Numbered from the stretch's first letter, positions 1-38,394 are shown. The stretch is DNA of 38,394 nt from a candidate division WOR-1 bacterium RIFOXYB2_FULL_36_35 (GCA_001771505.1 MEUA01000057.1:1-38394); one strand, 5' to 3'. The notes: generated by a model not told the origin, from the sequence alone. A program made the numbers and translations.

Positions 1-371
1 CTTTTTCCAAACTTTCAAGTCTTTAAAAGTTCTAATATCCATGTTTGTTTTTTCCCTTACTCGATCCCTTGAAACCTAGAAACCTTGACACCTTTTTTTT
101 GTAGCAATTTTCATTCCACGCCCGTAATATTTCTATTGTCCCCTAAAATAGAGGCAGATTTCAAGTAAAACCTTTAAATTGTAGACGAAAATTCGTCACT
201 CCTAAAAGATGCCCCTAAATTCCCTAAAGGGGACTTGCCTTCTCCCCCTTTAGGGGGTTGGGGGCAGGCGCATTAATGACCCATGACAGAAGGATCCCTC
301 GATAAAACTCTGAAACAAAAAATCACCTGCAACTTTTGTTTTATTTTAACGATAACGAAGAAGTAATTATT
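1..371. other. Intergenic region without a recognised gene
   Basis: I see no convincing coding sequence in the first 371 bases. The stretch holds a short palindrome at 184-197 (GACGAA/TTCGTC) and a larger inverted repeat at 222-255. An extension of the following reading frame back to a TTG at 336 is possible but lacks a ribosome-binding site. Confidence 0.6.
222..255. repeat. Inverted repeat, 11-bp stem
   Basis: CCCTAAAGGGG at 222-232 pairs exactly with CCCCTTTAGGG at 245-255 across a 12-base loop. It could form a transcription-stopping hairpin or be a copy of a small dispersed palindromic element. No second copy was seen in the window. Confidence 0.6.
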
Positions 372-1523
372 ATGATTCGTCCTGTTACAATCTATACTGG
401 AGCTCCGTCAAAAACACTGCAAACTCCAATTTCTCGGAAATCAGGAGTTGATAGCTTGCTCTCTATCACTTGTGGTCCAAGTACTCAGCTAATATCTGTT
501 GTCCCTCCACCTATATTTGTTAGGCCTATTATATGTTCAAATTTATCTTATGATTCAGGAAGAGATCGTGTCTATTTCAATGAGACAGACTTTAAAGTTA
601 TCACTCCTCAAGAAGTCTTTGGTGTTAACGTTGATCTGGGAAGAGCATCCATAGATTGTTATAAAGAAATATTCGGCAAAAATCCAATAATTTGCATAAA
701 AGGATCTTATCTTTATGCACATGACAATTATGATGTTATAGGAGATTTTGATTTTGTTATTTTTCACGATGGAAACACCCCGATTATTCATGAATTAAAT
801 GAAAAAGAGCATAAAGGAGCCTACCATACATTTATATTTAGATTAAAAGAAAGATTGAAAGAGAAAGGGCTTGAAGTTGTATTGGACAACAGTAAGCATA
901 GCGGTGAATTTAATATATTTATTGTAGATAAAAATGGCAAGCGGTATGAACTCAATTTCGTAGACTTGGTTGAAGATAGGAAACTAATTGAAAAAAACCG
1001 GAATAATGAACCCCGATTTCCTAATCGGGGTGAACTTGCAGCCAGTAATTTAACAGGGAAAATATTTTTTGGAAATATAGAAAGACTTAACGCCCTCATG
1101 GCTACTGTATCAAAAAAAGATCTGCTTGATGCCGCACTGGATCATTATTTTACTTTGGCTGGTGATGTTTCAAAGTTCCGCTTTTTAAAAGTTGGAGGCC
1201 ATGTGAAAGCTTTAAAGAGGATGTATTATTTGGCTTTTCTTAGAGGTTTGGAAGAAAACTTTGAATGGCTTTTGAGTTGCTGGAATAAATATAAAGATAG
1301 TTTTGATTATGATAAATATTTTGAGCTGTGCAGGCAATACGGTCCTAAATTATGGCATGAAGCTGGTCAAGACAAAGAACTTACTTATGATATATTACGC
1401 AGCTTGGGATATACAGAAATCGCAGATGCTTATCAAATATGCCATTCTTTAATAGGCATCGAAGACAATCAATCAAACAGAATGGTTGTTGCAAGTGACA
1501 TAGAAAGACGCTGGATCAGGTAA
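372..1523 (+). CDS. Nucleotidyltransferase-like protein of unknown target
   Basis: This encodes about 383 residues from ATG 372; a TTG at 336 would add 12 residues. The middle carries a Gly-Ser stretch followed by GDFDFVIF (around residues 115-142), which resembles the GS...DxD core of the polymerase-beta/MNT nucleotidyltransferase superfamily. A following ELNFVDLV segment could supply the third acidic position. That assignment rests on motif shape only. The C-terminal 150 residues look helical and resemble no family I know. A copy of the window's palindromic repeat lies inside the gene (1011-1030), read in frame as roughly EPRFPNRGE. The gene stands alone, upstream of the outer-membrane protein gene. 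No function in the cell can be given. Confidence 0.6.
   Translation: MIRPVTIYTGAPSKTLQTPISRKSGVDSLLSITCGPSTQLISVVPPPIFVRPIICSNLSYDSGRDRVYFNETDFKVITPQEVFGVNVDLGRASIDCYKEIFGKNPIICIKGSYLYAHDNYDVIGDFDFVIFHDGNTPIIHELNEKEHKGAYHTFIFRLKERLKEKGLEVVLDNSKHSGEFNIFIVDKNGKRYELNFVDLVEDRKLIEKNRNNEPRFPNRGELAASNLTGKIFFGNIERLNALMATVSKKDLLDAALDHYFTLAGDVSKFRFLKVGGHVKALKRMYYLAFLRGLEENFEWLLSCWNKYKDSFDYDKYFELCRQYGPKLWHEAGQDKELTYDILRSLGYTEIADAYQICHSLIGIEDNQSNRMVVASDIERRWIR
1011..1030. repeat. Palindromic repeat inside a coding sequence
   Basis: CCCCGATT/AATCGGGG with a 4-base loop, the same element found at many gene ends in this window. Here it is read through in the open frame of the nucleotidyltransferase-like gene. 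Confidence 0.85.
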
Positions 1524-1667
1524 AAGAGGAAAGTTTTTACCGGTTATTTTTACAGGGATCTGGGGTCATCTTGAAAAACAGGCAAAGGCTAATAATGCAA
1601 TATCTACAGTTTGCGTAGAATCTCCTTTACTTTTATAAATAATTATCTATACTTTATTCTAGTATCA

Positions 1668-3533
1668 ATGATAAAAATTCTTCTAATCTCGCTAATAATG
1701 ATGGGATTAACAGTTTCGCCATCAATGGCTTTTTTTACGGATCTAGGGATAATCCCCTTTCAATCCCTTGCTGCAGCAAGGCCTTTAGGCATAGGAGAAG
1801 CTGTCTCTGCCATATCAGATGTTGATTCTGCATATTACAATCCAGGCTGTCTTGCATGGTCCAAAGGAATTTCCATAAATTTAAAGGACTTAAATAACAT
1901 ATCCGCGGCACAATCTTTTACCATAGGAGAAGATACAAACCTTGGATTAGCCTTTAGCACTACAAAGACTTCAAACATAAACCTTTCAAGCGGAGGAACA
2001 GCTACTGTCTCCAGAAATATCGTAGCAGTCAGTTTTGCCGTAAACTTAGCAACGATGCCTCTAATTTCAAATTATCCTATTTCTAAATCGATAGATACAG
2101 GTATATCTTTTAAAATGCTATTAAACGGAAGCATTTCACAGACGGGATTAACAGATCAAACAGGATCAGGATATGATATAGATGCAGGCCTTTATTACAA
2201 ACATCTTCCATGGTTATCTTTTGGAGTATCAGGGCACAATGTCCTCCCTAAAAACATCCTGGGGGGAGGGGTTATAACATGGAAAGGGATAGAAGGGAAT
2301 GAATCAATCCCTGCAATCTTCAAAACCGGCGTCGCCGCTAAAATTATAGGAGATTTGCGTTCTCCTATTTACATGGAAAATAAGGAGCTAATCATTTCCT
2401 GCGACATAGAAAAACCTTTGACAGGCAATTTTATCTACCATCTTGGAGGAGAGTTCGCTTTTGAAAACAATCTTTTTGCAAGAGCCGGAGTTTCAACTTT
2501 AAGAAATGGAGAGGTAAACTTAAGCTGCGGCGGCGGAGTAAAGTTTGAGGGGTGGGGAGGAAATGTTTCATATAATACCAAAGATAACGTAACCCAAGCA
2601 GGAGTGTTATATTTGAACTTTTTATACTACCCCAAAGAATGGGGCTTTATCTCAGATCCGATAATAAGCTTATACCCGGCAGATGAAACATCAACTTACA
2701 AAACAACTCAAATTGTATCAGGAGAGGTAAAACCAGAAACAAAGTTAAAAATAAACGGAGTCTCTATAGAAACCGATGAAAATAATAACTTTAGCACAAC
2801 TGTAAACCTTGAACATGGAACGAATATAATCGTAGTGGAAAGCGCTTATAAAGGAAATGACTCAACTAGAATAATCAGCGTCAATTTAAAAAAGCCGCCG
2901 GAGAATCCATTTGAAAATATCAACATATATGACAATCCGACTTTTGAATATAACGAAACAGAAACTACAGTAGTCGGCAAACTAAAAGATGGAGCTACCG
3001 CAATGGCTATTAATGGAACTCCCGTATCAATAACAGATCTAAACTTTGATACAAATATAAATTTAATAACCGGAGAAAATCATGTAGATACAACTGTATA
3101 TTTTGAAGACCAGCCCGTACAAACTGGATTCACTCTATATCGCAAAGAAAAGCCAAAGCCTGTGGCCGTATATAAGCCTAAACCAAAACAGGAACCTAAA
3201 CCGGTTGTAACTCCTAAGCCAAAGCCTAAGGTTATACCGAAAGCCAAACCAAAAACCCAAAAACACGTAAAACAAGTCGTAAGAAAACCGATAAAAATTA
3301 ATTATCAGAAAGTAAAACAAATTATCAAAGCAAAAACAGGAATTACTATAAAAGGAGAAGCAAAGCTCAAGCTCCCCGGTTACTTCGCAGTATACGTCTT
3401 GGGAGGAGAACAATATATCGCCCTCAAAAACATAGGGAGCGGTTTTATCTCCATTGATTACTACAATGCCCTTTCCAATAAATGGAAAGTTATCGATGTA
3501 ATAACATACTCAGAATTATTGACATTTAACTAA
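1668..3533 (+). CDS. PorV/UPF0164-like outer-membrane beta-barrel protein with Ig-like repeats
   Basis: From ATG 1668 the product has 621 residues and begins with a classic signal peptide (MIKILLISLIMMGL, then SPSMA before FF). The TTG at 1611 is a poorer start because it would bury that signal. The mature N-terminus, with LGIGEAVSAISDVDSAYYNPG, matches the start of PorV/PorQ/UPF0164 barrel proteins, and alternating beta-strand sequence runs to about residue 335. Two Ig-like segments follow (about 355-410 and 430-505, the first with a GTNIIVVESAY strand). Then comes a Lys/Pro-rich linker (PKPKPK repeats, about 510-550) and a small C-terminal domain. The linker may span the periplasm or peptidoglycan. 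No SD sequence precedes the ATG; -10-like TATACT and TATTCT lie 7-14 bases upstream. Exact role unknown. Confidence 0.7.
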   Translation: MIKILLISLIMMGLTVSPSMAFFTDLGIIPFQSLAAARPLGIGEAVSAISDVDSAYYNPGCLAWSKGISINLKDLNNISAAQSFTIGEDTNLGLAFSTTKTSNINLSSGGTATVSRNIVAVSFAVNLATMPLISNYPISKSIDTGISFKMLLNGSISQTGLTDQTGSGYDIDAGLYYKHLPWLSFGVSGHNVLPKNILGGGVITWKGIEGNESIPAIFKTGVAAKIIGDLRSPIYMENKELIISCDIEKPLTGNFIYHLGGEFAFENNLFARAGVSTLRNGEVNLSCGGGVKFEGWGGNVSYNTKDNVTQAGVLYLNFLYYPKEWGFISDPIISLYPADETSTYKTTQIVSGEVKPETKLKINGVSIETDENNNFSTTVNLEHGTNIIVVESAYKGNDSTRIISVNLKKPPENPFENINIYDNPTFEYNETETTVVGKLKDGATAMAINGTPVSITDLNFDTNINLITGENHVDTTVYFEDQPVQTGFTLYRKEKPKPVAVYKPKPKQEPKPVVTPKPKPKVIPKAKPKTQKHVKQVVRKPIKINYQKVKQIIKAKTGITIKGEAKLKLPGYFAVYVLGGEQYIALKNIGSGFISIDYYNALSNKWKVIDVITYSELLTFN

Positions 3534-3543
3534 TTTATACCTA

Positions 3544-3602
3544 GGGCTTGTTGCGTAATGACAGTTTTTACAATTTGTCATCCCCGCTTTCGCGGGGATC
3601 CA
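3544..3602 (+). repeat. Dispersed repeat, half element
   Basis: It starts GGGCTTGTTGCGTAATGACAG and runs into CCCCGCTTTCGCGGGG (a perfect palindrome at about 3583-3598) followed by ATCCAT. The same unit recurs at 12139-12257 (with both ends), 21763-21790 (fragment) and 36126-36188 (opposite strand). Confidence 0.75.
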
Positions 3603-3682
3603 TCAAAACCTCACCCGACGAAATCCCATCGTTTCACATCAAAAAAACAACTAAAATTCGTCTCTCAACGAGAGGAGAATAC

Positions 3683-3698
3683 TGGCACGAAAATTGCT
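3683..3698 (+). promoter_or_regulatory. Sigma-54 promoter of the NtrC-type gene
   Basis: TGGCACG-N4-TTGCT matches the sigma-54 consensus, with GG (3684-3685) and GC (3696-3697) separated by exactly 10 bases. The transcript would start near 3709, leaving a leader of about 30 bases with a strong ribosome-binding site (AAGGAGAG). A small inverted repeat (CTCTC/GAGAG, 3662-3674) lies just upstream. Confidence 0.85.
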
Positions 3699-3737
3699 TA
3701 TAAATAATAAAAAATCAATATCCATAAGGAGAGAAAA

Positions 3738-5099
3738 ATGATAAAGCAAAAAATTTTAATCATAGATGACGAAAAAGATATGCGGGAGACAATAAAATCA
3801 ATTCTTAATAAAAAGTATATTATATACACTGCCTCTTCAGGACAAGAGGGTCTTGATTTAATCGAAAAAGAATCTTTTGATGCCATATTGCTTGATATAA
3901 GAATGCCAAATATGGATGGGATTGAAGTACTAAAAAACATTAAAGACATAGACAAAACAATCCCTGTAATTATGATCACCGCAAGTCTAGATATAAAATC
4001 AGCCGTAGAATGCATGAAACTTAGCGCGGAAGATTATATAAATAAACCGTTCGAAGTTGATGAACTTTTAACAATCTTAAAAAAATCTCTTGAAAAAAGA
4101 AAAATTATCCAGGAAAATTTATATTTAAAGCAGGTCCTTCTGGAATCTAATAAACTCGGGGATTTAATAGGAGAAAACCAACAAATAAAAAACATCAAAG
4201 AATTACTAAAAACTGTGGCCCCAACAGACAGTACCATATTAATAACAGGAGAATCTGGCACAGGAAAAGAGGTTGCAGCAAGAACCATTCATAATTTAAG
4301 TTTTCGAAAAAATAAACCTTTCATTACAATTAATTGCGCCGCAATACCGGAAAACCTGCTTGAATCCGAATTGTTTGGACATGAAAGAGGCGCTTTTACA
4401 GGTGCGATAGAACGAAAATCAGGTAAATTTGAGCTTGCGGATCAGGGGACTCTTTTTCTTGATGAAATAGGGTGCATGAGCCCTTCCATGCAAAGTAAAT
4501 TATTAAGAGTTTTGGAAGACAAAAAATTTGAGAGGCTTGGAGGAACATCCCAGGTTGAGGTAGATGTTAGAATCATTACCGCAACAAATATAAATTTTGA
4601 AAAACAGATAACAGAAGGCAAGTTTCGTGAAGATTTATATTATAGAATCAATGTTGTTCCGGTAAAGATGCCCAGTCTTAGGAATAGAAAAGATGATCTC
4701 CCTGTTTTTATCTCTTTTTTTATAAACAAATTCAACAAAGAATTCAACAAAAATATAAGAGGGATAACGCCAAAAGCCCTGACAAAATTGCACTCCTATG
4801 ATTTTCCGGGAAATGTACGCGAGTTACAAAACATAATAGAAAGAGCTATTGTAATCTCAAAAAATGAGTTTATAGACGAAGAACAATTATTCGGTTTAAA
4901 AAATCAACAAAATCATACATTCAACACAATTGGAAATTTAAAAAAAGATTGTGAATCTTATGAAAAAAACCTGATATTAAGAACTTTAAAAGAGTACGGA
5001 GGAAACAAAACAAAAGCTGCTCAAAAACTCGGTGTTGCACGAACTACTCTATCATCAAAGATAAAAGTTCTGGAAATAAAAAACGTTCACCCCGATTAG
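3738..5099 (+). CDS. Sigma-54-dependent response regulator, NtrC family
   Basis: A complete 453-residue three-domain activator. The receiver domain (1-120) has the acidic pair D10/D11-like IIDDEK and phosphoacceptor D53. The AAA+ domain (about 143-375) has Walker A GESGTGKE (171-178), the sigma-54 contact loop GAFTGA (218-223) and Walker B GTLFLDE (237-243). A Fis-type helix-turn-helix ends the protein (NKTKAAQKLGVARTTL). It should hydrolyse ATP to open sigma-54 promoters when phosphorylated. No sensor kinase is nearby. The gene has its own sigma-54 promoter, so autoactivation is likely. Candidate targets include the second sigma-54 promoter at 21596; a PilR-like role is conceivable given pilT/pilD but unproven. 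The last residues and the TAG stop lie inside the palindromic repeat at 5090. Confidence 0.93.
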   Translation: MIKQKILIIDDEKDMRETIKSILNKKYIIYTASSGQEGLDLIEKESFDAILLDIRMPNMDGIEVLKNIKDIDKTIPVIMITASLDIKSAVECMKLSAEDYINKPFEVDELLTILKKSLEKRKIIQENLYLKQVLLESNKLGDLIGENQQIKNIKELLKTVAPTDSTILITGESGTGKEVAARTIHNLSFRKNKPFITINCAAIPENLLESELFGHERGAFTGAIERKSGKFELADQGTLFLDEIGCMSPSMQSKLLRVLEDKKFERLGGTSQVEVDVRIITATNINFEKQITEGKFREDLYYRINVVPVKMPSLRNRKDDLPVFISFFINKFNKEFNKNIRGITPKALTKLHSYDFPGNVRELQNIIERAIVISKNEFIDEEQLFGLKNQQNHTFNTIGNLKKDCESYEKNLILRTLKEYGGNKTKAAQKLGVARTTLSSKIKVLEIKNVHPD

Positions 5100-5109
5100 G
5101 AAATCGGGG
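5090..5109. repeat. Palindromic repeat at convergent gene ends
   Basis: CCCCGATT-AGGA-AATCGGGG, 8-bp stem, between the ends of the NtrC-type gene and aspS. Its TAG (5097-5099) is the stop codon of the NtrC-type gene. The hairpin could end transcription from both sides although no T-run follows. Confidence 0.88.
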
Positions 5110-5110
5110 T

Positions 5111-6910
5111 TCACTGTGATGTTTTAATAAAAATCTCTTTTAATTGACGAGAATCAACAACATCCGGAGCCCCAGTCAAAGGGCATAACGCAGACTGTGT
5201 TTTTGGAAAAGCTATAACATCACGAATACTATCCATTCCTGCAAGCATCATAACCAGTCTGTCAAGTCCCAAAGCAATCCCACCATGGGGGGGAGCGCCA
5301 TATTCTAATGCCTCCAACAAAAATCCAAACCTTCTCTGAGCTTCCTCTTCCTTAAAACCTAAAAGCCCAAAAACTTTTCTTTGAACATCCATTTTATGAA
5401 TACGAATAGATCCCCCTCCCATTTCAACTCCATTTAAAACAAAATCATATGCCTGAGCTCTTAATTTTGATGGATCTTTTTTAAACTCTTCTTCAATATC
5501 ATCAATTTTTCCGGAAGGAGCAGTAAAAGGATGATGCCTAGAAACCCATCTCTTTTCTATTTCTGAATACTCAAAAAGAGGGAAATCGACTATCCAAAGG
5601 AAATTAAATTTTCCTTCTTTTACAAGTTCAAGCCTCTTTGCAACTTCAAGTCTTATCGAACCAAGGACAGAACAAGCAACATCAAACTTATCTGCGGCAA
5701 ACAAAAGAATATCCCCTTTGCCAGCCTGAGCTCTATCAAATATTTTCCCCAACTCTTCCTCTGAAAAGAATTTTGCTATAGGGGACTTAACGCCCTCTGA
5801 AGAGAGAGTCATCCACGCAAGACCCTTGGCGCCAAGTGTTTTGGCAAAAGCTTCAAGCTTTTCAAGATCGGTTCTTGATAAAAATGCCTCTCCCCCTTTT
5901 ACGTTTATACATTTAACGACACCGCCAGAAGCTATAACTTTTGAAAAAATAGAAAGCTTACAATTTTCAACCAAATCAGAAATATCAACAAGCTCAAGAC
6001 CAAATCGGGTATCCGGTTTATCTGATCCGTATCTATTCATCGCATCATGCCAGCTTAAACGGGGAAAAGGCAAAGATATTTGAGGAATATGTTTTCCGCG
6101 ATACTGATCAATATCTTTGTGTAATGACTCCAGGGTATGATTAACCATAGATTCAATAAGATTTATTATGTCGTCCACGGTCACAAAAGACATTTCAATG
6201 TCAAGTTGTGTAAATTCAGGTTGGCGGTCGGCGCGTAAATCTTCATCACGAAAACAACGAACCACTTGAAAATATTTTTCCATTCCGGAGACCATAAGCA
6301 ACTGTTTAAACAATTGGGGAGATTGCGGCAAAGCATAAAATTTGCCGGGATTCAAACGGCTTGGAACCAAAAAATCCCTTGCCCCTTCCGGCGTAGACTT
6401 GGTTAAAAACGGAGTCTCAATTTCCAAGAAATCTTTTTCATCAAGATAATCAGCCATAGCCTTGATTATTTTATGACGAAAGATGAGATTCTCCCGCATC
6501 TTATCCTTACGCAAGTCTATATAACGGTACTTAAGCCTTACCATTTCATCCGGTTCAGTAGTGGAATCCGCAACCTCAAAAGGAGGGGTTTTTGAGCTAT
6601 TCAAAATTTCAAGCTTCTCTACAACAACTTCAATTTCGCCTGTTTTTAGGTTTTTATTGATCGCGTCAAGAGAGCGGGGAACAACAATCCCGTAAACAGA
6701 GATAACAAATTCAGATCTAAGTCTCTCTGCATCATTTAAAAGCTCTGTATCTTCACCTTTAAAAACAATTTGAACCAAGCCCGATCTATCTCTAAGATCG
6801 ATAAAAATAAGACCTCCATGGTCCCTTCTTCTGTGAACCCACCCCAAAAGAGAGACTTTCTGATCTATATGTTCTTTTCTTAAATCACCATTCTTGTATG
6901 TGCGTTTCAT
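5111..6910 (-). CDS. aspS: Aspartyl-tRNA synthetase
   Basis: A 599-residue class II synthetase of the bacterial type, charging tRNA-Asp (or both Asp and Asn tRNAs if the cell lacks AsnRS) in the cytoplasm. Visible in order: an N-terminal OB-fold anticodon-binding domain (about 1-105, [13 protein letters not shown]), motif 1 region, motif 2 [19 protein letters not shown], the inserted GAD domain (about 280-420), and motif 3 [11 protein letters not shown] near the C-terminus. The length is typical for bacterial AspRS (about 590). The ATG at 6910 has no ribosome-binding site, but TATAAT ends 8 bases before it, so the mRNA is probably leaderless. It converges on the NtrC-type gene and diverges from the tautomerase gene. 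Confidence 0.97.
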
Positions 6911-6918
6911 ATTTATTA

Positions 6919-6947
6919 ATTATAAATCATTAATTGATTAATGACAA
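6919..6947 (-). promoter_or_regulatory. Sigma-70 promoter of aspS, leaderless type
   Basis: TTGTCA (6942-6947) and TATAAT (6919-6924) with a 17-base spacer, read on the minus strand. Only 8 bases separate the -10 box from the start codon. Confidence 0.75.
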
Positions 6948-6970
6948 ACAAATCCATTATAAGTTATAAT
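6941..6970 (+). promoter_or_regulatory. Sigma-70 promoter of the tautomerase gene
   Basis: ATGACA (6941-6946), an 18-base spacer and TATAAT (6965-6970). Its -35 box covers the same bases as the divergent aspS -35 box. The expected leader is about 17 bases and contains GGAGGAG. Confidence 0.65.
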
Positions 6971-6993
6971 AAAACTTGTTTGGAGGAGAAAAT

Positions 6994-7173
6994 ATGCCAA
7001 TTATAAATATTCAAATGTGGCCCGGCAGAGATAAAGAGGCAAAAAAAAGACTTATCGATTCTGTAACAGAAGCGGTAAGCAGCTCAATTTGTTGTCCAAA
7101 AGAGGCAGTTCAGATAATAATAGAAGATATCCCAAAGGAAAACTGGGGAATTAACGGGAAACAAGCAGAGTAA
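6994..7173 (+). CDS. 4-oxalocrotonate tautomerase family protein
   Basis: A 59-residue protein of the 4-OT subfamily, which works as small oligomers moving protons between enol and keto acids, using the N-terminal proline as base. The start at 6994 puts Pro directly after Met (MPIINIQ), as the family requires, and is preceded by GGAGGAG with good spacing. Arg-11 (WPGR) is kept. The position of the second substrate-binding arginine (Arg-39 in classical 4-OT) is Gln here, and Phe-50 is Trp. The substrate is therefore probably not 4-oxalocrotonate. No aromatic degradation genes are nearby. It converges on the glycosyltransferase pair across a palindromic repeat. Confidence 0.85.
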   Translation: MPIINIQMWPGRDKEAKKRLIDSVTEAVSSSICCPKEAVQIIIEDIPKENWGINGKQAE

Positions 7174-7190
7174 GACAACTTACTGCTTTT

Positions 7191-7216
7191 AACCTCGATT
7201 AGGATAATCGGGGTTA
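7191..7216. repeat. Palindromic repeat at convergent gene ends
   Basis: Imperfect copy (CCTCGATT...AATCGGGG) between the tautomerase gene and the membrane glycosyltransferase gene. The TAA stop of the latter (minus strand) lies in its right flank. Confidence 0.75.
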
Positions 7217-8482
7217 AACAACAAAATAGGCAGCAGGAAGTTTCCCCTCCGTTCTAATCGGAGATTCGGATTTTTGCCTTATAAGAATAAAATTATTCAG
7301 TAAAAATATAATAAACAAAATAAGCAGAAAAAATTTAAGCCTTCTTTCATTGAAAATTTTTGAGAATATCGCTATAAATCTCGGATAAACAGCTCCAAGC
7401 AAAAAGCTCAAGAAAAAAAGAGGGAAATAATGATATCTCCCCCACCCCATAATAGACCCCGCCCCAAGCGATCCGCGAGTTATGCCCAAAACAACATAAC
7501 ATAAAAAAATACTTGTAAATGCAAATAAAATCATCTTTGATTTCGCAAAAAACGGGATTCTTTCAAATTTTTTATTCAACACAAAATATAAAAAGCTGAA
7601 AAGAGCAAAAACTAACGACACAAAAATCAATAAAATAGTTAATCCTATAGTGTAAGGAAAAACTAAGGGAAAATTAAACCCGAAAAGCTTTAAAAGCATC
7701 CCTAAAAAACCTAAAAAAGAGAGACTAAGAATCTTAATTAAATTAAATGTTAAATCAGGCGCCGTCTCCGGCTTATTTAAAATTGATTGCAAAGAAAAAA
7801 TAAGATAAAAAACAAGATATACAATCCACACAAAAAAATAAGGCAAAACCCTTTTTATTTTTTCGGATAAAGAACCCTTATCTTTTAAGCCCCAAAAGCT
7901 ATATAAAAATAAAAAAACAATCCCCAAAAACCCCATCGAAAAATTCATTGGAACAAAAAAAGAGGTTATTAGAGATAAAATATACATTTTTTTACTCTTA
8001 TCCATAAACGCTTTATGAAATAAAAAAAGAGTCCCAACTAAAAAAAATAAAACAAGTGAAAAGTTAACGCTAGAAAACCAGTGCAAAACCTCATAATAAG
8101 TAGTATTCAAAGCAAAAAACAAAGCCAATAAAAAAGTACTTATTTTTTCTCCTCCAAAAACCAGTCTAAAAAAAGATAAAACAGTAAAACAGAGCAAAAC
8201 ATGAAATAAGACAGTAAAAATCATGTAGGGGAAAATATTCAAATTAAAAGACTTAAACATCATAAAAAAAATCAACTTTGATAAAGGCATAAAATGCTCG
8301 TTAATTGGCTTTAAAAAGTAGGCAAAGTTAGCCCCATTGTTTTGAAATGTGTTAATATACTCCCAATCATCATAAAAAAATTCATTATTAAAACAGACTG
8401 GATACCAAAAAGCAATTATTAGCGCGGCAAGCAATAAAACTTGAATCCTAAAATTTAAAAAAACATTTTTTAAGGCGCCCAA
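7214..8482 (-). CDS. Polytopic membrane protein, probable GT-C type glycosyltransferase
   Basis: About 422 residues, with roughly ten hydrophobic segments. After the first membrane segment comes FFYDDWEYI, an acidic pair in the first outer loop as in the GT-C fold enzymes that take sugars from polyprenyl-phosphate donors (PMT/ArnT-like). The following HFMPLSKLIF also fits such proteins. The start is uncertain: the TTG at 8482 has AGGAG nine bases upstream, whereas the TTG at 8491 lies too close to it. The gene begins shortly after the end of the GT2 gene on the same strand, so the pair is likely an operon: the GT2 makes the lipid-linked sugar and this protein transfers it outside the membrane. 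The acceptor is unknown. Confidence 0.65.
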   Translation of the reverse strand: MGALKNVFLNFRIQVLLLAALIIAFWYPVCFNNEFFYDDWEYINTFQNNGANFAYFLKPINEHFMPLSKLIFFMMFKSFNLNIFPYMIFTVLFHVLLCFTVLSFFRLVFGGEKISTFLLALFFALNTTYYEVLHWFSSVNFSLVLFFLVGTLFLFHKAFMDKSKKMYILSLITSFFVPMNFSMGFLGIVFLFLYSFWGLKDKGSLSEKIKRVLPYFFVWIVYLVFYLIFSLQSILNKPETAPDLTFNLIKILSLSFLGFLGMLLKLFGFNFPLVFPYTIGLTILLIFVSLVFALFSFLYFVLNKKFERIPFFAKSKMILFAFTSIFLCYVVLGITRGSLGAGSIMGWGRYHYFPLFFLSFLLGAVYPRFIAIFSKIFNERRLKFFLLILFIIFLLNNFILIRQKSESPIRTEGKLPAAYFVV

Positions 8483-8500
8483 AACAAACAACTCCTAATT

Positions 8501-9208
8501 TTAATTAAAAAAAGATCTGAAATAATAAAATAAATGCTTAATACCGATTTTAGACTCTCCTCGCTCCCTTTCATTGAAAGAATAAGGAACTTCCATAATC
8601 TTTATTTCTTTTGATACAAACTTTAACAAATCAAAAAGGACTTTGTAGCCTCTAAGCTCAAATCTATTATAATATTTTTCGATTTCTTCCTTAACAAAAG
8701 AAGCTTTGGCTGCAAAGAAACCGGATAAAACATCCCTGCAACTTTTCTTTCCTCTGATTTTTAAATAAGCGCTCCCCAAAAAGAGGCCGAATTTAGAGAG
8801 CATTTTTCGATGAACCGGCCAATCGCCAACAACTTTCTCCCTAAATCCTACAACAACATCTGCACTCTCATCTCTTAAAAAAGAGACCATCTCATCTATT
8901 TTTTCCGGAGGATGTTGCAAATCCGCATCAATAACAACAAAAAAGCTTGTATCGACTATTTTAATTGCATCTAAAACGCTTGCGGTTAATCCATGAACTT
9001 TCATTTGAGCCCTATCGAGCAATTTTATAGCTTTACCTTCCTTGGACATATCACTGACAATCTCTTGAGTTTTATCTGACGACCCGTCATCAGAAACAAT
9101 AATTTTAATCTTCGGGTAAAGTTTAAAAATTGTCTCTGCCAAAGAACCTATATTTTGAGCCTCATTCAAGGTAGGAATAATAACAGTAGTATTAAAATAG
9201 TCTTTCAT
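8501..9208 (-). CDS. Glycosyltransferase family 2, polyprenyl-phosphate sugar synthase-like
   Basis: A 235-residue GT2 enzyme resembling dolichol-phosphate mannosyltransferase (DPM1). The GT-A fold motifs are present: IPTLNEAQNIG near the start, VSDDGSSDKT (nucleotide binding), and DADLQHPP (metal-binding DxD). No C-terminal membrane segments are present, unlike the longer GtrB type, so it is probably peripheral on the cytoplasmic face. It likely transfers a hexose from a nucleotide sugar to a polyprenyl phosphate, feeding the downstream membrane protein. No ribosome-binding site is visible; a TAAAAT lies 9 bases before the ATG but lacks a good -35 box. Which sugar is used cannot be read from sequence. 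Confidence 0.85.
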   Translation of the reverse strand: MKDYFNTTVIIPTLNEAQNIGSLAETIFKLYPKIKIIVSDDGSSDKTQEIVSDMSKEGKAIKLLDRAQMKVHGLTASVLDAIKIVDTSFFVVIDADLQHPPEKIDEMVSFLRDESADVVVGFREKVVGDWPVHRKMLSKFGLFLGSAYLKIRGKKSCRDVLSGFFAAKASFVKEEIEKYYNRFELRGYKVLFDLLKFVSKEIKIMEVPYSFNERERGESKIGIKHLFYYFRSFFN

Positions 9209-9238
9209 ATAAGAAAAATTTTATCATCTAATTTCAAT

Positions 9239-9266
9239 TAACCCCGATTAGGATAATCAGGGTTAA
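9239..9266. repeat. Palindromic repeat
   Basis: Imperfect copy, ACCCCGATTAGGATAATCAGGGTT, just upstream of the GT2 gene. Confidence 0.7.
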
Positions 9267-9430
9267 ATTTCCGTCCAGATCTTTTACAAAGTATAATTCA
9301 CCTGTATCCATTAGGTCAAGACAAATAACTTTCTATCTTATACAACAATCGCAAGATTAGGAATATTCTTAACCCCGATTATTCATGTACAAACAGAATT
9401 CTAGTAGGCTGTTGGGAAAATCCTTAGGTA

Positions 9431-9472
9431 TGAACCCCGATGCCCTAATCGGGGTGAATAATCGGGGTTAAT
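9431..9472. repeat. Composite palindromic repeat with a third arm
   Basis: A palindrome (CCCCGAT...AATCGGGG, 9434-9453) is followed by TGAATAATCGGGGTT. The same palindrome-plus-third-arm layout occurs at 34145-34182 and, with the order reversed, at 26131-26169 and 22776-22815. Confidence 0.75.
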
Positions 9473-9511
9473 TTTGCAACAGTTCTACTATGGAAGTGTT
9501 GCTTGACACCA

Positions 9512-9531
9512 CCCCAGACTTCAGTCTGGGG
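9512..9531. repeat. Hairpin-forming inverted repeat
   Basis: CCCCAGACT and AGTCTGGGG form a perfect 9-bp stem around 2 bases. It is unlike the other repeats in the window and is seen once. The A/T-rich stretch GAATTTTAAT follows. Confidence 0.6.
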
Positions 9532-9633
9532 AATTTTAATGTAGGGACTTATTTCGCAACAGTTTCAAGAGATTTTTACTATTATATCACACACATATGT
9601 TTTACAAATAAGCGCAATAAATAATGAAATTTA

Positions 9634-10779
9634 ATGAAGTTTATTACGATAATTATATACAATATGATACAAGCAAGTCAAATTCATGATGGACATATAG
9701 CCCCTCCCAAGATACCAACTGGGCAGCCAACCAACCTAACAGCAACAGCAAAGGCACTTACTGCTTTGACTGCCAGAATGGCAAGCGCTACAACCAGAAC
9801 AAAGGCGCTTTTGGAATTAAAGAGAGACCCAACTAAAAAAAATCCAAGAGTAAGAATGGAAGGGATAACTTTTGAAAATGTTCTTTCGCACGACGGATAT
9901 TATGCTGTTGAAGCCCCCTCAACAGAAGCGGCGGAAATAAAGGCAGGGGAAAGAATGGTGTTAGCGACAAGAAGCTCTTTTCCTGATCCTGAGAAAATGT
10001 TATTAGTAGAAGCCCTTATAGGAAGAACTCACACTTGCTATAAAGCAACCCTAGAAAGAGGAGAACCCGTTGCGATAAAAATGCTTAGCTCAAACACCTT
10101 TGACCACACCCTATGGCAGAAAATTTTTGCCAGTGAATCAAGAATGCTCGGGTTTTTAAATAATTGCCAAGCAACCCCTAACATAATAGCGACAGATAAA
10201 AACTGCATAATCACAAAATACATAGAAGGAGTAACACTCCAAGAAATGCTAGACTCAGAAGAAAGAATAGACCCATGGATAGCTTTTACTATTGCATTGA
10301 AAATCTTACAGGCTTTAGAAGATATATATTTTTCATCCAACGGCAACATAGTTCACTTAAAAATAACTCCTTCCAACATTTTAGTCGACAAAGAAGGGAA
10401 CTTTATAATAACAGGATTTTCCTCCGCAACACAAGAAGGGAAAAAACCCTTAAATAAATGGTATGGGGATCCAAAATATCTTGCCCCTGAGGTAATGAGA
10501 GAAAATTATCTTGCAGCTAAACAGGCGGACATGTATTCTGTTGGCGCCATGCTCTATGAAATGGTTGCAGGCAGTCCGATAATTGACGTTAAAGATATCT
10601 CTGAATTTATAGATGAAAACTCCATGAACCAAAAATCTCTCATGATAAAAAAAGAGGCAATCCCCGAACTAATGCTTCCTTTTTTAAATAAACTAATTGA
10701 TTTTTCTCCAAATCAACGTTTTAATTCTTATAGAGAGGCTTTAGCTCTTGCGGAAAAAATATTAAAAGCTATAATCTAA
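9634..10779 (+). CDS. Serine/threonine protein kinase fold, predicted pseudokinase
   Basis: A 381-residue cytoplasmic protein with a kinase domain at about 125-380. The glycine loop (ALIGRTHTCYKA) and VAIK lysine (K149) are kept, as is a likely helix-C glutamate (E168). The HRD motif reads HLK (241-243), so the catalytic Asp is Lys, and DFG reads TGF (260-262), so the magnesium-binding Asp is Thr. Asn-248 and the LAPEV/D299 structural parts remain. It should fold and perhaps bind ATP but not phosphorylate. The first 75 residues are Thr/Ala-rich and low in complexity. The start could also be ATG 9664. It is followed after 18 bases by an intact kinase gene, suggesting that this protein regulates or scaffolds its neighbour. 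Confidence 0.85.
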   Translation: MKFITIIIYNMIQASQIHDGHIAPPKIPTGQPTNLTATAKALTALTARMASATTRTKALLELKRDPTKKNPRVRMEGITFENVLSHDGYYAVEAPSTEAAEIKAGERMVLATRSSFPDPEKMLLVEALIGRTHTCYKATLERGEPVAIKMLSSNTFDHTLWQKIFASESRMLGFLNNCQATPNIIATDKNCIITKYIEGVTLQEMLDSEERIDPWIAFTIALKILQALEDIYFSSNGNIVHLKITPSNILVDKEGNFIITGFSSATQEGKKPLNKWYGDPKYLAPEVMRENYLAAKQADMYSVGAMLYEMVAGSPIIDVKDISEFIDENSMNQKSLMIKKEAIPELMLPFLNKLIDFSPNQRFNSYREALALAEKILKAII

Positions 10780-10797
10780 AATCGAAAGGGAAACAAG

Positions 10798-12078
10798 TTG
10801 TCAATAAAAGTTGATACAGGGCAAACAACAAATAGCAGGCTCAACCACGCAATAATACAAAGGATGACCGCATTAAAACCTTCTATTGCTCAATCTGTAA
10901 AAGCTCAATACAACCCCGCAATGTTAATAGAGGAGAGAAGCCAATTACTTGCAACTTTAGGTTTTGCAATAGAAAACCCTTTGAGCAACCCATTGTTAAC
11001 AGATGAACTTCTTTTCGCGGAAGGAGGAAACGCATCAATCGCAATAAAAGGAGATATAATGGTCAAAAGGGCGGACACAAAAGTCAAAGCCGCCTTATTG
11101 TATAGAGAAGCTCTCGTCTTGCAAGAGTTAAGTTCTCTTCCAGGGATAATCAAATTGGCAGCTAAAAGGGACGAGGCAATAAGTACAGACTCCATATTTT
11201 TAGACCCTGTTCCAGGAATCAATTTAATGAATGCAAAAGAAAAAGAGCTTTTTAACGCTGATGAGATATTATTTTTAATTATACAAACATTAAAAATATT
11301 AAATGGGATTCATAGGTCAGGATATGTCCATAGGGATATAAAGCCAAAAAATATAATGGTTACAACTGATGGGGATATAATAATAATTGACTTTGGATGC
11401 GCGGAAAAACTAGGATCAAATGTTCTTGACTCAAGCTATTCATTTTCTAAAGGAGAATTTATAGGGGATTTAAGTGTTGAAAAGTTGTGCGTAGAAATAA
11501 ATGCTTTATCAAATTTCCATAATATAAAATCTCCAAAAAAATCACTCGCATGGCTAAATGAGATCTTATCAACGACTCATTTTCCAAAAGATGAGGAGCT
11601 CCCACTTGAAAAACGCATCAGGAAAAACAGGCTGTTTTTTGAAGAGAGATTTTCAAGAGATATATGCCCAAGGATAATTGCAAAAAAAACATTTGCCACA
11701 ACGTTTGAATACCTAGACCCTCGATTTGCTTTATATAATGGAGCTACCCCGCTAGCAGATCTTTTTTCCGTAGGGATTATGCTTTACGAATTACTTTGCG
11801 GAGATACTCCTTTCCACTGCAATACAACTACAGAGTTCCGTGCTATTTCAAATAAAAATTATTTAGAAGAGATAGATTGGTCGTTATTTCCAGGTTATTT
11901 ACGCCCACTAATTGCATCACATATAAAACCTTTAATTATTAGATTAATTGATCCGAACATAGGCAATCGTTTTCCTAGTGTTGATAAGGCGCTAGAGCAT
12001 ATTAAAGAAGATAAAATTTTAGAGAGACTCTCCTCCGTAGAGGTTTTAAGAAAAAACAACATTTCATCCCGATTATGA
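10798..12078 (+). CDS. Serine/threonine protein kinase
   Basis: A 426-residue Hanks-type kinase with catalytic residues intact: probable ATP-binding K90, helix-C E104, VHRDIKPKN (177-185) with catalytic D180, and IDFG (197-200). The activation segment is unusual: about 95 residues lie between DFG and the segment corresponding to APE, which here reads EYLDPR. After that DLFSVGIMLYELL restores the normal C-lobe. There is no transmembrane segment and no PASTA or other sensor domain, so it is a soluble kinase. The start is TTG 10798 with AAAGGG upstream. It forms a two-gene operon with the pseudokinase gene. The last residues and TGA stop lie within a palindromic repeat. Substrates are unknown. 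Confidence 0.87.
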   Translation: MSIKVDTGQTTNSRLNHAIIQRMTALKPSIAQSVKAQYNPAMLIEERSQLLATLGFAIENPLSNPLLTDELLFAEGGNASIAIKGDIMVKRADTKVKAALLYREALVLQELSSLPGIIKLAAKRDEAISTDSIFLDPVPGINLMNAKEKELFNADEILFLIIQTLKILNGIHRSGYVHRDIKPKNIMVTTDGDIIIIDFGCAEKLGSNVLDSSYSFSKGEFIGDLSVEKLCVEINALSNFHNIKSPKKSLAWLNEILSTTHFPKDEELPLEKRIRKNRLFFEERFSRDICPRIIAKKTFATTFEYLDPRFALYNGATPLADLFSVGIMLYELLCGDTPFHCNTTTEFRAISNKNYLEEIDWSLFPGYLRPLIASHIKPLIIRLIDPNIGNRFPSVDKALEHIKEDKILERLSSVEVLRKNNISSRL

Positions 12079-12090
12079 TAATCGGAGTTT
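12066..12090. repeat. Palindromic repeat containing a stop codon
   Basis: Copy TCCCGATTATGATAATCGGA at the end of the kinase gene. Its TGA at 12076-12078 is the stop codon of the kinase gene. Confidence 0.8.
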
Positions 12091-12138
12091 GCTAAATGAA
12101 AAATGTCACAGCCTTAACCCCGATTATTCATACATCGA

Positions 12139-12257
12139 GGGACTGTTGCGAAATGACAGTTTTTGCAATTTGTCATCTCCGCGAAAGCGGGGATCTATCT
12201 TGTTTTCTGAGAAATAGATTCCCGTTTTCACGGGAATGACCATTTCGCAACAATCCC
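12139..12257. repeat. 119-bp element with terminal inverted repeats (MITE-like)
   Basis: The ends GGGACTGTTGCGAAATG (12139-12155) and CATTTCGCAACAATCCC (12241-12257) are inverted repeats matching at 16 of 17 positions. Inside lie CCGCGAAAGCGGGG and CCCGTTTTCACGGG hairpins. It has no coding capacity. Half copies or fragments occur at 3544, 21763 and 36126. Confidence 0.75.
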
Positions 12258-12300
12258 ATAGAGTAAATGTTTGACAATTTGTTGGTTATTGATTCTGACG

Positions 12301-12328
12301 TGAACCCCGATTTCCTAATCGGAGTTAA
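12301..12328. repeat. Palindromic repeat at the end of ksgA
   Basis: AACCCCGATTTCCTAATCGG followed by AGTTAA; the reverse complement of TTA at 12325-12327 is the ksgA stop codon. It separates the convergent kinase and ksgA genes. Confidence 0.75.
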
Positions 12329-13149
12329 GAGTTTAGCGGTTTACACGATAAACTTATTTTTTCAAATTCTTCCAAGGATAAAGTCTCCGGTCTTCTTTTA
12401 GAGTCAATCCCTATTTTTTCAAAGCCTATGTTAAATTGCTTCAAAGTATTTTTAATGGTCTTTCTTCTTTGTGAAAAAGCAGATCTAACGATTCTTTCAT
12501 CTATATCATAAAGCGGCTTTTCATAAGGCTTTAAAACTAATATCGCAGATTCAACATTCGGAGCGGGATAAAATGATCTTCTGGAAACAAACGATTTTAT
12601 TTTGGCTTCAGCTTTATTTTGTACAAAAACAGAAAAAGAGCCATACCTTTTACTCCCTGGGTTTGATACAATTCTTTCCGCAACTTCTTTTTGTACGGTC
12701 AAAACCACAAGATCAGGCCTTTTTTCCCAGGATAAAATTTTCTCAATAATCGGAGTTGTTATGTAATAAGGCACATTTGCAACAATTTTATTGAAAGGCA
12801 AAAGGCGATGATTCGAATCGTCACCCTTGGATGAAAAATCCCATATTAAAAAGCTTTCGGATATATATTCGACATTTGAATGCTTCGCCAAAACTTTTTT
12901 TGCCATTTGGATCATCTCTTTATCAGGATCAAGTGTTATAACTTTTTCTGAGTTTTCAGCTAAAGCATCTGTTAAAACTCCAAGGCCTGTCCCGATTTCC
13001 AGAACAACATCATAAGAAGACAATTCCGCGGCATTTATAATTCTCTGTAAAACTTGAGGATCAACCAAAAAGTTTTGACCTAAACTCTTCCGTGGCCTAC
13101 GATTATGGACAGTAAGTAATTCTTTTGTGATCTTTAAAAGAGCTGACAT
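12325..13149 (-). CDS. ksgA: 16S rRNA dimethyladenosine transferase (KsgA/RsmA)
   Basis: A 274-residue SAM-dependent enzyme that dimethylates the two adjacent adenines in the helix 45 loop of 16S rRNA late in 30S assembly. It shows the family entry motif KSLGQNFLVD, the SAM-binding VLEIGTGLGVLTD, and the adenine-pocket motif NVPYYI (usual form NLPYxI). The C-terminal FSQRRKTIKNTLKQ stretch is typical. Length agrees with the family. It starts one base after the stop codon of the PIN-domain gene, so translation is probably coupled to the toxin-antitoxin operon, an unusual arrangement for a ribosome-assembly factor. The C-terminal end meets a palindromic repeat. Confidence 0.96.
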   Translation of the reverse strand: MSALLKITKELLTVHNRRPRKSLGQNFLVDPQVLQRIINAAELSSYDVVLEIGTGLGVLTDALAENSEKVITLDPDKEMIQMAKKVLAKHSNVEYISESFLIWDFSSKGDDSNHRLLPFNKIVANVPYYITTPIIEKILSWEKRPDLVVLTVQKEVAERIVSNPGSKRYGSFSVFVQNKAEAKIKSFVSRRSFYPAPNVESAILVLKPYEKPLYDIDERIVRSAFSQRRKTIKNTLKQFNIGFEKIGIDSKRRPETLSLEEFEKISLSCKPLNS

Positions 13150-13560
13150 TTAAATTAAAGGAAGAGTTGTAAATCCAACTTGTTTAAAATGTTTATCAAA
13201 TGTTAAGGCATGAGAAATTCTATCCTCTTTCATGCACGCAAACGAAAGGCAGTCAACATAGCTTAAATCTTTTTTGTCCGCATATTTTTGAAATAACTCC
13301 CACGCTTTTTTTTCTAAATAAATATCCATCCATTCGGTTTTCACTAAATTAGAATGTCTAAACTTTTCTCCAAACTCTTTTGCCTCTCTATAGCCAACTT
13401 TACATCTTAGAAAAGTTATTGTCTCTGCAATGACAAAGTTATTTGTCATAAAAATGAATTTATCAGCATTAGAGGAAAACCAATCTTTTGTTATTTTATG
13501 ATACTTATCGCTCTTATCCATTAGTGCAACAAAAAAAGCTGAATCAATAAATAATTTCAT
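13150..13560 (-). CDS. PIN-domain ribonuclease, VapC-like toxin
   Basis: A 136-residue PIN-domain protein. The acidic active-site residues are visible: D6 in FIDSAFF, E46 in VIAET, the aspartate of SYVDCLSF (about 102) and that of TFDKHF (about 120). Such proteins cut RNA with a bound metal, and the VapC group acts as toxins. It overlaps the upstream RHH antitoxin gene by four bases (start/stop coupling), the usual toxin-antitoxin layout. The next gene, ksgA, follows immediately. It may be a true type II module or a domesticated PIN protein; target RNA is unknown. Confidence 0.85.
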   Translation of the reverse strand: MKLFIDSAFFVALMDKSDKYHKITKDWFSSNADKFIFMTNNFVIAETITFLRCKVGYREAKEFGEKFRHSNLVKTEWMDIYLEKKAWELFQKYADKKDLSYVDCLSFACMKEDRISHALTFDKHFKQVGFTTLPLI

Positions 13561-13814
13561 CTTTTCTTCCCATAAACAACTTCATCAATATTTTCAGAAG
13601 CATTTTTATCCCCACTCTCAAACATTCCTATAATTTTAAAAAGAGGGTCATTTTCTATCTCTTTAACTTTTAATTTTTCCGATTTTTTACCCAAATATTT
13701 ATTAATCGCATCTCTTATTAACTCTGCAACACGCTTCCCTTCATGAACAGCCTTTAATTTTAACTCTTTTAAAATATCCGTTTCGATTCTTATATTTGTA
13801 GTAGAATAACGCAC
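13557..13814 (-). CDS. Ribbon-helix-helix antitoxin-like protein
   Basis: An 85-residue protein whose first 45 residues fit a CopG/ribbon-helix-helix fold: a strand with alternating residues (TTNIRIET) and two helices (DILKELKLKAVHEGKR, VAELIRDAINKYL). The lysine- and acid-rich C-terminal half would wrap the toxin. It starts at GTG 13814 behind a good ribbon GAGGTG site. It should bind the PIN protein and repress its own promoter (13832-13860). The start codon of the PIN gene overlaps its stop. Confidence 0.82.
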   Translation of the reverse strand: MRYSTTNIRIETDILKELKLKAVHEGKRVAELIRDAINKYLGKKSEKLKVKEIENDPLFKIIGMFESGDKNASENIDEVVYGKKR

Positions 13815-13831
13815 AAAATCACCTCAATACA

Positions 13832-13860
13832 ATCATACAACAATACAAATGAATTGTAAA
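13832..13860 (-). promoter_or_regulatory. Promoter of the RHH/PIN/ksgA operon
   Basis: TTTACA (13855-13860) and TATGAT (13832-13837), 17-base spacer, read on the minus strand, directly after the pdxA stop codon. It would place the toxin-antitoxin pair and ksgA on one transcript. Confidence 0.65.
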
Positions 13861-14862
13861 CTATTGTTTTGCGCGGGCAAAATGTGCGGCTACTTTTACT
13901 GCATATACCAAGCTCTGAGGATTTGCCACCCCTTTCCCCGCAATATCAAACCCGGTTCCATGATCAACAGAGGTTCTTACAAAAGGGAGCCCGAGAGTAA
14001 CATTTACCGACCTGTTAAAAGAGACAAGTTTTAAGGGTATTAGACCTTGATCATGATACATTGCGACAACAATATCAAAAAGTCCGGCATTTGCAAGATT
14101 GAAAACAGCATCAGGAGATATGGGGCCGTAAACCGTAAGCCCCCGCCTCTTGGCCTCCTCTACGGCAGGAATTATATGCCTTATCTCTTCATCTCCAAAA
14201 ATCCCCCCCTCCCCAGCATGAGGATTAAGTCCAGCAACTGCAATTTTTGCCTTTTTTTTACCTACCATTTTCAAGGCATCGCTTGCTAATTCTATTACAT
14301 CTAAAATTTTTCTTTTATTAATATTTTTTGGGACGGCTTTTAGGGGAAGATGTGTTGTCGCAAGCACAACCCAAAATTTATCAGCGACAAAAAGCATCGC
14401 GTATTTTTTAGTTTTAGTATGTTCCGCTAAAATCTCGGTATGTCCATCAAATTTATAACCGGCCTTATGAATCGCCTCTTTATTTATAGGAGCTGTAACC
14501 ATGGCATCAACCTCTTTGGCCTTTGCCAATCTGATGGCCTCTTCAACATACAAGACAGAAGCTTTCCCGCATTCCGCGGAGAGTTTTCCTATTTTAAGGT
14601 TGGAAATGTCTATCTTTCCAACAGTTAAAACATCAATTCTGTTGCGCAAAAACCTGGCATCTGATATGTTTTCTATGGGGTTTACAACTACCCCCGGCAG
14701 TTTTGAAATTCTTATTGCATGCTGTAGACTTTTGGGATCTCCAATAATAAAAGATCTGGTAAAGCTATAAACTTCAGGAGTTGAGAGCGCTTTTACGCAA
14801 ACTTCAGGTCCAATTCCCGCGGGATCTCCCATTGTTATTGCAATTAGTGGACGATTTTTCAT
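13861..14862 (-). CDS. pdxA: 4-hydroxythreonine-4-phosphate dehydrogenase
   Basis: A 333-residue PdxA, which oxidises 4-phosphohydroxy-L-threonine with NAD in the DXP-dependent route to pyridoxal phosphate. Family motifs: ITMGDPAGIGPEV at the start, metal-binding histidine in FDGHTE, NPHAGEGG, and MYHDQGLIPLKL. PdxA2-type paralogues acting on tetronate phosphates share these motifs, so substrate is likely rather than certain. No other vitamin B6 genes are adjacent, although the aminotransferase gene upstream on the same strand encodes a PLP enzyme. A GGAAATT stretch before the ATG is a weak ribosome-binding site. Confidence 0.92.
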   Translation of the reverse strand: MKNRPLIAITMGDPAGIGPEVCVKALSTPEVYSFTRSFIIGDPKSLQHAIRISKLPGVVVNPIENISDARFLRNRIDVLTVGKIDISNLKIGKLSAECGKASVLYVEEAIRLAKAKEVDAMVTAPINKEAIHKAGYKFDGHTEILAEHTKTKKYAMLFVADKFWVVLATTHLPLKAVPKNINKRKILDVIELASDALKMVGKKKAKIAVAGLNPHAGEGGIFGDEEIRHIIPAVEEAKRRGLTVYGPISPDAVFNLANAGLFDIVVAMYHDQGLIPLKLVSFNRSVNVTLGLPFVRTSVDHGTGFDIAGKGVANPQSLVYAVKVAAHFARAKQ

Positions 14863-14947
14863 TGAATTTCCAATTTAAAACCGATAATAAGGAACCTTTA
14901 ATCGCTACAAAAAAAACCTAAAAACAAAATTTATTGAATTAGAAACA

Positions 14948-16120
14948 TTACTTAAAATAAATCCCAGCTTTTCTGATGCGGTCGACAGCTTCGACAATTC
15001 TTGCTTCCGGCGCAACCATGGCAACCCTTATGTAACCCTCACCCAAATCACCAAAAGCAACCCCCGGAGAGACAACAACCCCCGTCTTTTCAAGTAAATA
15101 CATGCAAAACTCTGTTGAATCAAAACCGGAAGGAACAGGCAACCAGACATACATTGTTCCTTTTGGTTTTTCAATATTCCATCCCAGAGAATTCATCCCA
15201 TCAACAAAAAGATGCATCCTTTTTTCATAAGTCTTTCTAACCTTGTCAATATAGCCGTTTCCTAAATGCAAAGCGGTAATAGCCGCCTTTTGTACTGCAG
15301 TAAAAAGGCCATAATCAAGATTGGTCTTTATTTTGCGCAAGGATTCTATAAGCTCCCTTTTGCCAACCGCAAATCCACATCTCCATCCTGGCATTCCGAA
15401 TGTTTTGGATGTAGTATGGAATTCTATACAGATATCTTTTGCTCCGGGGATTGAAAGCATTGAAATCGGTTTTTCCGCTCCAAAATAAATCTCCGCATAC
15501 GCAAAATCGTGGACAAGAATAATGTCATATTTCTTACAGAATTCAACCGCTTCTTTGAAAAATTCTTTTGTAGCAAAAGAAGCTGTCGGATTTGTCGGGT
15601 AGCTTAATATCATCATCTTTGCTTTCTGCGCAATTGCAGGATCAATAATTTTCAGGTCTGGCATAAAACCCCTATGTGAAGTTGTAGGCAAAATATAAGG
15701 ATCCCCGCCCGCAAGAATTGTACCTCTAAAATGAGCCGGATACGCAGGCATAGGAACAAGAGTTATGTCACCAGGATTGATGTAAGCAAAAGCAAAATGG
15801 ACAACGCCTTCTTTGGACCCGATCAATGTTACAACTTCATGTTCGGGATCAATACTTATGTTGTATTGTTTTTTGCACCAATCAGAGACAGCCTGTTTAA
15901 ATTCAGGCGCCCCTTCAAACGATGGGTACCTATGATTTTCAGGATTTTTTAAAGATTCGACAAGAGATTCGATAACCTGCGGCGGCGGTGGTATATCAGG
16001 ATTTCCCATTCCAAGATCAATTAAATCAACCCCTTTGGCATACTCTTTTGCTTTAAGTTTATCCAACTGGGCAAATACATATATTGGAAGTTTTAATAAT
16101 CTGTCCGCTTCTTGATGCAT
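14948..16120 (-). CDS. Class I PLP aminotransferase, AlaC/DapL-like
   Basis: A 390-residue fold-type I aminotransferase. The PLP-binding lysine is in TTSKTFGMPGWR, and the N-terminal LIDLGMGNPDIPPP and IGSKEGVVH segments resemble E. coli AlaC and the LL-diaminopimelate aminotransferase DapL. These groups are close, and sequence alone does not decide between alanine-glutamate exchange, LL-DAP formation for peptidoglycan, or methionine metabolism. It lies 85 bases before pdxA on the same strand and may share its transcript. A TATAAT lies about 30 bases before the ATG with a GAAAGAG ribosome-binding site between. Confidence 0.88.
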   Translation of the reverse strand: MHQEADRLLKLPIYVFAQLDKLKAKEYAKGVDLIDLGMGNPDIPPPPQVIESLVESLKNPENHRYPSFEGAPEFKQAVSDWCKKQYNISIDPEHEVVTLIGSKEGVVHFAFAYINPGDITLVPMPAYPAHFRGTILAGGDPYILPTTSHRGFMPDLKIIDPAIAQKAKMMILSYPTNPTASFATKEFFKEAVEFCKKYDIILVHDFAYAEIYFGAEKPISMLSIPGAKDICIEFHTTSKTFGMPGWRCGFAVGKRELIESLRKIKTNLDYGLFTAVQKAAITALHLGNGYIDKVRKTYEKRMHLFVDGMNSLGWNIEKPKGTMYVWLPVPSGFDSTEFCMYLLEKTGVVVSPGVAFGDLGEGYIRVAMVAPEARIVEAVDRIRKAGIYFK

Positions 16121-16402
16121 AAAATGACTCTTTCTTTTTATATTATACCATCACCCTTAAAACTTTGCCTTAAAAAGAAAATCTCTGTACTATTTAATTT
16201 ATTAAGACTTAATTCTAACGTTTTTGTGGGATTTACTGTTTTGTCAAGTTTAATCAATTTAAGAGAAGACAGCCAAATATTAAAAAGAATTGCAGCCGAT
16301 GATTTAGCTTGTAAAGCAATCACACGCTTGAAAGAACAAACACATCCCGACCAACAATTACCTTCTTGGATATTGGAAGAGTTAGCTACCGTAGGCTTAT
16401 AA
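16112..16402 (+). CDS. Possible small protein between lipA and the aminotransferase gene
   Basis: A 96-codon frame fills the gap between two minus-strand genes and overlaps both slightly. The second half (LREDSQILKRIAADDLACKA and onward) reads like a real soluble helical protein. The first 40 residues look like translated noncoding DNA, and no ribosome-binding site precedes the ATG codons. The true start may be further inside (for example the GTG near 16227). I do not recognise it, and it may be a remnant of a longer gene. Confidence 0.3.
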   Translation: MMHKMTLSFYIIPSPLKLCLKKKISVLFNLLRLNSNVFVGFTVLSSLINLREDSQILKRIAADDLACKAITRLKEQTHPDQQLPSWILEELATVGL

Positions 16403-17222
16403 TCTTTGAGGCCTGATACGAACTTCTGACAAACGGGCCTGAAAAGACTTTAAGTCCGAGTTTTTCCCCTTCTGTTTTATATTCTTCAAAAACAGAAGGA
16501 TCAACAAACCGTTCTGGCTTAGCATGATTTCTTGATGGAGGAAGGTACTGTCCGATTGTTACAATATCACAGCTTACCGATTTTAACTCTTGAAGCAAGT
16601 CAAAAACTTCTCCATCCGTCTCCCCCAACCCCACCATAAATCCGGATTTAACATACAGCCTGGAATTTAACTCTTTTGCTCTCTTTAAAAGCTTAAGAGA
16701 TCTTTTATAAATGGCCTGTGGCCTTATTTGTTTGTATAATCTTGGCACAGTCTCAATGTTATGATTCAAAACATAAGGCCCTGCATCTACTATCTTCTTT
16801 AATTCTTCCCATTCTCCGCAAAGATCGGGGATTAAAACTTCAACAGGAAGGGGCTTTAATTCTTCTATAACTCTCACAAATTGTGAGGCGCCATAATCTG
16901 GGAGGTCATCCCTGGTTACAGATGTTACAACAACATAATTTAATCCCAGTTTTTTAACAGCCTCTGCAATTTTTTCAGGTTCATCAGGATCTGGAGGAAA
17001 AAGTGTCCCTTTTTTAACGCCGCAAAATGCGCAGGTTCTTGTGCAAATATCCCCTAAAATCATAAAGGTCAAAGTATTGCGGGAAAAACATTCTCCTAAA
17101 TTCGGACACTTTGCAGATTCACAAACAGTATGAATTGATTCGTCAGAAATGAGGTTTCTTATTTTTGACTGGTTAATCCTTTTGGGAATATTCTTAATTA
17201 AAAACGATGGAAGTTTTGACAC
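16386..17222 (-). CDS. lipA: Lipoyl synthase
   Basis: A 278-residue radical SAM enzyme that inserts two sulfurs into protein-bound octanoyl groups. It has both iron-sulfur signatures: the auxiliary cluster CESAKCPNLGEC (C34, C39, C45) and the radical SAM CxxxCxxC (C60, C64, C67). The serine ligand of the auxiliary cluster is in the C-terminal FVRSSY. The family length is 280-320, so it is complete. The start is GTG 17222. LipB and lipoylated dehydrogenases are not in the window. Confidence 0.97.
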   Translation of the reverse strand: MSKLPSFLIKNIPKRINQSKIRNLISDESIHTVCESAKCPNLGECFSRNTLTFMILGDICTRTCAFCGVKKGTLFPPDPDEPEKIAEAVKKLGLNYVVVTSVTRDDLPDYGASQFVRVIEELKPLPVEVLIPDLCGEWEELKKIVDAGPYVLNHNIETVPRLYKQIRPQAIYKRSLKLLKRAKELNSRLYVKSGFMVGLGETDGEVFDLLQELKSVSCDIVTIGQYLPPSRNHAKPERFVDPSVFEEYKTEGEKLGLKVFSGPFVRSSYQASKIISLR

Positions 17223-17314
17223 GTCTTCTTTTTATTTTATAAACAGGAGGAGATCTAAAATTAACCCCTATCATTCACGGTAAAATCAAAATGCTTGAAA
17301 TTCTTTCTAGCATG

Positions 17315-17353
17315 AATCCCGATTGTCATAATCGGGGCAAAGAATCGGGGTTA
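17315..17353. repeat. Composite palindromic repeat downstream of pilT
   Basis: ATCCCGATTGTCATAATCGG plus a third arm GAATCGGGGTT. The pilT stop codon (TAA, minus strand, 17351-17353) lies in its flank. It may end the pilT transcript. Confidence 0.75.
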
Positions 17354-18430
17354 AAGTCTTCCTGTTCCTTTCATTCTTTTTTCAAGCTCTTCCATGCTGT
17401 GAGCATGATTCATTGCCTCTTCATAAGATATAAGTCCTCCAGAATAAAGGGTTGAAAGAGCAACATCAAGCCCTATCATCCCCTGCTTTGAGCTTGTCTC
17501 CAACACAGAATAAATATCCTGGGTTGTCGCTTTGCGGATTATATTCCTCACCGCTGCATTAGCAATTAAAATCTCTATCGCAGGAACAACCCCCGAGCCA
17601 TCTTTTTTTGGCAAAAGCTGCTGAGCAATAATTCCCTGAAGAACTAAAGACAGCTGAAGCCTAACTTGCGCCTGCTGATGAGGAGGGAAGACATCAATCA
17701 TTCTGTCAATACTTTGCGCGGCATCCGGAGTATGAAGAGTAGATACAACTAAATGCCCAGTCTCGGCAGCTGTAAGCGCGGCCCTAATCGTCTCCAAATC
17801 CCTCATTTCACCAATTAGGATAACATCAGGATCCTGTCTTAAAACAACCTTCAAGGCTCCTTCAAAAGAGTTAGTATCCGCGCCAACCTCCCGCTGTTCA
17901 ACAACGGCTTTTTTGTTAAAATGCATATATTCTATCGGATCTTCGACTGTAATAATATGGCAAGCCTTTGTACTATTTATAATATCTATCATGCTGGCTT
18001 GAGTTGTACTCTTCCCAGATCCTGTAGGCCCTGTAACCAAAACCAACCCTCTTGGAAGCTTGCAAAAATTGGAGACAACCTCCGGAATTCGTAATTCTTT
18101 AAGCGACGGTATTTTAACGGAAATCCTACGGATAGAAACTCCAACATTCCCTCTCTCAAAATGAAGGTTAATACGAAATCTTGAATTATCCAGTTGATAA
18201 GCACAATCAAGTTCTTTGTCCGATTCAAATCTTGTGATTTGTTTATCCTTTAACATTTGATACGCGAGAGTTTTTATACTTTGGGAAGTTAAGACAGGAT
18301 AATCTGTTTTCGTTAAACTCTGGTGTATTCGCATGACAGGCGGCATGTTTACAACAAGCAAAAGGTCGGAAGCCTCCTTTTGGGTCATAAGTTTAAGCAA
18401 TTCTTCGATTTTTAAGTTTGACTCAGCCAT
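17351..18430 (-). CDS. pilT: Type IV pilus retraction ATPase PilT
   Basis: A 359-residue GspE-superfamily ATPase that powers pilus disassembly at the inner membrane. The N-terminal LLKLMTQKEASDLLL is the PilT signature. Walker A GPTGSGKST lies at 134-142, the Asp/His boxes in RQDPDVILIGEMRD, and Walker B-proximal HLVVSTLHTPDAAQSIDR follows. These features favour PilT over the extension motor PilB. The start ATG 18430 gives the family N-terminus. No ribosome-binding site exists, but a TATATT ends 6 bases upstream, so the transcript should be leaderless. It diverges from the prepilin peptidase gene with overlapping promoters. Pilin and assembly genes are not in view. Confidence 0.95.
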   Translation of the reverse strand: MAESNLKIEELLKLMTQKEASDLLLVVNMPPVMRIHQSLTKTDYPVLTSQSIKTLAYQMLKDKQITRFESDKELDCAYQLDNSRFRINLHFERGNVGVSIRRISVKIPSLKELRIPEVVSNFCKLPRGLVLVTGPTGSGKSTTQASMIDIINSTKACHIITVEDPIEYMHFNKKAVVEQREVGADTNSFEGALKVVLRQDPDVILIGEMRDLETIRAALTAAETGHLVVSTLHTPDAAQSIDRMIDVFPPHQQAQVRLQLSLVLQGIIAQQLLPKKDGSGVVPAIEILIANAAVRNIIRKATTQDIYSVLETSSKQGMIGLDVALSTLYSGGLISYEEAMNHAHSMEELEKRMKGTGRL

Positions 18431-18446
18431 GGTGGTAATATATAAT
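18418..18446 (+). promoter_or_regulatory. Sigma-70 promoter of pilD
   Basis: TTGACT (18418-18423), a 17-base spacer and TATAAT (18441-18446). The start codon follows after 9 bases, so the leader is almost absent. It overlaps the pilT start codon and the pilT -10 box on the other strand. Confidence 0.8.
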
Positions 18447-18466
18447 TTCCATACCATGCTTGTCAA
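18437..18466 (-). promoter_or_regulatory. Sigma-70 promoter of pilT, leaderless type
   Basis: TTGACA (18461-18466), an 18-base spacer and TATATT (18437-18442) on the minus strand. Six bases separate the -10 box from ATG 18430, so transcription should begin at or next to the start codon. Its -10 box shares two bases with that of pilD. Confidence 0.8.
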
Positions 18467-19232
18467 CTATTTTATAGTTTTTGTTTTTGGCGCAATTATT
18501 GGAAGTTTCCTCAATGTCTGTATTTATCGTTTGCCTAGAGGAAAAAGCATCGTATGGCCACCTTCATACTGCCCGCATTGCGAAAAAAAAATCCCCTGGC
18601 TTGAAAATTTTCCGATAATAAGCTATTTTTTGCTGAGAGGGAAATGCGGTCGCTGTGATGAAAAAATTTCTGTAAGATACCCTATTGTTGAAGTATTAAC
18701 CGGTTTGTTGTTTCTTTCAGTCCCAGTTATTCTGGGCTTTGGAGTTTGGAGCTTGGAATTTTATTTTTCCGCAGCATTTATCTCCTTCTTAATATTAAAC
18801 TTCTTCTCTGACCTTGAAACCGAATTAATACCTGATTCTCCCATCTATATAATCATATTCATTGGCCTGTTTTACAGCTTTACAAAAGGAGGGATCATAT
18901 CATCGCTAGTAGGAATTATATTAGGGTTCTTTATTCTTTACTCGATAGGATTGTTGGGGAAACTTTTTTACAAAAAAGATGTTTTAGGAGATGGGGATGT
19001 AAAATTAGCAACGGCTTTTGGAGCCTTTTTAGGGTGGCAGGGATTGCTTGTCTCCCTTTTGCTTGGTTACATTATTGGCGGCACAATATCACTTTTTTTA
19101 GTTTTAACAAAAACAAAAACATTAAAAGATTATATCCCATTCGCCCCTTCATTAACATTGGGAGCGCTTATAACTTTGTACTATGGCTCACATATTATTA
19201 ATTTTTATGTTGCCAATTTTTTGTTAAATTGA
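18456..19232 (+). CDS. pilD: Prepilin peptidase / N-methyltransferase (A24)
   Basis: A 258-residue inner-membrane aspartic protease that cleaves and methylates type IV prepilins. It has the N-terminal GAIIGSFLNVCIYRLPRG, two CxxC pairs of the cytoplasmic zinc loop (CPHC and CGRC), and two catalytic aspartates in DLETELIPD and GDGDVKLATAFGAFLGW. About seven or eight membrane segments are visible. ATG 18456 matches the family N-terminus. It is transcribed away from pilT, and DivIC-like and S1-domain genes follow on the same strand. Confidence 0.95.
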   Translation: MLVNYFIVFVFGAIIGSFLNVCIYRLPRGKSIVWPPSYCPHCEKKIPWLENFPIISYFLLRGKCGRCDEKISVRYPIVEVLTGLLFLSVPVILGFGVWSLEFYFSAAFISFLILNFFSDLETELIPDSPIYIIIFIGLFYSFTKGGIISSLVGIILGFFILYSIGLLGKLFYKKDVLGDGDVKLATAFGAFLGWQGLLVSLLLGYIIGGTISLFLVLTKTKTLKDYIPFAPSLTLGALITLYYGSHIINFYVANFLLN

Positions 19233-19238
19233 TAAAAT
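19210..19238 (+). promoter_or_regulatory. Probable promoter before the DivIC-like gene
   Basis: TTGCCA near 19211, a 17-base spacer and TAAAAT ending near 19239, overlapping the end of pilD. The start codon follows 15 bases later with no clear ribosome-binding site. Positions are accurate to a base or two. Confidence 0.5.
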
Positions 19239-19253
19239 TAACTAATTAAAAGC

Positions 19254-19517
19254 ATGAAGTTTAATCTATGGGTAGTTCTACTAAGTTTGTTTTTACTTTA
19301 TTTGCTTTTTGTTATTAGAGAAGACTTGATGCAAAATAAATCTCTTGCAAACGAAAAATTGTGGCTTATCTCTAAATCAGCTTTTTTAACAGGGGAAAAC
19401 GTTGAATTAGTAAAAAAGCTTGAAAACATAAAGCATAAAAATGTTATTGAAAAAATTGCAAGGGAAAAATTAAATCTTGTAAAAAAAAAGGAGATTGCGT
19501 TTAAAATATGCCAATAG
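19254..19517 (+). CDS. Septum formation initiator, DivIC/FtsL/FtsB-like
   Basis: An 87-residue bitopic protein: short N-terminus, one membrane segment (about 4-22), then a coiled-coil region and an IAREKLNLVKKKEIAFKI end, which matches the conserved ARE-LGLV-PGE tail of DivIC/FtsB proteins. These join FtsL and FtsQ/DivIB in the division complex. The following S1-domain gene overlaps it by ten bases, the same neighbour pair as divIC-yabR in Bacillus, which supports the call. Confidence 0.8.
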   Translation: MKFNLWVVLLSLFLLYLLFVIREDLMQNKSLANEKLWLISKSAFLTGENVELVKKLENIKHKNVIEKIAREKLNLVKKKEIAFKICQ

Positions 19518-19903
19518 AAATAGGAAGTGAGATCGAAGGTAAAGTGACTGGAATTACAAAATATGGAGCATTTATCGAGTTAAGTCCCGGGTGTGTAGGG
19601 CTAGTACATATAAGTCAAATTTCTGACACATATGTCTCCAATATTAACGAACACTTAAAAATCGGGGATGTTGTAAAAGTAAAAGTAATGGGGCTTGTAA
19701 AAGAAGGAAAATATGATCTTTCAATAAAAATGGTCGGGAAAAATGTCGTTGCTAGAAAATATCCTAAAAAAGATAAAGATAAACCTCCCCCAGGCTCTTT
19801 TGAAGATAAAATAACAAGGTTTTTAAAAGACAGTGAAGAACGATTACTGGATTTAAAACGTAATATTGAAGGCAAACAAGGGGTAGCAAAAAAGCGTCGA
19901 TAG
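19508..19903 (+). CDS. S1 RNA-binding domain protein, YabR/GSP13-like
   Basis: A 131-residue protein with one S1 domain at about 5-77 (GSEIEGKVTGITKYGAFIEL, GLVHISQIS, IGDVVKVKV). A basic, Lys/Arg-rich tail follows. Proteins of this kind bind ribosomes or mRNA. Overlap with the DivIC-like gene indicates coupled translation. The tRNA-Leu gene begins six bases after the stop codon and may lie on the same transcript. Confidence 0.9.
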   Translation: MPIEIGSEIEGKVTGITKYGAFIELSPGCVGLVHISQISDTYVSNINEHLKIGDVVKVKVMGLVKEGKYDLSIKMVGKNVVARKYPKKDKDKPPPGSFEDKITRFLKDSEERLLDLKRNIEGKQGVAKKRR

Positions 19904-19909
19904 ATATTA

Positions 19910-19996
19910 GCCGCGGTGGTGGAATTGGTAGACACGAGGGACTTAAAATCCCTTGGCCTTAATACGGCTGTGCCGGTTCGATTCCGGCTCGCGGCA
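19910..19996 (+). tRNA. tRNA-Leu (anticodon UAA)
   Basis: An 87-base class II tRNA. The 7-bp acceptor stem GCCGCGG pairs with TCGCGGC (one G-U), and the anticodon arm AGGGA/TCCCT encloses CTTAAAA with anticodon TAA at 19944-19946. There is a long variable arm and the T arm GCCGG-TTCGATT-CCGGC. The discriminator is A, as in tRNA-Leu. The CCA end is not encoded. Confidence 0.97.
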
Positions 19997-20006
19997 AGCT
20001 TTTATA

Positions 20007-21230
20007 CTAAATCTTTGTATCCAAAACACGAGGCTGAATTCCCAACATTTGTGAGGTTTTTAAGCGATTGTTTGAATTTTTTTCTAAAAGCAACTTAATA
20101 AAACCTGTTTCAAACTCTGAATAAACTTCCTCAAGAGGCAGGGAGTGAACATCAGACGAACTTATTAAAATATTCAAAGGCAAATTTTCAGGCTTTATTA
20201 CTGAGTTTTGGCAAATAAGAACAAGCCTATCTAAAACAACTCTCAACTCTTCTATATTGCCAGGCCAGGAATAAGAAGTTAAAATATCTCTTGCCTCTGG
20301 TGAAATCTTTCTTACAAAACTAACATGTTCCCTTAAAGCCTTATCAAAAAAATAATCAAATATCACTGAAATATCAGCAGCCCTGGCCCTTAAAGGTGGG
20401 ATATGAATAATATTTTTCAAAAGTCTATCTTTCAAACTTTTCTCGATATCAAGCTCTTGCTGATTTACAGAACTGCCACATATTAGCCTGGAGGGGATTT
20501 TAACGATTTTATTCTGAAGCGCTCTAGGCAAATATTCTATATTATCTATAAATATCGTTCCCGCTTCTTCTGTAATTCCCGGTTCTCTTCTAATGTCGGC
20601 AACTGTATTGCCACCTACTAAACCAAAAAGCTCTTTTTCTATTAAACTTTGAGGCTTTCTTTCCACCTCAAAAACAATAAAAGGCTTTGTCTCTTTTGAT
20701 TGCTGATGAATATAATGAGCAACCCATTCTTTTTCTACCCCAGGCTCTCCTGAAATTAATATCCAATCATCAGAAAGGGTCATCTCTTCTATTTTTTCAA
20801 TTCCCTTAATAAAAGGAGGAAGACAATCATATTTTGACCCTTCAGCAAAAGCAGATAACATACCCTTACGAATAAGAAGATCTTTGGTTAGTCCTAGTAT
20901 AAAATCAACATCAAAAGGTTTAACAACATAATTAAACGCGCCTAATTTTATAGCCTCAGACGCACGCTGAACATCATTCACAGCTGTTACCATAACAACC
21001 TGCGTTTGAGGGGATAGCTCTTTTAAACGTTTAAGAGTCTCTATCCCGTCCATCCCAGGCATACGAATATCAAGATATGCGACATCAACAGAATGATCGG
21101 CTATTTGCTTGATGGCCCCTTCACCAGAAGCAGCCTGAAGTAAATGATACTTATCACTAAAAATAAGCTTAAAAGACTCACGAATAGAAGTCTCATCGTC
21201 AACAACAAGTATTGTTGATTCCATACTCAT
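20007..21230 (-). CDS. NtrC-like response regulator with degenerate AAA+ domain
   Basis: A 407-residue protein with the NtrC domain order but broken ATPase motifs. The receiver domain (1-120) is intact with phosphoacceptor D54 and KPF. In the AAA+ part, Walker A is GEPGVEKE (161-168) instead of GESGTGKE. The GAFTGA loop is missing (GLVGGNTVADI after ELF, about 201-213), and Walker B reads GTIFIDN (224-230) with the catalytic Glu replaced. A Fis-like HTH remains but stops early (SQMLGIQPRVLDTKI). It should not activate sigma-54 transcription; it may bind DNA or bind intact activators as a phosphorylation-dependent modulator. It follows a small gene after three bases, in an operon with a sigma-54 promoter. 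Confidence 0.88.
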   Translation of the reverse strand: MSMESTILVVDDETSIRESFKLIFSDKYHLLQAASGEGAIKQIADHSVDVAYLDIRMPGMDGIETLKRLKELSPQTQVVMVTAVNDVQRASEAIKLGAFNYVVKPFDVDFILGLTKDLLIRKGMLSAFAEGSKYDCLPPFIKGIEKIEEMTLSDDWILISGEPGVEKEWVAHYIHQQSKETKPFIVFEVERKPQSLIEKELFGLVGGNTVADIRREPGITEEAGTIFIDNIEYLPRALQNKIVKIPSRLICGSSVNQQELDIEKSLKDRLLKNIIHIPPLRARAADISVIFDYFFDKALREHVSFVRKISPEARDILTSYSWPGNIEELRVVLDRLVLICQNSVIKPENLPLNILISSSDVHSLPLEEVYSEFETGFIKLLLEKNSNNRLKTSQMLGIQPRVLDTKI

Positions 21231-21233
21231 CTA

Positions 21234-21557
21234 CTACCTTGCAAATCTATCAATAATAAGTAAAGATTGTTTTCTAAGAACATTATCAGACATTATACCA
21301 TTAACTATTGTCAGAATCATCTTATCTACCCCTTTTGATTTAACAAAAGAAGGCCCAAACTCCGCAGCCAAAGCCATTCTAACTATTTTGATTACGGCAT
21401 TATCAACCGTATCACTTCTCTTTATTTCATTTTTAAGCCCTGCTTCAAAAAACTCAATTTTACCAATTTCCTTCTCTTCAAGCTCTTTTTTATCCGAAAG
21501 AAATGGAAGTATCTCTCTTTTTTGAATCCACTCATGCTCTTGCAGATTTGTATCCAT
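21234..21557 (-). CDS. Unknown small protein upstream of the degenerate regulator
   Basis: About 107 residues from ATG 21557, which has GGAGGTG nine bases upstream; ATG 21563 is too close to that site. The sequence is acidic and lysine-rich, mostly helical, with no membrane segment, and resembles no family I recognise. It is the first gene of the sigma-54 operon and probably works with the regulator that follows, for example as a partner of its receiver domain. That is inference from position only. Confidence 0.7.
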   Translation of the reverse strand: MDTNLQEHEWIQKREILPFLSDKKELEEKEIGKIEFFEAGLKNEIKRSDTVDNAVIKIVRMALAAEFGPSFVKSKGVDKMILTIVNGIMSDNVLRKQSLLIIDRFAR

Positions 21558-21595
21558 AATCATCCACCTCCAAAATATAATCGTACTAAATACTT

Positions 21596-21611
21596 AGCAA
21601 TTATCATGCCA
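21596..21611 (-). promoter_or_regulatory. Sigma-54 promoter of the degenerate-regulator operon
   Basis: On the minus strand TGGCATG-N4-TTGCT, with GG and GC exactly 10 bases apart. The start codon lies about 38 bases further on with a strong ribosome-binding site between. It is the second sigma-54 site in the window. Confidence 0.8.
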
Positions 21612-21748
21612 CAAAAAATATACCAAAACCATCAAGCGAAAGTTATCTTAGCACATATATTTATGCAAAACAAGCAACATAAAATGTGCATTCCTCTCTT
21701 TTTTCCACCAAATCCTATCCACATTTTTTTCGCATATAAATAGCAAAA

Positions 21749-21826
21749 ATTTCACCCCGATTGCAAAAACTGTCATTACGCAACAAGCCCAATTTCTGGT
21801 TTTACCGTGAATAATCGGGGTTCATA
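21749..21826. repeat. Chimeric repeat: split palindrome with dispersed-repeat fragment
   Basis: The half-palindrome ACCCCGATT (21754-21762) runs directly into TGCAAAAACTGTCATTACGC and on through AACAAGCCC (to 21790), the reverse of the dispersed repeat at 3544. A third arm TGAATAATCGGGGTTCA follows at 21808-21824. The region 21564-21900 otherwise holds the sigma-54 promoter and no gene. Confidence 0.65.
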
Positions 21827-21900
21827 TGACTTACTATGAACAACGGAATGATCAAGAAAAAATGTTAGAGGAGAGGGTCTTGGACTTTTTTATCATTGCT

Positions 21901-22761
21901 TCAAATTATCAATTTATCGGAAAAATTATACAGCTTAAGAGCCTTTTCCATATTCAAAAAACAAGCTTCTTTTGGTATCATTCCGACAAGTTCAGATTCT
22001 ATAATAGTTACTTTATATTCATAAGCCCATTTTTCAATCCATTCAAAGACCCTTTTCAAAGAGGTTTCTCTGTGATCAACCAAATTTACAGATACTTGAG
22101 TCCTCTCCTTACTTTCAAGCGACAACCCTAAGGCCCTAACCCCCTTTAATCCACCGCTCTTTTCTCTAATATTTTTTGCTATTGACTGGGCTATAGTTAA
22201 ATCTTCTGTGTCTAAATTAACATTAAAAGCTATCAAAAAACTGCGTGCCCCTACAGCCGTGGCTCCGGCTGTAACATGCAACCCTTTCCCTTCATCGGGT
22301 TGCCTATGAGGCAAAGCAACCTCTCTTTGCAGCTCAATAAATCCCCCTTTCCTAACATAAGGCAAATCCCTTCTTTCCAAAATTTTAGCCGCATAGCCAT
22401 AATAATAAACAGGAAGATTTAATTCCTTCCAAAGTTTTTTACCTAAAAGCCTGGCTGCTTTTATCGCGTCTTCCATAGTAGCGTCTTTATACGGAACAAA
22501 AGGGATAACATCAACTACTCCAATATAAGGATGAACTCCAACGTGGTCTCGGATATCCAGAAGCTGCATAGCCATTTCTGTCATATCAAAAGCGGCTTTA
22601 ACAACATCATTTAAACCGCCAAAAAAAGTTATAACTGACCTATTATGATCAGGATCGACGTGAATATTTTTCACATCCACAGTTTTTATTGCAGAGATAA
22701 TTTGTCTTAAAAGTTCTTCATCCCGCCCCTCTGATAAATTGGGAACACATTCTAACAACAT
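21901..22761 (-). CDS. ftcD: Glutamate formimidoyltransferase (FtcD N-terminal type)
   Basis: A 286-residue formiminotransferase without the cyclodeaminase domain. Motifs include ECVPNLSEGRD, HVDPDHNRSV and DHVGVHPYIGVVDVIPFVP, corresponding to the substrate and folate pocket. The family transfers the formimino group of formiminoglutamate to tetrahydrofolate in histidine breakdown. No histidine-degradation genes are near, so it may act in another one-carbon reaction such as 5-formyl-THF removal. A GGGGGT site precedes ATG 22761. Confidence 0.9.
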   Translation of the reverse strand: MLLECVPNLSEGRDEELLRQIISAIKTVDVKNIHVDPDHNRSVITFFGGLNDVVKAAFDMTEMAMQLLDIRDHVGVHPYIGVVDVIPFVPYKDATMEDAIKAARLLGKKLWKELNLPVYYYGYAAKILERRDLPYVRKGGFIELQREVALPHRQPDEGKGLHVTAGATAVGARSFLIAFNVNLDTEDLTIAQSIAKNIREKSGGLKGVRALGLSLESKERTQVSVNLVDHRETSLKRVFEWIEKWAYEYKVTIIESELVGMIPKEACFLNMEKALKLYNFSDKLII

Positions 22762-22775
22762 ATACTACCCCCAGG

Positions 22776-22815
22776 TTAACCCCGATTATTAACCCCTATT
22801 AGGAAATCGGGGTTA
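22776..22815. repeat. Composite palindromic repeat between ftcD and ftsH
   Basis: AACCCCGATTATTAACCCC followed by TATTAGGAAATCGGGGTTAA. The ftsH stop codon (TAA, minus strand, about 22813-22815) lies in the right flank. Confidence 0.75.
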
Positions 22816-24621
22816 ATTTACAGGCGGTAAAGAGAGCTCTTTTAAAACATTTTCCAAGGTTTCTCCTTCAAGTGTCTCTTTTTCTATTAAAACTTTTGCA
22901 ATATTATCAACATGGTCGCGGTTATAAGTTAAAATCTCTTTAGTGCTTTTATAACATTCATTTATAATTGTTTCAACTTCATGATCTATTTCATCCGCAG
23001 TCGTCTCTCCATAATCCTTCATCTCGGCAATATCCCGCCCCAAAAATATTTGATGATCTTTTCGTCCAAAAGTCCTTGGCCCAAGGTTGCTCATTCCGAA
23101 TTCGCAAACCATTTTTTTTGCAAGATCAGTGGCACGTTCCAAATCATTATGCGCGCCTGATGTCACCTCATTAAAAATAATCTCTTCCGCAACACGCCCT
23201 CCCAACAATACCTTTATTTCATCCAATACTTGACTTTTAGATATAAGATATTTATCTTCAATGGGAAGAGCAAGGGTATATCCAAGCGCCATACCCCTTG
23301 GAAGAATTGAAATTTTATGAACAGGATCAGCATGCGGCAATACTTTCGACATAAGGGCATGTCCAACTTCATGATGAGCTATAATATTCTTTTCTTTATC
23401 AGAAATTGCACGGCTCTTTTTTTCAGGCCCGGCCATAACCCTATCAATTGCTTCCTCAACTTCTATCATTGTAATTTGCGTCTTTTCAGAACGGGCCGCA
23501 AGAATCGCCCCTTCATTTAATATGTTTTCAAGATCCGCGCCCGTAAATCCGGGAGTCCTTCTTGCTACAACATTTAGATCGACATCATTTGCCAATGGTT
23601 TCCCTCTAGCATGAATTTTTAGTATCGCAACCCTCCCATTAAGGTCGGGTTTATCCAAAATCACCCTTCTATCAAAACGCCCAGGACGCAAAAGGGCAGG
23701 ATCTAAAATATCGGGTCTGTTTGTAGCCGCAATAACTATCACATTCGTTTTTGGATCAAAGCCATCCATTTCAACCAAAAGCTGATTTAATGTCTGTTCC
23801 CTCTCATCATGCCCTCCACCCAATCCAGCCCCCCTATGTCGGCCCACAGCATCTATTTCATCCATAAATATAATAGAAGGTGTAACCTTTTTTGCCTGCT
23901 TAAAAACCGCTCTAACGCGAGAAGCTCCAACACCAACAAACATTTCCACAAAATCAGAACCAGAAATAGTCAAAAACGGAACACCTGCTTCACCAGCAAT
24001 AGCGCGGGCAAGAAGAGTCTTTCCTGTTCCAGGAGCGCCAACAAGTAATAGTCCCTTTGGCATCTTGGCGCCAAGTTTTTGATATTTTTGCGGATTCTTT
24101 AAAAAATCAACAATCTCTTTCAGCTCATCTTTAGCCTCATCAACTCCGGCAACATCGGCAAATGTGACATCCGCTTTTTTTTCAAGAGATTTCGCTGGGG
24201 ACCGTCCAAACGACATTGCCTGATTATTGGCAGATTGAGCCTGCCGCAAAAGAAGCCACCATAAAAAAGCAAAAAAGAGAAGAGGAAGAAGTATTTGCGC
24301 GAGCAGTCCAAAGAGCCAATTATTTTCCATTGGAGGTTCAACTTTTATATCTACATTTTTCTCTCTCAAGCTTGAAATCAAGTTAGGATAGTTGACAGCC
24401 CGGGTTTTAAATTCTTTTTTATCTTTTAATATCCCTGAAATATCTTCTCCTGATATTTTTATAGACTTTATTTCATTTTTATCAACACGGTTTAAAAAAT
24501 CAGAGAAACTTAATTCTTCAGCCTTCTGTGGCACAGGAAAAACCGGAAATAAAATCATTAATATAAGAATCCCTATCAATGTCCAAAATATAAAACTCGA
24601 CCAATTAAATTTATCTTTCAT
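22813..24621 (-). CDS. ftsH: ATP-dependent zinc metalloprotease FtsH
   Basis: A complete 602-residue inner-membrane AAA+ protease that degrades misfolded membrane proteins and regulators. Two membrane segments (about 10-29 and 101-124) flank an outer domain. The AAA+ module has Walker A GAPGTGKT (195-202), Walker B IIFMDEID (250-257) and the second region of homology with [18 protein letters not shown]. The zinc site HEVGH lies at 417-421 (usual form HEAGH). A GGAGGAG site precedes ATG 24621, which lies within the end of mazG (11-base overlap), so translation is probably coupled. Confidence 0.97.
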
Positions 24622-25060
24622 TTTGATTAATCTCCTCCCATAGTTTTTTCATATTTCTCGCACCCAGTTTCATAAGGTCTATCCCTTTTTTATTTGCATA
24701 TTTTTCTATTTTTTTTATCTTTTCCCATCTTTTATAAATTTCAGATATTTTTTTAGTCTTAAGATCTCCAAAAACATGCGGATGGCGGCGAATCATTTTG
24801 GCGCGGATAACCTCAATAATATCTTTTATAGTAAATGTCCCTTTTTCTTTTGCCATTTCAGCGTGCATAACAATATGCAAAAGCTGATCTCCAAGTTCTT
24901 CACAAAGTTTTTTAGGGTCGCCGCTATCTATAGCCTCTATTGCTTCATTCGTCTCTTCAAGCATATAAGGCTTCAGCGTCTTGTGTGTCTGCTTTTTATC
25001 CCATGGGCATTTTTTGCGTAAAATCGAAACAACCTTTACTAAAGCATCAAATTCTTTCAT
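24611..25060 (-). CDS. mazG: Nucleoside triphosphate pyrophosphohydrolase MazG (single domain)
   Basis: A 149-residue MazG protein that hydrolyses NTPs or dNTPs to monophosphates, thought to clean the nucleotide pool. It has CPWDKKQTH near the start, the metal-binding helices LEETNEAIEAI and LCEELGD, and RRHPHVFGD. E. coli MazG has two such domains (263 residues); this is the one-domain form. The start ATG 25060 lacks a ribosome-binding site, and TATAAT ends six bases before it. Its last bases overlap ftsH. Confidence 0.94.
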   Translation of the reverse strand: MKEFDALVKVVSILRKKCPWDKKQTHKTLKPYMLEETNEAIEAIDSGDPKKLCEELGDQLLHIVMHAEMAKEKGTFTIKDIIEVIRAKMIRRHPHVFGDLKTKKISEIYKRWEKIKKIEKYANKKGIDLMKLGARNMKKLWEEINQNER

Positions 25061-25066
25061 TCTGAT

Positions 25067-25072
25067 ATTATA
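25067..25072 (-). promoter_or_regulatory. -10 box of mazG, leaderless type
   Basis: TATAAT on the minus strand, six bases before the start codon. The -35 region is poor. A half-copy of the palindromic repeat lies just upstream (about 25079-25092). Confidence 0.55.
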
Positions 25073-25148
25073 TCATTTAACTCCGATTATTCACCCCATG
25101 CAAGTTTTTTGGTTTATACTCCGATAAAATCTACGGGAAGAGAAAACT

Positions 25149-25835
25149 ATGGCAATTAGAAAAACCAATATAACGACTTGGGTAGCAAAACAACGCGCTA
25201 TAAGCTCTGCAGACAACGGTTTAATTCCACGCGCGCAAGACAGTTTTTATAGAAGCCTCGGATCACAATGCCTCGCAAGACTTTCAGGTATGGTTTTCTC
25301 ATTGACAGACATTAAAAACAAGCAAAAAGTTTCTGTCAAAGCAGAACAACTCCCACAGTTTTTAGCAAGTTTAAAATTTGACCCTTATCAATTAACAGGC
25401 TGTTTATACAGGCTCCTGCAATTAACAAGACAACTAACCCCAGAAGAAGATAACGCGATACATCTAACAACAGATAAATTATATCAAATGGCAAAAGACC
25501 CTTTACTGGAGGCAGACATCTCTACATTGGAAAGAAAAGTTGCCTCTTCAAAAAACTGGGCTCTTCTTGATCAGAAGCCGGCCATAGCTTCTCTTCCCCC
25601 AGAAGCCCCAGAATTAAGACACAATCCAGGATTCCCTGTTCAAGAGCAAATTGCAGCTACACTCCCGCAGCCTCAAGACTCACAAAAAAGATTGGAGGTC
25701 ATAGATTTGCCAAGATTTTTACTCAACTGCGGAGTAGCCTGCGAAATACCCCCTTCACTAGTAATTGACGGATGGAAAGAACGGTCTCTCTTGAAAGGAG
25801 ATGGTAAAAATGAAAAGCCAGTTAGAAAAGCTTGA
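25149..25835 (+). CDS. Unknown protein, 228 residues
   Basis: A soluble protein with no membrane segment, signal peptide or motif I recognise. The first 120 residues look helical (LARLSGMVFSLTDIKNKQKV, YQLTGCLYRLLQLTRQLTPE). The part after residue 145 is rich in Pro and Gln and probably flexible. GGGAAGAG lies before ATG 25149, and TAAAAT further upstream may be a -10 box. Its end overlaps the next gene by 26 bases, so the two probably act together. Confidence 0.65.
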   Translation: MAIRKTNITTWVAKQRAISSADNGLIPRAQDSFYRSLGSQCLARLSGMVFSLTDIKNKQKVSVKAEQLPQFLASLKFDPYQLTGCLYRLLQLTRQLTPEEDNAIHLTTDKLYQMAKDPLLEADISTLERKVASSKNWALLDQKPAIASLPPEAPELRHNPGFPVQEQIAATLPQPQDSQKRLEVIDLPRFLLNCGVACEIPPSLVIDGWKERSLLKGDGKNEKPVRKA

Positions 25836-26127
25836 AGACGAATTAAAAAAGGTGTGGAAAAAATACAGCGGATCAAACCCTATAAAGGGAGCGCATACGG
25901 AGATAGAAATCAATCCTAGAGTTTTTATCGGAGATGAGCTAAACGCCCAAATAGCAGAAGTTTTGGCCTCTGTATACCTTTCAAAGACGACAATTGAAGA
26001 TGTTGAAGAGGGGAACGTAGAGATAAGGGATGAAGCCATCGTCTTGAAAGACAAAAAAACAAAAAAACCGATAGCCATAATAAGAAGCCAAAGAGCTATA
26101 AGAGCGATGAAAGACAGGTTTGATTAA
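25810..26127 (+). CDS. Unknown small protein, 105 residues
   Basis: From ATG 25810, which has AAAGGAG nine bases upstream (inside the preceding gene); ATG 25801 is too close to that site. A helical charged N-terminus (LEKLEDELKKVWKKY) is followed by alternating strands (HTEIEINPRVFIGDEL, NVEIRDEAIVLKDKK). No known family recognised. Its overlap with the upstream unknown gene suggests coupled translation. It converges on mfd across a palindromic repeat. Confidence 0.65.
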   Translation: MKSQLEKLEDELKKVWKKYSGSNPIKGAHTEIEINPRVFIGDELNAQIAEVLASVYLSKTTIEDVEEGNVEIRDEAIVLKDKKTKKPIAIIRSQRAIRAMKDRFD

Positions 26128-26130
26128 AAA

Positions 26131-26169
26131 TTAACCCCGATTATTCCCCCCGATTAGGAAATCGGGGTT
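26131..26169. repeat. Composite palindromic repeat providing the mfd stop codon
   Basis: An arm ACCCCGATTATTC is followed by CCCCGATT-AGGA-AATCGGGG (26148-26167). On the minus strand its TAA (26154-26156) is the stop codon of mfd, and the last three residues of Mfd are coded by the repeat. Confidence 0.85.
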
Positions 26170-29100
26170 GATTTCAATCTCGCGACAATCTCTCCTAGTC
26201 GATCTTTACCCTCAATTTTAAACCGTTTTTGTCTCCCATCTATCCACTCAACAACAATCCTCTTATCCCCCCTAATCGAAACAATCCCCATCTTACCGGC
26301 GCTTAGCTTTAAAAAGACAAAATCAAAAAGCTTCAAAACTTCCTGAGGGATTTTTCCAAAACGGTCTTTTATCTCATCCTTAAAATCTTTCAATTCATCC
26401 AAGCAGGATAAAAGGTTTAAACGACGATAAATAGCTATCCTCTGCTGTTCATCTTCAATATATTTTCCCGGGATATACCCCTCTTTTTCCACATCGATGA
26501 CAACCTGTCTTGGAGTCGGCTCTTTTATCCCCTTTATCTCTTTAACAGCTTCATCCAAAAGCTCACAATAAAGATCAAACCCCACCGAGAGCATATGCCC
26601 ATGCTGCTGTGCCCCCAAAAGATTTCCGGATCCCCTTATCTCCAAATCACGCAGAGCAAGCCTATAACCCGATCCTAACGATATAAATTCCTGGATGGCT
26701 TTTAACCTGGCCAAGGAATTTTCTGCTATAATATCTTTAGGGTCATATAAAAGATATGCATATCCCCTAACTTCCGAGCGTCCCACTCTCCCCCTTAATT
26801 GATAAAGTTGCGCAAGCCCCAACTTATGGGCATTATCAATTAAAATAGTATTTGCATTTGGTATATCCAATCCCGATTCTATAATCGCGGTGCACAATAA
26901 AATATCACATCTTTGATCAAGAAATTTTTCCATAACCTTCTCGAGGTCAATCTCTCTCATTCTCCCATGCGCAACTACAAGTTTAGCTTCAGGAACAAGT
27001 CTTTTTATTTTTGCCGCGATATTATCTATCGTCTCTATCCTGTTGTGGACAAAAAATATCTGTCCCCCTCTATCTAATTCTCTAAGAATAGCCTCTCGAA
27101 CCAACGCTTCATCAAAAGGGGAAACATATGTCCTTATGGGAGATCTGTCGGCGGGGGGAGTTTGAATTAAACTTAAATCCCTTGTCCCAGCAAGCGACAT
27201 ATAGAGAGTTCTGGGGATGGGGGTCGCGGTCATTGATAATATATCGATATTCTTTTTTATTTTTTTAAGTTTTTCCTTATGTGAAACACCAAAACGATGT
27301 TCTTCGTCAACAACCAACAAGCCTATATCTTTAAAATGAACATCTTTTTGAAGGAGCCTGTGGGTCCCGACAATAATATTTATTTCGCCACTTTTTAATT
27401 GCTCAATAACCTTTTTTTGCTCATCTTTGCTTTTAAACCTTGAAAGCATCTCAACCTTTAGAGGAAAAACAGAGAGCCGCTCTTTCAAGTAATGGTAATG
27501 TTGATCCGCCAGAATCGTTGTAGGAACAAGGAGGGCCACCTGCTTATTTGCTTGCGCTACCTTAACAATCGCCCTTATTGCAACCTCTGTCTTGCCATAC
27601 CCCACATCCCCGCACAAAAGCCTCTCCATCGGCTTATCAGATTCCAAGTCGTTTTTTATGTCCGAGATCGCTTTCAACTGATCGGGGGTCTCTTCATATG
27701 GAAAAGAATCTTTAAGTTCGCTCTGCCATAGGTCATCCTGAGAGTATGGAATTTTATTTATTTCTTTCCTCTCTGAATACAAAGCCAAAAGTTCTTTTGT
27801 CAAATCACGAACAGATTTTTTTACTTTAGATTTTATCGCCTTCCATGCCACCCCTCCCATTCTGGAAAGCTTAGGGCGATATCCCTCTTCAGAAATATAT
27901 TTTTCAACCCGACCCATAGAATGGGGCGGAACATAAAGCCTGTCGTTTTCCGCAAACTCAAGAAGGATGAATTCTCCCTCCTCAATTTTATGGAGCCCCT
28001 TATAAATCGCAACACCGTAGTCTTCATGCACGACATAATCTCCAATATTAAAATCGGCACGAATATCGGGGCCTACCCCTTCAACCAATTTTGTCTCTGT
28101 TTTCGCCCTCGCACTTTTCACTCCAAAAAGCTCTTTATCGGACAAAACCTCACAATCACCAAATTTAAACCCCGATCGGATCCGTCCTTTCACAATTTTT
28201 AAAGATGGGCTAAAGCGGGAAGGATGTTCAGTTACAATTAAAACATCTCTTTTTTCTTCCAGCACAGATATTTTGTTTGTATAATCCGAAGAAGAATAGA
28301 ACAGAGGTTCTTCTTGCGTCTCAAAAAACCCCGAGAAATAAAAAAGATTAAATTTTTTTGCCTCTTTTAAAAGCTCAATAAAAGGAACAATATCTTTTAA
28401 AACATCAGGAGAAAGACTTATATCTTTTATCAGCTGATCCGAAGCTCCTTTAAGGATATTTTTTTCATCAATAATTAAGGTTGTCTCCTTTGGCAAAGCG
28501 TAAAGCAGGGAGACATCTCTCTCTTCATTGTTTTTAAATATTTTAATGTTTTCAATTTTTTCTTTTGATCTTTGCGTTACGGGATCAAAGGGACGGATAG
28601 ATTCTATTTCATCCCCCAAAAATTCCAGTCTGAAAGGATAATCAGAATTTGAAGGAAAGATATCGATTATCCCCCCTCTCACGGAAAACTCTCCGTGCTC
28701 TCCGACAACCGGCAATCTCTCATAGTCATATTCAATCAACCTGCTTATAAGTTTATCAAGCCTTATATCTTTCTCCCCCCTTAAAAGCTCAATCCACTGA
28801 TCCCTTGTCCCTGAAGTTTTATACATAGCAGACCTTAAGGGGATAACAAGAACCCCTTTATCTTCGGCCAAAAAATCGGCAAAAACTCTAAGCCTCTTGC
28901 CGGTAATCTCTTTTGAAACTTTTTCTCCATAAAAAAGGGCGTCTGGAGCAGGCAAAATACTAACTGTCAGTGTTGGATAAAAAACAGAAATCTCTTCTTT
29001 TATCCATTGCGCTTCAGAAGAAGAGGTTGTAATTATGGCTACCTTTTTAAGTTTTTCCGCGAGAGAAGATACAACCAATGATTTTGAAGAGCCTATAAGC

Positions 29101-29177
29101 CCTGAAAAGTTTTTTTCACGCAAACTTTCATTGTAAACATCAGTATCTTTTAATTTTTTTAAAATTTGATGAAGCAT
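26154..29177 (-). CDS. mfd: Transcription-repair coupling factor Mfd
   Basis: A 1007-residue ATPase that pushes stalled RNA polymerase off damaged DNA and recruits UvrA. In order: UvrB-like N-terminal domains (about 1-330, including GEFSVRGGIIDIFP), the RNA polymerase-interacting/CarD-like domain (FNIGDYVVHEDYGVAIYKG), translocase motifs GDVGYGKTEVA (Walker A) and VVDEEHRFGV, the second RecA lobe with QLRGRVGRSEVRGYAYLL, and the C-terminal TRCF domain. It is shorter than E. coli Mfd (1148), with a compact N-terminal part. No ribosome-binding site precedes ATG 29177; TAGAAT ends eight bases upstream, so the mRNA may be leaderless. Confidence 0.96.
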   Translation of the reverse strand: MLHQILKKLKDTDVYNESLREKNFSGLIGSSKSLVVSSLAEKLKKVAIITTSSSEAQWIKEEISVFYPTLTVSILPAPDALFYGEKVSKEITGKRLRVFADFLAEDKGVLVIPLRSAMYKTSGTRDQWIELLRGEKDIRLDKLISRLIEYDYERLPVVGEHGEFSVRGGIIDIFPSNSDYPFRLEFLGDEIESIRPFDPVTQRSKEKIENIKIFKNNEERDVSLLYALPKETTLIIDEKNILKGASDQLIKDISLSPDVLKDIVPFIELLKEAKKFNLFYFSGFFETQEEPLFYSSSDYTNKISVLEEKRDVLIVTEHPSRFSPSLKIVKGRIRSGFKFGDCEVLSDKELFGVKSARAKTETKLVEGVGPDIRADFNIGDYVVHEDYGVAIYKGLHKIEEGEFILLEFAENDRLYVPPHSMGRVEKYISEEGYRPKLSRMGGVAWKAIKSKVKKSVRDLTKELLALYSERKEINKIPYSQDDLWQSELKDSFPYEETPDQLKAISDIKNDLESDKPMERLLCGDVGYGKTEVAIRAIVKVAQANKQVALLVPTTILADQHYHYLKERLSVFPLKVEMLSRFKSKDEQKKVIEQLKSGEINIIVGTHRLLQKDVHFKDIGLLVVDEEHRFGVSHKEKLKKIKKNIDILSMTATPIPRTLYMSLAGTRDLSLIQTPPADRSPIRTYVSPFDEALVREAILRELDRGGQIFFVHNRIETIDNIAAKIKRLVPEAKLVVAHGRMREIDLEKVMEKFLDQRCDILLCTAIIESGLDIPNANTILIDNAHKLGLAQLYQLRGRVGRSEVRGYAYLLYDPKDIIAENSLARLKAIQEFISLGSGYRLALRDLEIRGSGNLLGAQQHGHMLSVGFDLYCELLDEAVKEIKGIKEPTPRQVVIDVEKEGYIPGKYIEDEQQRIAIYRRLNLLSCLDELKDFKDEIKDRFGKIPQEVLKLFDFVFLKLSAGKMGIVSIRGDKRIVVEWIDGRQKRFKIEGKDRLGEIVARLKSTPIS

Positions 29178-29260
29178 CTGTTATAATTCTATCAAATTAT
29201 TGAAATTTTGCCTGCCAATTAAGCGATAACCCTGAAAAGTTCAAAGGGAGGGAATAATTT

Positions 29261-29608
29261 ATGCAATCATTCTTTCGTGTTTTTGAAGGGATAACAACAA
29301 GGAGCGACAGATGGCTGGGGATAGACATCAACAACAGGAGGATATCTTTTTATTTAAACGGCTCAACAGTTAGGATAAACTCTATATTTCGAAATTGCAG
29401 AGTAGATAGAATAATAAACGATACGGCCTATATCCCGCTTGTAAGGATGTGGGGAGGAAAATACTTTGAGGGAAGAATAAACGGGGATGAAGTAAAAAGC
29501 TTGAAAACAGGACAATACGTAGATGTGCAGGTTGCGGAACTAAAGACAGAAAGAGGCTTTTTAAAAAATAAGCCTTTGGTCCTTTTAAAAGTGTTGAACC
29601 CCGATTAG
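29261..29608 (+). CDS. Unknown protein, 115 residues
   Basis: A small, probably beta-rich soluble protein with many alternating hydrophobic and charged residues (RISFYLNGSTVRINSI, YFEGRINGDEVKSL, GQYVDVQVAEL). The N-terminal FRVFEGITTRSDRWLGIDI resembles nothing I recognise. GGGAGGG precedes ATG 29261. The stop codon TAG and the last residues (NPD) lie inside a palindromic repeat. It stands alone, divergent from mfd. Confidence 0.6.
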   Translation: MQSFFRVFEGITTRSDRWLGIDINNRRISFYLNGSTVRINSIFRNCRVDRIINDTAYIPLVRMWGGKYFEGRINGDEVKSLKTGQYVDVQVAELKTERGFLKNKPLVLLKVLNPD

Positions 29609-29617
29609 GAAATCGGG
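29597..29617. repeat. Palindromic repeat containing a stop codon
   Basis: CCCCGATT-AGGA-AATCGGG at convergent gene ends. TAG at 29606-29608 is the stop codon of the upstream plus-strand gene. Confidence 0.82.
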
Positions 29618-29626
29618 TGAAATCAA

Positions 29627-30691
29627 TTATTTCTTGGCGTTTACAGCTTCAATCCTGTGAAAGCAATTCAAGTTATTATAAGGGGATCCGGAACTGTTAA
29701 AAGCCATGTCTTTGCAGCCGGCCTGGCAAATCTCTCCAAAATTACATTTTTTGCAGTAGCCTTTTAAATCCTCTTTTTTAAAATATCTGTTAATTTTAAA
29801 TTTCTTAGGATCGTTCCATAACACCGATAATGGCGTTTCAAGAACATTCCCTTCCTTAAATTTATCATCATAAAGAGAGAGGCACCCTCGCACATCTCCA
29901 TCACTTTGAATCCCCAACGCCGTCATGCCTGACGGACATCCATTCCAAGGTTTCTTTGCTCTTTGCAGAAGAGGGATACGACAAGAATAATAACCCATGT
30001 CATGAGCCCCAACTATAAGAAACTCTTTTGAAGCATATCGTTTTTGAATTTCAGCCAAACAGAGCCCGGCAAAATAAAACTCTAAAGGAGTCAACAAATC
30101 TTTTCTGGTCATTCTTGTCCCATGACAACTGGCAACCTGTATTTGCCAATTTGCTTTTTTCGCAACAACTATTTCAGCAATATTAAACAGATCATAAATG
30201 TTGTAACGAGTAAGCGTTGTAATGAAAGAAGCCGAAATCCCTTCTTTCGACAACTTATCTGTCAATTCCATTAACTGATTAAAAGATCCTTTTGTCCCTC
30301 TTATATAATCATGAGTTTCAGAGGCGCTTCCATCAAGGCTAACCCCCAAACGCCTCAATTTTAATTCTTTGAGTTGTTTTATAACGTTATCATCAACCAG
30401 CAATCCATTAGTAATAATAACTAACCTCATCCCCAAAGAACGTATTTTTTTGGCAATCTGAAACCAATCCCTTCTTACAAAAACCTCCCCTCCAATCAAA
30501 GAGACCTCTTTTGTCCCAATATCATTTAAATCTTCACACACCTTCAAAGCTTCTTCTGTTGTCAATTCTTTTGAACGTTTTGGGCCGGCGGAGGCTCCGC
30601 AATGGATACAGCGCATATTGCACCCTCGTGTTATCTCCCAAACACAACAATCAGGAACATACATTTGATCCCTAAATTTTGGATTCGTCAT
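29627..30691 (-). CDS. Radical SAM/SPASM enzyme, candidate peptide-modifying enzyme
   Basis: A 354-residue radical SAM protein. The cluster-binding CxxxCxxC is at C24, C28, C31 (ITRGCNMRCIHC), and the SAM-contacting GGE lies near residue 67 (SLIGGEVF). The C-terminal 90 residues form a SPASM domain with several cysteines (CPSG, GCLSL, CKKCNFGEICQAGC, NCFHR), which should hold auxiliary iron-sulfur clusters. The closest known kinds are PqqE-, MftC- and sactipeptide-type enzymes that modify ribosomal peptides, and some heme-related or sulfatase-maturing enzymes. It overlaps the methyltransferase gene by 20 bases and is the last gene of a five-gene co-directional group with two small paralogous proteins, which favours a peptide substrate. 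Confidence 0.9.
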   Translation of the reverse strand: MTNPKFRDQMYVPDCCVWEITRGCNMRCIHCGASAGPKRSKELTTEEALKVCEDLNDIGTKEVSLIGGEVFVRRDWFQIAKKIRSLGMRLVIITNGLLVDDNVIKQLKELKLRRLGVSLDGSASETHDYIRGTKGSFNQLMELTDKLSKEGISASFITTLTRYNIYDLFNIAEIVVAKKANWQIQVASCHGTRMTRKDLLTPLEFYFAGLCLAEIQKRYASKEFLIVGAHDMGYYSCRIPLLQRAKKPWNGCPSGMTALGIQSDGDVRGCLSLYDDKFKEGNVLETPLSVLWNDPKKFKINRYFKKEDLKGYCKKCNFGEICQAGCKDMAFNSSGSPYNNLNCFHRIEAVNAKK

Positions 30692-31970
30692 AAATAACCG
30701 GCTTATTATAGCCCCTCCATCTATTTTTTCGCAGCACAGCGTTTAATTCTTTTAATAAATCTTCTTTTAGATAAGGGGAACAACCCATTAAAGATTTAGA
30801 ATAAAAATCTATAGCTCCCAACAAATTTCCATTTAATATACAAAGTCTTGCCATATTCCAGCAGGCAAAAATATTTTTAGGATTAAACTTTAAAGCTTCA
30901 TCAAATAAATTCTTCGCCTCTTTATTCTTTTTTTGTATAAAAGCTTTTGCCCCTTGCGCAGAGAGGCTGGCAGCTATATAAAAAATATGGCTCAAATCAA
31001 ACATAGATATAACCTTTAAGTAAGGGAGCTTATTTACACTACGAAAACAAAAAATCCCTTTTGACAGTTTATTTAAAGGGATTTTTTGCAAACTCTTTAA
31101 GTAAGACTTCGCGGATTCACAAGCATATAAATAATTTTCAACATTATCACTTATATAATTAGAAGAACCTACAAAAAAGCTATAAAGCTGAAGGATAAAA
31201 TTATTCTTTATCAGATAAGGGATAACTATTTTAAGTTTTTTGACCGAATCTGTTGGAAACAATTTAAAAGAATTAAAAACATCAAAAACAATTCTTCCAA
31301 TATGCGGGCTTAAAATAATAGAATCATATAAAAGCTCAAAAACAGATTCTTTGGAATAAACATCGATTTGAAGAATTTTATCGATTAAATTTTCTAATTC
31401 TATTTTAACCGGATGAACATTTTGAGGGTCGATAATCTTCCCCGCAACAAAAGTTCTTCTTAACGCTGATACAACAGAATATTTTTGATCATATTTTTCA
31501 GGCTTTTTACATTCCACCCTAAAAGAAACTCGATCTTTGCCACATTCAAACTGACTGATTTTTATATCTGCAAATCCTGCTTTTGCAAGTTCCTTGCGTA
31601 ATATCTCTTTTGAAAAACAGAATTTATGCTGATATCCTTCATATTCCATCCCGAATATCCAGTTTAACAAGGCTGCTTTTTTACCAGAAGAAGCTTCTGA
31701 ATAGGCCTTAATATTATCATCAAAAGAAGGGGTTGTAAGAGACAAATGACCATTGGGAGTAAGAACTCTAAACCATTCACTTAATGCGAATTTAGCTCCG
31801 ACATAACCAATATGTTCCAAAAGCTGTTCCGCAATAATTGAATCCACAGAATCTTCTTTATAAGGCAACTCCCAGCATTTTAAATTTTTATCTGCAATTG
31901 TCTTATCAAAAAAATCTATGTTAACATAATCCGGCAGATATTTTTTGCCGCAACCGATATTTAATTTCAT
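30672..31970 (-). CDS. SAM-dependent methyltransferase with C-terminal TPR
   Basis: A 432-residue two-part protein. Residues 1-160 are a class I methyltransferase: LNIGCGKKYLPDYVNIDF (SAM binding), a WELPYKEDSVDSIIAEQLLEH acidic/post-I region with LEH, and a GHLSLTTP strand. The middle 160 residues look helical and unknown. The end (about 325-410) has TPR-like repeats (AKNLFDEALKFNPKNIFACW, GAIDFYSKSL), suited to protein binding. Its stop overlaps the radical SAM gene, so the two are probably made together. A TAGAAT lies 18 bases before ATG 31970, and a hairpin separates it from the upstream small-protein genes, so it may have its own promoter. Target unknown. Confidence 0.85.
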   Translation of the reverse strand: MKLNIGCGKKYLPDYVNIDFFDKTIADKNLKCWELPYKEDSVDSIIAEQLLEHIGYVGAKFALSEWFRVLTPNGHLSLTTPSFDDNIKAYSEASSGKKAALLNWIFGMEYEGYQHKFCFSKEILRKELAKAGFADIKISQFECGKDRVSFRVECKKPEKYDQKYSVVSALRRTFVAGKIIDPQNVHPVKIELENLIDKILQIDVYSKESVFELLYDSIILSPHIGRIVFDVFNSFKLFPTDSVKKLKIVIPYLIKNNFILQLYSFFVGSSNYISDNVENYLYACESAKSYLKSLQKIPLNKLSKGIFCFRSVNKLPYLKVISMFDLSHIFYIAASLSAQGAKAFIQKKNKEAKNLFDEALKFNPKNIFACWNMARLCILNGNLLGAIDFYSKSLMGCSPYLKEDLLKELNAVLRKNRWRGYNKPVIYDESKI

Positions 31971-31997
31971 TTAATTTATCCAAAAAATTCTATCATC

Positions 31998-32055
31998 AAC
32001 AAAACAAAAACACCAGCCTTTCTCCAAACAAGACTCGGCCGGTGTTTTGTTTGTT
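31998..32055 (-). terminator. Hairpin terminator or attenuator after the small-protein genes
   Basis: Read on the minus strand, an A-rich arm ending CACCGGCC pairs with GGCTGGTG followed by T-rich sequence (TTTTTGTTTTGTT). This has the form of a rho-independent terminator and could also work in reverse. It would let the small proteins be made in excess over the enzymes downstream. Confidence 0.7.
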
Positions 32056-32063
32056 ATATTTAT

Positions 32064-32654
32064 TTAGATAACAGCATATCGCATCCCTTCACTACCATAG
32101 AAATCCCCTTGATACCAAGCCCCTGCCGGCTTATTAGAACTGATCACGTCAGGTTGCGATGCCACATCATTCACCGAAGATAAAAGCATAAACACATTGC
32201 TCTTCATCGTAAATTTAGCAGTAACCCCCTGGTTTAACATTATGCTCGCTATTGTGCCAAAGTCATATTTCCCTTTTTTTTGGACTTCTTCAACAGCTTT
32301 CAAAACTTCTCCAGAGGTAAATTTTTGCTGAAGCGCGCTATCCGAAATCAAAGCTTTTAAAAAGTCTTCTGTAAACTCCACGTTGTTATTCAAAGAGATA
32401 TCCGCAATTGAGCCTGCAAGTGGATATGAAAATTTATATTCAGATTGCAAAGACTGAATTACAAACGCATGCATCTCAGCTTCAGCCCCACCTCTAAAAG
32501 ATTTAGGAATACCAAAAAATTTGCCAATGCGGCTGGTTTCACCACGGGAAAAACCTCTTACATTAACATCCTCCTTCCCACCTCGAAATGTTTCCTTCTG
32601 TACCGGCACTTGTGTATTAAATTTTTCAACAAGTCCTCTCATCAAAAATCCCAT
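32064..32654 (-). CDS. Small protein with Nif11-like segment, candidate modified-peptide precursor
   Basis: A 196-residue protein with a perfect AGGAGGTGA site before ATG 32654. The first 60 residues are polar and Gly/Arg-rich. A central part (about 65-155) is shared with the neighbouring 140-residue protein, including FTEDFLKALISDSALQQKF, SGEVLKAVEE and KFTMKSNVFMLL. The FLKALISDSALQQKF...AVEE...KGKYDF pattern resembles the Nif11 leader-peptide family. After it comes a unique tail of about 37 residues rich in Gly, Ser, Tyr and Asp (ending GDFYGSEGMRYAVI) in the place of a core peptide. No GG cleavage site is obvious. A hairpin follows the gene. It may instead be an uncharacterised duplicated family. 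Confidence 0.6.
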   Translation of the reverse strand: MGFLMRGLVEKFNTQVPVQKETFRGGKEDVNVRGFSRGETSRIGKFFGIPKSFRGGAEAEMHAFVIQSLQSEYKFSYPLAGSIADISLNNNVEFTEDFLKALISDSALQQKFTSGEVLKAVEEVQKKGKYDFGTIASIMLNQGVTAKFTMKSNVFMLLSSVNDVASQPDVISSNKPAGAWYQGDFYGSEGMRYAVI

Positions 32655-32728
32655 TCAAATCACCTCCTTGTTTGTTTATTTATTCGCCTTTCAACCCTCT
32701 TATCTATCGTTCACCCATAGCTTAAATT

Positions 32729-33151
32729 TCATTCTTCTGTCAGAACAAAAACATTATCTTTCATGGTAAACTTTTGATATAAGTCTTTGTTCTTTTCTAT
32801 TTTTGTAATCGCCAAAAATTCGTAAAATTTCTTCTTATGCGTATCTTCCACGGCAGCCTTGACCTCTCCTGACAAAAACCTCTCTTGAAGTTTGGATTCC
32901 TCTGCCAGATATTTTAAAAACCCTTCTGTAAAATCGACATTTAGCATTGCAACTTCGGCCACTTTCATAGCCAAATCAGAATTAAACCCATAGCCCTTCC
33001 TCAAATCCGCAACAATAAACTCTTTCATTATAATCTGAGGGTCACGAAGCACTCTTAAATGCTTAGCTGATTTCCCTTTTAAAGGGACAGATATATCTTC
33101 AGGCCAGTTTTTTTTCGCGAACTCAAGTATCCGTTTCATTACAAGCTTCAT
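32729..33151 (-). CDS. Small protein, paralogue of the 196-residue neighbour
   Basis: A 140-residue protein sharing with its neighbour the sequence plan FIVADLRKGYGF, VDFTEGFLKYLAEESKLQERF, SGEVKAAVED and KFTMKDNVFVL. It ends two residues after the shared NVF-L motif, so it has no extra tail. Its N-terminus (KRILEFAKKNWPEDI) differs from that of the neighbour. It could be a precursor without core, a decoy or chaperone-like leader protein, or an unrelated duplicated gene. It lies between the FGE-like gene and the longer paralogue. The start could be ATG 33151 or the ATG four codons later. Confidence 0.65.
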   Translation of the reverse strand: MKLVMKRILEFAKKNWPEDISVPLKGKSAKHLRVLRDPQIIMKEFIVADLRKGYGFNSDLAMKVAEVAMLNVDFTEGFLKYLAEESKLQERFLSGEVKAAVEDTHKKKFYEFLAITKIEKNKDLYQKFTMKDNVFVLTEE

Positions 33152-33167
33152 ATATTAATAACCTATT

Positions 33168-33191
33168 TACCCCGATTATCATCATCGGGTT
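33168..33191. repeat. Palindromic repeat between FGE-like and small-protein genes
   Basis: ACCCCGATTATCATCATCGG copy between two co-directional genes. Here, unlike most copies, it sits inside a possible operon and could reduce read-through. Confidence 0.7.
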
Positions 33192-34091
33192 TTATAAATC
33201 ATCGCCAACTCGAAATCCAGTAGAATTGTCTCGAATATTTTTCGATATACCGTGCCGATGACTGCATTTGAAATAATCCAAGTTATGAATCCAGTATGCG
33301 CCGCCGCGACAGGAAATAGACTCTCCTTCTGTGGCAAATATCGGATCACGAGGCATTGAAAAGTCAATTCTTTCATAAAATGAACGCGTCCATTCCCACA
33401 CGTTTCCCGCCAAATCCCTCACCCCTTCCACACTCTTCCCCATCTCTACACCATTTCTATTAATAGGCCTCGTGTGAGAATCTTTAAACACAATCCAATC
33501 ATCTACAAACAAAGTTCCCCAAGGGAAGAAACTTCCCATAGGGCCGGCGGCAGCCCGCTCCCATTCAAGCTCCGTTAAAAGACGCTTCCCAGTCCATTTG
33601 GCAAATTCCTGCGCATCATAAAAAGAGACCCCTACAACGGGTAAATAATGACCAACAACTCTTCTCGTCTCATCTTCAGCTTCAAAACCAAAGAGTCTAT
33701 CATCCCAAAATGCAGGCAGCTGATATCCGGTACTATCACAAAACACCTTATATTGAGCATTTGTAATTAGATCCCTGCTAACTCTAAAACCGTTCACCCT
33801 TACTCCTTCTACATTCTGAAATATAAATTCTCCGCCTGGAATATTTATCATATTTAAATCTATTCTCGGCCTGCAGAATCTCAATAAAATAGAAGGTATC
33901 CCTCCACTTTGAATAGCCTGAGAAATACGGCTTTTCACCACTGGAAACCCAAATGACTTAAGGGCATCTACTAGCTCGTCAGTAAGTTCTCCTCCATTTT
34001 GAACAGAAACAACTTTATTATAGAGCTCGTCAACATCTCCCCTCTCAACAACAACACTCAAATTAAATGATATAATTTTTTTGCTGAACAT
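33192..34091 (-). CDS. Formylglycine-generating enzyme fold (SUMF1/EgtB) protein
   Basis: A 299-residue protein. The first 75 residues are unlike the rest and unknown. From MINIPGGEFIF onward it is a typical FGE-sulfatase domain: VSRDLITNAQYKVFCDSTGY, LPVVGVSFYDAQEFAKWTGKRL, LTELEWERAA, FPWG, VRDLAGNVWEWT, SCRGGAYWI and a final STGFRVGDDL. At the end, where copper-dependent FGEs carry a pair of cysteines, only one is seen (FKCSHRHG), so sulfatase formylglycine formation is doubtful. Some relatives, such as EgtB, act on small molecules. It starts the five-gene group with the small paralogous proteins and radical SAM enzyme and might bind or modify their products. Confidence 0.85.
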   Translation of the reverse strand: MFSKKIISFNLSVVVERGDVDELYNKVVSVQNGGELTDELVDALKSFGFPVVKSRISQAIQSGGIPSILLRFCRPRIDLNMINIPGGEFIFQNVEGVRVNGFRVSRDLITNAQYKVFCDSTGYQLPAFWDDRLFGFEAEDETRRVVGHYLPVVGVSFYDAQEFAKWTGKRLLTELEWERAAAGPMGSFFPWGTLFVDDWIVFKDSHTRPINRNGVEMGKSVEGVRDLAGNVWEWTRSFYERIDFSMPRDPIFATEGESISCRGGAYWIHNLDYFKCSHRHGISKNIRDNSTGFRVGDDL

Positions 34092-34144
34092 TGTTTAAGG
34101 TTTCCCTCCAATAGTTTATTATCATTAAGAAACTGGTGAAATTT

Positions 34145-34182
34145 CACTCCGATTTCCTAGTCGGGGTGAATAATCGGGGTTT
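34145..34182. repeat. Composite palindromic repeat with third arm
   Basis: ACTCCGATTTCCTAGTCGG followed by GGTGAATAATCGGGGTTT, between the GH42 gene and the FGE-like gene. Confidence 0.75.
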
Positions 34183-34193
34183 ATTATGGTCAG

Positions 34194-35999
34194 TTAAAAA
34201 AGGCTAAGAGTAAAATCTCCATGCTTTAATATGTTTGAAAATAGGCTAAACGTGGCATAAATAATTTTACCTTTGCCAAACTTCTTCTCTATTAAAGCAG
34301 GATGCCCGTCGTCATATTTTTTTAAAACTACACAACTTTTCTCGTTAATCTTTAAAAGATCCCTGAAACCAAATACAGGGGAACCTTCAACTTTCATCTC
34401 TTTGCCAATAATTTCTGTATAAAGATGTTCAGACTCCAAAAGCTCCTCCAAAAGAGGAGTTTCATATAAATGGCCGTCTTCGTCTTTTAAGCCAAAACGG
34501 GATTCAGAAATCAATGTTCCTCCCGATTCCACAAATTTTTTAAGGTTGGCGAACTGGTTGCTGCTTAATAAATAAGGATTAGTCAGCAATAAAATGGCGC
34601 AATTAATCTCCCCTCTTTCCAATTCCGTATCAAAAATAAAAGAGGGTTGTATCTTTTTGCCATAAGCCAAACGGTAAGCGCCTACAATCGAATTGTTCCC
34701 ATAAAACAACCCCAAATCACCCCGCCCGGAAAACCAGTCATTAGGAGCCGGCCTCTGCCATCCCTCTTCCTGAAAAGTCTGAACATCAGACTGACGAGAA
34801 TAATAGATGGCAAGTTTTGTTGGTACGGTTCGCGAATCATCCCAACCTTGGGCAATAATCTCTTTTATTGCGTAATATCTTTCCGTGGGGCTTCCATCGG
34901 GCTTTAAAATTCCAAAACCTCCTGTCTCCGACCCAAACAGAGGGGGCCGAAAGTTATGAAATAAAATCATCTCTGCCCCATGATCTGCCAATAAATCGAC
35001 CCACTCTTTAATCTCTTCGCCTTTAACCCAGTCACCGTTTCCCCACCTAACATTCGGGCCCCCTTGAAGCTCAGAAACTATAAACGATGATCCTGTAGCA
35101 TGACAAACACCTTTCCAATAATCCGCGATCTGGGCAAGAGACTCTAAAGAATTTTGTGTCCCTTTAGGATAAATATCCCATCCGAAAAAATCCATATCTT
35201 CCGCTAATACTCTGTGATCAACAATTCTATTAACAATACTTGTAAAGCTGTTAGTCCCAATTTTTCTATTCTTATCATACTTTCTGACAATTTTTTTTAT
35301 CTCTTTAAGCCATGCGGAAATATTTTCAGACTTAAACCTGAACCAGTCAAGATAGATATGAGGGTTTCCCGCATCCCACATACCGACTCTTGGGGGCGTT
35401 ATTTCGTCAAAAGAAGAAAAAGTCCCTGCCCAAAATTTTGTCCCCCATCTTTCATTTAATTTTGAAAGCAATTGATATTTATTTTTAGCCCATTTAATAA
35501 AAGCTTTTTTCGTCGATTCACAATGACAAAAATCTTTATTATCAGTTAAATCAAGAGGAGGATAATTAGGCTCATTATCAAGCTGCCACATATAAACTGC
35601 GGGATGATCTTTATATCTTTGCGCCATTTTATGAACAAGCGCTTTTGCATATTTTTTAAATGTTTCGTTATCGCGGCAGGCATTGGGACGGGGACCATAT
35701 GCAGGATGAATATATCCTGTATTTGCAACATGAAGAATTTCGGGATGCTTTTTAACCAGCCACTGAGGAGCCTGAGCAACAGGAATCCCAAGTAATACTT
35801 TCAAATTATGATTTTGGCAAATTTTTAAAGCCTCATCAAGCCCGCTAAAATCCCATTTATCTTCTTTAGGCTGAACAAAATCCCAGGCCATTTCAGCAAA
35901 CCTGACAATTTCAAAACCCATCTCTTTTATTTTAGAAAACTCTTTATCCCAAATATCTTTTGGCCACTGATCAGGATAATAAGTTACTCCAAATTGCAT
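34194..35999 (-). CDS. Beta-galactosidase, glycoside hydrolase family 42
   Basis: A 601-residue GH42 enzyme cleaving terminal beta-galactosides, probably in the cytoplasm since no signal peptide is present. It begins with MQFGVTYYPDQWP, the family N-terminus. The acid/base glutamate is in WQLDNEPN (E143) and the nucleophile in SELQGGPN (E310). The barrel is followed by a trimerisation domain (about 415-560). It lacks part of the usual C-terminal domain (family length 650-700). Starting at ATG 35999 is preferred; the frame continues 55 codons upstream but that part is repeat sequence. No ribosome-binding site; TATAAT ends six bases before the ATG, so the mRNA should be leaderless. Confidence 0.93.
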   Translation of the reverse strand: MQFGVTYYPDQWPKDIWDKEFSKIKEMGFEIVRFAEMAWDFVQPKEDKWDFSGLDEALKICQNHNLKVLLGIPVAQAPQWLVKKHPEILHVANTGYIHPAYGPRPNACRDNETFKKYAKALVHKMAQRYKDHPAVYMWQLDNEPNYPPLDLTDNKDFCHCESTKKAFIKWAKNKYQLLSKLNERWGTKFWAGTFSSFDEITPPRVGMWDAGNPHIYLDWFRFKSENISAWLKEIKKIVRKYDKNRKIGTNSFTSIVNRIVDHRVLAEDMDFFGWDIYPKGTQNSLESLAQIADYWKGVCHATGSSFIVSELQGGPNVRWGNGDWVKGEEIKEWVDLLADHGAEMILFHNFRPPLFGSETGGFGILKPDGSPTERYYAIKEIIAQGWDDSRTVPTKLAIYYSRQSDVQTFQEEGWQRPAPNDWFSGRGDLGLFYGNNSIVGAYRLAYGKKIQPSFIFDTELERGEINCAILLLTNPYLLSSNQFANLKKFVESGGTLISESRFGLKDEDGHLYETPLLEELLESEHLYTEIIGKEMKVEGSPVFGFRDLLKINEKSCVVLKKYDDGHPALIEKKFGKGKIIYATFSLFSNILKHGDFTLSLF

Positions 36000-36005
36000 G
36001 AGGAT

Positions 36006-36034
36006 ATTATAAAGGTATAAAAACAAGGGCGCAA
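36006..36034 (-). promoter_or_regulatory. Sigma-70 promoter of the GH42 gene, leaderless type
   Basis: TTGCGC (36029-36034), a 17-base spacer and TATAAT (36006-36011) on the minus strand, six bases before the start codon. Confidence 0.7.
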
Positions 36035-36068
36035 GAGGAGGAAATAAGAGCAGGAAATAAAAACATTG

Positions 36069-36093
36069 AACCCCGATTATTATAATCGGAGTG
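36069..36093. repeat. Palindromic repeat
   Basis: AACCCCGATTATTATAATCG copy between the divergent GH42 gene and the unknown plus-strand gene. Confidence 0.75.
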
Positions 36094-36125
36094 AAATTTA
36101 TTAATTTACATTCCGAAAAGAAAGA

Positions 36126-36188
36126 GAGATGGATCCCCGCTTTCGCGGGGATGACAAATTGCAAAGATTGCTATTATGCAACAAACCC
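36126..36188 (-). repeat. Dispersed repeat, half element, reverse orientation
   Basis: On the minus strand it starts GGGTTTGTTGCATAATAG and runs through GCAATTTGTCATCCCCGCG and AAAGCGGGGATCCAT, matching the element at 3544 and 12139. It lies in the 206-base gap upstream of the unknown plus-strand gene. Confidence 0.75.
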
Positions 36189-36205
36189 ATAGGAGGAAAA
36201 ACAAA

Positions 36206-37447
36206 ATGCAAAGAATATCTAGAGATTTAGGACGAACTGATGGAGGTCGTCTTGTTTCCCCTTTTGCACAATTCCACCCTCATACATCACAGGTATTAGA
36301 GGACTTAGCAAATCAGCCATGGATTAGAAACACTATCTCAAAACAAGATCTGGCTAAAATCGCAAACGGAGAAGGAGTGCCATCGGTTCATTTTAAAAAC
36401 ATAATATGTGAGCAGATGAATATACTTCCTATTACAAAAGCATTAGCACAAGAAATCGTGGCGTTAGTTGAACTGACAAATGTAGTACTTAATATAATAG
36501 AATACGCGGACTTTGAAAAAGCTTTTAATGTCAGAGATCCCTTCAATTTTGATTCAGAAGATTTAAGGGACTTCATATCAGCAATGGACGAATCTATTAG
36601 CAAAAATGTAAATGATCCTTTAAGGGTAAGGTTCGATTCATTTGTAGGGAAAATACATATAACATCTCTCAATGAAATATCGGCCGCCGTTCAGGTGGCA
36701 AGATTATTAAGTGATAATTTAGTAGGTGGAATACCTCATGAAGGAGCTACTTTAAATCTTTTAACAGATTTAAAGGCCATACTGACTTTGCCTGAAGCAA
36801 GTGGACTAAGAACTGCTCACGAAACACTAGATAAAAGTCAAATGGACCGTTTGCAAAAAGATTTAAAAGATATTTTAGAGTATTTATCTACTGCAAGCGC
36901 AATGAGCAACAAACAAATCGCAAGGGCTTTTTTAGAACTATTTTCTCTCGCAGGTAAAATACTAAAAGGGGAAAAAGGGGCAGAATATAGATCCCTTATG
37001 GGATACTATATAGGCTATATGGTTCAAAGAGCTCCGGTAAATGATCCTGAGTTTGCAATGGAATACTTGGCTGCTATCACTAAAATCTCTCGTGACCATC
37101 AATCCTCTATATTGCACGAAGGGAGACGAAGGTTTTGTTTAGAAGATAGAGAAGTCGCACACTATATCTTAACATTAATGAAACCAATGAAAGCACACCA
37201 TCCCGGAAGCCATCTAAGCCCAGCTGACCCTATAGTTGCTATTTTAGGCTCGAAAATTGATTTCACCGACAAAACCCTTAGGGAAGGTTTTTTAGCATAT
37301 ATTGAACCTTTAAATGAAGGGACAAGATTCAAGATATGGAGGAAAATGCTTGACAATGATAGTTTGCCAGAAGATTTAAAGGATCAAATCATAAGAGAAG
37401 TGAAAGCAACAGACGCTTACGCGGTTATAAAAAGGCTCGAAAGATAA
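36206..37447 (+). CDS. Unknown helical protein, first tandem copy
   Basis: A 413-residue soluble protein, mostly alpha-helical, with no membrane segment and no family I recognise. ATG 36206 has AGGAGG ten bases upstream; the frame upstream (from 36176) runs into repeat sequence and is not coding. Notable segments: SKQDLAKIANGEGVPSVHFK (could be a helix-turn-helix-like bundle, not certain), DESISKNVNDPLRVRFDSFV, and LSTASAMSNKQIARAFLELF. The following gene is a close paralogue with the same leader sequence, so the pair arose by tandem duplication. Codon use and base content look like the rest of the window. Confidence 0.75.
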   Translation: MQRISRDLGRTDGGRLVSPFAQFHPHTSQVLEDLANQPWIRNTISKQDLAKIANGEGVPSVHFKNIICEQMNILPITKALAQEIVALVELTNVVLNIIEYADFEKAFNVRDPFNFDSEDLRDFISAMDESISKNVNDPLRVRFDSFVGKIHITSLNEISAAVQVARLLSDNLVGGIPHEGATLNLLTDLKAILTLPEASGLRTAHETLDKSQMDRLQKDLKDILEYLSTASAMSNKQIARAFLELFSLAGKILKGEKGAEYRSLMGYYIGYMVQRAPVNDPEFAMEYLAAITKISRDHQSSILHEGRRRFCLEDREVAHYILTLMKPMKAHHPGSHLSPADPIVAILGSKIDFTDKTLREGFLAYIEPLNEGTRFKIWRKMLDNDSLPEDLKDQIIREVKATDAYAVIKRLER

Positions 37448-37455
37448 AAACAGAG

Positions 37456-37482
37456 TTTAACTTCGATATCATAATCGGGGGT
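37456..37482. repeat. Palindromic repeat between tandem paralogues
   Basis: Diverged copy (ACTTCGATATCATAATCGGG) directly after the first paralogue. Confidence 0.6.
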
Positions 37483-37505
37483 AATTTAATAGGAGGAAAA
37501 ACAAA

Positions 37506-38394
37506 ATGCAAGTACTATCTAGGAAATTAAAACTAACTGATGGAGGTTACCCTTTTGCGCAATTCAACTCTTACACATCACAGGTATTAGATACCTTAGC
37601 GAGCCAGCCATGGTTTTTTGGTTATATCTCAAAACAAGATCTGGCCAGAATCGCAAACGGAGAAGGGGTCGCATCAGATAGGTTTAAAAGAATAATATGT
37701 GAGCATATGAATATATGGCCTATTACAGCAAAGTTAGTAGATATAAATAAAATTGATTCTGCTGAATACAAGAGAAAATCCTTAGTCGAATTGACAGGTG
37801 TAATGCTTAATATAATAGAATACGCTGACTTCGAAAAAACTTTTAATGCCGGAAACTACAGTTGCAATCATCTTGAATCTGTAAAAGACTTCATATCAGT
37901 AATGGACGAATCTATTAGCAAAAATGTAAATGATCCTTTAAGGGTAAGGTTCAATTCATTTGTAGGGAAAATACATCTAACATCTCTCAATGAAATATCG
38001 GCCGCCGTTCAGATAGCAAGGTTATTAAATGATACTTTAGTAGGTGGGATACCTCATGAAGGAGCTACTTTAAATCTTTTAACAGATTTAAGGGCCTTAC
38101 TGACTTCTTTTGAAGCAGGGGGACTAAGCGAAACATCAGAGAGAATGCAAAGGGACCAATTTCAAGAAGATTTAAAAAATATTTTAGGATATTTATCTAC
38201 TGCAAGCGCAATGAGCAACAAACAAATCGCAAGGGCTTTTTTAGAACTATTTTCTCTCGCAGGTAAAATACTAAAAGGGGCAGAACATAAGTCTCTTATT
38301 GAATACGACATAGCTTATCTGGTGGATAGAGCTCCAGTAAACGAGCCTGATTTTGCGATGGAATACTTGGCTGCCATTGAAAGAATCTCTCCTG
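37506..38394 (+). CDS. Unknown helical protein, second tandem copy, cut by window end
   Basis: The frame is open from ATG 37506 to the last base (296 codons) without a stop, so the gene continues outside. It has the same AGGAGGAAAAACAAAATGCA start context as the first copy. The product matches the first copy along its whole visible length. Changes include a shorter N-terminus, an insertion of about 11 residues near residue 83 (around VDINKIDSAEYKRKS) and a diverged segment around 120-130. Other blocks are identical, including 91 bases at 38190-38280. Function unknown. Confidence 0.75.
   Translation, partial: MQVLSRKLKLTDGGYPFAQFNSYTSQVLDTLASQPWFFGYISKQDLARIANGEGVASDRFKRIICEHMNIWPITAKLVDINKIDSAEYKRKSLVELTGVMLNIIEYADFEKTFNAGNYSCNHLESVKDFISVMDESISKNVNDPLRVRFNSFVGKIHLTSLNEISAAVQIARLLNDTLVGGIPHEGATLNLLTDLRALLTSFEAGGLSETSERMQRDQFQEDLKNILGYLSTASAMSNKQIARAFLELFSLAGKILKGAEHKSLIEYDIAYLVDRAPVNEPDFAMEYLAAIERISP

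Follow-up and report, generated by a model that had tools for sequence, protein, structure and literature searches.

Which of the genes lying in a row on the minus strand of a Margulisbacterial contig belong together, and on what does the radical SAM (rSAM)/SPASM enzyme encoded among them act? The locus lies in a 38,394 nt stretch of DNA (the window, meaning the whole stretch analysed) from a WOR-1/Margulisbacteria genome (G000). A reading made from the sequence alone, hereafter the sequence-only reading, had assigned five genes to a RiPP-like locus that included an FGE-fold protein and small proteins resembling the Nif11 leader family. The analysis reported here points to a splicease-like cassette comprising the genes at 29627-33151, which would modify the tail of a small protein, most likely by tyramine excision at Tyr186, and we give this reading a probability of about 0.5.

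The conserved four-gene unit and its surroundings

All five ORFs of the sequence-only reading were recovered exactly where it had placed them (Table 1), with intergenic gaps of 40, 74 and 93 nt and with the 3′-end of the methyltransferase gene overlapping the rSAM gene start by 20 nt. Its domain assignments agreed with Pfam, which recovered radical SAM plus SPASM, an FGE-sulfatase fold, a methyltransferase and a TPR (the last just below the curated cut-off). The two small proteins proved to be paralogues, as had been proposed, with 45% identity over residues 61–162 (E 8e-20, about 100 residues), and the extra tail noted on the longer one was confirmed as a C-terminal tail in the 196-aa protein only. 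A promoter scan of the locus gave no matches above chance level; terminator-like sites numbered 9 against a shuffled mean of 4.2, and none of them fell in the gap between the genes of the 196-aa protein and the methyltransferase. Elsewhere in the window, an isolated 115-aa gene between the Mfd and rSAM genes (29261-29608, +) had no Pfam match at E ≤ 1, and two tandem genes of unknown function (36176-37447 and 37506-38393, +) had similar N-termini (FAQF...SQVLxxLAxQPW...ISKQDLAxIANGEG) and no convincing Pfam match.

Table 1. Positions of the features discussed (window coordinates unless a locus handle is given)
Feature	Position	Strand	Basis
Radical SAM/SPASM enzyme, 354 aa	29627..30691	-	Pfam PF04055 1.3e-30, PF13186 4.5e-9
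Class I methyltransferase with C-terminal TPR-like stretch, 432 aa	30672..31970	-	Methyltransf_11 1.7e-5; TPR_2 7.6e-6 (just below cut-off)
196-aa protein, proposed rSAM substrate	32064..32654	-	61% identical G002 orthologue adjoins the same rSAM; dN/dS ~0.3
Residues 56-158 of the 196-aa protein, predicted to be folded and shared with the 140-aa paralogue	32181..32489	-	AlphaFold2, alignment
C-terminal tail (residues 174-196, NKPAGAWYQGDFYGSEGMRYAVI), conserved and predicted to be disordered; proposed region of modification	32067..32135	-	pLDDT, conserved in G002
Phe185-Tyr186-Gly187, candidate X-Tyr-Gly splice site	32094..32102	-	Sequence; XYG is the documented PlpXY site (PMC10533398)
Gly190-x-Arg-Tyr-Ala-Val, common to all four Margulisbacterial partner tails	32070..32087	-	Tail comparison
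140-aa paralogue of the putative substrate's folded region, without tail	32729..33151	-	Paralogy; 66% identical G002 orthologue, also ends before the tail
FGE-fold protein gene	33192-34091	-	40 nt upstream of the 140-aa paralogue gene, same strand
GDL-type loci in which DUF1843 paralogues were read	L048:4210-4923, L050:4040-4755, L099:549-1249, L100:796-1251		

The conserved unit is smaller than five genes and consists of the 140-aa paralogue, the 196-aa protein, the methyltransferase(-TPR) and the rSAM/SPASM enzyme. In the nearest locus-bearing relative, ‘candidate division WOR-1 bacterium RIFOXYB2_FULL_37_13’ of a sister genus (G002), a 146-aa paralogue, a 195-aa protein, a methyltransferase-TPR and the rSAM are encoded in identical order, with 66%, 61%, 74% and 86% identity to their window counterparts, respectively, and dN/dS values indicated purifying selection on the four genes, the synonymous distance of the paralogue being saturated. 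When the window ORFs were compared with the G002 region, only these four and one generic glycosyltransferase matched, so that the flanks of the two blocks are unrelated and the block has therefore stayed together in differing surroundings. A Mutator-family transposase fragment adjoins the rSAM gene in G002 (L013:6525-6869, -), suggesting past movement of the cassette or of the DNA around it.

The more distant genomes G038 and G031 carry a triplet of a ~200–240-aa protein, a shorter methyltransferase without TPR and an rSAM 40–41% identical to that of the window; a further upstream gene is possible there because both contigs end just upstream of the triplet. Across the 74 genomes of the phylum examined, a close rSAM was found in four, and the partner protein adjoined it in every one of them; only four such loci were found in Margulisbacteria, a small number that counts against the cassette reading. 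When either partner type served as query, the tailed protein was detected only beside an rSAM, leaving aside a weak and partial match within a 4033-aa frame of G022. A scan of genome contigs with the rSAM returned only G002 and a distant (28%) Thermoplasmatales enzyme, and no relatives were found in the viral contigs searched.

The radical SAM/SPASM enzyme and its relatives

The window rSAM carries CxxxCxxC at residues 24–31 and a seven-Cys SPASM domain (C252 to C343), which places it in the radical SAM/SPASM superfamily. Its best NCBIfam models were TIGR03913 (GDL maturases, 219 bits) and TIGR04103 (nif11_3, which we take to correspond to IPR026482; 214 bits), short of the curated cut-offs of 591.75 and 725 bits, respectively. 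The enzyme and its orthologues scored 200–235 bits against these cut-offs, two homologues giving 202 and 235 bits with TIGR03913, and models for heme and cofactor enzymes matched the window rSAM as well, more weakly. Plasmid relatives from Agathobacter, Aureibacter, Azospirillum, Tropicibacter and Nostoc formed a separate tier at 181–218 bits, the next among the matches listed scoring 113–128. Three further radical SAM genes stand in a row elsewhere in the genome (G000:C26:24222-29375).

A tree built from 28 rSAM/SPASM sequences placed the enzymes of the four Margulisbacterial loci in one clade (support 96/95) with Nostoc nif11_3, Azospirillum GDL, Aureibacter, Tropicibacter and Agathobacter; within this clade the four formed a subgroup with Agathobacter (96/91) and stood as sister to the TIGR04103 members, not nested inside them. 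The tree had been rebuilt without three long rows of a first version, in which the clade had support of 57/77, because these long outgroup branches blurred the clade. The residues G32, W76, Q183, Q185, G233, S272 and N340 did not vary within the clade and occurred in none of the 19 other SPASM enzymes, the clade-specific motifs being HCG, W76, WQxQ, GY, S272 and N340. The clade is one of peptide maturases that includes the splicease (PlpX-type) and GDL/DUF1843 types, with the window rSAM outside the curated families.

PlpX is the characterised splicease in IPR026482 and excises tyramine from Xaa-Tyr-Gly (PMC11002830, PMC10533398), XYG being the documented conversion site of PlpXY (PMC10533398). 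The window system resembles the PlpX-type spliceases (TIGR04103; PlpXY of Pleurocapsa) in rSAM/SPASM clade and diagnostic residues, and the Nostoc nif11_3 partner, with the C-terminus SIALYGLPPELF, carries its XYG site (SIALYG) in the C-terminal core, like the window tail. It differs from them in that its rSAM is ~34% identical to the Nostoc member and reaches 214 of 725 bits, in that Nif11 and NHLP leaders are missing, and in that the putative substrate is a ~200-aa protein with an adjoining methyltransferase gene. Inspection of the loci revealed no PlpY-like gene, a point against the splicease reading, and the 140-aa paralogue is related to the putative substrate.

The GDL maturases with DUF1843 partners (TIGR03913; Azospirillum, Aureibacter), which gave the window rSAM its best NCBIfam score, are alike in that small paralogous partners with an XY[GAM] site adjoin the rSAM, and in Aureibacter a methyltransferase, by inspection of a different type from that of the window, follows it. 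They are unlike the window system in carrying this site at the N-terminus of a 54–70-aa partner, and the window rSAM reaches 219 of the 592 bits. Every DUF1843 paralogue read beside a GDL-type maturase (Table 1) has, close to its N-terminus, a Tyr with Gly, Ala or Met as the next residue, which is consistent with these paralogues being splicease-type substrates.

The nearest relative found outside the phylum was an rSAM encoded on an Agathobacter rectalis plasmid (WP_015515522, 36% identical). Because membership of the plasmid tier predicted an XYG-bearing partner, the stretch upstream of its gene was examined, and an unannotated 35-codon ORF (NZ_CP143948.1, L047:4821-4928, +) was found, with a GGGAGG ribosome-binding site before the ATG and a hairpin with a T run downstream. 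The encoded 35-aa peptide has the C-terminus LFGPVMYGTGVRM (MYGTGVRM), which is like the window tail motif and provides a partly independent check on the XYG prediction. Unlike in the window, the partner is a short peptide and not a 200-aa protein, and an MFS transporter takes the place of the methyltransferase; the ORF likely encodes a RiPP-like precursor in a gut bacterium. A GDL-like radical SAM gene on a plasmid of Tropicibacter oceani has near it a gene (L051:1082-1663, +) for a 193-aa protein with the C-terminus GGDFGGGFRY, which recalls the Margulisbacterial tails but with Phe replacing Tyr.

The C-terminal tail and the competing readings

The AlphaFold2 model of the 196-aa protein, built from four sequences, had a mean pLDDT of 52. 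Within the folded block (residues 56–158) values reach 87, the helices at residues 56–130 being the better modelled part, and fall below 50 at residues 131–146; residues 159–196 also stay below 50. In a PDB fold search this low-confidence model gave no match at E ≤ 0.001. The C-terminus of the protein is a tail, KPAGAWYQGDFYGSEGMRYAVI, that is conserved and predicted to be disordered; in it the X-Tyr-Gly site lies inside the motif Y-[GAT]-x(1,2)-G-x-R, and a low-confidence tail (residues 208–238) is also predicted for the G031 partner. This motif was present in all four Margulisbacterial partners, whose tails read GAWYQGDFYGSEGMRYAVI (G000), GAWYNGNYYGDAGFRYAVV (G002), SSYTPGSRYAVVSKNEINYTLSA (G038) and SSYTPGTRYAVVSKNEINYTLSK (G031), and in the Agathobacter 35-aa peptide; within the last 40 residues it occurred in no other of the 281 ORFs in the loci examined, a count that is descriptive because the pattern was drawn from these same tails. 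Against the splicease-like reading, conservation of the tail between G000 and G002 does not exceed that of the folded region, the two being roughly equal, and the linker before the tail is somewhat more variable. Between G031 and G038 it is conserved far better than the variable stretch preceding it, and some of this conservation may be forced because the last tail residues overlap the methyltransferase gene start.

The core idea of the sequence-only reading, that the rSAM/SPASM enzyme modifies the neighbouring small protein, is supported by the strict co-occurrence in four genomes, the lost flanking synteny, the conserved predicted disordered tail and the peptide-maturase clade, and we consider it very probable that the rSAM and the 196-aa protein are an enzyme–substrate pair. 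Because the rSAM falls in a splicease-containing clade and the tail carries X-Tyr-Gly, tyramine excision would be the most likely reaction, an assignment that follows the relatives and is put forward tentatively.

The candidate site reads FYG in G000 and YYG in G002, with SYT at the corresponding place in G031 and G038, and, since the latter two carry SYT, XYG was abandoned as the sole reading of the four tails. The same tail might instead undergo other chemistry, such as cross-linking among Trp180, Tyr181 and Tyr186, epimerisation, or oxidation or decarboxylation at the end formed by G-x-R-Y-A-V, which is a possible but less probable outcome. The G-x-R-Y-A-V element is strictly common to the four tails, so Tyr193 or Arg192 could be the target; this shared motif end and the missing XYG in two genomes speak against a splicease, SPASM enzymes catalyse many reactions, and the window rSAM belongs to neither curated family. 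Against such chemistry, the tail Trp and first Tyr of G000 are absent from G031 and G038, and a Tyr-Gly or Tyr-Ala site is present in one or more partners of every readable clade relative except Tropicibacter.

Alternatively, the locus might serve a small-molecule or cofactor pathway in which the small proteins would be carrier or structural subunits and not substrates, as the locus without a transporter or protease gene and the weaker matches to heme and cofactor rSAM models might suggest. This is improbable, since the supported clade consists of peptide maturases, apart from the heme and cofactor enzymes in the tree, and the tail motif recurs in an unrelated peptide beside a related rSAM in Agathobacter. 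As for the exported peptide considered in the sequence-only reading, nothing suggests export, and the putative substrate looks like a ~200-aa protein.

The FGE-fold gene, formerly counted in the unit, is a neighbour and not a member of it, because homologues were absent from G002, G031 and G038 and about twenty full or partial matches, a genome-specific paralogue family, were found in G000. Many G000 proteins, some FGE-like and some with other C-terminal parts, begin with the ~70-residue N-terminal segment of the FGE-fold protein (M-x-x-K-x-[VI]-SF-x-L ... GFP); they are encoded on contigs C12, C14, C44, C19, C31, C17, C20 and others (L080-L089), and this segment was not found in six related genomes. 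The Nif11 resemblance of the small proteins did not hold up in Pfam, NCBIfam or profile–profile comparison: no match was obtained at E ≤ 10 with the window small proteins (Pfam, within search filters), the phylum-wide PF07862 search gave none in G000 or G002 at E ≤ 1, and the hhalign score of 14.7, with four sequences per side, was reached by 8 of 100 column shuffles. The NHLP model (TIGR03793), to which a match had also been considered, was absent from the NCBIfam matches of either small protein at E ≤ 1 in a search of the window proteins only. The sequence-only picture of a Nif11-type RiPP locus of five genes, FGE-fold gene included, has in its favour the position of that gene close upstream on the same strand, but it is largely refuted by the missing FGE homologues and Nif11 matches and is very improbable.

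Proposed mechanism and its meaning

In the splicease-like cassette, the rSAM/SPASM enzyme would recognise the 196-aa protein and act on its flexible C-terminal tail, where radical cleavage at Tyr186 would release a tyramine unit and the backbone would be rejoined, so that Phe185 (Tyr in G002, Ser in G031 and G038) would become an alpha-keto-beta-amino residue, a ketoamide. Speculatively, the tail-less 140-aa paralogue could be a partner or chaperone presenting the substrate, and the methyltransferase could modify the rSAM product. In its most specific form, the proposal would describe a Margulisbacterial relative of the spliceases: a backbone ketoamide would be introduced into the tail of a ~200-aa protein, not into a peptide natural product, the tail-less paralogue would take the place of PlpY, and a methyltransferase devoted to the system would act on the residue left by splicing. 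This full combination appears rather unlikely.

Spliceases alter the protein backbone itself and have already been applied in site-specific labelling (PMC10533398). The known scope of splicease chemistry would be extended by a subgroup that has another substrate scaffold and an attached methyltransferase and in which no PlpY-like gene was seen. If the cassette is splicease-like, this chemistry would reach an uncultured phylum, in a compact three- or four-gene system suited to co-expression tests.
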